64,000 bases of DNA from Candidatus Endolissoclinum faulkneri L5 (GTDB lineage Bacteria > Pseudomonadota > Alphaproteobacteria > Thalassobaculales > Thalassobaculaceae). Location: the NCBI RefSeq assembly GCF_000510265.1, contig NZ_CP006745.1, forward strand, positions 1,261,654 to 1,325,653. The letters run 5' to 3'. Each line of letters opens with the position of its first letter. Position 1 is the stretch's first letter. Both the position numbers and the translations under genes were made by a program. Shown here in pieces: positions 1 through 64,000 of the stretch. The notes under the pieces were generated by a model. The model was not told where the DNA came from. It searched no databases and worked only from the letters and a program-made list of their open reading frames with translations.

Positions 1-839
<839 letters not shown>

Positions 840-3321
840 TTATTTGAATTTATGTAAAATATCACCAGCAGAAATAAAAATTAATTTTTCATCACAAGCA
901 TCTTTATTGATAATAAAGATGTAATTTAACCTTTTTTGTTGGATAATTTTTAATTCATAATTTAAAATAGCTTTTACTGTTTACCATCAGAAGGTTAATA
1001 ATTTAAATAATTATTTGCTATAACTATGCGGATAGTAAAATTCATTGTTGTTATTATTGGATAACGTAATTAAATTAATTCTATAAGTGTTGCCTTTAAT
1101 ACTAACAATTGTTATTGCACTTATTTTTGCATTTCTTTTAGTTAAAATATTCTATAACTACACATTGGTATATTAAAAATAATCTGTAAAGTCTAGATTG
1201 AAAAAATTAAAAGTCGTAGTTATCCAAGAAAAACTCTAGCGTCAGATATTAGCAATTTTTAGATTGATCAAATAATATCACAATAGAACAATTAAAAATT
1301 GTAAATTGCTAATTTTACAGCCATATTAACCAATAAATTTAATGATATTGCTTATGCGTTATTGTGATTTTATTAGAAATAATAATATATGCTTGATATG
1401 TTATAAATATTATAAAAAGATAGTATTATTAATACAATTTATTAAATAAATATTTATCTATAGGTAATAATAATTTTTTAAGTATCTTTTTATTGCTTGA
1501 ACTCTTTCAAATATTACCTTGATAAGTATACAGCAAGACAGTCTGTTAAGTAAATTAAGTAGATAAAATAATAAATGTTTATATCCAAACCCTCTCTGTG
1601 GTACATTTACTGATTAACTGACAACTAGCTGTAATAGTCCTTAAAAAATAATAATCTATTTTTATATTAATTTTTATTTGCCATTAAAAAGATCATCGTT
1701 ATAATATTTGTTTTATTTTACTGCCCTAAGATGCAGATAAAAGGGTTAGTTCTTTACTCAAGCGAGGAATAGTTCTAGTATTCTGGAATAGTACTATAAA
1801 AATAGTTTTATATCTCTTTATAGCATATAGTGAAATACGTTATATTTTATTATTTTTAATACAAAGAATTTTAAATTTATCTTTAAATTATTTTCTTAAT
1901 AATCATAATATTGATTATTGTTAGCTGTAATTTAATTTTAAAATTATCGATTAGAGTAAGCACGAGTATAATTACTGTAGATTTCATTCACATAACAAAT
2001 CTAAACAATCACATCCCGACTAAATGCTAAATTTAGCTTTAAAAATAAGTATTTATAGCAATTGATTTTTTTTGGTTAAATATGAGTTTTTGCGATAAAA
2101 AATATATAATCTCAGTTAATCAATTACTTAATAAGTAAGTTTAAAATTTAAACAAGAAATTACTTAATACGATTTACCTGATTTAGTGAATAAAATTTTA
2201 TTATTAACTGAATGATCCCACTTATACATTAATTTCCGGATGATTACTCTTAGCCAATATGACAGCTATGTCGAGTATCTCTTTATTGCTTAGCGTATTT
2301 TAATCTCAAAAGCACATTATTAACCATTAGCTATGATGAGATAACTGGATACACGCAGAATATAGTTAGAAACCACAAATAAACTTTATAAAATTAAAAA
2401 TGTTTAATCTTTAAATAATATATCATTGATTATACTAATCAATCATATAATAAAGTGTTTATAAAAAGAAAGATAAATCAATTCTATCTTCATATCATTT
2501 AATAGTAACTTAATACTCAAACATTTTGTTGATTAAATAAAGACAAATTAAATTAAACCTAATAATATTAATTTGAAATGCTAAGACTATTAAGTATTAT
2601 GTATGGTAGATTATCATCGCGAAATTAGCAATATATTTTAAATATCCCCCCCCCCCTAATAGATAACTAAAAGCATCTCGTTTTCCAGCAAACTTAAATA
2701 TCTACTTAAAAATACAATATGGCATAAAAGGTCTTGCTTAATTGATTAGAACAATACTACTCCTACACTAATCATTAGATAACAACAACAATAAATAATA
2801 ATTTCTCATTATCGCATATTTCGCAGTTTATTATCTAATAAATAAACTTTTTCCTTGTTACGTAATAAACTTAAGTAGCTTTCTATGAAGAATTTTAGCT
2901 TAATGAAATATTTTTATGATAATTTACAACTAAAGATACATATTAGATATTTGTAATTCTAATGTAATTAATTATTAATATAATTACTGAACAAAAGCAG
3001 ATAAAAATTAATTGTCAGAAAACACGACATGTCGTTCTGCTTAAGTCGAACTACAGTAGCGTAAGCAAGCAAAAGAATTCTTAATAAAAGATATTAATAA
3101 GGTTTAAATTAGAAAGTTTTCGCTAGAAAAGTTAATTAAACTAATTAAAAGCTTTGCTCTTTTAAATCTAATATTACTTTATCTAAATCACAGATTATTA
3201 ATTTAGTTAATAAAAATAAACTAGATTTATTTTTGCATTTCTATAATAAACAAAAAATCTAATCCTAGAATGCTATCTCACAAAGCGAATAATTCATGCA
3301 TTAGCGATAAATAAAAAAATG
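840..3321. other. Gene-free AT-rich stretch
   Basis: No ORF over 60 codons and no RNA gene recognised. It contains an 11-base C homopolymer (2646-2656) that is out of place in such AT-rich sequence. Otherwise it looks like decayed DNA. It separates the aminotransferase from the 3' end of mfd (convergent). Confidence 0.6.
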
Positions 3322-6300
3322 TCACACTGCTAAAGCAACTAATTTTTCCATCAAAACTATGAGCCCACGCAACAACTTCTCCGAATTATTCCAAGCATAA
3401 CGGTAAACCATTCTATGATCAGAACGGAGATGCACAAAGCCCACCTTCTGCTGAATGAAAGTTATCAGTTTATCGGGGCGCGCAAAGCTATTATTACGGA
3501 AAGCAATAATAGCTCCTTTAGGCCCCGCATCTATCTTCTCCACACCAGCTGTTCGACACAATAATTTAATAGTAATAATTTTTATTAGATTATTTACCTC
3601 TGCTGGAACAGGTCCAAATCTGTCAACTAGTTCAGCAATAAAACTATCAATTTCATCCTGATTAACTAACACAGCGATACGACGATACAAGCTCATGCGA
3701 ACCGAAATGTCTGGTATATAAGTGGCAGGAATTAATACTGGCATATTAATAGTAATTTGAGGTGTCCAAGATGTATCATTCTTTACCTTCATCTCATCAC
3801 CGGCTCTAGTCACATCAACCGCCTCACGAAGCATCTCATGATAGAGCTCAATGCCTACTTCTTTAACTTGACCTGATTGTTTATCGCCCAAGATATTACC
3901 TGCGCCACGAATGTCAATATCATGACTAGCTAAAGAAAAGCATGCACCAAGACCGTTAAAAGTTTGCAAAACCTCTAACCTTCGTTTAGCAAGCGCCGAT
4001 AGAATTTTGGTTGGATGAGTGGTTAAATATGCATAGGCTTGAGCTTTTGATCTTCCCACTCGTCCGCGTAGTTGATAAAGCTGCGCTAGACCAAACATAT
4101 CGGATCGGTGAATGATGATTGTATTAGCTGCCGGAATATCCAAACCGCTTTCCAAAATGTTTGTAGAGATTAGCACATCGTAATTCCCATCGATAAAGGA
4201 ACTAATTACGTCCTCTAAATCGTTTGGCGCCATTCTCCCATGCGCTAAACCTATACGAAGGTCCAAAACTAGCTTCAACAAGTTCTTATGTACATGAGCA
4301 AGATCTTCGATACGCGGGCAGACATAAAACGTTTGACCACCACGATAGCGCTCACGTAACAGAGCATCTCGAATAACCATTCCATCATATGGCATAACAA
4401 AAGTCTTCACTGCTAGCCTATTTACTGGTGGAGTTGTAATTAAGCTCATCTCACGCAAACCGGAAAGCGCCATCTGCATAGTGCGTGGGATCGGTGTTGC
4501 AGTCATAGTAAGAACATGCACGGCATCACGCATATCTTTTAGAAACTCTTTTTGACTAACGCCAAAATGCTGCTCTTCATCGATAATGACAAGACCAAGA
4601 TTGTTAAAATGACTATGATTTGACAATAGTGCATGAGTGCCAACCACGATATTGATATTTCCATTACGCAAACCATCACGAACCTTATTAGCTTCCTTAG
4701 TAGAAACAAGGCGAGAAATTTGAGCAACTTTAATGGGGAAACCTTGAAATCTATTAACAAAACTACAGTAATGCTGGCGAGAAAGCAAAGTTGTAGGTAC
4801 CACTACCGCTACTTGATATCCTTGACCAGCTGCCACAAAAGCAGCCCGTAAGGCAACTTCTGTCTTGCCAAACCCAACATCTCCGCAAATCAGCCGATCC
4901 ATCGGCCTTGATAATTCCATATCAGCTAATACATCGTCGATTGCTTTAAGTTGATCTTCTGTCTCAATAAAAGGAAATCTGCTACAAAACTTATCATAAT
5001 TTTCCACCGGCAAACACAACGGCTGCGTCTTACGCAGCTCTCGCTTGGCGGCAATAGTAATTAGCTTTTCTGCCATCTCAAACAATCGCTTTTTGACCTT
5101 AGCCTTACGAGAACGCCAACCAAGACCGCCAAGCTTGTCAAGCTGCACCTTAAAATCATGATCACCATAGCGAGATAAAACGTCAATATTTTCAACTAAA
5201 ACGAAAAGCTTATCGCCGCCAAGATATTCAAGGCACAGCACATCATGAGGCGCACCGCTAATCTCCAAAGTTTTCAGGCCGAGATACCGGCCGATACCAT
5301 GTTCATGGTGAACGACATAATCGCCTTCTGTTAATGAAGAAATATCACGCAGTAAATGTTTTCCTCGACGTCTTCCCCACTTAGACTTGCGCAACAAACT
5401 TTGGCCAAAAATTTCACACTCAGAAATAATAGTTAATTTACCAAGTCGATAACCATGCTTGAGCGGCAACACAGCTGTTGTAACGATTGCGGCAGGCAGA
5501 GCCTGAACTGCCTGTATATTAGCGACTAATTCAACATTATTAATGCTGTGTTCATGAAACAAACGAGCAATTAGGTCGCAAGAACCCTTGCTACAAGCAG
5601 CTATGAGTACTCTTTGTCCTTGACTAATCTCCTCCATCACTACATCACGTACCCCATCATATAATGCAGAACCACCAAGTGCGCGCGCTTCTGCTAGACT
5701 AATACCAGACCTAGCACCAAGATCAATAACGCTATCTGCAGAAGGTATAGCAAAAGGTGTAAAAACTCCCACAACTCGGGTAGACATTAGTAAATCCCAT
5801 TCAGCTGGCACCAAATACATTGCAGATGGATTAAGCTGACCGTATTTGTTACCGGTCTCTATATCGCTAGAATGTAAGATTTGCCTACTAGTATTATGAT
5901 ATGCAGCTATTTGCTCAAACCTATTATTAATAGACTCTTCTACTTGATGTCCTAGGGTAATAGGAGCATTGCCAACATAATCAAGCACAGTGCTAAGAGT
6001 TTGGTAAAAAAGCGGCAACCAATGCTCCATCCCGTTATAGAACCTTCCGGCTGAAACCGCTTCATAAACAGGATCGCCTATAAGTTCTGCACCAAATAGG
6101 GAGCGATAGCTAGAACGAAAACGCTGTATCGTAACAGCATCAAGCAGGACTTCTCTCACCGGTAAAAACGATATTTCCTTACAATTACCTATAGTACGCT
6201 GAGACATAGGATCAAAGCATCTAATTTCTTCCAAATTATCACCAAAAAAGTCAAGTCGCACTGGCCATTCTGTACCTATTGGAAATACATCGATCGTTCC

Positions 6301-6822
6301 TCCATGCACTGCGTATTCGCCACATTCGTGCACCGTATGAGATCGATAATAACCGTTGCTTGCAAAAAAAGCGGTTATCTTCTCCAAAGAAATTATCTCA
6401 CCAAGCTTTAGTGTCATTGTAGAAGTAACAAAAAAACTTTTAGGCGGAACTCGCTGCAAAACAGCATTAACACTAGTAAGTAACACCGCAGGTTTTGCAG
6501 TAAGCTTACGCAAAGCAAGCATGGAAAGTGCTTCGATACGACGACCCATAATTTCTTTATTGGGTGAGACTCGATCATATGGCAAGCAATCCCAAGGAGG
6601 TAATTGCATTACTTCCAGCTCTGGATCAAAGAAAGCAATAGCTCTCTTTAGTTCACTGCTCATTGTGTCGTCACAAGCAACATGTAAAAGTAGCCCATGA
6701 GATCTAGCCAAACAGCATATTGCCTCAGCCTCCACTCCTTCCGGGGCTGAGGCAATGGCCACACGTCCAATATCGATCGGAAAATTAGCAAACAACTGGT
6801 TGAAATTGTCAACCATGTTCAT
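3322..6822 (-). CDS. mfd: Transcription-repair coupling factor Mfd
   Basis: Mfd removes RNA polymerase stalled at DNA lesions and recruits UvrA for nucleotide excision repair. The 1166-residue product has the usual length. In order: a UvrB-like N-terminal part (about 1-350), the RNA-polymerase-interacting region (about 495-560), a RecG-like translocase with Walker A GDVGFGKT (647-654), the DEEQ box (748-751), TMTATPIPRTM (772-782) and motif VI QLRGRVGR (917-924), then the C-terminal TRCF domain (about 1015-1110). The ATG at 6822 is chosen because GAAGGA lies 7 nt upstream; an in-frame ATG two codons later is less well placed. In many alphaproteobacteria sdhE lies next to mfd; here sdhE is 10 kb away on the other strand. 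Confidence 0.98.
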   Translation of the reverse strand: MNMVDNFNQLFANFPIDIGRVAIASAPEGVEAEAICCLARSHGLLLHVACDDTMSSELKRAIAFFDPELEVMQLPPWDCLPYDRVSPNKEIMGRRIEALSMLALRKLTAKPAVLLTSVNAVLQRVPPKSFFVTSTMTLKLGEIISLEKITAFFASNGYYRSHTVHECGEYAVHGGTIDVFPIGTEWPVRLDFFGDNLEEIRCFDPMSQRTIGNCKEISFLPVREVLLDAVTIQRFRSSYRSLFGAELIGDPVYEAVSAGRFYNGMEHWLPLFYQTLSTVLDYVGNAPITLGHQVEESINNRFEQIAAYHNTSRQILHSSDIETGNKYGQLNPSAMYLVPAEWDLLMSTRVVGVFTPFAIPSADSVIDLGARSGISLAEARALGGSALYDGVRDVVMEEISQGQRVLIAACSKGSCDLIARLFHEHSINNVELVANIQAVQALPAAIVTTAVLPLKHGYRLGKLTIISECEIFGQSLLRKSKWGRRRGKHLLRDISSLTEGDYVVHHEHGIGRYLGLKTLEISGAPHDVLCLEYLGGDKLFVLVENIDVLSRYGDHDFKVQLDKLGGLGWRSRKAKVKKRLFEMAEKLITIAAKRELRKTQPLCLPVENYDKFCSRFPFIETEDQLKAIDDVLADMELSRPMDRLICGDVGFGKTEVALRAAFVAAGQGYQVAVVVPTTLLSRQHYCSFVNRFQGFPIKVAQISRLVSTKEANKVRDGLRNGNINIVVGTHALLSNHSHFNNLGLVIIDEEQHFGVSQKEFLKDMRDAVHVLTMTATPIPRTMQMALSGLREMSLITTPPVNRLAVKTFVMPYDGMVIRDALLRERYRGGQTFYVCPRIEDLAHVHKNLLKLVLDLRIGLAHGRMAPNDLEDVISSFIDGNYDVLISTNILESGLDIPAANTIIIHRSDMFGLAQLYQLRGRVGRSKAQAYAYLTTHPTKILSALAKRRLEVLQTFNGLGACFSLASHDIDIRGAGNILGDKQSGQVKEVGIELYHEMLREAVDVTRAGDEMKVKNDTSWTPQITINMPVLIPATYIPDISVRMSLYRRIAVLVNQDEIDSFIAELVDRFGPVPAEVNNLIKIITIKLLCRTAGVEKIDAGPKGAIIAFRNNSFARPDKLITFIQQKVGFVHLRSDHRMVYRYAWNNSEKLLRGLIVLMEKLVALAV

Positions 6823-7314
6823 TATCCGGTCCTTCTGCTTAAGATTATATCAAGCTCAAGTAGCGCAGCCTATTCAAGAATAAAATCTTTTAAAATATGT
6901 AAGTTAGCAGAATATTAATTTAAATATTAATATTCTTAAGAGCAAATATCCTAAATTCTTAAAGATTTATACAATGATCAAAACTATGTATCGGGCAATA
7001 CACAAAAGTTTATTTCCAAATAATAAATGACAAGCTATGCTAATAGTAAGACTTAATATTAAATACTAATGCCTAAGCGATTGCTATCAATCGCATGAAC
7101 AAAGTAAAAATGCTTTATAAAAAAAATTTTATATCCCTAGCTTATTTACGTTAGCATTAAAATAATGCATAGAAAAGAGTATAAAATATAAATTATTTAA
7201 TGTAATCAAGAATATTTTAATTTTGCCGCATAATAAAATACAATCAATACGTCGCAGATTACTTTGAAGTTATCTTACATTAGGCAAGCACTATGATAAC
7301 ACAGCAACAGAATA

Positions 7315-7340
7315 CTTGTTAATTATATCTTGTTAATTAT
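7315..7340. repeat. Short tandem duplication
   Basis: The 12-base word CTTGTTAATTAT occurs at 7315-7326 and again at 7329-7340, with AT between, giving a 14-bp period. Confidence 0.6.
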
Positions 7341-8199
7341 CACCATTATTCAGAAGATCTTAGCTCGATCAATAGTATCTATAAATATCAAAACAAGCGC
7401 CACCCAGCATAATAGCTACTTTCGTGATCATATTTCAATAGGTCCATAAATGCAAGCAACTGACTATCCTACATAGTTATATAAACGAGAATAACGCATA
7501 AATATACAAAAATTACCTAGCTTAGCCTAGTAAGTAATAAAAATATTTCCGCTTATAATTTCGATAAAAATTTTTATGAAAATAGATTCCATCTATAATT
7601 TGCATTATACAAATCTGCTTTTCTAGTAAGTTTTTCTTATTTTTGACAAGCAAATATACATTATATATCAAATTTAGTCTCTAAAATTACATCCTACAGT
7701 AGGAATTTCACCCATAAAAACTGTACGATATTTATCCTTCTTATTGAGCTTGTGGTAACACTGGATTATTTGTATACTGGACCAAGAAAATAGTAATATC
7801 TACATTAAAATAATCTAGCAAAATAGATTAATAAGTCAACAAGCTATCAAAACAAGAAATGAGTTTTTCTGTAGCAGAATATGTTAGGTTTCTAAAATAT
7901 AAACTAGCATTTATCTACAACGCCATTCTACTTCTCTATGCTCTCTTTTATTTATCTTGGATGAATGTAACAAAACATTAACTTAAAAATAGCATAGTTG
8001 AAAGTTATCAAAATTTCCCAGTTACTTCAAGTTAGCAATAGTTAAGTTGCATGTTAGCCTAAATCTCGTTGCGAACAAAAATATGCTCTCCTTGTCAAAA
8101 GAGAAACAAAATAGACTATATTCTATATATGTAATTGATATGTAATTGGTTAATCATCGGTGGTATAATATAACTTTGATAAGTTAACCGTGCTAGAGT

Positions 8200-8233
8200 T
8201 AAAGTTAATATTGACTTAAAGTTAATATTAACT
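8200..8233. repeat. 17-bp tandem duplication
   Basis: TAAAGTTAATATTGACT (8200-8216) is followed directly by TAAAGTTAATATTAACT (8217-8233); 16 of 17 bases match. Confidence 0.8.
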
Positions 8234-8345
8234 TGCTTGCCTATATTATTTTTTTTGAATAGTAGAATTATTAAATCAATCTCCTATCGCAAAAACTTTT
8301 TAAAGTAAGTGATTGCTCTACATAACTAAGGTAGTTAGACAGTAT

Positions 8346-8373
8346 TTGCCTAAACAAGCTGAATGCATATAAT
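8346..8373 (+). promoter_or_regulatory. Candidate sigma-70 promoter of tRNA-Arg
   Basis: TTGCCT (8346-8351), a 16-bp spacer and a perfect TATAAT (8368-8373) lie 14 nt before the mature tRNA 5' end, which suits a short-leader tRNA transcript. The -35 box matches TTGACA weakly. Confidence 0.45.
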
Positions 8374-8387
8374 ATAGTTATGAGTCT

Positions 8388-8464
8388 GCACCCGTAGCTT
8401 AATTGGATAGAGTTCTGCCCTCCGAAGGCAGAGGTTACAGGTTCGAATCCTGTCGGGTGCACCA
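8388..8464 (+). tRNA. tRNA-Arg, anticodon CCG
   Basis: The acceptor stem GCACCCG (8388-8394) pairs with CGGGTGC (8454-8460), followed by discriminator A (8461) and an encoded CCA (8462-8464). The anticodon arm is CTGCC (8415-8419), loop CTCCGAA, then GGCAG; anticodon CCG at 8422-8424 reads CGG. The T-loop GGTTCGAATCC is canonical. Keeping a CGG-specific tRNA in so AT-rich a genome is notable. A 64-codon ORF on the opposite strand is the usual artefact of an antisense tRNA. Confidence 0.97.
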
Positions 8465-10493
8465 AATATATTCAACTTTATACGCTTTGTTTTTCTGTCT
8501 TCTATTTAAAAACACCCTTTAGATTGTTTCTAGGCTTAGGCGCAACCATATCTAAAGATAAATAAAAAAGCCCTAGTAATATCATTAGCAAGATTGCGTT
8601 ATTCAATAGCCTTATTTATTTTCATCCTAACTTAAAAGTAAGCTACTCGTTGATTTAAATTATTGTAATTTTAATTAAAAATTAAGTAATTAATCGGAGT
8701 ATATAAGAAAATTTCTAGATATAATTTTACTCATTAGTATAATTAATAAAATTATGCATTGGGTGATAAGCCCTGCAATCAATAGGTAACTTTTTTAATT
8801 TTATACCTAAGCTACAACCACAATAACTGATTAATACAAGCTTTAAAGAAAATCATTATGTAAAATTTACGCATATAAAAAATTAAAACTAATTAATTGG
8901 CTAATTGCATACAATTTTTGTAATATTAATGCCGCTAAAAATAATCATACATCAATTGTTTACTGTAAATCAATTGATTAAATACCGTGACTTATAATAT
9001 TTTGTTGCACAAATAATGCGTTAATTTAATAATACGACGAATAAAAATTTTTACTATATCTAACTAGGTCTTTGCGTTATACTGTGGCAAAATTCTTAAT
9101 TTTCTTCTTTTTGGCAAGAAACCTAATTTTAAATAGATTCAATATCCGTTATTACATATAACGTTAAGGATATAAGTCTTCAGCAGAAATAATAGTGTGA
9201 TCAACGCTGCAAAGTAATTAATGGCTTAATTCAAATTGACATAAGAACATTATAAACCTTTGAATAACGTTACAATAGCTGAAATTATTTTTGTGGCTAA
9301 TTATTAACCTTGTCAACCCATCCAAACTTAACTATAAAGTTAAAAAATAATTAATAAGGCTAATTATGTATTTTAGTCTTATTAAATAAATAAAAAATTT
9401 GTGTGTATGCAAAAAATATTTAAATAAAAAATACTTAATTTATAAGCTCTGCTCTTATCTCAAGTGAACCTAGAATCAAACATTCATTAGGATAACTAGG
9501 CTAATTTATGCTATAGAGCAAAAATAGAAAGGCAAATATTTTATGAATTAAACAAATATTTGTAAAAATCATAGCAATAATTTTAATACATAAACATAAA
9601 AATTATATACATCACTAACTATTAAGCAATATCAGTAATTATAAAATTTTAATATTCACTAATTTGTTAATGCTAAAAATATTAATCTTTTAATATCTCT
9701 ATCAACCATTTGTATAATGGTATAGTAGTATAAATTGCAAAGCCTAAACAGATTTACATCATTAGTATAAACGTAAATTTATTCTTCTTATTTGTCTACT
9801 ATGACTCTAAAGATTAAATTGGATTAGCAAACACTAATAATTAAAGATCAATAATTTTGAACCATATATAAACAATATGCCAAATTTACGCTATATGTGA
9901 AAGGGGAAATAACTAACTAAAAACTTTACTGTATAACTTTTGTACTAAAAAATTAATACACTAATTAAAATAGTTCCTGCAATATATTAATAGAAAATTA
10001 ATTTTAAAATGCGCTTAATTATTCAAAGAATTCAGTACTATGTGATTCAATAGCCTTAGAAGACGAATTAATGACAAGTGTCTTCAACATTTAACTTAAG
10101 ATTTATTCTTATTAATTAAAATATTGTTCAACAATATTGGCTAATGCTTGATTTTTGATATCAACCAACTACAATAACCAAATCTAAAATATGTCATAAA
10201 CTATAGTAGTGATATAAATCTAGAAACATGCGAAAAAGCAATTAAACTAGTCCACTGACAATAAATAATAAAAACACTGCTATATCACAAATCACTTTAA
10301 AGTCAATTAATCGCATTAATTAAGATATGCAAGCAATAAACGATATTTGACTAGCCGTGCTGTTAGTCTAGTAGATGTCAAAAAAAAACATGAGAATCCC
10401 TAACCAATCAACTGGTTAACAAAGATTAATTGATGTTGTTATGTTCTGCGCTTAACCTTATCCAGTAACATATTTTATTCCATGATAACACTA
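8465..10493. other. Gene-free AT-rich stretch between tRNA-Arg and guaB
   Basis: No ORF over 60 codons, RNA gene or repeat recognised in about 2 kb. Confidence 0.55.
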
Positions 10494-12092
<1,599 letters not shown>

Positions 12093-12106
12093 TTAATGAC
12101 TATTAA

Positions 12107-12829
12107 TCAGATAAAACGACGATAGCCAGTGGCAACCAAATAAGTTTCGGAAGAATGAGTTCTACTTGCCTGAGGCTTAAAATAGCGTACTCGCCGAAAT
12201 TTTTGACGTAACAGAGTAAGGAAATGCTGATCGCTCCCCCCAAGCAAAATTTTAGTAACAAACGCACCGTCATTCGATAATACTTCAATGGCGAAGGCAA
12301 GAGCAAGTTCAGCTAGAAGTACAATACGAATATGATCAGTTTTCTTATGACCAGTGAAAGAAGGCGCTAGATCAGACAACACCACATTCACAGGACCGCT
12401 CAGCTTTGACCTCAGCAAATCCATGCCGGACAATTGACTAAAATCAGCCAATAATAATTCAGCAAACGGAATAGGCTCAAGCGGTAGTATGTCGATACCA
12501 ACCACCTGACCATTATGCGAAGCACCAATTCTTTGAACGACAATTTGAGTCCATCCTCCAGGCGCACAACCTAGATCTACAACTCCCTGACCATTACTCA
12601 AAAGTTTAAATTTATCATCGATTTCCATTAATTTAAAAGCAGCACGTGATCGATAGCCAAGTCGCTTAGCATCTGCTACATAAGGATCATTAAGCTGACG
12701 GTAAAGCCACCGCTGAGAAGAAGCAGAACGCCCATTAGCATGCCTTAGAACATATTTAAGGTGTCTGCTGGGAGATTTTCTTCTTTGGCAACTACTTGAG
12801 CCTTGTCCTACTATTCGCTGGAAATTCAT
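12107..12829 (-). CDS. rlmE: 23S rRNA (uridine-2'-O-)-methyltransferase RlmE (FtsJ/RrmJ family)
   Basis: RlmE methylates the 2'-hydroxyl of the A-loop uridine (U2552 in E. coli) of 23S rRNA on the 50S subunit, using S-adenosylmethionine. The 240-residue protein has the SAM-binding motif DLGCAPGG (85-92) and the complete K-D-K-E catalytic set: Lys66 in SRAAFKLMEI, Asp153 in SDLAPS, Lys193 in VTKILLGG and Glu228 in SSETYLVATG. A basic N-terminal extension of about 25 residues precedes the core. It lies upstream of guaB. The ppx/gppA-type gene that often precedes it in relatives is not present upstream. Confidence 0.95.
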   Translation of the reverse strand: MNFQRIVGQGSSSCQRRKSPSRHLKYVLRHANGRSASSQRWLYRQLNDPYVADAKRLGYRSRAAFKLMEIDDKFKLLSNGQGVVDLGCAPGGWTQIVVQRIGASHNGQVVGIDILPLEPIPFAELLLADFSQLSGMDLLRSKLSGPVNVVLSDLAPSFTGHKKTDHIRIVLLAELALAFAIEVLSNDGAFVTKILLGGSDQHFLTLLRQKFRRVRYFKPQASRTHSSETYLVATGYRRFI

Positions 12830-13000
12830 TTTAACAACCTACACAAGGAAAATCTTTTTGCAATTAATTTAAAATAGACGCCTTAGACCATTCACTGCAA
12901 AACAATCTTATGCAATACTATTATATTTTTAATAAAAATTATCACTTAATTAAATCATTAACTTATTGGGATTTAGGTCTGGTCATATCAGGTAGTAGTA

Positions 13001-13040
13001 AGCAAATAGTTGTTTAAATTAGCAAATAGTTGTTTAAATT
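13001..13040. repeat. Perfect 20-bp tandem duplication
   Basis: AGCAAATAGTTGTTTAAATT occurs at 13001-13020 and again at 13021-13040 with no spacer and no mismatch. The base after copy 2 (T) does not match the first base of the unit. Confidence 0.95.
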
Positions 13041-13612
13041 TCTCTAAAAATTTGCTGATTCGCGTATCAATTAATTAAAAAAATTATCATCTACAAAAAA
13101 ACTAAATAATTTGTGTATTTTTTTCTAAATACCTTAAGCATAAAAAATCTGCGAGAGATTTTACTCTCAGCTGTAATCCAGCTACACTCAGTAGCAATTT
13201 GTTTTAAATCACTTACTGTGTCTAAAATTATTAAACGAAGAGGCAATTCCAACTCAAGCAGCGCCCAGCAAAGCAAAAATATAATATCCAGATGACAGTC
13301 CGGATAGTAGGTTTTATATTATCAATGTATTTTAGGCAGATACAATAATACCATATGAACATTCAATAGAGGCCTTATCTTTAAAAAAAACAATTTACAA
13401 TATTTTTATTATAAAATTCATAGCCTTTTACCGTATTGTATCTAATATATAATGATATAATGGTAATTTTTACTATTAACTCCGTAACCTTAAATCTAGA
13501 AGTAAACCGGGCATATATAATTTCATTTTTTATTACATAGTGAATTTTACATAGGGAATTATAGTACTACAGTTTGATTATCAATCATATGTTATTGTTC
13601 CTTATTGTAGTG

Positions 13613-13618
13613 TATAAT
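13613..13618 (+). promoter_or_regulatory. Candidate -10 box of tRNA-Gln
   Basis: A perfect TATAAT lies 28 nt before the tRNA 5' end. No good -35 box is seen at 16-18 bp upstream, so the assignment is tentative. Confidence 0.35.
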
Positions 13619-13646
13619 TAACTGTGTATAAGGTACTCAGCACAAA

Positions 13647-13720
13647 TGGGGGATCGTCTAGCGGTAGGACTACGGACTCTGAATTCGTCAACCCTGGTTC
13701 GAATCCAGGTCCCCCAGCCA
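13647..13720 (+). tRNA. tRNA-Gln, anticodon CTG
   Basis: The acceptor stem TGGGGGA (13647-13653) pairs with TCCCCCA (13710-13716), discriminator G (13717) and encoded CCA (13718-13720). The U1-A72 pair is an identity feature of tRNA-Gln. The anticodon stem is ACGGA/TTCGT around loop CTCTGAA, giving CTG at 13679-13681, which reads CAG. CAA codons, the favoured glutamine codon here, would need a TTG isoacceptor elsewhere. Confidence 0.96.
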
Positions 13721-15761
13721 GTTTAACTAAAGAAAACATTTATTTGTTATTATTAAAAACTGATAGATTAATAGTTTATCGCGATCCATCAAATTTACAG
13801 TAATAAAATGCTAGTTAGTGGTCGTGAAAATTTGAGATATTTTTCTAAACTTGATTAATAGAATGGAAAATATCTTAACTAAGATTAAGGAATGATCTGC
13901 TCTATACGAAACTTTTGCCTTTTTAAGATAGTTTTTTAAACACATCAATTCGCTGTTCACTAAAGCGATACCGAAAATAACTAAAAATCGATTATACTAC
14001 AGTACTAACAAAACAAGCTTATTAACAACCTTAATTATTTCTTCATTCAAGCTTACTGCTTTTCCTCAACAGAGGAAAGCTGAAGAAATTATTCAAGTAA
14101 CTGAAATACGACAATACTAATGCTGTGTGTATATAAAAAAAATAATAGCTTACAAATGTATCTCTTCAGTGGCAGAATCTTTAAGAAATAATCTAGATGA
14201 TAATATAACTGTTGAAATTTGATACAAAAGTTAAAGTTTAATAGAAAAGCTGTACGTCACATAATGATAAATACTAAGTATTGCTAAATAGCATTTTTTA
14301 TAAAAATTTAACAGATAACTATAGATATATAACAATATGCTGATCAAATAAATAAGCTATCGTATGCATGTATTCTCAACATAGTTAAATCCAAATGCGA
14401 TGATCTTATCTATCGGATCATTAGTTTCAATAATAGCAATACGTTACGTAAGTAAAGTATTAAAAATTGATACGTTTTATGTTGGATAAAGAACTAATAA
14501 TTTTTATTAAATAAACACTATCTACATCTTTAGCAAAGCTACTTGTTTGAAGAACTGAACTGAATAATGCAACAAGGGAATCTTTGAACTACAAGAAAAG
14601 ATAAAACTAGCATGTGGAATAAATTAAGTGATAGTATAAGTAAATATATTTGTTATATATGATCTATAGAATTAGTTAATAGAATAATTCAATAATACTA
14701 TTTTAAAATCTATAAAATAATTGTTATTATCCATTAGCTAGGTAAATTATTAAGGTTTAGTAATTAAAACCTAATTAATATATGACAAATTTCCGCTGAA
14801 TGCAATACAAACACACAGAATAAAATTTAATTTATTGAATAAAATATTGAATAAAATTGCGCTTAAAATTTAAACTGATATTTTATTAACGTTAGCAAGA
14901 ATAAATTTCCATTATAATTTAGTAATTATTATTATAAATATATCAGCTTATTTAAAATATTTATTCATCATCACAATCTATTAGCTAATTTGCCAGACAG
15001 ACTAACGAGGTTACAACTAAAAGTGATAATTGATATTAAACCAAAGCTAATAAATCAGGTAAATTAAGCACATACACGAAAAAAATAATTGATTTCTTAA
15101 CCCACAATGTTTGATTAATTTTTATGACAAAATTACATTAAGTCAATGCATTAATAGATGTAATTACAATTAATTTGCTACTCTATAAACTTTGATATAA
15201 TAACAACAAAAAGTTGAGCATTAGATTAACTTCTAATCTAATATTAAACTAAATAAATGTTAACATAACTAATCAAGGTTGATATTTTTTTAAATTACGA
15301 AGAACAACAGCTTTTTAGATAAAACAAATTAAAAAACTAAAAATTCAGAACAAACCGCTCAAAAAAAATTAAAGCGCAGAAAGCCAAGATCCTCCATCGA
15401 GAGCTATATTTTTACACCGCAGTCCAATTAAGGATACTTAAGAATAATTGGTAAGTAATTAATTTAATTTAACACTGAAACTGAGATTGTTAAGATACGA
15501 AACATAGAGCTAATATAAACAAACAGTAACATACTTCTACAAACCGATCACTGGTCTTTACGAAAGATCAAAATAATTTATAATAAAAGATAATATCACG
15601 TGACAATAAGTAATAACTTGTATTATAAGTAATAACTTGTATTATAGTTCGGCTAGATAAAAATACTTAAGCTCCGACTAAAAACTACGGTTAATCTTCT
15701 TAATAATTTCTCCCCACTTAAATCTATAAATATTACATATTTATTTCACCTGATCAATATT
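13721..15761. other. Gene-free AT-rich stretch between tRNA-Gln and rpmF
   Basis: No coding sequence recognised. It contains a perfect 19-bp tandem duplication at 15606-15643 and a 12-bp one at 14833-14856 (TATTGAATAAAA twice). Confidence 0.55.
15606..15643. repeat. Perfect 19-bp tandem duplication
   Basis: ATAAGTAATAACTTGTATT occurs at 15606-15624 and 15625-15643, followed by ATAG, so the match runs on for 3 bases into the flank. Confidence 0.95.
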
Positions 15762-15944
15762 CTATTTATTTTTAACTTTTATTACTTGCTTACCTCGGTA
15801 AATTCCTGTTTTTAGATCAATATGATGCGGTCTATGCAGCTCGCCAGTATCCTGGTTCTCGACATAAGCATCAGACTTCAGCTTATCGTGTGCTCTACGC
15901 ATGCCACGCTTAGAAGGAGTAGTTTTACGTTTAGGAACCGCCAT
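15762..15944 (-). CDS. rpmF: 50S ribosomal protein L32
   Basis: L32 is a small protein of the large ribosomal subunit. The 60-residue product has the family N-terminus [20 protein letters not shown] and the alphaproteobacterial C-terminal pattern ending in IKVKNK; this lineage's L32 lacks the zinc cysteines found in other forms, and none are seen here. It is strongly basic, as expected. It stands alone, with no plsX or other common neighbour nearby. The ribosome binding site is weak. Confidence 0.97.
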
Positions 15945-16901
15945 ATTATCAATACTCTACATTAAAACACCATAATCCACTACAGATCAAATTATAAAGC
16001 AATAAATACAATTTAGCTAATTATGCAAAATGCTTAAAGGCTCTCTTAATTAAAAATTAAATTGATAATACTTTGTAATTTTTCTCTGAACGACCTTACA
16101 GTATAATAATCCTCGTCCTGTAAGGAAATTATTCTTTAAACCCAATACTCAGCATCTAGCCTTAGGTCTATTTTATCCTAATTAATATCAGATAAAAAAT
16201 TATTAGTCAATAACAATAATATGCTGTAAAATTGCACAAATTTTAACTGAAATTTTCATATATTCACTCTAATTCACTATTAACATTTATTTACGGATAA
16301 ATGTTAAAAAGAACACATTATTTGACTGTAGTCCACAAAACAACAAAAATGAAACTACTACATACTTAATTAACGGCAAAAACACTTTTTTATATATAGT
16401 ACACATCTAGCAATCAGATATAATTAATTGAAAGACTTCTATTGAAGCACCTAAAGATAATTTATTTAAATGAAATAATATAATAATTAATTTGAGCTAC
16501 ATCTAATACTGACAGTATTATTTTATTATAAAAAATGACTAATATCCTAAAAATTTTTTATTTGATTTTAATATAAATTAAGTAAATGCTCGATTTTTTA
16601 GGTTATGCTGAATACTTTTGCTCGATCAAGTAATTCCTGTACTTAATTTAAATTTTAAATAATAATTAGATTTTTATCTATGGAATTGAAAAAAAAAATT
16701 AAACATTAATTATATTTAATTCTTATATTCTCGATATATACAATAATCTATTACAATATTCTTATAATCTATTACAATATTCTTAATAAAATTAAGCAAT
16801 GCGCATGATTTGATATTTTACAATACGGGATAATTACTTTTAAAAAATATTATAAACAATTAGCGATAAATATCACTGTTATTTTTAAAATAGGAGACTG
16901 T
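15945..16901. other. Gene-free AT-rich stretch between rpmF and sdhE (divergent)
   Basis: It should contain both promoters, but none is clear. It has a perfect 21-bp tandem duplication at 16743-16784, 118 bp before the sdhE start. Confidence 0.55.
16743..16784. repeat. Perfect 21-bp tandem duplication
   Basis: Bases 16743-16763 are repeated exactly at 16764-16784; the unit contains CTATTACAATATTCTT. Confidence 0.95.
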
Positions 16902-17171
16902 ATGACAAAAGCACTAGAAGCTAGAAAGAAACAATTACGCTATCGTAGCACTCACACTGGATCAAAAGATACTGAACTTATACTTGGTCAATTCGCTAAT
17001 AAACATCTTGAATCGTTAGGAGAATCTGATTTGGATAAATATGAGCATTTACTAAATATCGAGCACAACCTTCTCTATAGATTAATTACTAATAAAAAAA
17101 TACCAGATAAAGAACTCGATACATCGGTATTGCAAATGTTGCGTATGTTAACCTTAAATTGTATCAAATAA
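16902..17171 (+). CDS. sdhE: FAD assembly factor SdhE (Sdh5/YgfY family)
   Basis: SdhE helps attach FAD covalently to the succinate dehydrogenase flavoprotein SdhA. The 89-residue length and pattern fit: a basic N-terminus, then RSTHTGSKDTELILGQFA, where relatives have RS-x-x-RG-x-x-E-x-D-L-I-L-G, then LDKYEHLL, DLY-like NLLYRLI, and a C-terminal DTSVLQMLRML helix. The conserved RGxxE motif reads TGSKD here: the glycine is kept, the arginine is replaced by threonine and the glutamate by aspartate. That may weaken SdhA binding or reflect lineage drift. GGAG lies about 6 nt before the ATG. No sdh structural gene is in the window and mfd, a usual neighbour, is distant. Confidence 0.82.
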   Translation: MTKALEARKKQLRYRSTHTGSKDTELILGQFANKHLESLGESDLDKYEHLLNIEHNLLYRLITNKKIPDKELDTSVLQMLRMLTLNCIK

Positions 17172-19127
17172 AATTTGGCTCAAATGGAAATTTGAATTAT
17201 GAAATATCCAGTTACTTGATTGCCTGATTGTACTTATTTGTAAAAAATCTTGCTTGCAGTCAATTGGAAAATGCAAGTTAATGTCAAAAATCAAAACACC
17301 GGCGAAAGTTTTAACCTAAGAGTACTTAAGTTTATAAAGCTAACAGTAGCATATAAGATTATAATCAAAAACATAATCTTTAAAGCTATAATTTTCTCAC
17401 AAACATCTCGCAAAAACTTTATAATTATAAACTATCATTGAACAAAAACTAGCTGTTTAATAAAAGAATCATCGTTTAATTAATTTACATTTTTTTAAAG
17501 AATCCTTCTTAAGGTGCCCTAATTTATAAAATTAGCAACAGCAAAAAATTACTTCCTGGGGTAAGCAAACAAAAATTAACAATTAATAAACTAGTAATTT
17601 CTTGTTACCCTAATCACACTGTGTGATTAAATGAATCTACAGCAGTATGTAATATTTTACATGTTTTTAGTAGCCAAAAAAACAATTTGTTCATTTAAAG
17701 TGACAATAATCTTAAATAAATTTAGTTTCTTAGCTAGACTATAATAGTTTAATACATAAAAGCGAACATTACAGTAGTTAGTGCCCAGTTAAATAATTTT
17801 AAAAAGTAACTTTATAAAATATATTTAACTTGTAAAGTTTAATTAGTGCTAATGTAGCATTACAGAAGAAATTTAAAATTTTTAATCATGTCTAACAATT
17901 AATCATTAATTAAATCTTACTTAAAATATAGTTACTTAATTGATACAATAATGTAATAATCTTATGCTAATTGCTTATTATACTTATAAGTTTAAGTATA
18001 AATTCTAAATTATTGAAAAATACTATAAGCCTGCACAATCCTTGCTAATTTAATTAATATATTAATTTATCGTTTTATTTTTACATTAAATTAATACGAC
18101 CTGGAAATATTACAAAATAAATTACTATAGATTGTTTTTACTTTGCACGATTTTTTTCTAAAAAAATTACTTGATCTTTTATTAAGTATAAATCGTACAG
18201 CATAATTCACTCTGTTATGGATAATATTCTTATTAAATCTTAGCATGAATACAAATAACAAATTAATTTTTATACAATATAAATATGATGACTTAATCCA
18301 GCGATAAAAGTGTCAACACATTGATGCTCTGATATGTTAGAATATTAGATAATGAAGCGCAATCCAACTCAATAGACATTGCCTGAAATCTTAATAAATA
18401 CATCAATTAATTAATGAGAAAGCTTAAGCATTATAAGATTTTCGAAAGCTAATAAATGCTTCTTATTACATTTGAAATAAATAAAATAATAAAAATAAAC
18501 AATTTTCAATGATTCTATTTTCTTTTAACAAAGATACAGTATCTATGATACGGCTTACAAGAAAGCAGAAGTATTTAGTGTGCTAAGTTTTTTACGAAGG
18601 TCAATATTACCTTATGGCAATGCACTAGGATAGTCTAATTAATAATCTGGTAAAAATATTGCATTATTAGCAATAATATTTTTGCCTTCGCCACTAACTA
18701 AAAACATTTTACTAAATGATTTTAGGATCACATCGTGTGCGTAAATTAATTCAGTTAACCTTAGCGAGATTAAATGAAAACTGCAACCATTGCTCAGCCT
18801 TGCTGATGTTTAATCTTTGTTTAAGAAAAATGCTATTAATTCAATTAATTGTATCCTAATAATTAAATTAATAGCATTACTTCTATCGAAGTAATTGATT
18901 TTGCTCACTGTACATCTATGTTTTATTGGATAGAAATTTTTCTATTATTTAAGCGTTAAAAATTTAACATCAAACGAACAGACTATGCTGTGATTAATTA
19001 CCAAGCTACGCATTACAGATATCAGTAGATCTACGAAAAATAGAAGATAAATTACTAATTTACAGTCTGTCATTTCTTGCAAAGTCAACTTATGTCATCT
19101 AACAACTTTATATTTTAGGTAAATGCA
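17172..19127. other. Gene-free AT-rich stretch between sdhE and ygfZ
   Basis: No gene recognised. A 63-codon TTG-start ORF at 17250-17441 has no ribosome binding site or family resemblance and is probably chance. At 18829-18878 there is an imperfectly spaced inverted repeat (AATGCTATTAATT and its complement, 13 bp, 24-nt spacer). Confidence 0.5.
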
Positions 19128-20057
19128 ATGGTTAATGCATATTTTCACATATTGGATGATCGAGGAATTATCCGGGTTGCCGGCGAAGATCGATTCCAAT
19201 TTTTACAACATTTAGTTTCCAATGATGTTTTTAAAGTTACTCCTGAATCTGCCGGATATGGTGCTTTTTTAACTACACAAGGAAAATTTCTTCACGATTT
19301 TTTTTTAATCAATATTAATGATGCACTATTGATTGATACTGCTGCTGATCGTCTACAGGATTTTTTTTGCACTCTACAAAAATATAAATTACGCTCAAGA
19401 ATTGATCTTTCGATCAATTCTAAGCACTGGACAGTGGCAGCAATATTTGGAAAAAATGTATTAGATTTAGACTTAATCCATCTGCCAGCTAAAAGGGGAG
19501 CAATGAGTAGCTTTGCCGAGGGTTTTGCTTTCATTGATCCGCGCCATATCAATGCTGGCATACGTATTCTCTCTTACAAAGAGAGCAAACCAAACATCTT
19601 AAAAACAACTAAATTACAAGTAACTGATCGAGAATCTTATGAACGCTACCGTATTGCTTTAGGACTTCCAGATGGTACAAAAGATATGGAGGTTAAAAAA
19701 ACTTTATTGTTAGAAGCTGGATTTGAAGAACTCGGTGGAGTTGACTTCCAAAAAGGCTGTTATATAGGACAAGAGTTAACGGCCCGCACTAAGTATCGCG
19801 GTTTAGTAAAACGAAGACTGATGCCAATAAAAATTAATGGATCTATCCCAAACCCTGGAACAAAAATAACTTTAAATGGCCGCGGGATCGGTGAAGTTCG
19901 TAGTGTTATTGCCAATCGTAATAGCAATAAGCTAAAAGGTATTGGTTTAGCAATGATCCGTATTGATAGCATAAAAGATGCTATTCACTTCAATCATCAA
20001 CTAATCGCTAATGAGGCGATTATAAACCCATACAAACCTGATTGGGCTTCCTTATAA
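19128..20057 (+). CDS. ygfZ: YgfZ/IBA57-type folate-binding Fe-S assembly protein
   Basis: This family, related to the glycine-cleavage T protein, uses tetrahydrofolate to support assembly or repair of 4Fe-4S proteins such as MiaB and, in mitochondria (IBA57), aconitase. The 309-residue protein has the diagnostic KGCYIGQE motif (209-216) with its conserved cysteine, followed by TARTKYRG, and an N-terminal region VAGEDRFQFLQHLVSND typical of the family. Its length is normal. The chosen ATG has AGG about 9-10 nt upstream; the overlapping ATG 5 nt earlier is out of frame. No operon partner lies close, with gaps of 1.9 and 0.75 kb on either side. Together with the Atm1-like exporter it suggests Fe-S biogenesis is under selection here. 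Confidence 0.9.
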   Translation: MVNAYFHILDDRGIIRVAGEDRFQFLQHLVSNDVFKVTPESAGYGAFLTTQGKFLHDFFLININDALLIDTAADRLQDFFCTLQKYKLRSRIDLSINSKHWTVAAIFGKNVLDLDLIHLPAKRGAMSSFAEGFAFIDPRHINAGIRILSYKESKPNILKTTKLQVTDRESYERYRIALGLPDGTKDMEVKKTLLLEAGFEELGGVDFQKGCYIGQELTARTKYRGLVKRRLMPIKINGSIPNPGTKITLNGRGIGEVRSVIANRNSNKLKGIGLAMIRIDSIKDAIHFNHQLIANEAIINPYKPDWASL

Positions 20058-20813
20058 AAATAACTAATCGCTTTTGTAATTTTTAATTATAAGTTTTGTT
20101 TGTGAAATCTGAATGATTTCGCTTGCATCATAATTTTTTAAAACTAATATCTTGTAAAAGCGATATCCCTTTTTACCGATAAATTATATAGCCATTCATC
20201 AAACTTGATTTAGCGCGGTATTTATTTTAATAAGTAAAGCAAGCATATTAGGCCTATGTTTATTATAAAGATAGCAATGATTTACTAAGAAAATCAACAA
20301 AATATTTGTAGATAATTAGTGTAAATTACCATTATTGAAATAATCTGTAAATTTCATTACATGAATAGATACTTTTTTCAAAAGTTAAAATTTGCTAATT
20401 TATTTATGATCTTTATTAACGGTAAGATAAGTATTAATCTCTTCTTTTTAAGAGGAGAATAATACTTAAGAACGAATATGCATTTTTTCAATTACATAAA
20501 ATTTCTTCGATATTTTTATCAATATTAAACTAAATTGATATACTTCATATATACATGAATAAAAGATATGAGATTATGCTTTTATTAGTAATTTTTATAT
20601 GCTACTAACTGCAATCTAACTAAAAATTTTCCGGAAAACAATATTTATTATGTCAAATATTTTTATAAAATTAAAGCTAATTGCCCCGATATAAGAAGTT
20701 TTCATTTGTACTGATATTTTGTATTAGTATACTTTTTCTCCTAGATTATTAAGTATTAATAAGTAGTAAGCCTTGTAAGGGAAAAATTAGCCTTTCTGTA
20801 TCAAGGTATATAT
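20058..20813. other. Gene-free stretch before the ABC permease gene
   Basis: Nothing recognised apart from a small stem-loop around 20440-20460 (CTCTT...AAGAG) with a purine-rich GAGGAGA that has no ATG at a usable distance. Confidence 0.5.
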
Positions 20814-22448
20814 ATGCCTTTACACTATCGTTTTTTTCTTGTTGCTAGCATTATATGCGCTCTACTGGTAGCTGCGCCAATCCTCACTGTATTTCTGCAC
20901 GCCATGGCGCCTACTGAATTGATTTTTCATTTATACAACACATTGCTACCAACTTATATAAGTAATACCATACTATTAATTATCGGGGTTACGCTTGGAA
21001 CTGGCAGTATAGGAGTTGGTACAGCCTGGTTAGTTACTATGTGTCGCTTTCCTGGCCGATGTATAATGGAATGGGCACTAGTCTTACCCCTAGCTGCACC
21101 AACATATGTATTAGCTTATGCCTATGCTAATTTTTTAGAGCATGCTGGACCTGTACAAGAATTATTACGCCAAATGTTTTATTTAAAGCCAAGAGATTAC
21201 TGGTTCCCAGAGATTCGATCTTTAGGAGGAGTAATCGTTATGTTGACGATTACCTTGTTTCCTTACGTATATTTATTGGCTAGAGCAGCTTTTTTAGAAC
21301 AATCAGTATGTGTCATTGAAGTCAGCCGTACACTAGGAAAAACACCCGTACAAACATTTATGCGAATTGCACTGCCATTAGCTAGACCCGCAATTGCTGC
21401 AGGTATTGCTTTGGCTGTAATGGAAACACTAGCTGATTATGGAACTGTATCTTATTTCGGGGTACAGACCTTTACCACAGGGGTCTACTTAGCAATCTTC
21501 TCTTTTGGAGATAGAGTAGCTGCAGCTCAACTTGCCAGCGGCTTACTAATCTTTGTAATAATCGTTATCTTCATGGAGCGCATTTCCCGTGGGCGCCAAC
21601 GATTTGATCACACAACCAACATTTATCGCAAATTACCCATATTTAGACTCAGTAAGATGAAAGCAGCAGGCGCCCTTACAGCCTGTGCCTTACCTGTATT
21701 TTTAGGTTTTTTACTGCCTACTATTCTACTAATACACATGACAACAACTAATGGGCACAAAGTATTTGGTATACGCTATATAACAATGACGATTAATAGC
21801 GCTACCCTAGCCGGGATCACTTCCGTACTAGCGGTTTTTATATCTTTGCTTATGGCATATACAAATAGGTTATCAAAAGATAGCTGCACTATCTTGCTGA
21901 GCAAATTAGCTGCGCTCGGCTATGCAGTACCGAGTTCAGTTATTGCAATCGGTATTTTGATCCCTATATCTCTTTTTGATCGCTGTGTGGATGATGCAAC
22001 ACGACACATACTAGGATTATCCACCGGACTATTAATGAGTGGGAGCGCTGTAAGCTTAATATACGCATATTTAGTTCGTTTTCTTGCAGTATCGCTTCAT
22101 ACTATTGAAGCAGGAATGACTAAAATAACCCCAAACATGGATAAGGCCGCTCAGGTTTTAGGTAACTCTCCGAGATCAATATTGAAGCGAGTGCATTTAC
22201 CAATGCTGCGCAGCAGCCTACTAACTGCAACACTTATTGTGTTTGTTGATGTAATGAAAGAACTGCCAGCGACGATGATTTTACGTCCGTTCAATTTTAA
22301 TACTCTTGCAGTACAAGCGCACAATTTAGCAGCTGACGAACGAATATCCCAAGCTGCCACACCATCGTTAACTATTTTAGTGGTTGGCCTCCTACCAGTT
22401 ATTCTTCTAAGTTGGCATATTTCAAAATCGAGAACCTTATGTCAATAG
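20814..22448 (+). CDS. Fused two-domain iron(III) ABC transporter permease, FbpB-like
   Basis: The 544-residue integral membrane protein carries two tandem permease domains of the binding-protein-dependent type, as in FbpB/AfuB ferric iron importers. Hydrophobic segments fill the sequence, starting at about 5-30. Each half has an EAA-type loop that contacts the ATPase: EVSRTLGKTPVQTFMRIALP (169-188) and AAQVLGNSPRSILKRVHLP (445-463). METLADYGTVSYFGVQTFTTG (about 203-223) is typical of the iron(III) subfamily. AAGG lies 7-8 nt upstream of the ATG. No periplasmic binding protein or ATPase gene adjoins it, so partners must be encoded elsewhere or be lost. It is convergent with lepA, 75 bp apart. 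Substrate is inferred from family; thiamine or sulfate permeases are less likely. Confidence 0.87.
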   Translation: MPLHYRFFLVASIICALLVAAPILTVFLHAMAPTELIFHLYNTLLPTYISNTILLIIGVTLGTGSIGVGTAWLVTMCRFPGRCIMEWALVLPLAAPTYVLAYAYANFLEHAGPVQELLRQMFYLKPRDYWFPEIRSLGGVIVMLTITLFPYVYLLARAAFLEQSVCVIEVSRTLGKTPVQTFMRIALPLARPAIAAGIALAVMETLADYGTVSYFGVQTFTTGVYLAIFSFGDRVAAAQLASGLLIFVIIVIFMERISRGRQRFDHTTNIYRKLPIFRLSKMKAAGALTACALPVFLGFLLPTILLIHMTTTNGHKVFGIRYITMTINSATLAGITSVLAVFISLLMAYTNRLSKDSCTILLSKLAALGYAVPSSVIAIGILIPISLFDRCVDDATRHILGLSTGLLMSGSAVSLIYAYLVRFLAVSLHTIEAGMTKITPNMDKAAQVLGNSPRSILKRVHLPMLRSSLLTATLIVFVDVMKELPATMILRPFNFNTLAVQAHNLAADERISQAATPSLTILVVGLLPVILLSWHISKSRTLCQ

Positions 22449-22523
22449 CAAGTACACCATAATTTATTATTAGTTAACAGTTTTAAATGAATTATAAAGA
22501 CAAAATACTTTTGCTTTTGAAGC

Positions 22524-24326
22524 TTAGACATCTAATTTCAAGAGAGCAATAAAAGCAGATTGTGGAATTTCCACTTGTCCAGATTGTAGCATCTTTTTCT
22601 TGCCTTTTTTTTGTTTATCCAATAATTTTTTCTTTCGTGTGACATCTCCCCCATAGCATTTTGCTGTTACATTTTTGCGCATGGCACTAATAGTTTCTCG
22701 AGCAATAATTCTCCCTCCGACTGCTGCTTGGATGGCAATTTTAAAAAGTTGTCTGGGAATAAGTTTTTTTAAAAGCAAGCACATAGCTCTAGCACGTAGA
22801 TCAGCGCGAGTGCGATGAACAATCATCGATAATGCATCCACCGTCCTAAAATTAACCATGATTGATAACTTAACCAAATCGCTCTTGTTGTAGCCAGCCA
22901 TTTGATAATCAAAGCTTGCATAACCCTTGCTATTCGCTTTCAAACGATCATAAAAGTCAAACACAACCTCATTCAGAGGTAGACGATAAACTAGCATTGC
23001 TCGGCTTCCTGAATATACTAACTTAATTTGTTCGCCTCGACGTTCAATGCAAAGAGCTATTATATGACCAAGATACTTGTTCGGTACAAAAATTGTACCC
23101 TTAATGACCGGTTCTTCGATATAATCAATCTTCATTAAGTCAGGCAGATCGGTAGGGTTATGTAGATAAATCATTGTATTATCAGTTGTGTAAATTCTAT
23201 AAACGACGCTTGGTGCTGTAGTAATCAAATCAATATTAAATTCACGCTCCAAGCGCTCTTGAATGATTTCTAGATGAAGCAGGCCAAGAAATCCACAACG
23301 AAAACCAAAACCTAGCGCGGCTGAGGTCTCAGGTTCAAACTGAAAGCTAGCGTCGTTTAAACGTAATTTCTCTATACTATCACGCAAAACTTCACAATCT
23401 GCTGAATTAACAGGATATATCCCACAAAATACTACAGGAATACTAGGCTTAAAACCTATTATCAACTTATCCGTTGGGCGATTTTCTTCAGTTATTGTAT
23501 CTCCAATACTAGTATCGGCTACTTTTTTGATAGAGGCGTTTATGCAGCCTACTTCGCCTGGACCTAATTCATCAACAGTAACCCTTCTTGGCGTCATGAC
23601 ACCAAGGAGCTCAATCCGATGCAATGCACCGGTTTGCATCATCTTTATCTTCTGGCCCTTCTTTAGTATACCTTCATTTACACGTACAAGACAGGTAACA
23701 CCAAGATAGCTATCATACCAACTATCTATCAAAATTGCTTTTAGTGGGGCCTCCTTAGTACCGTTCGGGGGGGGTAAAAACTCAACAATTGCTTCAAGTA
23801 ATTCAGCAACTCCAAGACCAGTTTTTGCCGAAAGCATTATAGCTCTCGAGGTATCTAGGCCAATTACCTCTTCAATATTCTGCATTACCCGCTCTGGATC
23901 AGCAGCAGGCAAATCAACTTTATTCAAAACAATTATGATCTCATGATTTAGCTCAATCGCCTGATAAACGTTAGCTAACGTTTGCGCCTCAACTCCCTGC
24001 GCAGCATCAACTACTAGAACAGAGCCCTCGCAGGCTGCTAGCGATCTGCTAACTTCGTAGCTAAAATCTGCATGACCAGGAGTGTCAATCATGTTCAAGG
24101 TGTAGTTATTGCCATCCCTAGAATTATAAATCAGACGAACAGTTTGCGCCTTAATAGTAATTCCTCGCTCACGCTCAATGTCCATAGAGTCAAGAACTTG
24201 CTGCTTCATATCACGATCAGACAGTCCACCACACATCTGAATTAGCCGATCAGCTAATGTTGATTTTCCATGATCAATATGAGCAATAATCGCGAAATTG
24301 CGTATAGTAGAAATGTTTTTTGTCAT
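22524..24326 (-). CDS. lepA: Elongation factor 4 (LepA), ribosome-associated GTPase
   Basis: LepA/EF4 is a translational GTPase acting on 30S biogenesis and stalled ribosomes. The 600-residue protein has the full set of motifs: G1 AHIDHGKS (15-22), the ERGITI switch region, G3 DTPGHADF, G4 NKVDLP, and the LepA-specific C-terminal domain ending with [25 protein letters not shown]-type sequence. An 8-base G run (plus strand, 23767-23774) encodes the PPPNG turn. Shine-Dalgarno pairing is poor. The lepB gene that often follows lepA is not here; the neighbour downstream is the convergent permease gene. Confidence 0.98.
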
Positions 24327-24582
24327 AGTGTTTGAGATATAATCAAGCTATCAAGCTGATTATATATACTCCACTTAAATGAACAATGCATACTTATCAC
24401 CTGGCAAAAGCTCATCCAAAAGCGATTGGCCATAGAATATGCTAAAACATTTGAACAATAATTTAAGTTTACGGTCGATGAGCGCTAAAATTTGATAAGA
24501 CAAACTGTTTGTTTTTCTAAGCAACAGCTTAACATTTATAATAGTAAACTTACTTTTAGAATAGCAAATAATTTTTAAGATC

Positions 24583-24627
24583 ATGCATAATTAGTGTGAG
24601 AAATTGAATCTTACCCTAATTATGCAT
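24583..24627. repeat. Inverted repeat with 12-bp perfect arms and an extended stem
   Basis: ATGCATAATTAG (24583-24594) and CTAATTATGCAT (24616-24627) are perfect complements. After one mismatch the stem continues GTGAG/CTTAC with one wobble, leaving a 9-nt loop. On the plus strand it is followed by TTTTAGAAAAA, so a weak plus-strand terminator is possible, although no intact plus-strand gene precedes it within 2 kb. Confidence 0.6.
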
Positions 24628-24718
24628 TTTTAGAAAAACGTATTGAGTAAAGCATTGTAGCTTCGCTGAAGCCTACTCTCCTCGACAATCATAAACAAAC
24701 TAGCTTACGAAATAATAT

Positions 24719-24787
24719 TCAATGAGGAGTTAGACCAATATAGAGTTGTAAAAACAACACAGCCAAACACAAGTAAAATAATGCCAT
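24719..24787 (-). CDS. Candidate 22-residue hydrophobic microprotein
   Basis: GGGAG lies 8 nt upstream of an ATG that opens 22 codons starting MALFYLCLAVLFLQ and ending IGLTPH, enough for one membrane span. I do not recognise it; short one-span subunits of oxidases and transporters have this shape, but so would a chance ORF in T-rich sequence. The downstream side (minus strand) holds the hairpin at 24583-24627, about 90 nt away. It could also be a remnant signal peptide. Confidence 0.25.
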   Translation of the reverse strand: MALFYLCLAVLFLQLYIGLTPH

Positions 24788-24933
24788 AACACTTTCTCCC
24801 ACTTATAGATTTACCAAAGTTTATATTCAATGTTAGAAATTGACCACATATCTGGACAATATAAGCTATTATATAAAAAATGCAAACGACTAATTTTTGA
24901 ATGATTTAATAAATTAAGCACCTTATTTTATAA

Positions 24934-25182
24934 TTACTCTTGCGCAAAACAAAGAAAAGATAAGAAATTAAGTATTGGTTGGCAATTGCCTTCTAATATG
25001 AAAAAATTAGCAAATATAATTGCTAAGCCATTTAGCATTACACACTGCCCGCTTGAAGTTTAGCGATGCAGAACCATGCTTTTAGCAAAAGCTACTTTAT
25101 CACCTCCTTCAGCATCTAATCATTCTACTATAGAAGTGTTAGAAGATCTATAACGCGCTTAGCTGAGATCATCTTTTAAATT
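24934..25182 (-). pseudogene. Possible relic of a decayed coding sequence, family unknown
   Basis: One minus-strand frame reads coherently through three stops (at 25159-25161, 25120-25122 and 25060-25062), including the segment LDAEGGDKVAFAKSMVLHR, which is richer in Gly, Ala and Glu than random AT-rich DNA would give. No family recognised. Part of the signal comes from a perfect AAGGAGGTGAT, which could also be an orphan ribosome binding site. Chance cannot be excluded. Confidence 0.25.
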
Positions 25183-25226
25183 TCAAGCCAAATTCAAAAA
25201 CTAAATTTCAAGCCAAATTCAAAAAC
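25177..25226. repeat. Perfect 25-bp tandem duplication
   Basis: Bases 25177-25201 are repeated exactly at 25202-25226; the unit contains TTTCAAGCCAAATTC. The flank after copy 2 (CAATT) does not match the start of the unit (TAAAT). Confidence 0.95.
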
Positions 25227-25886
25227 CAATTATCCTTATATTTGCTGCATAAATGTAAGAACAATCATAAAACAAAACATAAACACAACAAAATTATGCA
25301 AATCATAGATAATAAGCTATTAACATCCGTCACGGTTTATCTTAGTTAAATTTTTTAATAGCATTAATTTATGTGTAAAAAGTTATTATTATAACTATTT
25401 ACACTATTTTCTAGAATGTATCATTGGTTTTACTCTACCACTAGTAAATTAAAACGTATTATATTGACGAAATATAGTTATTTTCTAACCCTAGCCATTC
25501 ACCTGGAATATGTTTCCATTTGCCCTTTAAGTTTTTTGCAAAATACAAGCAACTTACTACAGTATTTGGCGTCCAAAATAATTAACAATATTTTTTATTA
25601 ATCTATCGATGCGATATCTTTATTAGGGAATGCTAGATATTAGCAACATATTACACTACAGTGCCGAAGCAATAATATCAAGATATCAAGCAGCTTAATT
25701 CAATTAAGCCCAAAGATTAAAGGATTTTTACAAGCAGAGAATTAGTTTAAATGATTAATTATAGATTTTGTACACTTTTATAATCAGCTTTGTTGAGTTT
25801 TACGCTTAAAGTCTGATTTTTTATTAAGTAGTGTTGCAATATTCTATGATCATACGTATAAGAATATTATTATCAATTTTGATAAA

Positions 25887-25900
25887 TTGCTTGCAAGCAA
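25887..25900. promoter_or_regulatory. Perfect 14-bp palindrome in the mntR promoter, candidate MntR operator
   Basis: TTGCTTGCAAGCAA is its own reverse complement. It lies just upstream of a -10-like TATAAA (25908-25913) and overlaps the expected -35 region, 46 bp before the mntR ATG. DtxR/MntR proteins bind palindromes as dimers, often in their own promoters. Autoregulation is inferred. Confidence 0.45.
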
Positions 25901-25936
25901 ATCCCACTATAAAATTCAGATAGAGGTTTTTTGCGT

Positions 25937-25940
25937 GAGG
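25937..25940 (+). promoter_or_regulatory. Shine-Dalgarno site that sets the mntR start
   Basis: GAGG ends 5 nt before the ATG at 25946. It lies inside the longer TTG-started frame opening at 25931, which makes that upstream TTG an unlikely start. Confidence 0.7.
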
Positions 25941-25945
25941 ACGGA

Positions 25946-26383
25946 ATGGCTAACGAGTCTATCTTCCAAATTATCGATAATCAAGCGGACAACTTTAAAC
26001 GTTTGCGCAACGAACACGCACGCGAGGTCACAGAAGATTACGTGGAAATGATCGCTAACTTGATTGATCAAGATGGTGAAGCTCGTGCAGTAGCGCTAGC
26101 AGAACGTTTTGGTGTCAGTCCAGCAACCGTCAACAATACACTAAAAAGATTGGAGCGCGATGGTTACGTTACCAGTAAACCTTATCGTGCTATTTTCCTT
26201 ACTGACAATGGTCGTATCTTGGCAAAGACATGCAAAGAACGCCATCAAATGGTATGTGATTTCCTTATAGCTATTGGGGTTGACCGGAATATCGCAGAGG
26301 CAGATGCTGAAGGTATTGAACATCACGTTAGCGAAGCTACTATTTCATTTTTTCGTGATTTTTTAGATAAGAAAATTGGCTAA
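25946..26383 (+). CDS. mntR: Manganese-responsive transcriptional regulator MntR (DtxR family)
   Basis: MntR represses manganese uptake genes when Mn(II) is bound. The 145-residue protein has an N-terminal winged helix with recognition helix AERFGVSPATVNNTLKRLERDGYV and a C-terminal dimerisation and metal-binding half. All six ligands known from Bacillus MntR have counterparts: Asp31 and Glu34 (EDYVE), His100 (KERH), and Glu122, Glu125 and His126 (AEGIEHH). The start is ATG 25946, from the GAGG 5 nt upstream. A perfect palindrome in its promoter suggests autoregulation. No manganese transporter gene (mntH or sitABCD) is adjacent; 3.3 kb of gene-free DNA follows. Confidence 0.93.
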   Translation: MANESIFQIIDNQADNFKRLRNEHAREVTEDYVEMIANLIDQDGEARAVALAERFGVSPATVNNTLKRLERDGYVTSKPYRAIFLTDNGRILAKTCKERHQMVCDFLIAIGVDRNIAEADAEGIEHHVSEATISFFRDFLDKKIG

Positions 26384-27022
26384 TTTGTTAACCACCTACC
26401 CTAAGCTATAAGTGTTATTTTATTACAAGTTGATCTTGTTTTTTTTATTTTATAAGTAAAACAACTGTCATTTAAGGGATGGAATTGAAAATAAATATTG
26501 CTGTTAGTAAAAAACTATTGGCGAAATAAACTATCTCTATTTAGAGAAACACGATTAGCTCTTCGATTATGTATTCATGATCTTATTTTCGCGCCTTGGC
26601 CTTCTACATATAAACTACACCTAAGGTGATTGACCCAAGCTAGTAGTTTTACTTGTTCAACAATATAATTGCTCTGACCAAATAATAGATAAGTTTTTAG
26701 GGATCAAGCCAGGAAATCCTACCCCTAATAAGTTTTATTAGTTCACTATCAGATACGCCAACAATTCATTTGAATTAAATACTCGTAAATCACTTATCTG
26801 CTTCGATAAGTGGAATCTAGCTAAAAATAATGATAAAACTCCAGTATCAAGGTGGTAAAGGTAACTAATCAAAATAAGTTATTTCTAGTGTCAATCCAAT
26901 CATTTAACCCGGTTGTTCTGCTTAATTATAAAATACTTATGTCAGTATAAATGATCATGTTGGTGTTTTATTAGCTAAACTGAGTCTGTAACTCTTATTG
27001 GCTTTTCTTCAGATTCAACTTT

Positions 27023-27066
27023 AACTTACTGTTAAGATAATGCCAACTTATTGTCAAGATAACGCC
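27023..27066. repeat. Diverged 22-bp tandem duplication
   Basis: Bases 27023-27044 and 27045-27066 match at 19 of 22 positions; all three differences are C/T transitions, as expected of an older copy of the same duplication type. Confidence 0.75.
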
Positions 27067-28242
27067 ATAAATTAAGTTCACTACAGGAAGGCGTGGTTTA
27101 GCTGGAATAATTAAAATCTATTACACACTCGACACTACGTAAGCTAAATCATACATAAAATATTTGTTTGCCTAAAGATTTAGGCAATTCGACCTGCTGT
27201 CTAGATGCGAGGATCGGCAATATGCTGTAATTAATACGAGTATATATTTTGATTAGGACAGCATTAAAATTTTCTAATCATCATTTTCCATTTGCTTTGT
27301 CATTATTTGTACTATTAGTGCTAATATTAATAAAAACAACTTTTCTATGAGCTAGCTATTTTACGCAGTTGTTTAATAATATGCTGCTTGATGGAACAAG
27401 ATTCGTAAAACCCCCTTATTGATGTGCGCGCAATGAGAAAAATTCAAATCATTAAGACTATGAAAGTATCTAGGAATAATATCTAAACTCAGAAAAATAC
27501 AATCGCCTTACTATAAAAATTTTAAGATACTTTTTCTTAATATTGGACTAATGAATAATAAGAGCAGGGTTAACTAGTTAAATGCAAGATAATAGCTAAA
27601 CCAGATTAGTTTTAATTGTGACAAACAAACTAGCTATATTTTATCTTGATGTTGTAGAAATTACTAAAATAACCTCTATTGTAACTTAGCTGTTGGATTA
27701 AAGTACTAAATCAATTATTAAAATTAAGTACTATTCAACAGTGAATTAGTGATTTTTCTGTTCTTCGATAAATCTACTTATACAATCTAGGCCTATATTT
27801 TGACTTCTATAGGATTAAAAATTTACAGCGTTTCAATTAGAAATTAACCTAAAGCGGACTAGCTGCTGATATTTGCTGTATATAAAAACTCAACAAGACA
27901 TTTTCACTTAAAATCGCTTAAAAAAGAGAATACCATAAGAACACTAAAGATTAAACAAAGTTTTTTCTAAAAAATACATTATCATATTTTAATTAGAAGT
28001 ATGTACTCTATAATTAAAGGATTTGATTGTCTTTGAGTAGATTTTAATTAGAAACGAGATCAAAATTTTAATAAATACTCGATAACACCGGTATAAAAGC
28101 GATCATTTGCTTAAAAATTTATCGAGGATATTTAATCTAAGATTTTAGAAAAATCTACGTTTGTAATTGATAAGCAAATAATCATAGCCGGAGTAGAAAA
28201 ATTATGCTAAGTTTTTTAGTAAGATTATCTGAAAGATAATGC

Positions 28243-28284
28243 AACTACGATAAACTGCATGATAACTACGATAAACTGCATGAT
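28243..28284. repeat. Perfect 21-bp tandem duplication
   Basis: Bases 28243-28263 are repeated exactly at 28264-28284; the unit contains ACTACGATAAACTGCATGAT. Confidence 0.95.
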
Positions 28285-29137
28285 ACGGTTATGTAAATTT
28301 TCTTAATAATAAAATGCCTTAACTGATGTGTTATCAAAAGTAGGAATAATTCTGATTAACTAAGTTAATTATGAATCCGTTGAAGGGCAATAGCGACTTA
28401 ATTAAACTCCAATAGCACTCATAAGAAATCCTGTATGCTACTTTTAGTAGTTTAGCACTTGGTTTAACATAGCTACTTATTAAGCATTGGATTAACAGGC
28501 TATTCATAAAAATATTCTTAATCGTCGAAAAGAAGCACTAACATCTAAGTGGTAAATAGGTAATTCTTTGAAAAAGAAATGTAAAGCTTTTTCATTATCT
28601 TTAGCTATAAAGCTAAATAAATGTAAATGATAATTTTCTAGAGCTATTCAATACAGTCAAATTTATTATGGCATACCTATAAATCATTATTAAAAGCAAA
28701 CTAGCCTTGTATGCACAAATAATACTTTAGTGCAGTTAAAAGTTTTTTTATTTAAGATTATAGAATCAATTTAAATAATAAATTAAAAAGCTGCTAGTTT
28801 CTTCGCTGCCAATGCTATATGAAAGCTAGAAATGCTATAGAAAATCCTTTATTGTATATCAGATATTATTATCCATGAATGCAAAGATTGGTTCTAGCTT
28901 TAGGCAAGAAAAATCGTAAATCAAAACCCAAATGGTCATTTAATTCGCTCTAGCAATTAATTAGGATATTGAACTTAAGCTAAGTTATATCTATGAAGAA
29001 ATAGAGATCTGAAATATTTTGTAAGTTATGGACTACCTTCTAGTTAATTTAACATTCACTAATTTTAGATAATTCTCGTATTGTTTCCTCTGGAAAGACT
29101 AGTAGCTAAATACTGCGATCTATATTATAAGATCTTA

Positions 29138-29185
29138 CAGACATTCTAGGCATATATTATCCAGACATTCTAGGCATATATTATC
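29138..29185. repeat. Perfect 24-bp tandem duplication
   Basis: Bases 29138-29161 are repeated exactly at 29162-29185; the unit contains CAGACATTCTAGGCATATAT. The following flank (AATTT) shares no base with the unit start. Confidence 0.95.
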
Positions 29186-29503
29186 AATTTCACCAATCAC
29201 GTGAGAATATTAAAAGTAAATTTTGAGATACGTATGGATCATATAAACAATTACGCATTGTAATAATAAAAATGATTTCTTGAAAGTTTCTGCACAAAAC
29301 TTTTTTATTATGTGTAATATCGTAGTTGTGTAGTCTATCTACGGGAGAATTCCAAAATGTACTAAGCAATCATTAAATGGCTAAATTGACTTATACTAAC
29401 CTATACCTTCCGAAGAAATTTTTCTCTTCTTAGAAAGAATATAAGGCGTATAGTATCATTAACTCTTTATTAAGCAGTGCTTTTAAAAAAAATTTTAAGC
29501 TTG

Positions 29504-29534
29504 ATTAATATGTTAAAACATTAATATGTTAAAC
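29504..29534. repeat. Tandem duplication with one-base indel
   Basis: ATTAATATGTTAAAAC (29504-29519) is followed by ATTAATATGTTAAAC (29520-29534), differing by one A in a homopolymer. Confidence 0.75.
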
Positions 29535-29705
29535 CTTAGAAAGACAGTTATTCTGGTACGGCTAAGCGCAGAACAATTAATTGTTTAGCATAGATCGTCT
29601 TAACCGATGCACAAAGGACAAGATATCTTAGTATCGCTCTAAAGAAGCAACTTATTTTCAGCGTTACTGTAAAAATTTTTATTGTTATATGAAATTTATG
29701 CTCAA

Positions 29706-31082
29706 ATGAAAATAGTTATTTGTGGGGCAGGTCAAGTTGGCACTAACATTGCTAAACATCTTGCCAGCGAAAACAATGATGTTGTAATGCTTGATCAATC
29801 AGCAGAACGTATTCAGAAGATAAGCGATACACTTGATGTGCAAGGAATAACCGGCTTAGCCGCTTACCCTAGCGCATTAGAAGCAGCAGGGCTGCGTGAA
29901 GCAAATATGTTAATTGCGGTAACCTATAGCGACGAAGTCAACATGATTGCCTGTCAAATCGCTCATTCAATCTTTAACGTACCAACTAAGATCGCTCGAG
30001 TGCGTAACCAGGACTACTTGCTTCCCACTTGGGGTAACTTGTTCTCGCATGAGCACATTCCCATTGATGTAATCATATCACCTGAACGAGAAATTGCCCG
30101 TGCAATTGGCAGACGTCTAGAATTACCAGGCACGCTTGAAGCGCTAACTATGGCAAACGGCAAGATCAAAATTCTAGGAATACGCTGCAATAAAACAACG
30201 CCTATTATTCATACTCCCCTGCACCATCTTACCTCGATGTTTGCCAAATTGCTCATAGTTATAATCGGTATTATCCGGGATAATAAAACGGTTTTGCCAA
30301 AAATAGACGAACAGCTATTGCCAGGGGATGAGGTATATTTTGTATGTGATAGTAAACAACTATCTGACGTACTAGCTAGTTTCGGAAATAAAGAGCCTGA
30401 ACCTCGCAACATTATAGTTGCTGGTGGTGGAAATATCGGCTTGACAATTGCCGAAGAAATTGATCACAAGCATAGTGCTACAAGTACTAAAGTGATCGAA
30501 TGCAACAATTATCGCGCCGGTTATATTGCTCAATCTCTCAAGAATGCCACCGTAATAAACGGCAACGTGCTCGACCCAGAAATTATGGAAGAGGCGAATA
30601 TCTCTCAAGGAGAAACTTTTGTCGCCGTCTCTAACGAAGATGAAGTAAATATCTTAAGTTCCGTGCTGGCCAAGCGATTCGGTTGTAAACGTACGATATC
30701 ACTGACTAATTCTTCCACCTATACTCCACTGGCTGCCCAGATTGGAATTGATACTTTGGTAAATCCAAGCGCTATTACTGTTTCCAGAATACTTCAGCAT
30801 GTTCGTCAAGGTCATATTCATCAAATTTATTCGATAAGAGAAGATTTCGGTGAAGTAATTGAAGCAGAAATAACAGAAACATCGATACTGGTGGGGCATT
30901 CGTTAAAAAATAATCCGCTGCCTTCCGGAATAACAATTAGCGCAATAGTACGTGGAGAAAAAGTTATTCTGGCCACTTCTGATGCAATTATTTGTAGCCA
31001 TGATCGTGTGATAGCATTTACTGACTACAGAGCAGTAAAGAAAATCAAAAAATTCTTTTCTGTTGGTCATAATTTTTTTTAA
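29706..31082 (+). CDS. trkA: Trk system potassium uptake regulatory protein TrkA
   Basis: TrkA is the cytoplasmic NAD-binding gating subunit of the TrkH/TrkG potassium channel complex. The 458-residue product has two RCK modules, each with a Rossmann glycine motif: GAGQVG (7-12) and GGGNIG (240-245), each followed by a TrkA_C domain. The frame opens at a TTG at 29682, but family proteins begin MKIxICGAGQVG, so the ATG at 29706 is used; neither start has a good Shine-Dalgarno. In many relatives trkA follows ntrX and precedes hfq; here it is isolated by 3.3 kb and 1.7 kb of gene-free DNA, and trkH is not in the window. Confidence 0.96.
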   Translation: MKIVICGAGQVGTNIAKHLASENNDVVMLDQSAERIQKISDTLDVQGITGLAAYPSALEAAGLREANMLIAVTYSDEVNMIACQIAHSIFNVPTKIARVRNQDYLLPTWGNLFSHEHIPIDVIISPEREIARAIGRRLELPGTLEALTMANGKIKILGIRCNKTTPIIHTPLHHLTSMFAKLLIVIIGIIRDNKTVLPKIDEQLLPGDEVYFVCDSKQLSDVLASFGNKEPEPRNIIVAGGGNIGLTIAEEIDHKHSATSTKVIECNNYRAGYIAQSLKNATVINGNVLDPEIMEEANISQGETFVAVSNEDEVNILSSVLAKRFGCKRTISLTNSSTYTPLAAQIGIDTLVNPSAITVSRILQHVRQGHIHQIYSIREDFGEVIEAEITETSILVGHSLKNNPLPSGITISAIVRGEKVILATSDAIICSHDRVIAFTDYRAVKKIKKFFSVGHNFF

Positions 31083-32814
31083 ATAAATCTGACAATTAAA
31101 TTTTGATTATATATTACAGCAATATCAGATTATGTAATCTATGTTTTTCTCTGGATTTTAAGTTCATAGAAGTAATTCTGTAATACAAGCGCAATAAAAT
31201 AGTGCCTTTCGTATACTTAATATTTAAAATTTCTAACTTACCATTATAATATAAATAACCATTATAATATAAATAATATATTTATATGTTAGAAACAACA
31301 TTTGATAATAATCACACAAATATACCTTTAATCATAAGATTAAAAACATATAATTATATACTAAATTTTTATTAACAGAATACTTAAAAATTTCCTTATA
31401 CTGTATTTAACATGCTATAGACAATTGTTAGGGTGTTAACAATAAAATACAAGACAAAATTTCTTAGCAAGTTTATATAACGATCAAAGGGTAGGTTATC
31501 TACATAACCGCGTTATCACTGGATAATTAATAGCAGGCTACGCCAACCTATTAAGCGTTATAACACTAAACCAAGTTAATTTCTGGATTGAAATCCACTT
31601 TCTCGTGAATTTACTTAAAAGCCTGTAATAGATACTTAATTGAAATTAATACCTGATTATATCACAGCCATTTCACTCCATAAACAAAGAATTAACTTAT
31701 TAATTTTTAAGCAAAATAAAAATACATAGTCGACAATAATTTAAACATATCTTGATTTTTTCAGATTTATAAAGAAAGAAGTCTAATTATTGTCATATAT
31801 TTAATATAACAACCTACACAAAATGAATAGATTGTAGCCAATCAGTCGTAAAACCTTTTAATAAAGATTATAATCTTATGTCTTATTGAAGGTAAGCTTT
31901 CAGTATTCTATGCAATAGATGACTATAGTTCAACTATTAGCTTAAAAAGTTTTTGCAATTTATGCTAGAAAAAACGATGATAAAACTTTTTATAGACTAA
32001 ACAACCCAAATGTTAGATTGTGCAAAAATTATTTATTTCTTGTAAAAGCAATGGTTTTTTTGCTTTCCGGCAGTAACCAGTATTGTCTTTGAAAAATTGC
32101 TTTTACGCATAATAGGTAAATTATATAGACCAGCAAATTGCTCTTGTTTACATTGATGAACTCACATAATACAGGCGTTACCCTGTATAATCACCGACAT
32201 AAGCTAATTAAATCCCTTATAAAAACAAACGCAATTTGCTAGAATATGATATTTATTCTTCAAAAAGAGTATAACTAAATATTAAGTTGATTAAGATTCG
32301 TAATAGAAATAATTAGTTTTGCTAACAAAATTCTAATAGCATTGGAATTACCTAACGGGATTGTCTAAAGTATAGAGAAGTATAAAAAATATTATAGATA
32401 ACTGAAATATATAACATGCTTTGTTATACGTACGATGTAAATTGTACACATAGTCAATTATAAATACCAAAAATAATTAATATCTAACTATACTGTAAGA
32501 AAAATAATATCAAATGTTAATAGCTTACTTAACTCAAAGTAGCTGCATTTTACGCTTAATTTATTCGTTTCATAGAAAAAACTATAAAAACTTACAACGA
32601 ACTACTATTTGTTGCCTCTATTAAGTGTCGATACATCTACGAAATCTAAAATTAGCAATTCAGTCCAGCTGCATAAAGGCAGCTTTAAGATCTACACTAG
32701 ATCAACAAGAAAATGACTAGTATAATATAGCACGTTGCAATTGCAGTCGCGATTATAGCCAGACTGAACGTATCATTAATTGATCCCATTCTGATATGCA
32801 AAGTAGTCCTACCC
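31083..32814. other. Gene-free AT-rich stretch between trkA and dnaG
   Basis: No gene recognised. It contains a perfect 18-bp tandem duplication at 31240-31275. Confidence 0.55.
31240..31275. repeat. Perfect 18-bp tandem duplication
   Basis: ACCATTATAATATAAATA occurs at 31240-31257 and 31258-31275. Confidence 0.95.
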
Positions 32815-34770
32815 ATGTCGTTTCCTCCGCATTTCATTGAAGAACTACGTAACCGCTTGACAATATCCAGCGTAATTAGCCGGAAATACAAGCTAAAACG
32901 AAATGGCCGTGAATTCATAGCACTATGTCCGTTTCATAATGATAATAAACCATCACTTTCTATAGTTGATGAGAAGGGTTTCTATCACTGTTTTGCCTGC
33001 GGAGCACATGGAGACATATTTAAATTTCTTATGGAAACCGATGGCATAAAATTTATGGAAGCAGTTGCAGAGCTTGCTAGCATAGCAGGAATTTACGTAC
33101 CGAACTCAAAATCAAAAAACCAGCAACAAAATGAAAGTCGCAAATCCATTCAATCGACAATGGATACTGCTTGCAGATGGTACGAGCAACAACTTCACAC
33201 AAGCACTGGAGAAGCTGGCCGTAATTATTTAATGAAACGCGGTATAACTAAGGAAACTATAAAAAATTTTCGCATCGGTTGGGCACCAGGATCTCACAAT
33301 GCATTACAGCATGCCATGAAAGCTAGGGGGGTGAAGAACAAAATACTACTAGAAGCAGGTTTAGTGAAAGAGTATAAAGAAAAGAAAAATTCCAGCTTGA
33401 TGGTCGATTATATGCGAAACAGGATAATTTTTCCTATAATTGACCGACGCTGCAATGTCATTGGATTTGGTGGACGAGTTTTAGATGAAAATCAACCAAA
33501 ATACTTAAACTCACCAGAAACTCAGTTGTTCAACAAATCACAAATTCTTTATGGTATCAGTCAAGCAGGTAATTTGATCGCAAAGTTCGGCAAAATAATT
33601 GTCACTGAAGGTTACTTAGATGTTCTATCTCTAAATCAGGCTGGTTTTCCTGCAGTATCTCCGCTTGGCAGCACACTGAGTAAATATCAGCTCACAGATT
33701 TATGGCAAATCACGGCAGAGCCTTTCATATGCTTTGATGGCGATACGGCTGGATATCGTGCTGCACTGCGCGTTTGCGATCGTGCTCTACCACTACTGAA
33801 GCCAGGCAAATCTTTACGCTTTGTAACGTTGCCGAAAGGGCAAGATCCAGACGACTTAATTAAGCGCTATGGTAAAGAAGTACTAGATAAATTCCTTACT
33901 ACTTCTCGTGGATTAGCGGAATTTATGTGGGCCAATTGGTTATTTTTATGTGATCTGGACACTCCAGAGAGCAAAGCAAAATTTAAAAAAGACATTGATC
34001 TAAAAATCAATACTATATCAGATGAATATATACGTTATGAATATCATAATTTTTTTCGCAAAAAAAATAAAGATCTGTTTAATAGTATTGATTACCAATA
34101 TCAAGATATTCAAGAATATGATAAAGAATTATATTCACCCTTAACGAAAAAATACACGGATAATCATAGCCAAAGTCAAAAAAAGCACTCTATTAATCAA
34201 ACAGTTTTTAATAAAAAAAATTATAAAAAATTCTTAATAAATAAATCATGCAAGTCACGCAAGGATTTTACATTATCCTCTTCCGAAGTAAGAAGAGAAC
34301 AATTAATAATTTCAATTATTGCAGCGCATCCATCTTTGCTTAATAGATTTGGTGAATGTATTGGATATGAAAATTTTACTGATCCGGTACACGAAAATGC
34401 ACGGCATGCTATCTTTAGCTTTATGAGGAATTATCCAGAATCAGCATTTGAATCCATAAAATTTTTTTTAAACATAAATTTTACAAATAAAATTATTCTA
34501 AGTAAAAATGCAAAAAAAATATTTCCATTTTGCGATCAAAGTTACAACGCAGAATTTGCTGGAAAAGCTCTTTTTGTTTTATTAATGAAAAATAAAATTA
34601 AAAAAATAGAGCAGGAAATAGATTCTATTATTAAGAATAATAGTCAAAATATTGACAATAATACACTAGCAATCATTATGGCTCTTCGTGCAAACAAAGT
34701 TAATTTAATAAATAATATTCATGCGGTAAATCATGATGAAATAGGCGCAACAGACGCAAATGCAATGTAG
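32815..34770 (+). CDS. dnaG: DNA primase DnaG
   Basis: DnaG makes RNA primers at the replication fork. The 651-residue protein has the N-terminal CHC2 zinc-binding domain (Cys38, His41, Cys59, Cys62), the catalytic core, and a TOPRIM fold with Glu265 in VTEGYLDV and the Asp308-x-Asp310 pair in FDGDTAGY. The C-terminal DnaB-binding half is recognisable (HPSLLNRFGE onward) but unusually rich in Lys, Asn, Tyr and Ile from about residue 385, where the DNA also becomes more AT-rich with many A runs, suggesting relaxed constraint. It starts at ATG with a weak ribosome binding site. It precedes rpoD by about 190 bp, the classic macromolecular-synthesis pair; rpsU is absent upstream. Confidence 0.97.
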   Translation: MSFPPHFIEELRNRLTISSVISRKYKLKRNGREFIALCPFHNDNKPSLSIVDEKGFYHCFACGAHGDIFKFLMETDGIKFMEAVAELASIAGIYVPNSKSKNQQQNESRKSIQSTMDTACRWYEQQLHTSTGEAGRNYLMKRGITKETIKNFRIGWAPGSHNALQHAMKARGVKNKILLEAGLVKEYKEKKNSSLMVDYMRNRIIFPIIDRRCNVIGFGGRVLDENQPKYLNSPETQLFNKSQILYGISQAGNLIAKFGKIIVTEGYLDVLSLNQAGFPAVSPLGSTLSKYQLTDLWQITAEPFICFDGDTAGYRAALRVCDRALPLLKPGKSLRFVTLPKGQDPDDLIKRYGKEVLDKFLTTSRGLAEFMWANWLFLCDLDTPESKAKFKKDIDLKINTISDEYIRYEYHNFFRKKNKDLFNSIDYQYQDIQEYDKELYSPLTKKYTDNHSQSQKKHSINQTVFNKKNYKKFLINKSCKSRKDFTLSSSEVRREQLIISIIAAHPSLLNRFGECIGYENFTDPVHENARHAIFSFMRNYPESAFESIKFFLNINFTNKIILSKNAKKIFPFCDQSYNAEFAGKALFVLLMKNKIKKIEQEIDSIIKNNSQNIDNNTLAIIMALRANKVNLINNIHAVNHDEIGATDANAM

Positions 34771-34945
34771 ATTGACGTAATAAATAATATCATTAGCGCA
34801 CGCACATCTAACTTTATGGCCTCAATACATTGAAGCTGGATATGCTTGCAACCGATTATTTCCGTATTTTACACAGCTTTGACTGTACACTTAATAGTTT
34901 AAAGTATTCTCTGCGGGAGCAAGATATCAATTTGACAATTAATGC

Positions 34946-34949
34946 GAGG
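34946..34949 (+). promoter_or_regulatory. Shine-Dalgarno site favouring the second rpoD ATG
   Basis: GAGG lies 10 nt before the ATG at 34960, inside the frame opened by an earlier ATG at 34942 that has no Shine-Dalgarno of its own. Confidence 0.55.
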
Positions 34950-34959
34950 TCAACAGCTT

Positions 34960-36909
34960 ATGGCAACTAAAACAGCAAAGGCATCCCAAAAGAATAAAGA
35001 TACCCATGAGAACGATGCCGTGCCAGATAGGTTGCTATTGGATAGCATAAGCCAACTAATTAAAAATCTTATCAAAAAAAGCAAAGAACGGGGATGCTTA
35101 ACTTATAGCGAGTTAAATTCTACCTTACCACACGAAGATTTGTCCTCAGAGCAAATCGAGGATCTGATTAGCGTATTAAATGAAATGGGTATTAATTTTA
35201 TTGAAAACGAATATAATCCTGAAAAGGAAGAAGAAATTGATAAAGACAATACATTAACCGGAAACGTCTCTGAGGAAGACATCGGACGTACCGACGATCC
35301 GATGCGTATTTACCTGCGCGAAATGGGTTCGGTTGAACTACTTTCTCGCGATGGTGAAATAGCTATTGCTAAACGCATCGAGGCTAGTCTTGAGATGATG
35401 ATTGGCGGTATCTGCGAAAGTCCACTAACTATCCGTGCACTTGTACAGTGGCGCGACCAACTTAAAGACGGCACTATCCTATTGCGCGATGTCATCGATT
35501 TGGAAGCTACTTACGGTGTAGAACATGCTACCCTAACGCCCTACTCCGATGAAAACAACAAAAAAAATGAAACTAAGTCTGAAAAAGCTAAACGTCTTGA
35601 TAATAAAGAAAACGATGAATACCCTGATGATAGCGAAGAAAACAATATATCTCTGTCAGTAATGGAGCAACAACTAATTCCACAAGTACTAAAAAAATTT
35701 GATAATATTGCTAATACTTACAGTAAGCTTGCGAAAATGCAAAAACGTCGAATTGATAAACTGACTCGTGGTGAAGAGCTTGCTAAAACACCTGAACGCA
35801 AATACGAAAAACTTAAAAGAGACCTAATTGAAGCTATGGAAAGTGTACGCCTGAACAATAGCAGGATCGACTCTATTGTAGAACAGTTATACTCACTAAA
35901 TCGTAATATGATTCAGGTGGATACGCAACTTTGGCGGATGGCTGACAGTGTCAATGTATCTCGTAAATCATTTATGGAAGAACATTTTGGTAATGAATTA
36001 GAACCTGGCTGGGCTAAACGAGTTGCAAAGAAAGGTGAAAGCTGGAGAAAGTTTTTCAAAACTTATAGTGATCAGATCGAAAAACATCGATCCAATTTAG
36101 CAAAAATTTCTGCTGACGCAGGACTACCTATTAGCGAATTTAGACGCATTGTACAGACAGTCCAAAAAGGCGAACGAGACGCTGGGAGAGCAAAGAAAGA
36201 TATGGTTGAGGCTAATCTGCGCCTCGTTATTTCTATCGCAAAGAAATACACTAATCGTGGCCTTCAATTTTTAGACCTCATTCAAGAAGGCAATATCGGC
36301 CTAATGAAAGCGGTTGATAAGTTCGAATACCGCCGAGGCTATAAGTTTTCTACTTATGCTACTTGGTGGATAAGACAAGCTATCACTCGCTCAATTGCTG
36401 ATCAAGCTCGCACCATTAGAATTCCTGTACACATGATTGAAACGATTAATAAATTAGTTCGCACCTCGAGACAAATGCTTCCTGAAATCGGTCGCGAGCC
36501 AACTCCAGAAGAATTAGCCGAAAAATTAGTGATGCCACTGGATAAAGTTCGTAAAGTACTGAAAATTTCTAAAGAGCCTATCAGCTTAGAAACACCAGTT
36601 GGCGATGAAGAAGATGCACATCTAGGCGAATTCATCGAAGATAAAAACGTTATACAACCGCTAGATGCTGCTATTCAAACTAATTTACGCGAAATAACCA
36701 AGCGAATATTAGCTAGCTTAACTCCCAGAGAAGAACGTGTGTTACGTATGCGTTTTGGAATAGGAATGAACACCGACCACACTTTAGAAGAAGTCGGACA
36801 ACAATTTAGCGTAACTCGTGAACGCATCCGTCAAATTGAAGCTAAAGCATTACGCAAACTCAAACACCCATCTCGATCTAGAAAATTGCGTAGTTTTTTC
36901 GAGTACTAA
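34960..36909 (+). CDS. rpoD: Primary sigma factor RpoD (sigma-70)
   Basis: RpoD directs RNA polymerase to housekeeping promoters. The product (649 residues from ATG 34960, 655 from the upstream ATG at 34942) has region 1.1, the long acidic non-conserved insertion of proteobacterial group 1 sigmas, then region 2 ([37 protein letters not shown]), the 2.4 helix ([22 protein letters not shown]), region 3, and region 4.2 ([29 protein letters not shown]). All core segments look intact. The GAGG at 34946-34949 favours the second ATG. A TTGACT at 34879-34884 could be part of an internal promoter between dnaG and rpoD, but its -10 partner (AAGTAT at 34902) is poor. Confidence 0.97.
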
Positions 36910-37906
36910 GATTGCTCCCAGAAAATTATGTTCGTTTTTTTAGAAAAAATGTATAATAAAATGGTTAACTTTATTTATATGATGAATATCATATCTACTT
37001 ATTAGCTTTAAAATTAATTATTTGTGATTATAATGATCCTAGATCACAAACGCAAATTTAGTATACTTTTTAATTGCTAGTAATTTATAGCCTGTATAGA
37101 GCATAAGATAACCTTAACGTTTTTAAAATGTTTATAATTTGCTGCTTGGTAGAAGATTTATTTATATTTATAGTAGGAATTTTATATCTTAGATCTTATT
37201 TTATCGGTAAATCAATGATATAATATCATCTACTTCTCAGCTATTACTAACCTTATAATGTGCTTTAACTTACATTTTAAGTAGTGCAGATGAATATTTC
37301 CTAGTTCCTTATAAGATCGTTTCTCTTATTTATTCATTATTTATCAAGGCGTATAATCAAAACGAGTATAATAGTAATTTATCATATTTGATAAATTACT
37401 ATTGAAGAGCGGAAGAAAGAAATATAATCTAGAAGATACCTAAGTTATTACACTAATGATATTTAAAATAAAATTAGCTATAATATTAAAAATATAGATG
37501 AATAATTTTAGCAAAGTAAAACCTAGCCAGCTGTCGCTTGACTTTATGCATAATAAAATATTTTCATTATTCAAAATAAAAACTTATGTTGTATATTAGG
37601 TTTGTAGTAGCTGAAATCTTAACAAGTATTGTTTTACTTAATAAGTACGTGCTGCAAGCTAGTATTAAGTAATTTGTTTGATCCATAGTCTAGATATGCT
37701 ATGAATCATTTTGTTATCTCACAATCAAATTTATCAAATAACTCACAAATCTTACAAGATCTTAGAATTATTATTATAGTAATAATCAATTTTATTGAAT
37801 TAAAAAAACAGATAAATTTAAAATTACAAATTATTGTATTTTTACAATAAAGCTAGTCTTTATAGAATTTTTGATAATTTAAATTTAGACTGCCGGAGAA
37901 AGTTAA
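36910..37906. other. Gene-free stretch between rpoD and uppP
   Basis: No gene recognised. It contains the perfect 15-bp-arm hairpin at 37370-37403. Confidence 0.55.
37370..37403. repeat. Perfect inverted repeat, 15-bp arms, 4-nt loop
   Basis: AATAGTAATTTATCA (37370-37384), loop TATT, then its exact complement TGATAAATTACTATT (37389-37403). It lies 460 bp after rpoD on the same strand. There is no U tract, so it is not a standard intrinsic terminator. Confidence 0.75.
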
Positions 37907-38698
37907 GTGTCTATTGATCATATAATTTTTATAGCATTAATTCAGGGTGTTACTGAATTTCTTCCTGTAAGCTCTTCGGGTCACTTAATAATGATTCCAA
38001 CTATACTTGGTACTGATGATCAAGGAATGATAATTGATGTAGCAGTTCATGTTGGCAGTTTGTTGGCTGTATGCATATACCTGTGGCGCTATATCGCTCA
38101 CATGATTCTTGGTACATTACGAGGATATCGAGATCCTGGCTTTCGCTTAACTATGCAAATAATTCTAGCAACCATATCCATTATTTGCGCTGGTTATATA
38201 ATGAAGTATTACATAAATGATATTATTCGTTCTCCAAAAATAGTTGCTTGGGCTAATCTTGGCTTTGGTATTGTACTAGGAATTGTCGATCGGCTTGGTA
38301 GAACAAGCCGAAGAATTAAACATATGTCCTACAAAGATGCTCTAATTATCGGATTTGCACAGATATTCGCCCTGATTCCAGGCACCAGTCGTTCCGGCAT
38401 CACCATAACAGCATCTCGGGCACTAGGGTACGAACGCCAAGAAGCAAGTCGTTTTTCAATGCTCATAGGAATTCCAGCAATACTTGCTGCAGGAACAGCA
38501 ATTAGTTTAGATTTATACCGTTATAGTGATGTTCAACTTACTATCGACGCATTGATAGCTGTTGGATTATCATTTTTTACTGCCTTGACATCAATCGTGC
38601 TAATGATGAATTGGTTAAAGTGTGCAAGCTTTTTTCCATTCGTAATTTACCGTATCTTATTCGGAAGTGGATGGCTAATTTGGCTCTACAGGACATAA
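37907..38698 (+). CDS. uppP: Undecaprenyl-diphosphatase UppP (BacA)
   Basis: UppP is a membrane phosphatase that recycles undecaprenyl diphosphate for peptidoglycan and surface-polymer synthesis. The 263-residue protein is the usual size, with about eight hydrophobic segments. Signature motifs are QGVTEFLPVSSSGH (13-26), with the key Glu17 and His26, HVGSLLAV, and the second conserved loop PGTSRSGIT. It uses a GTG start with GGAG about 8 nt upstream; no nearby ATG fits better. No operon partner is seen. It is followed by a 2-kb gene-free region with a large palindrome, beyond which lpxK is convergent. Confidence 0.96.
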   Translation: MSIDHIIFIALIQGVTEFLPVSSSGHLIMIPTILGTDDQGMIIDVAVHVGSLLAVCIYLWRYIAHMILGTLRGYRDPGFRLTMQIILATISIICAGYIMKYYINDIIRSPKIVAWANLGFGIVLGIVDRLGRTSRRIKHMSYKDALIIGFAQIFALIPGTSRSGITITASRALGYERQEASRFSMLIGIPAILAAGTAISLDLYRYSDVQLTIDALIAVGLSFFTALTSIVLMMNWLKCASFFPFVIYRILFGSGWLIWLYRT

Positions 38699-39496
38699 AT
38701 CTGCTTTCCCAATAAATATGCCGGACATGGCAAATAAATAGGTATAAGACCATACAATATAATAACGGCGCAGTGCTATTTTCTATTACTTAGTATTTTC
38801 TCTAAACTTTATTCGACTACTTGAAGTTTATAGTTCTTTATAATCGTTTTAATTAACTTAGAATAAACCTATAACAAAGCAATTCCAGTGCATTAAGCAT
38901 TATACACAAGCATATTTCAAAAGATTTAGCTTCGATAATACATCTGTGTAAATTCTAAATGCTTCTGCACATTTTTTAAGTATAGAACCAGCGGGACAGA
39001 AGCAATCGCTATAAAAAGAATACAGTGGATATTCGCGTTGGACTTATAATACGCGATAAAGTATATTAAACCTTTTAAGGTAAGAAAAATAAGCTTTCTT
39101 CTTCTGTTCTGTAAAAACACGAAATAAATCTATTACATACGGTATTTGCTTTTCTCAGCACAACTGATAGTTGTCTCCACATCGTGAAGTTAAAAACTTC
39201 TAGAAACAATCCTATTCGAGAATAATCCAGCCCAAACGTAAACAAATAACACCAATTTATTCTAATAAACTATAAATAATACTATTAACTTACATCAACA
39301 ATAATTTAACAAAACATTGCAAACTCCGGTCGCCTTATAATATAGCACAACTATATATCTTCACGATATTTATTAGGTCAATAATTTTTTCACAGATACA
39401 ATCATAAAGAATAATATAAATATTTTTGCTCAACATTTGTTGGGGCATATTTAAGATATTGTATTTATATATTTTAATATATTTTAGCATGGGTTA

Positions 39497-39559
39497 AATA
39501 CATAAATAAGCACCACTTGCTAGTATAACACACTAGCAAGTGGTGCTTATTTATGTATT
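39497..39559. repeat. Perfect inverted repeat, 28-bp arms, 7-nt loop
   Basis: Left arm 39497-39524 (contains AAGCACCACTTGCTAG), loop 39525-39531 (ATAACAC), right arm 39532-39559 exactly complementary. The inner half is GC-richer than its surroundings. It lies between convergent genes but 0.8 kb and 1.2 kb from their stops, without a T tract on either side. Confidence 0.95.
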
Positions 39560-39820
39560 CTTAAGGACTTGTCAAATTAATTAAACGAATGGACTCAGAA
39601 TAAAAATTAAATTTTAAATAGCTTAAACAAAATTTTTAACTAAAGTACTAATTATAAATTAATTAAAAAAAAACAAGCGTTTAATTAAACATTTTGAGGA
39701 TTATTACCTATAATAGGGTAAATCATAGACTAACCAATCAATAGTTTAAATAAAAAAAGTGTAAATAAAAAAATGACTGTTAAAAATTTTGTTAAAGCTA
39801 ATTATAATGAGTTATCTATA

Positions 39821-39860
39821 TTTATTACTCTATAGTTTAATTTATTACTCTATAGTTTAG
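39821..39860. repeat. 20-bp tandem duplication
   Basis: TTTATTACTCTATAGTTTAA (39821-39840) is followed by the same 20 bases with a final G (39841-39860); 19 of 20 match. Confidence 0.9.
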
Positions 39861-40761
39861 TTTTTATATTTAATATTGTTTCAGATATGGGCAAATAATT
39901 ATCATGGTCGCCCCAAATCGATAAAGTTTTAATTTTAGAAGAGCAATTTATATAATCACTTATAATGCTACTTACTTAATTAAGAAAAAAGAAGCAATTG
40001 CAACAATTATTTAAAATACAACTTTAGTAGCACGAGTCTCTACAGCAATTAATCAAAATTAACAGTGCCTTCAAGCAATTTTTGCTACTCAAAAGTATAT
40101 TAAGGACAAGAAGTTGTACGTTACGCAATATATAAAGATTAATTACTCTAAAATCAATACTAATTACCTAATTGAATGTATTTTAATCAAATATAAAAAA
40201 TATTTTATGAACTTATACGCTTATCTTTGAGCAAAGAAGTTAAAAAATTAATCAAAATAAAATGATGTATTAAAAAAACTAGGTTGTATGAATAAGACAA
40301 AAATACCTTATTTACAAAATATCTTTCAATAATTCTATCACATTAACTCTGTAGGTAATAAAGAATAATAATTATTTTTGTTGGTCATATTGTTTTGTGC
40401 ACTCATCAAATTAATACTAAAATATTAGTTATGATTAATATTATTACTGGTATAATTTAACCATTATTAATCTTACAGATTAACATAATTGATTATCGCA
40501 TATAGCCAAAACAATCACCTAAACCACAAGATGAAATATGTACGATCAATTTTAACACTTGTTAATTAAAAGCATTAGAATGCCTACAAATAAATTTCTT
40601 ATTTCACCTATAGAAACTAGCTGCCAGCCTATTCAATAAAAAATTATTGAATTATCTAGAAGCTATTTCTGATAAAGCGAGAAATGAGTGACCTTACTAA
40701 TTGGAATGGTCTATATATCTAATTAATTATTCATCATAACTTCCAATGCTAAATAATACTC

Positions 40762-41733
40762 TTAAAAAGATAATATCCGATCCAAAAATATACTGAGCGC
40801 TGTTGGATCCCCCCAAACAAGCGATACTTCCACCACCGTGACGCTTGCTCTAATCTCTACCGGTAAACGTGTAGCATCTTTCGCCGTAGTCACTAAGATT
40901 GCATCTTCAAAAACTGCTTCTTCTACTAGCTTATTCAACTCAGATAATCTATAAGGGTGATGATCAGCAAAAGAACGAAAACCAATCACCTTAGCGCCGA
41001 TTTTTATAAGAGTTTCATGGAATTTATATGGTCTACCAATTCCAGCAAAGGCCAGTACCCGACAGTTGCGTAAAGATAAAGCTGCAAGAGATGGCTCTAA
41101 CATTCCAAGTAGTACTAAACGTTTGTCGCCAATCAAAGATTTAATTTCTCTACGATCCTCACCTATCAATAATACTGCATGCGATTTCTGCAAAGAATCT
41201 TTCCATGGTTCGCGCAATGGCCCAGAAGGAATTACTTGACCATTTCCGATCCCAATAACGCCATCAACTACAAGTAAAGAGATGGTTGGTATGACAGAAG
41301 GATTCTGCAAACCATCGTCCATAATAATAACATCACACCCACTATCTTCCAGTAATCTAGCGCCATCAGGCAAACAACGTGCAACAACCGTCGGAGCTCT
41401 TGCAGTCAACAAGATAGACTCATCCCCTACATCAGCGAATGTATGCACAGCTAAATCTACATGTATAGGTCCAGCATGACGTCCACCGTAGCCTCGTGAT
41501 AATAATCCCACTCGCTTGCCATGAGCAATTAACTTACTAGCAATAGCTAACACAGTTGGAGTTTTACCAGCACCGCCTACTATTGCATTACCTACACAAA
41601 TTAGCGGTAAGCTCGAACGATACGGCTTCGTTATAGCTTTACGGATGCAAGTAACTAATCTCCAAAGCCAACTAATAGGCAACAGAGCTAGTGCTAGCCA
41701 ACCAGCAGTTTGCCAAAACTTAGGTGACACCAA
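40762..41733 (-). CDS. lpxK: Tetraacyldisaccharide 4'-kinase LpxK
   Basis: LpxK phosphorylates the 4' position of the lipid A disaccharide at the inner membrane, giving lipid IVA, the acceptor for Kdo. The 323-residue protein has an N-terminal hydrophobic anchor (about 10-28), VGNAIVGGAGKTP with the P-loop at 53-59, the LSRGYGG motif, and the conserved DDGLQNPSV block. Length is normal. It is the last gene of a tight trio with the acyltransferase and waaA: its start overlaps the waaA 3' end by 14 bp, so translation is probably coupled. Its presence with waaA implies that a lipopolysaccharide outer leaflet, or at least Kdo-lipid A, is still made. Confidence 0.96.
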   Translation of the reverse strand: MVSPKFWQTAGWLALALLPISWLWRLVTCIRKAITKPYRSSLPLICVGNAIVGGAGKTPTVLAIASKLIAHGKRVGLLSRGYGGRHAGPIHVDLAVHTFADVGDESILLTARAPTVVARCLPDGARLLEDSGCDVIIMDDGLQNPSVIPTISLLVVDGVIGIGNGQVIPSGPLREPWKDSLQKSHAVLLIGEDRREIKSLIGDKRLVLLGMLEPSLAALSLRNCRVLAFAGIGRPYKFHETLIKIGAKVIGFRSFADHHPYRLSELNKLVEEAVFEDAILVTTAKDATRLPVEIRASVTVVEVSLVWGDPTALSIFLDRILSF

Positions 41734-43000
41734 GAGGTTTCTCGGGAAGTATTGGATCTATTACCTCCAAAATAGAATTAATTTTAATAGCTCTCGCTAT
41801 AGCAACCCTTCGCGCACATGCTCCCATTTCATTTGCTGTTATTGGATCGTCTAGTAGATCTTCAACCGTTTTAGCTAAGCTAGCAGCATCATTAACCTCT
41901 CTTGCGGCACCAGCCGCAATAAGAGCATCAGCAGATTCACGATTGTTCTCCATAAGCGGGCCAAATACTATTGCGGTACCGCAATAGGAAGCTTCTATCG
42001 GATTATGACCACCTACTTTTACCATAGAACCAGCCAAAAAGGTGACCGGTATGACACTGTAAAAAATAGCAATCTCGCCCATCGTATCGGCTAAGTATAC
42101 AGAAGTTCTTTCTTTTATTGATTGATTAGCCGAGCGACGGACTAAAGTTAATCCTCTCCTTTGCACAATACGAGCAATCTCATCGCTTCGATTTGTATGA
42201 CGCGGCACAATAACTGTTAGCAAGTTTGGTTTAGTTTTAGCAATCTGAGCATGAGCATCAAGAACTAGCGATTCCTCACCTCGATGAGTGCTAGCGGCAA
42301 GCCAAACCGGACGATAGGTAATAGAATTTCGCAATGCTGCAGCAATTTTTATATCTACTTTAGGAGGAACAATGGAGTCTTTCAAATTACCTACATAACG
42401 CACATCAACACAACCCAAAGCAAAGAAACGTCTTACTTGCTCATGGCTAGCAGCCAACACCAGATCAAATGCGCTAAACAAAGGTTTAGCCAAACTACCT
42501 ATACTTTTCCAGCGTTGAAATGCGCGGAAAGATAATCTACCTGAAACAATAATCATATAGATGCCGCGTGCATTAGCCTCAGTCACCATAGTTGGCCATA
42601 AATCTGACTCCATCCAAATAGCTAAATCGGGGTTCCAATAATCAAGAAATCGCCCCACCCAAGCCGGCCGATCTATGGGTATAAACTGATGAATCACCCC
42701 TTTAGGTAATAATTTGCGGATTAAATCACCTGAAGTAACAGTGCAAGTAGTCAATAACAAGATAATCCATGGCTTGGTATCATGGATTATCTTAATTAAA
42801 GCAAGAAGCCCAGCCGCCTCACCTACACTAACAGCATGTAACCAGACTAATCGGCCAGATGGGCGGGATTTAGTAGCTATGCCGCGTCGTTCATTTAAAC
42901 GAAATTTATTTTCCTTTCCTCGCACTAATCTCAGCCTAAAATATACATCAAGAAATAATCCTGAGAATGTAACAAGTGCTTTGTATATTTGTAAAATCAC
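41720..43000 (-). CDS. waaA: 3-deoxy-D-manno-octulosonic acid (Kdo) transferase
   Basis: WaaA transfers Kdo from CMP-Kdo to lipid IVA at the cytoplasmic face of the inner membrane. The 426-residue GT-B glycosyltransferase has an N-terminal membrane anchor (about 1-20), the conserved WLHAVSVGEA block, WMESDLWPT, and the C-terminal donor-binding segment around AGSMVKVGGHNPIEASYCG. The ATG overlaps the stop of the upstream acyltransferase gene in an ATGA junction (42997-43000), and its 3' end overlaps lpxK by 14 bp, the usual compact alphaproteobacterial arrangement. Whether one or two Kdo residues are added cannot be told from the sequence. Confidence 0.96.
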   Translation of the reverse strand: MILQIYKALVTFSGLFLDVYFRLRLVRGKENKFRLNERRGIATKSRPSGRLVWLHAVSVGEAAGLLALIKIIHDTKPWIILLLTTCTVTSGDLIRKLLPKGVIHQFIPIDRPAWVGRFLDYWNPDLAIWMESDLWPTMVTEANARGIYMIIVSGRLSFRAFQRWKSIGSLAKPLFSAFDLVLAASHEQVRRFFALGCVDVRYVGNLKDSIVPPKVDIKIAAALRNSITYRPVWLAASTHRGEESLVLDAHAQIAKTKPNLLTVIVPRHTNRSDEIARIVQRRGLTLVRRSANQSIKERTSVYLADTMGEIAIFYSVIPVTFLAGSMVKVGGHNPIEASYCGTAIVFGPLMENNRESADALIAAGAAREVNDAASLAKTVEDLLDDPITANEMGACARRVAIARAIKINSILEVIDPILPEKPLGVT

Positions 43001-43698
43001 ATCGATAGAGTCTGCTTTGGAGGAGCCGGTGCTGTAGGTTTCATGCCTAAATAGCGGTCTGCAGCATTTGTCACATCGGTTAGTATTCCTTCAACTAAAA
43101 GGCGTGCCTGCTCTCGATTATCTTCTTTAGTAAGGTAAATTGGCCCGCCAATCATAACAACACCGTTGGTAAATGGTAGAGGAAACAAAAACCTATCCCA
43201 GGAAGCAATTTGTATGCATGGTCGCAAGCTACAAGTAAATGGAAGTATCGGAAGGCCTGTATATCGCGCCACCTCAATTACGCCAGGCTGACAGCGCATA
43301 CGAGGTCCACGTGGTCCATCAGGAGTAATTGCCACTGGATAGCCCCTTTTCAAAGCACGCAGCATTCCACGCAGAGCATTCATAGGCTTACGTCTGGTTG
43401 AGCCATGAATCGGTAAAGTAATAAAGTCCGACATGGCTTCACCTATCATACAACCATCGGAATGCCATGAGTGTAACATCGCTAAAGGCTTACCGCGTGG
43501 CCAACTATTAGCAATTAAACCAAGACGATTGTGCCAAAAAATCACTAAAAAGGGTTTACTACTAGCGATAATAGCTTCGGATTCTTGGTCTATGTATCGT
43601 TCAATGTTAATTGTTGCTAAAAGCATGCGAATATAGGCACGCATAACCTTAGTTAATGTAGTATAACCAATGTAACTACGAATAATAGATTTCAGCAT
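42997..43698 (-). CDS. DUF374-family lysophospholipid/lipid A acyltransferase-like protein
   Basis: The 233-residue protein matches the DUF374 family, acyltransferase relatives usually found beside waaA and lpxK in alphaproteobacteria. Visible motifs are VIFWHNRLGLI near the N-terminus, an HxxxxD-like SWHSDG, the GSTRRKPMNALRGMLRAL block, and AITPDGPRGPRMRCQPGVIEVAR, the family's most conserved segment. An N-terminal hydrophobic or amphipathic segment is likely membrane-associated. It is first in the operon and overlaps waaA by 4 bp. Context suggests a role in lipid A or envelope lipid acylation, but the exact acceptor is unknown. A cysQ-type gene that often precedes it is missing. Confidence 0.9.
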   Translation of the reverse strand: MLKSIIRSYIGYTTLTKVMRAYIRMLLATINIERYIDQESEAIIASSKPFLVIFWHNRLGLIANSWPRGKPLAMLHSWHSDGCMIGEAMSDFITLPIHGSTRRKPMNALRGMLRALKRGYPVAITPDGPRGPRMRCQPGVIEVARYTGLPILPFTCSLRPCIQIASWDRFLFPLPFTNGVVMIGGPIYLTKEDNREQARLLVEGILTDVTNAADRYLGMKPTAPAPPKQTLSM

Positions 43699-43823
43699 AG
43701 AATTCGGTGATGATTATTAAATTAGTAATTCTACCTAGAAGCATCTTTTATAACATCAAACAATGCAAAAATTAATAATTTTACGATTATCTAGCTTAAA
43801 TTGAACAGAATAAAGTAAAAACA

Positions 43824-43852
43824 CACTAATAATTAACGATTAATTATTAGTG
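43824..43852. repeat. Perfect inverted repeat, 13-bp arms, 3-nt loop
   Basis: CACTAATAATTAA (43824-43836), loop CGA, then TTAATTATTAGTG (43840-43852). It lies 126 bp upstream of the acyltransferase-waaA-lpxK operon, so it could be an operator or leader hairpin, or one of the AT palindromes scattered between genes. Confidence 0.7.
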
Positions 43853-45908
43853 AAATAATTAAAAATGCGTTTTACATCAAGAGATCAATTTAGTAATTGA
43901 TAATTAAATATTGCTAACAAATAACTATTTGTTAATTTCGATAGAATCAAATTCTATAATATTTTGATTTAAAAAAACGCTATTAGCATAAATATATTTT
44001 AACAAGTAATTCATGGAGTAACAGCAATTTATTTCTTTAATCTTAACCGCTAAGTGTGGATTATACATCGATTTGTGTTAGCAACTGACGGTGCTTTATA
44101 AAAAGTTTCGCGTCAACAAATAAATAATTTATTTTAGGCATAGACACTAAAAGCAAAATGCAAAAACTAACATTGAATAATTTAATCGATTTTACAGCAT
44201 CGATACAGAATAGACTAGTATGATTTAGGCTGTAGGGCTAAACATATTGCTATTCTATCCATTAGTTTTTAAAATAATCAAGTATTTGCGCCATCTAATC
44301 AATAATTTATAATATTGTGTTAATACTCAGTATTAAGCTCCAAAAATATCTTATAGCGTATGATTTTATTCAAGATTATAATATAAAAATTAATCTGCAG
44401 AAAAGAACAAAAATCAAAAGGCTTATTATTAACTTAATCTTGCGTAGATAGCCAAATTACTGTAAATACGAAATAGAGAAAACAAATAATCTCTACACTT
44501 AATCTGAGAGTAGTTTAATAATACTAGGAAAAATTCAAGAAACACAATTGTAACTAGTATTCAATGATACTTAACTTCTGGCTGAATTATCAAAAACAAA
44601 AATTGATATAATCAACTTAATCGAAACAGCTATCGATTACAATGAATGATAGATATTAGATACATAATAATTAAATTATTCCTTAACTGTGCTATATTTA
44701 CGATTATTACATAATAATATCTTAGATATAATACACATTCAATTGCATTGTCGATTTGATAGCTTATAAAGCTTGTAATTTTATCAACTTTTAGCTTGTA
44801 ATATCAAATAAATTTCAATTGCAGCTCTTAGAAATAAAAACAAGTATGAAATTGCTAATTAAGTATCATAATCTATATGCAGTAGCATTATAGTTAAATC
44901 TCTGTATCTCTTTCTCCTTAAATAAATGTAATTTTTAAGAATAGCAAATAAAGTACAGCCTAATTCGTATATTGCGTATATAAAGAAAAATATTATAATA
45001 ACAGCAATATACTTGTATTAGTTGATTACTATTTGCTGAGTTCAATATATAAATGCTTAATATCGATTAAGATAAACTTAAGATACTATCCTCATACAAA
45101 TATGCAAGTTAAAACAGTATCTTTGATAAGATCGAATGTTAATTTAGTCAAAAGATTAATGTTAAATTTAGATTTTTGGTAGTATAAAATTTTTAAGACA
45201 AATTGCATAGATTTTACCTGATAAAATGTCATTTTTTGATTAGGTATTTTTAAAAGATACAATGGTACCTAAATCGTAATCTTATTTAAAAATCAATTCG
45301 ATCTTAGGTTGATATATCATTAACTTCACATCTACTAGTACTAATAACTCATAAAGTAAGGCTAATTAACCCGATAAAATACTTCTTGTTAATCTTCACG
45401 AAAAAGGCCAATTAACTAATGATAATCCTAAACCTGGAATAAAACATAATATTCGGATTACGAATGCAAAGTTTTAGTATTTTTGTTTAAAGGTCACTAT
45501 AAATTGAATACCAAGATTGATGCTTATTTAAAAATAATTACGACATTTTAAATATTAGCTTTACAAGTGCTACTAAAGATTAATAAAAATATTATTTAAT
45601 TGTACAATTAATTTACGATTAAAAGTAATAATAAATATTTTAAATAGTTTAGAGTCGTATTTAAATTGCAAAGATCAATTATATTTGCTATAGGCATAAA
45701 ATTTAATTAATTATTATTTTTCAAAGATATTGAATTATTAATTTATTTCGACATTTAGGAGACATAAAGTCTTTAATAATGGATGATTATTATTGTATAA
45801 TCTGTTCTAGGTCAATAGATGTTGATAGTGGTCTAGTGCAATAACTACTTTCAAGCTGGTTAGAATTATAGTTTTAGAAAAAATCTTCTTCAAACTCCTC
45901 GAAAGAAA

Positions 45909-45976
45909 ATGGCTTCTTTATTATGACCCGTCATTTTGTGCTTACAAATCAAGAATATTGTACTACTTGCAAGTAA
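45909..45976 (+). promoter_or_regulatory. Two chained short upstream ORFs abutting the agmatine deiminase start
   Basis: ATG at 45909 opens MASLL and stops at 45924-45926; that TGA overlaps the ATG at 45923 (ATGA), which opens a 17-codon ORF (MTRHFVLTNQEYCTTCK) whose TAA (45974-45976) directly abuts the deiminase ATG. The deiminase has no clear Shine-Dalgarno, so re-initiation or coupling through these ORFs is plausible, but unproven. Confidence 0.35.
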
Positions 45977-47089
45977 ATGACAAAATTATTAGATCGAACA
46001 GTAGATCTGTTGCAAAGTACCCCAGTAGAAGATAATTACTGGATGCCAGGCGAGTTCGAACCTCATTCTGGAACCTGGATGTTATGGCCAGAACGCAGCG
46101 ATAACTGGCGCAAGGATGCCATGCCAGCGGAAGAATCTTTTGCTGCCGTTGCAGAAGCTATTGTCAGCGTTGAGTCGTTAAAAATTGGAGTCTCCGCGAG
46201 AAAGCTAGCGCGGGCAAAATCTACATTACCAAGTGAAGTCAGTTTAGTAGTAATGGAAAGTAATGACGCATGGATGCGTGATGTTGGACCCACTATATTA
46301 ATTAACAATAAAGGCTCTAAGAGAGCAGTCGACTGGATGTTTAACGCTTGGGGGGGTGTAGCTCATGGACTATACCAAGACTGGCAAGCAGATGATGCAG
46401 TGGCAGCTATTGTAGCAAAAAACGAAGGGATGGATCGATATCGTGCACCATTGGTTCAAGAAGGAGGAGGGATACATAGTGACGGAAAAGGTACTATCTT
46501 TGTTACCGAAGAGTGTGTGCTTAGTAATGGTCGTAATGCCAAGTTAGGGTATAGATTGTGCGAAGAGATATTAAAATCTTACAGCGGTGCAAGTCAAGTA
46601 ATCTGGTTACCTCGTGGTGTATATGCAGATGAAACTACAGGACACATCGATAATCTACTACATGTGGCTGGACCAAACTTAATCTTTCTTACATGGACTG
46701 ACGATCCTTACGATGAACAATATGTACGCTCTGCCAGAGCATTATCGATACTAGACAATACACGTGATATTAACGGCAATCCCTTCCATATCATTAAATT
46801 ACCTGCACCAGGTCCACTGCATAGGACAGCTTATGAGGCAAGTGGTATTGCATCAAGACCTGGAAGTAAATCACGTAAAGCAGGAGATAGATTAGCTGGA
46901 TCATACGTAAATTTCTACCTAGCTAATGGCCGTGCTTTAGTGCCTCTACTCGATCCACGCACTGACGACAATGCATGCCTAATAATCGCTGATGCATTAC
47001 CTAACCGAGAAATTATTCCCATACCAGCACGCGAGATCTTGATTGGAGGTGGTAATATTCATTGCATAACACAACAGATACCTTTATAA
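45977..47089 (+). CDS. aguA: Agmatine deiminase
   Basis: AguA hydrolyses agmatine to N-carbamoylputrescine and ammonia, in the arginine decarboxylase route to putrescine. The 370-residue protein has the family N-terminus MPGEFEPHSGTWMLWPERSDNWR, the substrate-binding NDAWMRDVGPT, the ADETTGHIDN block with catalytic His and Asp, and the C-terminal catalytic cysteine Cys363 in GGGNIHCITQQ. Length is normal. No N-carbamoylputrescine amidase (aguB) or arginine decarboxylase gene adjoins it. The ATG is preceded by no clear ribosome binding site but by a short ORF ending exactly at it. A plain arginine or peptidylarginine deiminase is less likely given the motif set. Confidence 0.95.
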   Translation: MTKLLDRTVDLLQSTPVEDNYWMPGEFEPHSGTWMLWPERSDNWRKDAMPAEESFAAVAEAIVSVESLKIGVSARKLARAKSTLPSEVSLVVMESNDAWMRDVGPTILINNKGSKRAVDWMFNAWGGVAHGLYQDWQADDAVAAIVAKNEGMDRYRAPLVQEGGGIHSDGKGTIFVTEECVLSNGRNAKLGYRLCEEILKSYSGASQVIWLPRGVYADETTGHIDNLLHVAGPNLIFLTWTDDPYDEQYVRSARALSILDNTRDINGNPFHIIKLPAPGPLHRTAYEASGIASRPGSKSRKAGDRLAGSYVNFYLANGRALVPLLDPRTDDNACLIIADALPNREIIPIPAREILIGGGNIHCITQQIPL

Positions 47090-47593
47090 TTTAATTAGCA
47101 TAATTGCTGTCGCTATTGTTTGACTGTACGACATTCAAGCCATACTACGAATTAAAGTATAATTAGTAGATTCAATTAATAATTAGATGATCATATAGAA
47201 TGAAACGCACTTGATAATAATATCAAATATAAATTTGATATTATTATCATTAGAAAGTTCAAAATATAACAATGCTTTCCCAACCTAATTGCTTAAAATT
47301 TACAAAACGGCTGGAATAATACATTAAAATGCGTTTTGTATATGCTAGATAAAAATTAATGACCCGATGACAAGATTTGTTATTTCCTGTTTAAACATAC
47401 ACAACCAAATACCTCACTAAAGTTAAGAATAAATGGATTCTTTGCATTAACCTGTAAACTGTAGATAAATTTTATACTTCAATCGGATGATTTTTAAATA
47501 CATGCTTCAACAATAACTACTACGAAAGTTTCGCATAGAGTTCTAAATTTCTTTAATCAAGCCGTATTTGATTCCAAGCAAAAATTTATATAA
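47090..47593. other. Intergenic stretch between the convergent aguA and secA genes
   Basis: It contains a perfect 17-bp-arm hairpin (47212-47249); nothing else recognised. Confidence 0.6.
47212..47249. terminator. Perfect AT-rich inverted repeat between convergent genes, possible bidirectional terminator
   Basis: TGATAATAATATCAAAT (47212-47228), loop ATAA, then ATTTGATATTATTATCA (47233-47249). It lies 123 bp after the aguA stop and 345 bp after the secA stop. Position suits a shared terminator, but low GC and the absence of a clean T tract argue against a standard intrinsic one. Confidence 0.35.
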
Positions 47594-50356
47594 TCATTTA
47601 AATCTGCCATGACAGTGCTTATACTTCTTACCAGATCCGCACGGGCATCGCGCGTTACGTTGAGTGTTGTTCCAAACTGCCAATTTATTCAGCCCTGAGA
47701 TTGTCCGATCAATAGGTAACTGCGGTAATAAAGTCGTTTTACGCAGATCAGTGAGCGAGACTACCCCATAACCGTCTTCTCTAACTGAGCTATTTGCTTG
47801 ACCATTTATTAATTGATTGTTTATAATTCGATTATTAGCAGTTTTGCCTGCATTGATTATTGCAATATTATCTAATGACTGTGTGGGGATTTCTAAATGT
47901 GCAATTGTACAAGTTACGCTAGTACGCAAATCAGCCAACATCTTCTCAAATAAGCAGAATGCTTCGCGCTTGTACTCATTTAACGGGTCTCTTTGGGCAT
48001 ACGCCCTTAAATTAATGCCTTGGCGAAGATAATCAAGCGATAACAAGTGATCCTTCCACAATTGATCTAACTTATGTAATAATAACTGTTTTTCGGCCAT
48101 TCTCATCAATTTCGAGCCCAAATTAATATCCTTCTCACTCATGTGCAAATTAGAAAATTTATAAACACGTTCCAGGATATCTTGCTTGGTTATAAATTCT
48201 TCCTTAGCCCATTCATGCAGGGGTAAGTTTAGTGCAAGTAAATTCACTATCTGATCATTCAACCATTCCAAATCCCATTGATGAGAATATGAGCCTTCTT
48301 CAATTGCCTGAGTAACGATGTCATCAATTGCTTCTTTACGCATCTCTGTAACTAGCTCATGTACGTCAGGCAAGCGCATAATCTCCCTACGCTGTTCATA
48401 AATTATCTTGCGCTGATCATTCATGACATCATCAAATTTCAATAGTTGCTTACGAATCTCAAAATTACGAGCTTCTACTTTATGTTGTGCCTTTGCTAAG
48501 GCTTTATTAATCCATGGATGAACAATTGCCTCTCCTTCTTGCAAACCAAACTTTTTTAACATCCCGTCAATCAATTCAGAGCCAAAAATACGCATTAGAT
48601 CGTCTTCTAAGGATAAGAAAAATTTAGACCGTCCTGGATCACCTTGACGACCTGAACGACCACGTAACTGATTATCAATACGCCGACTCTCATGACGTTC
48701 AGTAGCAATTACACATAGACCGCCTGCTGCTAATGCTTTATTTTTATCTGCTTCAACTTCAGCAGTAACCTTATCAACAATTTGTAGCCGTGCGCCCTCA
48801 TCGTGCACACCCTCCAGGGCTTGAATTAAACACATCTCTATATTTCCACCCAACTGAATGTCTGTACCGCGTCCTGCCATATTAGTAGCTATAGTCACAG
48901 ACCCAGGACGACCTGCCTGAGCAATTATATGAGATTCCTCTTCATGAAAGCGAGCATTCAAAACTTTATGCGGAATTTTGCGCTGTTTTAAAATTTTGGA
49001 AACAGATTCTGAGTTTTCGATTGATATAGTCCCAACCAGTACCGGACGCCCTCTATTACGATATTCCTCAATCGTTTTTACAACCGCTTCGTATTTTTCT
49101 TTAATGGTCCGATAAACCTCATCGTCTTCGTCAATACGCACAACAGGAGCGTTAGTAGGAATCTCTACAACCTCGAGTTGATAAATTTCTCGAAATTCAG
49201 ACGCTTCCGTCATTGCTGTACCAGTCATACCGGCCAATCTGGGATAAAGACGAAAATAATTTTGAAAAGTTATTGATGCTAAAGTCTGGTTTTCATTCTG
49301 TATGGCAACTCCTTCTTTAGCCTCTAGTGCTTGATGCAAACCATCGGAATAGCGACGACCATCCATGGCTCGCCCCGTAAATTCGTCAATAATGACTACT
49401 CGATTATTTTTTACAATATAATCAGTGTCACGCGAAAAAAGCTTGTGAGCGCGTAAAGCTTGATTGATGTGGTGCACCAAGCTAATGTTCTGCACATCGT
49501 ATAAAGCACCCACACGTATAATGCCAGCGTCAACGAGCAAAAGCTCAATCTTGTCGACGCCTTCGTCATTTAAGATGATTGTTCTATGCTTTTCATCTTT
49601 TTCATAGTGATCGTCTTCCAAATACAGAATTAGCTCGTTAATCTGACTATATAATTGTAAATTATCTTCGGCTGGACCAGAAATAATTAACGGTGTGCGG
49701 GCCTCATCAATAAGAATTGAATCAACCTCATCAACAAGAGCATAATGGAAATCCCGCTGGGTCATATCTTCCAATCGGAACTTCATGTTATCTCGTAAAT
49801 AGTCAAAGCCAAATTCATTATTAGTCCCATATGTTATGTCGCAAGCGTAAGCTGCTTTACGTTCACTATCTTCAAGATCGTGTACAATACAGCCAACTGT
49901 TAGACCAAGAAAATTATACACCCGCCCCATCCAAGCAGCATCACGCTTAGCTAGATAATCATTCACCGTCACCACATGAACTCCGGCGGCAAGCAAGGCA
50001 TTTAAGTATACCGGTAAAGTCGCAACCAGAGTCTTACCTTCCCCAGTTTTAATTTCAGTAATTCGACCTTGATGTAAAAAAATACCACCCAAAATTTGAA
50101 CATCAAAATGGCGTTGCCCAAGAACCCTCTTAGATGATTCCCGCACCACAGCAAATGCTTCTTCCATAAGGTTGTCAACTGTTTCACCAGCAGCTAAACG
50201 TCTTCTAAAAAAAGCAGTCTTCTCCTGTAGAGCTTCATCTGACAGGCTTGCAATAACTATTTCGAAATTATTAATTGCATCTATGTGCTTTTGCATTCTT
50301 CTGATAATGCGATCGTTTTGCGAGCCAAATATAGCCCTAGCAATACCACTAAGCAT
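47594..50356 (-). CDS. secA: Protein translocase ATPase SecA
   Basis: SecA drives preprotein export through SecYEG. The 920-residue protein has the first nucleotide-binding fold with Walker A TGEGKT (104-109) and [20 protein letters not shown], the preprotein-crosslinking region, the second fold with [15 protein letters not shown] and [18 protein letters not shown], the helical scaffold and wing domains, and a C-terminal zinc-binding SEC-C motif with Cys904, Cys906, Cys915 and His916, which binds SecB and lipids. GAGG about 7 nt upstream supports the ATG at 50356. It is divergent from the parvulin gene across 0.8 kb, a familiar alphaproteobacterial arrangement. Confidence 0.98.
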
Positions 50357-51185
50357 AGAAGATCCTCGAATATAAAATTACGCAAAACACCTACACAACG
50401 CTGGTAGGAAATTTAGGCGTGAATGCATCCCCTGTCAACGCACATGGATTAGTCAAACAATCTATATTAACCCGCTCATTAATTGATTGCTTTACTAATA
50501 AAGTTTGAAGAGTATAAATTGTCTGTAATTGAGATTTTACACCAATACCAAAAATGAATCATTGCTCATAGCGAACAAGATTTTCTTGACTAGGCAATAA
50601 TTTGTACAATTTTGCTAACTTTTAGCATTAAAGCGAGAAACATTCTCCTAAAATCTTCTTTTTGCGACTTTATTACCTTACTATATTTATCAATAAAAAA
50701 TTAAGTATGTTTAATTAACATGATTTCGTAACTAATTTATTTAATCTCTTAGAGTGTGCAAAATTCAAAAATTAACAAAATAGTAGATAGAACAAAATAG
50801 TAGTAATTATAATACACATTTAAACCAAACATTTCCAAGCAAATTCAATACTAAACGTTTACCAACAGACTCAATACAAAGTACAACTAAAATCCATTTG
50901 ATTGCATACTTTAGTTCAAATGTTTTAATATAATACAAATTTGATCATTGACATGTAGCGTAAGTAATATTCTCTATTTTCTTATAGAGGAGATAAAGCA
51001 ATATTAGTATAATGTATCAAGTATTCATCTGATAAATCTTTTGTATAGATTGAATAAAATTCTGCTCTGTGCAAATGTGCTTGCTAATCATCAAAAACTG
51101 GTTATGCTGCTAGTCGTTACAGTATCAAGCTAACCTAAAGATATTGCAGCACACCCGCGCATAAATTTTGAAAGGACACCCGCGT
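50357..51185. other. Divergent intergenic region between secA and the parvulin gene
   Basis: It should hold promoters for both directions. A TTGACA occurs at 50948-50953, but no TATAAT-like box lies at 16-18 bp from it. A small stem-loop (CTCTAT/ATAGAG, 50972-50989) is followed by GAGGAGATAA without a near ATG. Confidence 0.45.
51172..51176 (+). promoter_or_regulatory. Shine-Dalgarno site that sets the parvulin gene start
   Basis: AAGGA ends 9 nt before the ATG at 51186; the frame opens earlier at a TTG (51168) that precedes the site and is therefore an unlikely start. Confidence 0.6.
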
Positions 51186-52064
51186 ATGTTGTTCTCCCTG
51201 CGCCGTGCGGTCGGCGCTGCTTTAATTTTGCTTAATATTACTGTCTGTAGATCAGTAATCGCGCAAAACCATGAATTAAGACCAACGAGCGAATCATCTC
51301 TTGACTTAGCTACCGTTGTTGCGCGTGTTGATGATAACAAAATCACATTTGGCGAATTAATGACAATGAGGAATCATCTACCGGAACAGTACCAAAAATT
51401 GCCGCTAGATACTATCTACAAGCCAATGCTCAATCGAGCAATCGATCATATACTAATTACTAAGGAGGCTATTGCCAGCGGAATAGCCGAACAGAATGAC
51501 GTAAAGTTATTAATTAAAGAAGCAAAAGATCGCGTCATTACTGAAGTGTACCTCACTCAGAACATTGCCTCGAAAGTAACTGATAATCTCCTACGTAAGC
51601 GCTATAATGAAATCATTGCAAATCGAACAGATAAGCAAGAAATTAAAGCACGTCACATCCTGTTAAAAAGCGAAAAAGAAGCTAAAGATATCATTAAAGA
51701 GCTTGATAAAGGTGCTGATTTTGCTAAGCTAGCCAATGAGAAATCAACTGATCCGTCAGCCCTTCGTGGAGGTGATCTTGGTTGGTTTCAAGCTGATCAA
51801 ATGGTGCCAGCATTCTCAGATGTAGCATTCACCTTGAAGACTGGGACTTATACTAAAGTACCAGTCAAGAGCCAGTTTGGCTGGCATATAATACTTCTAG
51901 AAGACAAGCGAAAAGCAACCACACCTAGTTTTGATGAGATGCATGACCAACTTACTGCTGATATGACTAATGAGCTAATTCACTCACATTTAAAAATGTT
52001 ACGCAAAAAATCTAAAATTGATCGATTTGACATGAATGGTAAACCATTGCTAGAATATGATTGA
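51186..52064 (+). CDS. Exported parvulin-type peptidyl-prolyl cis-trans isomerase (PpiC/SurA-like)
   Basis: This is a periplasmic folding factor for exported and outer-membrane proteins. The 292-residue protein begins with a basic then hydrophobic segment (LFSLRRAVGAALILLNITV) fitting a signal peptide with likely cleavage after SVIAQ (about residue 27), then an N-terminal helical chaperone part, the PpiC rotamase core (KARHILLKSEKEAKDII through GGDLGWFQADQMVPAFSDVAF and FGWHIILLEDKR, about residues 128-230) and a short C-terminal helix. It lies directly upstream of argJ (48-bp gap) and divergent from secA, as in many alphaproteobacteria, so it may serve Sec-exported clients. Confidence 0.92.
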   Translation: MLFSLRRAVGAALILLNITVCRSVIAQNHELRPTSESSLDLATVVARVDDNKITFGELMTMRNHLPEQYQKLPLDTIYKPMLNRAIDHILITKEAIASGIAEQNDVKLLIKEAKDRVITEVYLTQNIASKVTDNLLRKRYNEIIANRTDKQEIKARHILLKSEKEAKDIIKELDKGADFAKLANEKSTDPSALRGGDLGWFQADQMVPAFSDVAFTLKTGTYTKVPVKSQFGWHIILLEDKRKATTPSFDEMHDQLTADMTNELIHSHLKMLRKKSKIDRFDMNGKPLLEYD

Positions 52065-52112
52065 TGAACTAATCGTCGTTAGATTATTAAAATTTTATAG
52101 AAAGAAATAACC

Positions 52113-53354
52113 ATGAAGCCGCTTCCGGTTTCTCCGCTAGCGCCAAATAAAAAACAGATTTTAACGCCTATTGCTGGTTGCCAAATGGCATCAAGAAACG
52201 CTAGTATATACTACGACGGACGATTCGATATGCTGTTGATGGCTTTTGACCCAGGGACAACTGTCGCAGGCGTTTTAACCACCAACAAAATGCCAGGCCC
52301 TTCAATTAATTGGTGCCGAAAACACCTTTCTTCCGGCACAGCTCGCGGTCTTGTGGTAAATGCGGGTAATGCGAACGTTTTTACAGGAACACATGGAATA
52401 GTGGCGTGCGCAGAGACAGCAAAATCAGCTGCAGCAGTACTGAAATGTCAACCACAAGAGGTCATGATAGCATCTACTGGCGTTATAGGTGAACCAATAC
52501 GCTACGAGCGAATAATTGCAAATCTACCGGCAGCACAAGCAGAACTAGCGGATGATGCATGGGAAATTGCAGCAGCTACTATCATGACCACTGACACCTT
52601 TGCAAAGATGGCATCACGCACGGCTAGTATCAACGGACACTCTGTGAAGATCAACGGAATTGCTAAGGGATCTGGTATGATCTCCCCTAATATGGCAACC
52701 ACTCTGTCCTTCATTGTAACTGACGCTAAATTACCTCCATCATTACTTAAGGCAATGCTAACCCGTGGAATAGAGCGTAGCTTTAATTTAATAACGGTTG
52801 ACGGTGACCAGTCCACTAGCGACATGGCAATGATCTTTGCCACCTGCAAAAGTGGGCCAGAAAATATAGAATTTAGTACTACAAAAGATCCTGCTTTGCG
52901 TGACTTTCGCAGAAAATTGTATGATCTATTGCATGATCTTGCAATACAAGTTGTGAGCGACGGTGAGGGAGCAAGCAAACTAATTAGAGTTGCAGTATCA
53001 GGTGCCGCTTCCGCGCTAGCAGCGAAGCGAATCGCTATGTCTATAGCTAACTCACCTCTAGTGAAAGCTGCGATCGCAGGAGCAGATGCCAACTGGGGTC
53101 GCATAGTAATGGCAGTCGGTAAGTCTGGTCAGAAAGCAAACCGAGATAAGCTCAGCATTGCAATTGGTGGCATCGAAGTAGCCAATAATGGAATGTGTGT
53201 AGCACGTTATGATAAGTCAAAGGTTAATACTCATATGAATAGTAAAAATATTGACATTGAAGTAGATGTGGGAGTGAGTCGTGGACGGTCTATAGTATGG
53301 ACCTGCGATTTAACTCACAGATACTTAGAGATTAATGCTGATTATCGCAATTAA
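52113..53354 (+). CDS. argJ: Bifunctional ornithine acetyltransferase / N-acetylglutamate synthase
   Basis: ArgJ transfers the acetyl group from N-acetylornithine to glutamate, closing the cyclic arginine pathway, and may also make N-acetylglutamate from acetyl-CoA. The 413-residue proenzyme cleaves itself into two subunits at Ala195-Thr196 in GSGMISPNMATT; Thr196 becomes the catalytic nucleophile. The oxyanion-hole region STGVIG and the NAGNANVFTG and GANWGR-like (GADANWGRIVMA) blocks are all present. AAGAAA-type purines precede the ATG. It shares orientation and probably a transcript with the parvulin gene. The mutT-like gene common downstream in relatives is missing; 1.8 kb of gene-free DNA follows. 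Confidence 0.97.
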   Translation: MKPLPVSPLAPNKKQILTPIAGCQMASRNASIYYDGRFDMLLMAFDPGTTVAGVLTTNKMPGPSINWCRKHLSSGTARGLVVNAGNANVFTGTHGIVACAETAKSAAAVLKCQPQEVMIASTGVIGEPIRYERIIANLPAAQAELADDAWEIAAATIMTTDTFAKMASRTASINGHSVKINGIAKGSGMISPNMATTLSFIVTDAKLPPSLLKAMLTRGIERSFNLITVDGDQSTSDMAMIFATCKSGPENIEFSTTKDPALRDFRRKLYDLLHDLAIQVVSDGEGASKLIRVAVSGAASALAAKRIAMSIANSPLVKAAIAGADANWGRIVMAVGKSGQKANRDKLSIAIGGIEVANNGMCVARYDKSKVNTHMNSKNIDIEVDVGVSRGRSIVWTCDLTHRYLEINADYRN

Positions 53355-55159
53355 AGTTCCTTCATATGTTTAACTAATAGCTCTAAGGTATCAGCTAACG
53401 CTTACGGTAATTGCGCTTGTTTGTTTTGCACTACACAATCGGTATTTAGATAAAAATAAAATATTAAATTTGCTAGACCTTCTAATATTAAGCAATAGAC
53501 TAAGATCTAGAGTAATGCACTCTATTAAAAATAACAAACTTTGCCAGCAGCAAAAAGCTATAATGAATGAGAGTATAACTTACGTTGTATTCAACTAACG
53601 CCCAGTAAGTAATTACTTATATGCAATGCTGCCTTAAAAAACAATAAAATTATCGCTGTAACTAAATTATTCATGTTTAAATTGCGCTTTCTATTGTAAG
53701 TTTAGGAATTTTTAAAAACTAATGAATAATTATTTTATACAGCTTAGTGCTATATAACTTGCTATATTTTAAAAGTAAAGTAATGATAATGTGTGTAGAA
53801 ATAAAAGATTATACTCAAGTATTACTTACTAAATTTTAATGTTGTAATTAACTCAATAGTTATTTAAATAAATTTTTTTAAAAATTACTTCTGGTTATGC
53901 GAGGTATAATATTTACGTTTATGCTTACCATTAAATATTCTGTAAGCTTTTGATCAAAACGCTTGTTAATATAAAAAATAGCTTAAAACCACTCAGCAAA
54001 AATTATCTCTTGGTCCTTTAGGCAGATATAAGAGCTAAATACGATAACTCTTATAACTGCTATTTCATAACTAATATTTCATATATTTAATTTATCAACA
54101 AGGATGAAAATAAAAGCATTTTACCGGTCGAACAATATAGACAACTTTATAAAGATTCTGCTTACATTATTAATTATTTACATTAAAATCTTTACAATCA
54201 GCTTTATATAGCATCATTTGTCTACTGATTGCTTGCTAAGTAAAGACAATATTGCGAATTGCTACAGAAAAATGAAAGCTCACGAGGGCCAATGCTTAAA
54301 AAAAAGAGCTTCGTAAATAAATATTCGTGTAATCAGCGATATTCGCAGATAAATTTCACAGATTTATAATATTTTATAAAACATTTTAAATAAACTAAGT
54401 ATTTTTTTAATTAAATTAAAGTTTATTTAAAATAAAATTTTTTGCTAAGCCTAAATTTTAGCAAATGACAACAAACTGTTGACTTGGCATACCTTAAGTT
54501 TAAGTAGGATAAGATACGTAAATATACTTTATATTTTCTCATATAATACAATGACTGATTAAGTTGTTTAGAGTAGCACACGTTTTAATTAGAATAGAAT
54601 AAAAATTTAACTATCTATCATTCTTAATAAGTTGTGAGATAAATTTTATTTTTGATATCGATTATCAAAAAATATTTGAATAAATAAATTCTATTGATTA
54701 ATTCTTATTCAAGAAGAACTGATTAGCTATTTAAATTGAATATTATACAGCATATTATTCGTAAATTTAAAATTATATTTTATTCATCAGCTAAAATTCG
54801 AATACAGTTCCGTCTTTAATTGGATAGATAAAAGTTCTTAGATAAAAATGAGGATTTATTAAAGCAAAATATATCAAATAACAAAGATTATTTCAATCTA
54901 GATTTAAATAACTAAATTTTACTGACTATGCCGCAAAAATAGAATATGATCTTATAAAGGATAAATTGCTATAAGTGCCACAATTAATTGCTAAAATTGC
55001 AATCATGCACAATAATATCACCTATATGAACCTCAATAAATTGTCCAGGTTATAAGATAAACTCGGCTAAATATCTTCTGGATGTTACAATCACATCCAA
55101 CTATTGTGACAACTAGCGATAATTCTAGAAATTATTTATATCCTAAGAATATAAAGCAA
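53355..55159. other. Gene-free AT-rich stretch between the convergent argJ and ndk genes
   Basis: No gene recognised. A 25-codon ORF at 54292-54369 has GAGG 4 nt upstream but no recognisable product. At 55085-55110, 50-75 bp after ndk, GTTACAAT and ATTGTGAC can form an 8-bp stem with one wobble, a weak terminator candidate. Confidence 0.5.
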
Positions 55160-55582
55160 TCAACCAACTATTTCATTGTCACTAAAAAATTGAGCAATCT
55201 CCACTCTCGCGGCTATAGCTGAATCAGAACCATGAACCGAATTCTCTTCTATTGATTTAGCAAAAACCTTACGAATCGTGCCGTCAGCAGCTCGGGTAGG
55301 ATCAGTATCTCCCATAAGATTACGATAAACACTTATCGCGCTCTCACCTTCTAAGACTTGAACTACAACTGGAGAAGATAGCATAAAATCCACAAGTTCG
55401 TCAAAAAAAGGACGATCCTTATGAAAGGCATAAAAAGTCTTGGCTTGCTCTTTGGTTAGCCGAATTCGCTTCTGAGCAACAATGTGCAAATCAGAATTTT
55501 CTATCAAAGTGATGATTGCACCAGTCAAGTTACGCTTGATAGCATCTGGCTTAATTATAGACAAAGTACGTTCTATGGCCAT
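55160..55582 (-). CDS. ndk: Nucleoside diphosphate kinase
   Basis: Ndk exchanges the gamma-phosphate between nucleoside triphosphates and diphosphates through a phosphohistidine. The 140-residue protein is full length, beginning with [10 protein letters not shown], and has the active-site His117 in ENSVHGSDS, plus Lys11 and the RNLMGDTDP block that binds nucleotide. It lies 142 bp downstream of holC on the same strand, matching the alphaproteobacterial pepA-holC-ndk order except that pepA is absent. Confidence 0.98.
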
Positions 55583-55724
55583 TGCTCTCTCTTAGGTTAA
55601 TTTAAGTATTAATCTAAATTGCTTCTATAAAAGACTACTAATTTACCCGGCAATTTCATTGCGAATGCATTGAAAAAATCATGTCAAAAATCATTTATTA
55701 TACGATTGAACACAAAAAATATTA

Positions 55725-56174
55725 TCAAGCTATCTTAGCCCAGGAACCACCATTTTTCTGACGCCAACAAGTCAGTGCATGTCCAGCATCACGCGCTAAT
55801 TTCCAGCGTACTCTTGCAGCAGCAATCGAGTTATAATTATCACCATCAAACAGATCAAAAACCCGCTTAAAGCTAGTAAATTCAAAAGCTTTCTGTCGCT
55901 CAACAAGAAATAAAAACCTAGCTCCATTTGGATTTTCATTTCGATGAGTAAGCCAAATTGGTTGCAAATTAGCCTTATCATATTGTTGCGCTCCATGAGG
56001 TAGCCAGGATTTTTCATCATATACCCAAAGATGATAATCAAGAGCTTGCACTTTTTGGGGTGAAGCTAGCAGTACGACCGCACGTTCTCCCGCTGCTAAG
56101 GTTTTACCTAGCAATCTAGACAAGGCTTTATTTACTGTTACAGATGTTAGATGATAAAATACAATCTCAGTCAT
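55725..56174 (-). CDS. holC: DNA polymerase III chi subunit HolC
   Basis: Chi links the clamp loader to single-stranded-DNA-binding protein. The 149-residue product (from ATG 56174) has the family N-terminus MTEIVFYHLTSVTVNKALSR, the GERAVVLLASPQKVQALDYHLWVYD block, FLPHG-like SWLPHG, and a C-terminal half with FLFLVERQKA and DLFDGDNYNSIAAARVRW. The frame opens earlier at a TTG (56186); the ATG is preferred because GGAAG lies 5 nt upstream and the family begins at this point. It is followed by ndk. In E. coli chi pairs with psi (HolD), which is absent in alphaproteobacteria. Confidence 0.93.
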   Translation of the reverse strand: MTEIVFYHLTSVTVNKALSRLLGKTLAAGERAVVLLASPQKVQALDYHLWVYDEKSWLPHGAQQYDKANLQPIWLTHRNENPNGARFLFLVERQKAFEFTSFKRVFDLFDGDNYNSIAAARVRWKLARDAGHALTCWRQKNGGSWAKIA

Positions 56175-56513
56175 ATTAACTTCCAACTTGGAGGTAGTAG
56201 GGTATATTCATGTAATCAAAGCTACGAATTTCTATAGCCGCAGCTGCTAACAATACAGTAGCAAATTTTTTGCTGAGCATAACTACTTCAACTTAGCTGC
56301 CAGAACAACAATCAGATTAAGCGAATCGCTTACCAACTATCAGCTAATATAGCTCAGCTACTGTATATAAAATAGAAAGCGTTATTTAATTTATCTAGCT
56401 TTAAGGTAGCAAAATAAATTCTTTTACTTGCCTACAACAATTATACTAATAAAAATCTATACTAGATAAGCGCAATTACCGATATAAAAATTATAGGTGA
56501 AGATTTCATAATA

Positions 56514-56550
56514 TAAAATCATATAACGTACAATGTGTTATATGATTTTA
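56514..56550. repeat. Perfect inverted repeat, 14-bp arms, 9-nt loop
   Basis: TAAAATCATATAAC (56514-56527) and GTTATATGATTTTA (56537-56550), loop GTACAATGT. It lies 370 bp after the pgpA stop; no T tract follows on either strand. Confidence 0.75.
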
Positions 56551-56752
56551 GCTAATAAAATTTTTATAAAATAAAAATTTAACTAAACATATGTAATTGT
56601 CTAATTTTTTCTAAAAAAAAGATAAAAAACGTCTGCCTGACTCAACATATCATAAATATGAATTAATTAAAAACACTTGTAACTAGCAAAACAACAATCC
56701 TTAGGGCAATAAGGCTAACAATAACAACATTAGATTTGTTTTATTGATTTAT

Positions 56753-56784
56753 ATCAAGCAAATAAAAAATCAAGCAAATAAAAA
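56753..56784. repeat. Perfect 16-bp tandem duplication
   Basis: ATCAAGCAAATAAAAA occurs at 56753-56768 and 56769-56784. Confidence 0.9.
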
Positions 56785-56919
56785 CATTATACGAAAACTC
56801 TCAAAGAATTATAAATATAAATAACCTAATACTTTAGGTCAGAATATTGTATCGCTCCAATAAAAATAACTAAAGCGCATGTATCATTATAGTAAAAATT
56901 TATTATAATTAGCAGCAAT

Positions 56920-57405
56920 CTAAAAAAAACATAACCAAACCACTAAGCCAGTATAAGCGCCGGCAACCAAGTCGTCAAGTATTACGCCAATCGGACCGCG
57001 CATATTGTAATCGATCCAATTTGCTGGAAAAATTTTAGCAATGTCAATAAAGCGAAAAACAATAAAAGCAATCCCCCAATACAGTGGATTAAGCGGGCAA
57101 AACACTAGAGTTAACCATTGACCAGCCACCTCATCAATTACCACTACCTCAGGATCGTGAACACCTGTATTGTCTATGTATATCCAAGTTGCCCATGTCC
57201 CAACCCCTGCAGCCAAAATTACGGCACTCAGCAAAACCAGACGCCCGCCACTCTGTTGGGCAATTGGCCAAGCTGATATCGCTGCCAGCATCGATCCCCA
57301 AGTACCTGGAGCTTTGGGTAAATAACCAATTCCAAGCCCAGTAGCGATCAATCTCGCTACTGGGGTAAAAAAAAATTGACGAAGAGTAAAAAAAAATCTA
57401 TTCAC
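56920..57405 (-). CDS. pgpA: Phosphatidylglycerophosphatase A
   Basis: PgpA removes phosphate from phosphatidylglycerophosphate to give phosphatidylglycerol at the inner membrane. The 161-residue protein has the family block GLGIGYLPKAPGTWGSM (about 22-38), the acidic EVVVIDEVAGQW segment (metal binding) and the C-terminal DDLVAGAYTGLV motif, with several membrane spans. It overlaps the ispDF stop by 4 bp (57402-57405), so translation is coupled. Two 9-base A runs on the plus strand (57367-57375 and 57388-57396) encode phenylalanine triplets near the N-terminus and are potential slippage sites. The cinA gene that often follows is missing. Confidence 0.95.
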   Translation of the reverse strand: MNRFFFTLRQFFFTPVARLIATGLGIGYLPKAPGTWGSMLAAISAWPIAQQSGGRLVLLSAVILAAGVGTWATWIYIDNTGVHDPEVVVIDEVAGQWLTLVFCPLNPLYWGIAFIVFRFIDIAKIFPANWIDYNMRGPIGVILDDLVAGAYTGLVVWLCFF

Positions 57406-58592
57406 AGGGGCATTGTCACTGGAATTGCTATAGTTGCAGCAGCCTGAGCAGCAATGCCATTAGCACAACCGAGAAAATCAAGTCGTTCGGTAGTTGTAGC
57501 CTTGACCGACATTCGTATTGTCGGGATATCACAAATCTTCGCAATGCAATTACGCATAGCTTCGCGGTGCTGGCTAATCTTAGGAAAATCACAAATCAGT
57601 GTAAGGTCTAGGTGACGAATATCTCCACCAGCTTTTCGCACTTGATGGCAAGCATATGATAAAAATTGATTAGATGCTGCCCCATGCCATTGAGGATCGC
57701 TATTCGGAAAATGTACACCTATATCGCCATCCCCAAGTGCCCCTAGTAAGGCATCAGTAATCGCGTGCAAACCAACATCAGCGTCGGAATGACCCAAAAG
57801 CACCTGATCATGCGGAACAACAATACCTCCTAACAAAACCCCATTACTTCTGCAGTTTATATTATCTACTAAACGGTGTACGTCAAATCCAATACCAACA
57901 CGCGTTTCCATAGCTCCAGCTAGCAAGCGCTCAGCTAATGCAAAATCCTCGGCTATAGTAATTTTCATTGAATCCTCCGAACCCTTCACCAAAATTACTC
58001 TTTCCCCTACCCATTCCATCAGAGCTCCATCATCAGATGCAGAGATATTTTCAGCAACTGCACGACGATGAGCATTGAGTAAATTATCAAATCGCATTCC
58101 TTGAGGTGTCTGAGTTCGCCACCATTCGTTACTGCTAACATAATTAATCGAGGTTTGTCTTGCCTTAACTTTGCGTTTCAAGGTATCAACTACTGAAAGC
58201 ACAGGTAAAACGGCAGTTGATGTTTCTAAGGCATCCAATACTCGATCAATTACTATACTGGGAGATAATGGACGCGCAGCATCGTGAATCAACACCAGAT
58301 CTGGTTTATTTTTCAGCGCTAAACTCTCTAGGCCATTAAGTACCGAAGATTGACGTTTAGTACCTCCGATCACAGGCAGAGATAAATCAAGCCCATCAAC
58401 AACTACATCGTATAACGCACGATGATCTTCTGCAATTATCACCTGAACATTATCAATTCTAGGATGGTTTAGAAAAGTTAATATTGCTCGGCGTAATATG
58501 GGTATGCCAGCAAGCAGCTGATATTGCTTAGGTAAATCACCACCAATACGCACACCTTTTCCAGCAGCAAGAATTAAAACAGTGGTAACCAT
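57402..58592 (-). CDS. ispDF: Bifunctional IspD-IspF of the methylerythritol phosphate pathway
   Basis: The fusion performs two non-consecutive steps of isoprenoid precursor synthesis: IspD (residues 1 to about 225) makes CDP-methylerythritol, and IspF (about 230-396) makes 2-C-methyl-D-erythritol 2,4-cyclodiphosphate. IspD shows LAAGKGVRIGGDLPKQYQ (8-25) and HDAARP (103-108). IspF shows metal ligands Asp237 and His239 in GFDVHR, plus GHSDADVGLHAITDALLGA with His268. The fusion is typical of alpha- and epsilonproteobacteria. Its product would feed undecaprenyl phosphate, the substrate UppP recycles. It overlaps pgpA by 4 bp. The dusB gene usual upstream is absent. No strong ribosome binding site is seen. 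Confidence 0.97.
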   Translation of the reverse strand: MVTTVLILAAGKGVRIGGDLPKQYQLLAGIPILRRAILTFLNHPRIDNVQVIIAEDHRALYDVVVDGLDLSLPVIGGTKRQSSVLNGLESLALKNKPDLVLIHDAARPLSPSIVIDRVLDALETSTAVLPVLSVVDTLKRKVKARQTSINYVSSNEWWRTQTPQGMRFDNLLNAHRRAVAENISASDDGALMEWVGERVILVKGSEDSMKITIAEDFALAERLLAGAMETRVGIGFDVHRLVDNINCRSNGVLLGGIVVPHDQVLLGHSDADVGLHAITDALLGALGDGDIGVHFPNSDPQWHGAASNQFLSYACHQVRKAGGDIRHLDLTLICDFPKISQHREAMRNCIAKICDIPTIRMSVKATTTERLDFLGCANGIAAQAAATIAIPVTMPL

Positions 58593-58636
58593 TATTTAGC
58601 GCTAATTATAACAATTGTAATATAAAATAAAAATTC

Positions 58637-58673
58637 AATAAATAACATAATTACTAATAAATAACATAATACT
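58637..58673. repeat. Tandem duplication with one-base indel
   Basis: AATAAATAACATAATTACT (58637-58655) is followed by AATAAATAACATAATACT (58656-58673). Confidence 0.8.
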
Positions 58674-58946
58674 TCAAGGTAAGAAAACTCTCTATTTCTC
58701 AGTCATTAAAAACTAAAAACCATATTTTCTAAATTAATGAGCTATTATGATATCCGCTAAGAATAAAATGGTTTTATTAACTAGCACAATGGATACTTAA
58801 TTACACAAAACATATCACATTAGAGTAAATTTTTGGCGCGTTATTGATCTTAAATCTAGTTTGGCTGCATAGTATTTTGCCCATGTTAACTATTCCTTAA
58901 TAGATCAACCAGCAAGCATCAAATTATATCAATATTCCTTGTTAAA

Positions 58947-58982
58947 GAATTTACTTAAGAATAAGGAATTACTTAAGAATAA
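58947..58982. repeat. Tandem duplication with one-base indel
   Basis: GAATTTACTTAAGAATAAG (58947-58965) is followed by GAATTACTTAAGAATAA (58966-58982); one T is missing in the second copy. Confidence 0.8.
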
Positions 58983-59055
58983 TAAAACACGGTTGGTCAA
59001 TTTTCTTGTTCATAGAAAGGCTAACGATCAGTGATTTAATTTAACCAGTTAGTAA

Positions 59056-59925
59056 TTAAGCGCATCGAATCTTAGCTGGTCCAATTTCTACCGGAGTATC
59101 TTTTCGAGAACCCCACTCGGACCAAGAACCATCGTATATAGCTACATCTGGATAACCAAGACGAAAAGCGGAAATCGCTATATTACAGGCAGTTACACCA
59201 GAGCCGCAAGAAGCTATTATTGGTTTTGATAGATCAATACCAGAATTTACAAATATCATAAACAGTTTATTACTATTAACTGATAGCATAGTTGCCTTAT
59301 CAATGAATTCACTGCTTGGGATGGATATCGAGCCTGGGATATGACCAGAACGCATTCCCTGTCGCGGTTCAACCTCTTCACCAGTAAAACGAGCAGAAGG
59401 ACGAGCATCAACAATCTGCCCTTCGCCAGAATTCACTACAGCTAATACCTCATCACATGATTTAACAAGTTCGCGGCGGAAAATTGCATTGAAATTACTT
59501 AAAAGGCGATTTTTTACTAAGCCAGTCTCTAATAAATAGCCTTCGGCTTGCCATTGAGGCAGACCACCATCAAGCACAGCAACCTTGTCATGACCAAATA
59601 ATCGAAACATCCACCAAACCCTAGCAGCAGAATACATGCCATAAGTGTCATATAATACAACTATTTTATCGTTATCTATGCCAAAGTTACTTGCCTCTTT
59701 TGAGAAAATTTCGACACTAGGAATCATATGAGGCAATGGGTTATTAAGATCACATATTGTATCAATATCAAAATGCTGAGCACATGGAATATGCCTATCT
59801 AAAAATTCTGCTTTAGCGTCACGCTTAGATGAAGTTATATGATAAGTACAATCAAGCACAATCACATTGGAATTATTCAAATGATCCGCTAGCCATTTAG
59901 TTGTAACAAGGGCATCAATCATCAT
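59056..59925 (-). CDS. sseA: 3-mercaptopyruvate sulfurtransferase (rhodanese family)
   Basis: This enzyme moves sulfur from 3-mercaptopyruvate to thiols or cyanide. The 289-residue protein has two rhodanese domains; the C-terminal one carries the active-site Cys240 in the CGSGVTA loop, which is characteristic of mercaptopyruvate rather than thiosulfate sulfurtransferases. Other conserved pieces are VVLYDTYGMYSAARVWWMFRLFGH, VLDGGLPQW, and the RPSARFTGEEVEPRQGMRSGHIPGS interdomain block. Two ATG codons stand in tandem at the start with AGGGA about 8-10 nt upstream. It is monocistronic in this window. A role in tRNA thiolation or sulfide metabolism is possible but not shown. Confidence 0.94.
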   Translation of the reverse strand: MMIDALVTTKWLADHLNNSNVIVLDCTYHITSSKRDAKAEFLDRHIPCAQHFDIDTICDLNNPLPHMIPSVEIFSKEASNFGIDNDKIVVLYDTYGMYSAARVWWMFRLFGHDKVAVLDGGLPQWQAEGYLLETGLVKNRLLSNFNAIFRRELVKSCDEVLAVVNSGEGQIVDARPSARFTGEEVEPRQGMRSGHIPGSISIPSSEFIDKATMLSVNSNKLFMIFVNSGIDLSKPIIASCGSGVTACNIAISAFRLGYPDVAIYDGSWSEWGSRKDTPVEIGPAKIRCA

Positions 59926-60575
59926 TGCATTTTCCCTTAAAACTAAGCTTTTTTAAATGATGAATAAAATTAAGTCATTTAAGGTAGAGTTTAATATTTT
60001 AAATATTGACATAAATCAGCTGAGTTAATATCAATTATAATTGATATTGTTTAATTGTTTTATGTAGAAGATTTTTACTAAAAGTATTGAATGTAATCTC
60101 AATTTCCTTACTAATCACTACAAGTATTTCTAACCGATTATAATATTTTCATCAAAAATTTTAATATTACTAATACAACAAGATTTAAGTCTGTTATTTA
60201 GGATATTATGCTAGTAATTTCTGGATTATCTTTTAATATACAATTTAATAAAGACACTATTTTATTTTATAAATAAGTGCAGTATAATATTAGACAGGCT
60301 AATTTTATACAATATAAAAATTTATTTTTTGTTATGAAATACTCTCGCTGCATTAGGTAATCACTACTGCAGAGAATCAATATTATAGTCTCTATTGAGA
60401 AACAAAATTTATGGTAACAATAACATTTAAAGCAATGAATCAAGTTATCATGAGAAATATTTTTCATATGTTGAATAGTTTAATAGTATAAATTCTATTT
60501 AATTTAAGATTAAGTTTTAATTTCTATTTTAGAATATTAAAATTGTACACCAGTCGCCTTGCTAAGAGTAGAGGG

Positions 60576-60601
60576 TATCTCCATTTAAGGAGATATCAAT
60601 G
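60576..60601 (+). promoter_or_regulatory. Stem-loop that buries a strong Shine-Dalgarno before a two-codon ORF
   Basis: TATCTCC (60576-60582) pairs with GGAGATA (60589-60595). AAGGAG (60587-60592) sits in the stem and is followed 6 nt later by ATG ATA TAA (60599-60607). It lies about 410 bp upstream of the exporter gene on the same strand. It could be the stump of a dead gene or a leader element. Confidence 0.35.
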
Positions 60602-60714
60602 ATATAAGTTACTTCTAGACGCTAAAGAGGAAATAATCTACAATTAAATTTTTATTGCTTCATTAAGCATCGAATACATTTAGCGTTACATAACTAGCAA
60701 CCTTAAAAAAAAGC

Positions 60715-60754
60715 TTTTAAAGAATATAATACATTTTTTAAAGAATATATACAT
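60715..60754. repeat. Near-perfect tandem duplication of about 20 bp
   Basis: TTTTAAAGAATATAATACAT (60715-60734) is followed, after one T, by TTTTAAAGAATATATACAT (60736-60754), differing by one A. Confidence 0.8.
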
Positions 60755-61011
60755 TTATTGTATTTATTAATAAGTTTTTAATCTAACTTTTTATAAATCC
60801 AGAATAGCTAAAAAATTATTGCACCTTAAATATATAGATTATTTTTAATAATTACTTAATTTAATTAATCGATTAATTAAATTTATATCATAATAATTTT
60901 TAATTAATCAAAACTGTACTAATTGGATGGAATTTATTTTACTCAGAAAAATGATTGTGCTTGTCCTAATCTATTAGGGCGATGTGGTGATCTAATTAGG
61001 AATCCAAGGCT

Positions 61012-62826
61012 TTGATATCATACAAACCTAATACTCAGCGTAATGATCATAGTAACTGGAATACCATTCTCACTTTGATACCATACCTGTGGCCAAAAAA
61101 ACAGATAACTATCCGTGCACGAGTAATAGCGGCGTTAGTATGCCTTTTTCTTGCTAAGGTGACAACTGTTTATGTACCAATATTGTACAAGTTGACGATA
61201 GATATAATTTCTAATGGATCTTACTTTACCCTTAACTCACTGATCAGTGTAATATTTGGTTATGGATTGTTAAGAGTTGCGCAGCAAGCTTTTGGAGAAT
61301 TACGAGAGTTTTTCTTTGCCAGAGTAAGCCAGTTAGCAATTCGTACGGTAGCATTAAAGACATTCAAACATCTACATTCGTTATCCTTGCGATTCCATAT
61401 GGATCGCCAAACTGGCGGTTTATCTAGGGTAATCGAGCGAGGAGTTAATGGTATTGAGTTTTTACTTTCATTTATGCTTTTTAATATTTTACCAACGTTA
61501 ATTGAAATTATCATGGTATGTGGTGTCTTATGGTATTTTTTTAATTTTTGGTACGCACTGGTCACTTTCTTAACCATAGGCAGTTATATAGCATTTACTA
61601 TGCTTGTTACTGAATGGCGTTTAAAGTTTCGCCGTCGAATGAACGAACATGACCAAACAGCCAATACACGGGCAATAGACAGCCTGTTAAACTTCGAAAC
61701 AGTTAAATATTTAGGTAACGAGCGACATGAAGAGAGGCGCTACGACACCTCACTACAGCGTTACGCAGATGCAGCTGTTGCCTCCCGCGGCTCATTGTCA
61801 TTACTTAATGTAGGTCAAGGTGTTATTATTGCTGGCAGTTTAATTGCTTTAATGTCTATGGCTGGCTTTGGTCTAAAGGCCGGCAATATGTCAGTGGGCG
61901 ATTTTGTAATGGTCAATACTTACTTAATACAGCTTTTTTTACCGTTGAATTTCCTTGGCTTTGTTTATCGTGAGATGAAGCAAGCGCTTACTGATATGGA
62001 AGCAATGTTTTGCTTACTTAAAGTAAATCGCGAAGTAGAAGATAAGCCAAAAGCTATTTCCCTAAAAAAAGGACCTGGACGAGTTGAATTTGAAAATGTA
62101 TATTTTTCTTATTGTAAAGAAAGAGAGATCCTCCGAGGAATCTCATTCGTCGTAGAACCTGGTCAAACTGTCGCTATTGTAGGACAAAGTGGAGTTGGGA
62201 AGTCAACTATTTCCCGTTTACTATTCCGCTTTTACGATGTTACAAGTGGAGCTGTTCGAATAGACGGTCAGGATATTCGTGATGTTACTCAACAGAGTCT
62301 GCGTTGTACACTTGGAATCGTTCCTCAGGATACAGTACTATTTAATGATACAATTTACTATAATATAGCTTATGGTCGACCTGGTGCAAATCAAGCTGAA
62401 GTTGAAGCCGTTGCTCGCCACGCTAGTATTCACGATTTTATTAGCGAATTGCCAGAAGGTTACCAGACTATTGTCGGAGAGCGCGGTTTGAAGCTTTCCG
62501 GTGGTGAAAAGCAACGCGTCGCCATAGCACGCACGCTGCTTAAGAAGCCAAGAATTTATGTCTTTGATGAATCTACTTCTGCCTTGGATAGTCATACCGA
62601 GCTTGCTATACAACAAAGTTTACGTAATATCTCATTAGGCCATACTACTTTGGTTATAGCGCATAGGCTGTCCACTTTGGTTGATTCTGATAGGATTTTA
62701 GTGCTGAAGGATGGTAATATTATAGAATACGGACGCCATGAAGAACTATTAGCCCACAAAGGCATCTATGCTGCTATGTGGAGTAGTCAACTACATGATA
62801 ATAATCAGGTTCCACAGAAAACCTAG
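61012..62826 (+). CDS. Atm1/ABCB7-type ABC exporter for Fe-S or glutathione-linked compounds
   Basis: The 604-residue half-transporter has a six-helix membrane domain (about 38-320) and a C-terminal ATPase with Walker A GQSGVGKST (391-399), the LSGGEKQR signature and a VFDESTSALDS Walker B region. The segment NTRAIDSLLNFETVKYLGNE (about 218-237) is the Atm1 hallmark that helps form the glutathione site, separating it from MsbA and other exporters. Related bacterial Atm1 proteins move glutathione conjugates and support metal tolerance and Fe-S balance. No ATG fits: the start is a TTG at 61012 with AGGAA about 10 nt and AAGG 2 nt upstream. The real N-terminus is therefore slightly uncertain. 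Confidence 0.93.
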   Translation: MISYKPNTQRNDHSNWNTILTLIPYLWPKKQITIRARVIAALVCLFLAKVTTVYVPILYKLTIDIISNGSYFTLNSLISVIFGYGLLRVAQQAFGELREFFFARVSQLAIRTVALKTFKHLHSLSLRFHMDRQTGGLSRVIERGVNGIEFLLSFMLFNILPTLIEIIMVCGVLWYFFNFWYALVTFLTIGSYIAFTMLVTEWRLKFRRRMNEHDQTANTRAIDSLLNFETVKYLGNERHEERRYDTSLQRYADAAVASRGSLSLLNVGQGVIIAGSLIALMSMAGFGLKAGNMSVGDFVMVNTYLIQLFLPLNFLGFVYREMKQALTDMEAMFCLLKVNREVEDKPKAISLKKGPGRVEFENVYFSYCKEREILRGISFVVEPGQTVAIVGQSGVGKSTISRLLFRFYDVTSGAVRIDGQDIRDVTQQSLRCTLGIVPQDTVLFNDTIYYNIAYGRPGANQAEVEAVARHASIHDFISELPEGYQTIVGERGLKLSGGEKQRVAIARTLLKKPRIYVFDESTSALDSHTELAIQQSLRNISLGHTTLVIAHRLSTLVDSDRILVLKDGNIIEYGRHEELLAHKGIYAAMWSSQLHDNNQVPQKT

Positions 62827-64000
62827 ATCACAATAAGTGTTAATACATAATCTGGACACTAGCACAATATTATTATTGACTTATTACTCAATAAGCGCAA
62901 TGAATGTATTTTTGGTGTCAAGGGTTTTTATGCTTGAAATATAACATTTCAAAGTATAATGAATCAAACAACAGTCTTCTATTTGTAACAAATCTTTACA
63001 CACTGACTAGTGTATCAAAGCACTGCTTAATCAAAAAAAGTATAGTATTTTATTAAATGAGTACAATATTTTAGATGTTTACTTTATTAATATCCTTAAA
63101 GATCCAAAGTCCAATCTTTGGTTACATAAATAAACATTTCCTCATAATCTAAAGTTGAAGATTGACTAAAAGGCTAAGCGATAAATCATTATAAGCAAAA
63201 CAGATATTATTAATGTGAAAAAATTAATTTTTAATATTATAATTATTTTAATACATCCAAGACTTACCCTTAGTAATAATTCATAAATTTAATGATTATT
63301 GCTATTGCCCACATACCTATTTTAGCTAATACAGCTAATGTATAAAACTACTCCTCAGTTTAAAAACTGAAGTGATTATCTTAAATTTTAAACCTAAAAG
63401 AACAGTTTTTATTGTAATATTAGTGGCATCATTCCAGTTAATAATATTACATCCTAAACAAAGTTTTACGCACTAGAAATCTACTGTTTTTAGTTTACAT
63501 AACAATTTAATAAGCGCTTATGTCTTATTTTTACATGTAAGTAAAAGGCTAAAATACTTTAGCTTATTATAATTACATTTATTAATTACTCTTGTCGCAT
63601 ATTTTTCGAAGCATTTCAATACTATTAATCGGTCAATATAAATTTCCTACGAAATCATGATTAATAAAAAATCAGATTTTTGCAGAACTAACTCAATAAG
63701 TATGTATTTAGAAATATAATTAGTATATTATTGTACCTTTGTTTAAATTAAATAGCTCCAATAAAAGCTTTTGATTTTTCGATTAATATTATAAAGTAAT
63801 TAATATTATAAAGTATAATCCTCATTAAAGATATTGTTTGAATAGATAAATAAAGCTTTTCTCTAAAAAATTATTATTTTATTTACAACTCAGTCAATAA
63901 CCGTAGCTAAATCACTTTTAACTAGTTCTTAGATTAGGTAAAAGTTCTCTTAGAATGAAACAAAACACATTTTTGATGCTAATAATTGAGAACATTACCA
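62827..64000. other. Gene-free AT-rich stretch to the window end
   Basis: No gene recognised; a perfect 17-bp tandem duplication lies at 63782-63815. Confidence 0.5.
63782..63815. repeat. Perfect 17-bp tandem duplication
   Basis: ATTAATATTATAAAGTA occurs at 63782-63798 and 63799-63815. Confidence 0.9.

Follow-up and report, generated by a model that had tools for sequence, protein, structure and literature searches.

The 64,000-nt stretch of the "Candidatus Endolissoclinum faulkneri" L5 genome analyzed here (the window) is part of a single 1,518,636-bp contig, and two primers from the published genome of this sea-squirt symbiont, listed at L5 coordinates 1,262,269 and 1,265,356 (PMC3851785), map to window positions 616 (+) and 3703 (−), precisely as these coordinates require. 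It contains, between two convergent genes, a decayed intergenic region of ∼2 kb (positions 38699 to 40761) whose alignment to the sister strain L2 is confined to the vicinity of its ends and to a stretch at about 39829 to 40412. On one side lies uppP (37907 to 38698, + strand), encoding an undecaprenyl-diphosphate phosphatase-like protein whose best NCBIfam match has an E value of 1e-82, just below the curated cut-off; on the other lies lpxK (40762 to 41733, − strand), which matches TIGR00682 above the cut-off. The unmatched part of this region contains a perfect palindrome (39497 to 39559) composed of a 28-nt left arm (39497 to 39524; G+C content, 0.32), a 7-nt loop (39525 to 39531), and a right arm (39532 to 39559) that is the exact reverse complement of the left (28 of 28 bp, 100%). 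An earlier note on this DNA had described this geometry together with a GC-richer inner half, a location between convergent genes but distant from both stops, and the lack of a T tract, and our analysis bears out each of these points: the left arm has 7 G+C in its inner 14 nt versus 2 in its outer 14 nt, the stops of uppP (+, 38698) and lpxK (−, 40762) are 799 and 1,203 nt away from the palindrome, respectively, and no T run directly follows the stem, the tails being CTTAAGGACTTG (+) and TAACCCATGCTA (−). The palindrome is real and far beyond chance expectation; when the window was dinucleotide-shuffled 10 times, the longest perfect hairpins measured 10 to 12 bp per shuffle, versus the 28 bp observed, and the folding energy of the + strand as single-stranded DNA is −29.8 kcal/mol, compared to a shuffle mean of −6.1 (z score, −11.7).

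Perfect hairpins in the L5 and L2 genomes

The palindrome is not exceptional in its genome but belongs, as one of the longer members, to a large class of hairpins unrelated in sequence. We sampled 924 kb of sequence, comprising 464 kb from L5, with the window as part of it, and 460 kb from L2, and counted perfect hairpins with arms of at least 12 bp and loops of at most 30 nt (loops of up to 60 nt were used for coding and noncoding densities); genes were defined by our own ORF calls of at least 100 amino acids (at least 90 in the comparator-genome sampling) and not by an annotation. There are 95 such hairpins in L5 and 86 in L2 (181 together), compared to 3 and 5, respectively, in two passes of the shuffle control (1.5 and 2.5 per pass), and those with arms of at least 16 bp number 40 in L5, 34 in L2, and zero in the shuffles. 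Arms reach 29 bp in L5 and 26 bp in L2; the three longest of the 181 sampled hairpins have arms of 29, 28, and 28 bp, the palindrome being one of the latter two. Most loops are short, at 0 to 9 nt, and the hairpins are concentrated outside genes, with densities of 0.396 per kb in noncoding versus 0.065 in coding DNA of L5 and 0.414 versus 0.042 in L2. Extrapolation to all of L5 gives about 311 hairpins with arms of at least 12 bp, 131 with arms of at least 16 bp, and 62 with arms of at least 20 bp. The mean arm G+C content of the class is about 0.17, versus 0.32 for the palindrome. A word search of the L5 genome paper (PMC3851785) returned no mention of palindromes, inverted repeats, or hairpins, and a literature search of titles and abstracts, within a limited library and wording, found no report of perfect hairpins in this symbiont.

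Other members of the class in the window include hairpins with 15-bp arms and a 4-nt loop (37370 to 37403), where the L2 counterpart aligns across without an arm-sized gap; with 13-bp arms and a 9-nt loop inside a waaA-like ORF (42759 to 42793), where L2 has a co-linear counterpart with 8 of 13 positions paired; with 13-bp arms and a 3-nt loop in noncoding DNA (43824 to 43852); with 17-bp arms and a 4-nt loop in a convergent intergenic region (47212 to 47249); and with 14-bp arms and a 9-nt loop in noncoding DNA (56514 to 56550). A 12-bp perfect hairpin inside an ORF (10638 to 10666) is identical in L2 (L061, 8950 to 8978).

Exact two-copy tandem duplications of 16 to 38 nt are a separate feature of L5, in which we found 41 nearby direct repeats of at least 16 nt in 14 of 21 sampled stretches. 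Those in the window lie at 25177 to 25226, 28243 to 28285, 29138 to 29185, 39820 to 39859, 56753 to 56784, and 63782 to 63815, and others occur beyond it in the sampled loci L021 to L040. L2 has 4 nearby direct repeats of at least 16 nt, and a single stretch (L059) contains all of them. The duplications may reflect either a mutation process specific to L5 or an effect of assembly.

Comparison of hairpin sites between the two strains

We compared hairpin intervals to their L2 or L5 counterparts in an anchored set of 45 noncoding hairpins with arms of at least 13 bp and anchors (≤60 nt) on both sides, drawn from at most 138 with arms of this length. The interval length minus that of the sister averaged −2.1 nt (standard error, 3.7; median, +1), compared to −3.1 nt (median, 0) in 600 control intervals, while an inserted or duplicated arm would predict a difference of about +17 nt. 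Of the 45 hairpins, 5 have an interval that exceeds the sister's by 12 nt or more, versus 6.5% of the controls, and 7 have one that falls short of it by 12 nt or more, versus 9.7%. The anchored hairpins are thus equal in length to the sister interval, which argues that an arm was not inserted. The exception is a hairpin at 14130 to 14172 of locus L036, where the sister is without 27 to 29 nt, or about an arm plus the loop, and which looks like an insertion in one strain or a deletion in the other.

These lengths bear on the fallback offered by the earlier note, a neutral inverted duplication, taken here as the insertion of an inverted copy of one arm beside the original with no prior quasipalindrome. 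Such an event would produce a perfect hairpin in one step, and the L036 case could be an example of it, but the class as a whole gains no length, and we consider it unlikely that the palindrome arose in this way. Among the proposals of the earlier note this one nonetheless comes nearest to our own reading, and the lack of a match to the palindrome in L2 agrees with it; it is the term "duplication" that does not fit the class.

The sister sequences also retain information on the sites themselves. For 43 hairpins (2 of the 45 were dropped for interval lengths differing by more than 60 nt), sister sites pair at 0.535 of arm positions versus 0.268 in 800 matched control windows; this excess is partly forced, since perfect arms that are ∼71% identical to the sister must pair about half the time, and it shows that the same co-linear site is being compared but does not show the event. 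A footprint in which one arm has been rewritten and the other conserved is weak and barely seen: the value for the worse arm is 0.623 versus 0.664 in the 800 matched windows (P = 0.037), and the between-arm difference is 0.169 versus 0.136 (P = 0.08). One hairpin within an ORF (L029, 2730 to 2766), with identities of 0.94 in one arm and 0.69 in the other, looks like one-arm rewriting. Loop inversion, a sign of template switching, was not seen among 22 gapless noncoding loops of at least 4 nt, where the forward loop is the better fit to the sister in 19 cases and the inverted loop in 2, with a tie in 1.

Imperfect members of the class are few. Of the 40 hairpins with arms of at least 20 columns, 27 have perfect arms (L5, 17 of 21; L2, 10 of 19), whereas neutral decay predicts a perfect share of 0.19 to 0.38 from point mutations alone and 0.29 to 0.35 if one change in five is an indel (the measured indel share of changes is 0.143). 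Perfect hairpins therefore exceed what constant birth and slow decay would leave, indicating that hairpins are renewed or lost quickly. The earlier note had reasoned that perfection in drifting DNA means either recent origin or selection; the class is indeed too perfect for slow decay by point mutation, as the first of these would have it, but the second finds no support in the covariation analysis given below.

Gene orientation, transcription, and the terminator reading

Hairpin density varies with the orientation of the flanking genes. With L5 and L2 pooled, we found 0.576 hairpins per kb in convergent gaps (n = 41), 0.416 in tandem gaps (n = 72), and 0.195 in divergent gaps (n = 23), an approximately threefold difference between convergent and divergent gaps (P = 2.4e-5) at similar G+C content. 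The gradient is still present where the nearest ORF is more than 300 nt away (0.553, 0.428, and 0.152, respectively; P = 2.8e-4). Densities in convergent, tandem, and divergent gaps are 0.467, 0.465, and 0.179 in L5 alone and 0.689, 0.366, and 0.210 in L2 alone; the low divergent value is therefore common to both strains, and the excess of convergent over tandem gaps comes from L2. This pattern suggests that hairpin density is linked to transcription reading into the gaps. Transcription-driven quasipalindrome mutation would fit the gradient, as might selection against hairpins in promoter regions.

The same gradient also counts in favor of a rival reading of the palindrome as a bidirectional terminator between uppP and lpxK, with a G+C core stem and A-rich and T-rich outer parts that block read-through both ways. 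The location between convergent genes agrees with this reading, as does a terminator scan that finds 4 terminator-like sites, all at the palindrome, versus 0.5 in shuffles, although the palindrome is flagged as terminator-like solely by counting the T-rich outer stem. Between uppP and lpxK of L2 there is likewise a perfect hairpin, of unrelated sequence and with 16-bp arms and a 6-nt loop (1,276,098 to 1,276,135). Against a terminator stand the distances to both stops and the missing T run at the palindrome itself, and the class behaves no differently: 23 of the 113 convergent and tandem hairpins lie within 150 nt of a stop, which is about equal to the share of sequence found there (42,955 of 244,081 bp), and in the 72 tandem hairpins the following 10 nt contain on average 3.65 T on the sense strand versus 3.53 on the antisense strand, with 5 sense and 8 antisense cases having at least 6 T. 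There is a mild T excess on either side of hairpins (48 of 136, versus 0.272 in controls). Since the hairpins show neither nearness to stops nor a sense-strand T tail, and since the gradient holds far from ORFs, terminators are a poor account of the class, and we regard this function as improbable for the palindrome.

Readings as a selected structure or a mobile repeat

Perfect pairing, a G+C-rich inner stem, and a strongly negative folding z score would also be compatible with selective maintenance of a structured RNA or a protein-binding site, both of which the earlier note had listed. The evidence from relatives runs the other way. The earlier note had asked for conservation in a sister genome, and the syntenic L2 gap (NC_019566.1) aligns at its ends and middle with no match at the palindrome, whose best local match in the L2 interval scores 31, within the shuffle range (mean, 26.8; maximum, 40), the surroundings having diverged too far from L2 for the site to be aligned. 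None of 40 relatives searched with the whole region (L2 and 39 others) matches at the palindrome, and the one match outside the genus (G032; E value, 8e-4) falls elsewhere in the query. A search of Rfam recovered no family at the gathering score and one chance match far below it. The G+C content of the palindrome is equaled or exceeded in 8 of 74 sampled hairpins with arms of at least 16 bp, the palindrome counted. For the class, 86 of the 181 hairpins are spanned by a BLAST alignment, a set that favors well-aligned hairpins, and in these the number of paired sister positions is close to that predicted from independent divergence, both in noncoding (536 of 1,021, versus 532.6 predicted) and in coding DNA (235 of 321, versus 233.9). 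There is thus no covariation of paired bases between the two strains in this set, and selection on structure is not supported; we consider a selected RNA or binding site very unlikely.

A separate case is a hairpin that occurs at the same site behind an ORF in both strains (L027, 13805 to 13849, in L5; L047, 18846 to 18888, in L2), with 16- and 15-bp arms, a 13-nt loop, and paired changes, L2 pairing at 15 of 16 positions. It stands apart from the other hairpins as a candidate terminator or conserved RNA structure.

The earlier note had also raised the possibility of a miniature mobile repeat and called for a genome-wide search for copies of the arm. A BLAST search of L5 with the palindrome recovered only the palindrome itself, in both orientations, and a search of L5 with its 17-nt core at up to 3 mismatches recovered the two arms and six other hits, all six at 3 mismatches and chance-like in number (controls gave 2 and 1). 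The lack of a second copy speaks against a mobile repeat, as do the absence of any phage match, the weakness of the plasmid matches (two, to Spiroplasma, at an E value of 0.2), and the L5 genome paper, which reports no mobile elements (PMC3851785). L5 was assembled from short reads, but the assembly k-mer of 67 bases is longer than the 63-nt palindrome (PMC3851785), and similar hairpin densities and avoidance of coding DNA are found in two separately assembled strains; a REP-like or miniature mobile element, which the stem-loop form alone would suggest, and an assembly artifact are accordingly the least probable of the readings considered here.

Repair genes and comparator genomes

The L5 genome is described as 55.6% coding with highly degraded intergenic DNA, and recA and mutSLH are reported lost (PMC3851785). 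We found recA to be absent from both L5 and L2 and present in all four other genomes of the genus, and the same distribution holds for xseA, encoding the large subunit of exonuclease VII (absent from L5 [G000] and L2 [G005]; a match is present in 107 of 115 genomes of the taxonomic class). recJ and addA are kept in all six genomes of the genus. Exonuclease VII limits quasipalindrome mutations of this type; our literature search for reports of this activity found nothing. We examined its loss as a cause of the hairpins and rejected it: two of three other xseA-less genomes (G127 and G076) have no noncoding hairpin in 9.5 kb, and the third (G032) has 5 in 10.4 kb, none with arms of at least 16 bp. 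SbcCD loss was likewise rejected, since the sbcD cut-off is passed by just 2 of 115 genomes of the taxonomic class (24 have any match; L2 was not part of this draw) and absence from L5 is therefore ordinary. In Escherichia coli, template-switch mutations perfect palindromes without need of RecA, and loss of recA alone does not raise template switching, whereas blocking the SOS response (lexA3) does (PMC6357072). With recJ and addA kept, and given the E. coli result for recA and the genome comparison for xseA, no repair gene tested explains the hairpin excess.

Hairpins were also counted in 12 comparator genomes, sampled at 20 to 120 kb each with 1 to 10 kb of noncoding DNA apiece; these are small samples, which we judged against shuffle expectation, and one locus (L091 of G043, 1.9 kb) was left out of the counts. 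G029 has 7 noncoding hairpins with arms of at least 12 bp in 9.8 kb (0.72 per kb), 3 of them with arms of at least 16 bp, and G032 has 0.48 per kb. The other 11 comparators have no hairpin with arms of at least 16 bp in about 50 kb of noncoding DNA, where the L5 rate predicts about 9. In E. coli K-12, 50 kb of sequence yielded 2 hairpins with arms of at least 12 bp. In G029, an alphaproteobacterium with a 1.4-Mb genome, some of the 7 hairpins resemble one another in sequence, and several stem-loops at L072 to L075 have similar arms ending in AGAAGTGCT or alike and are perhaps a REP-like repeat family.

Probable origin by template-switch perfecting of quasipalindromes

Terminator, mobile-element, and structured-RNA readings all fare worse than template-switch perfecting, and we conclude that the palindrome is probably one neutral product of a genome-wide process of this kind acting on quasipalindromes. 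This reading is built on the excess of unrelated perfect hairpins, their scarcity in coding DNA, the absence of length gain and of covariation, and the small number of imperfect members. In the proposed replication event, the nascent 3′ end would leave its template at a short inverted repeat, fold back on its own strand (or cross to the sister strand), copy one arm, and return; the second arm would thereby become an exact reverse complement of its partner with length roughly constant, and in drifting noncoding DNA the outcome would be neutral. We infer this fold-back step and any role of the lost repair genes, as well as the origin of the palindrome by the process that formed the class. More tentatively, "Ca. 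Endolissoclinum faulkneri" could be a natural template-switch mutator whose noncoding DNA is continually rewritten into perfect hairpins, with transcription into the gaps setting the rate and with birth and loss so fast that most hairpins are still perfect; we see this as possible but less than likely. If it were true, the decaying DNA would be a record of palindrome mutagenesis in the absence of RecA, SOS, and mismatch repair.

Taken by itself, the palindrome is ordinary in this genome, and it is the class that is useful. With two strains of conserved gene order, the perfecting and loss of quasipalindromes without RecA and mismatch repair can be followed in natural data, and the same data bear on whether transcription drives perfecting. 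They also call for caution, in that a perfect hairpin in a decayed symbiont genome need not signal function.

Several known systems resemble the one described here. At the lacZ QP5 and QP6 and thyA hotspots of E. coli, one arm templates the other and the palindrome is perfected with RecA unneeded (PMC6357072, PMC7202029); these are single assayed reporter sites, however, whereas L5 and L2 contain hundreds of fixed natural hairpins whose origin is deduced from sequence and whose footprint is weakly detected. Quasipalindrome events in yeast were seen only under high transcription (PMC3820800); the link in L5 and L2 is a correlation of hairpin density with gene orientation. Template switches in RNA hairpins likewise involve reverse-complement copying, by which a perfect stem arises in a single event or an existing stem is repaired (PMC8794818), but in RNA genes under selection rather than in the mostly noncoding, apparently neutral DNA that carries the hairpins of L5 and L2. 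Nematomorpha mitochondria, whose palindromes are coding, also have numerous perfect inverted repeats in a small, organelle-like genome (PMC6649704), although these reach 284 bp and lie within genes, compared to up to 29 bp and mostly outside genes in our sample. Finally, inverted repeats have been surveyed across 1,565 bacterial genomes, and a high frequency was reported in endosymbionts, with Buchnera the highest (PMC10434271); because that survey counts repeats of at least 6 bp and allows one mismatch, its results largely track base composition, whereas the L5 and L2 class consists of long, perfect hairpins of which shuffled sequences yield almost none.
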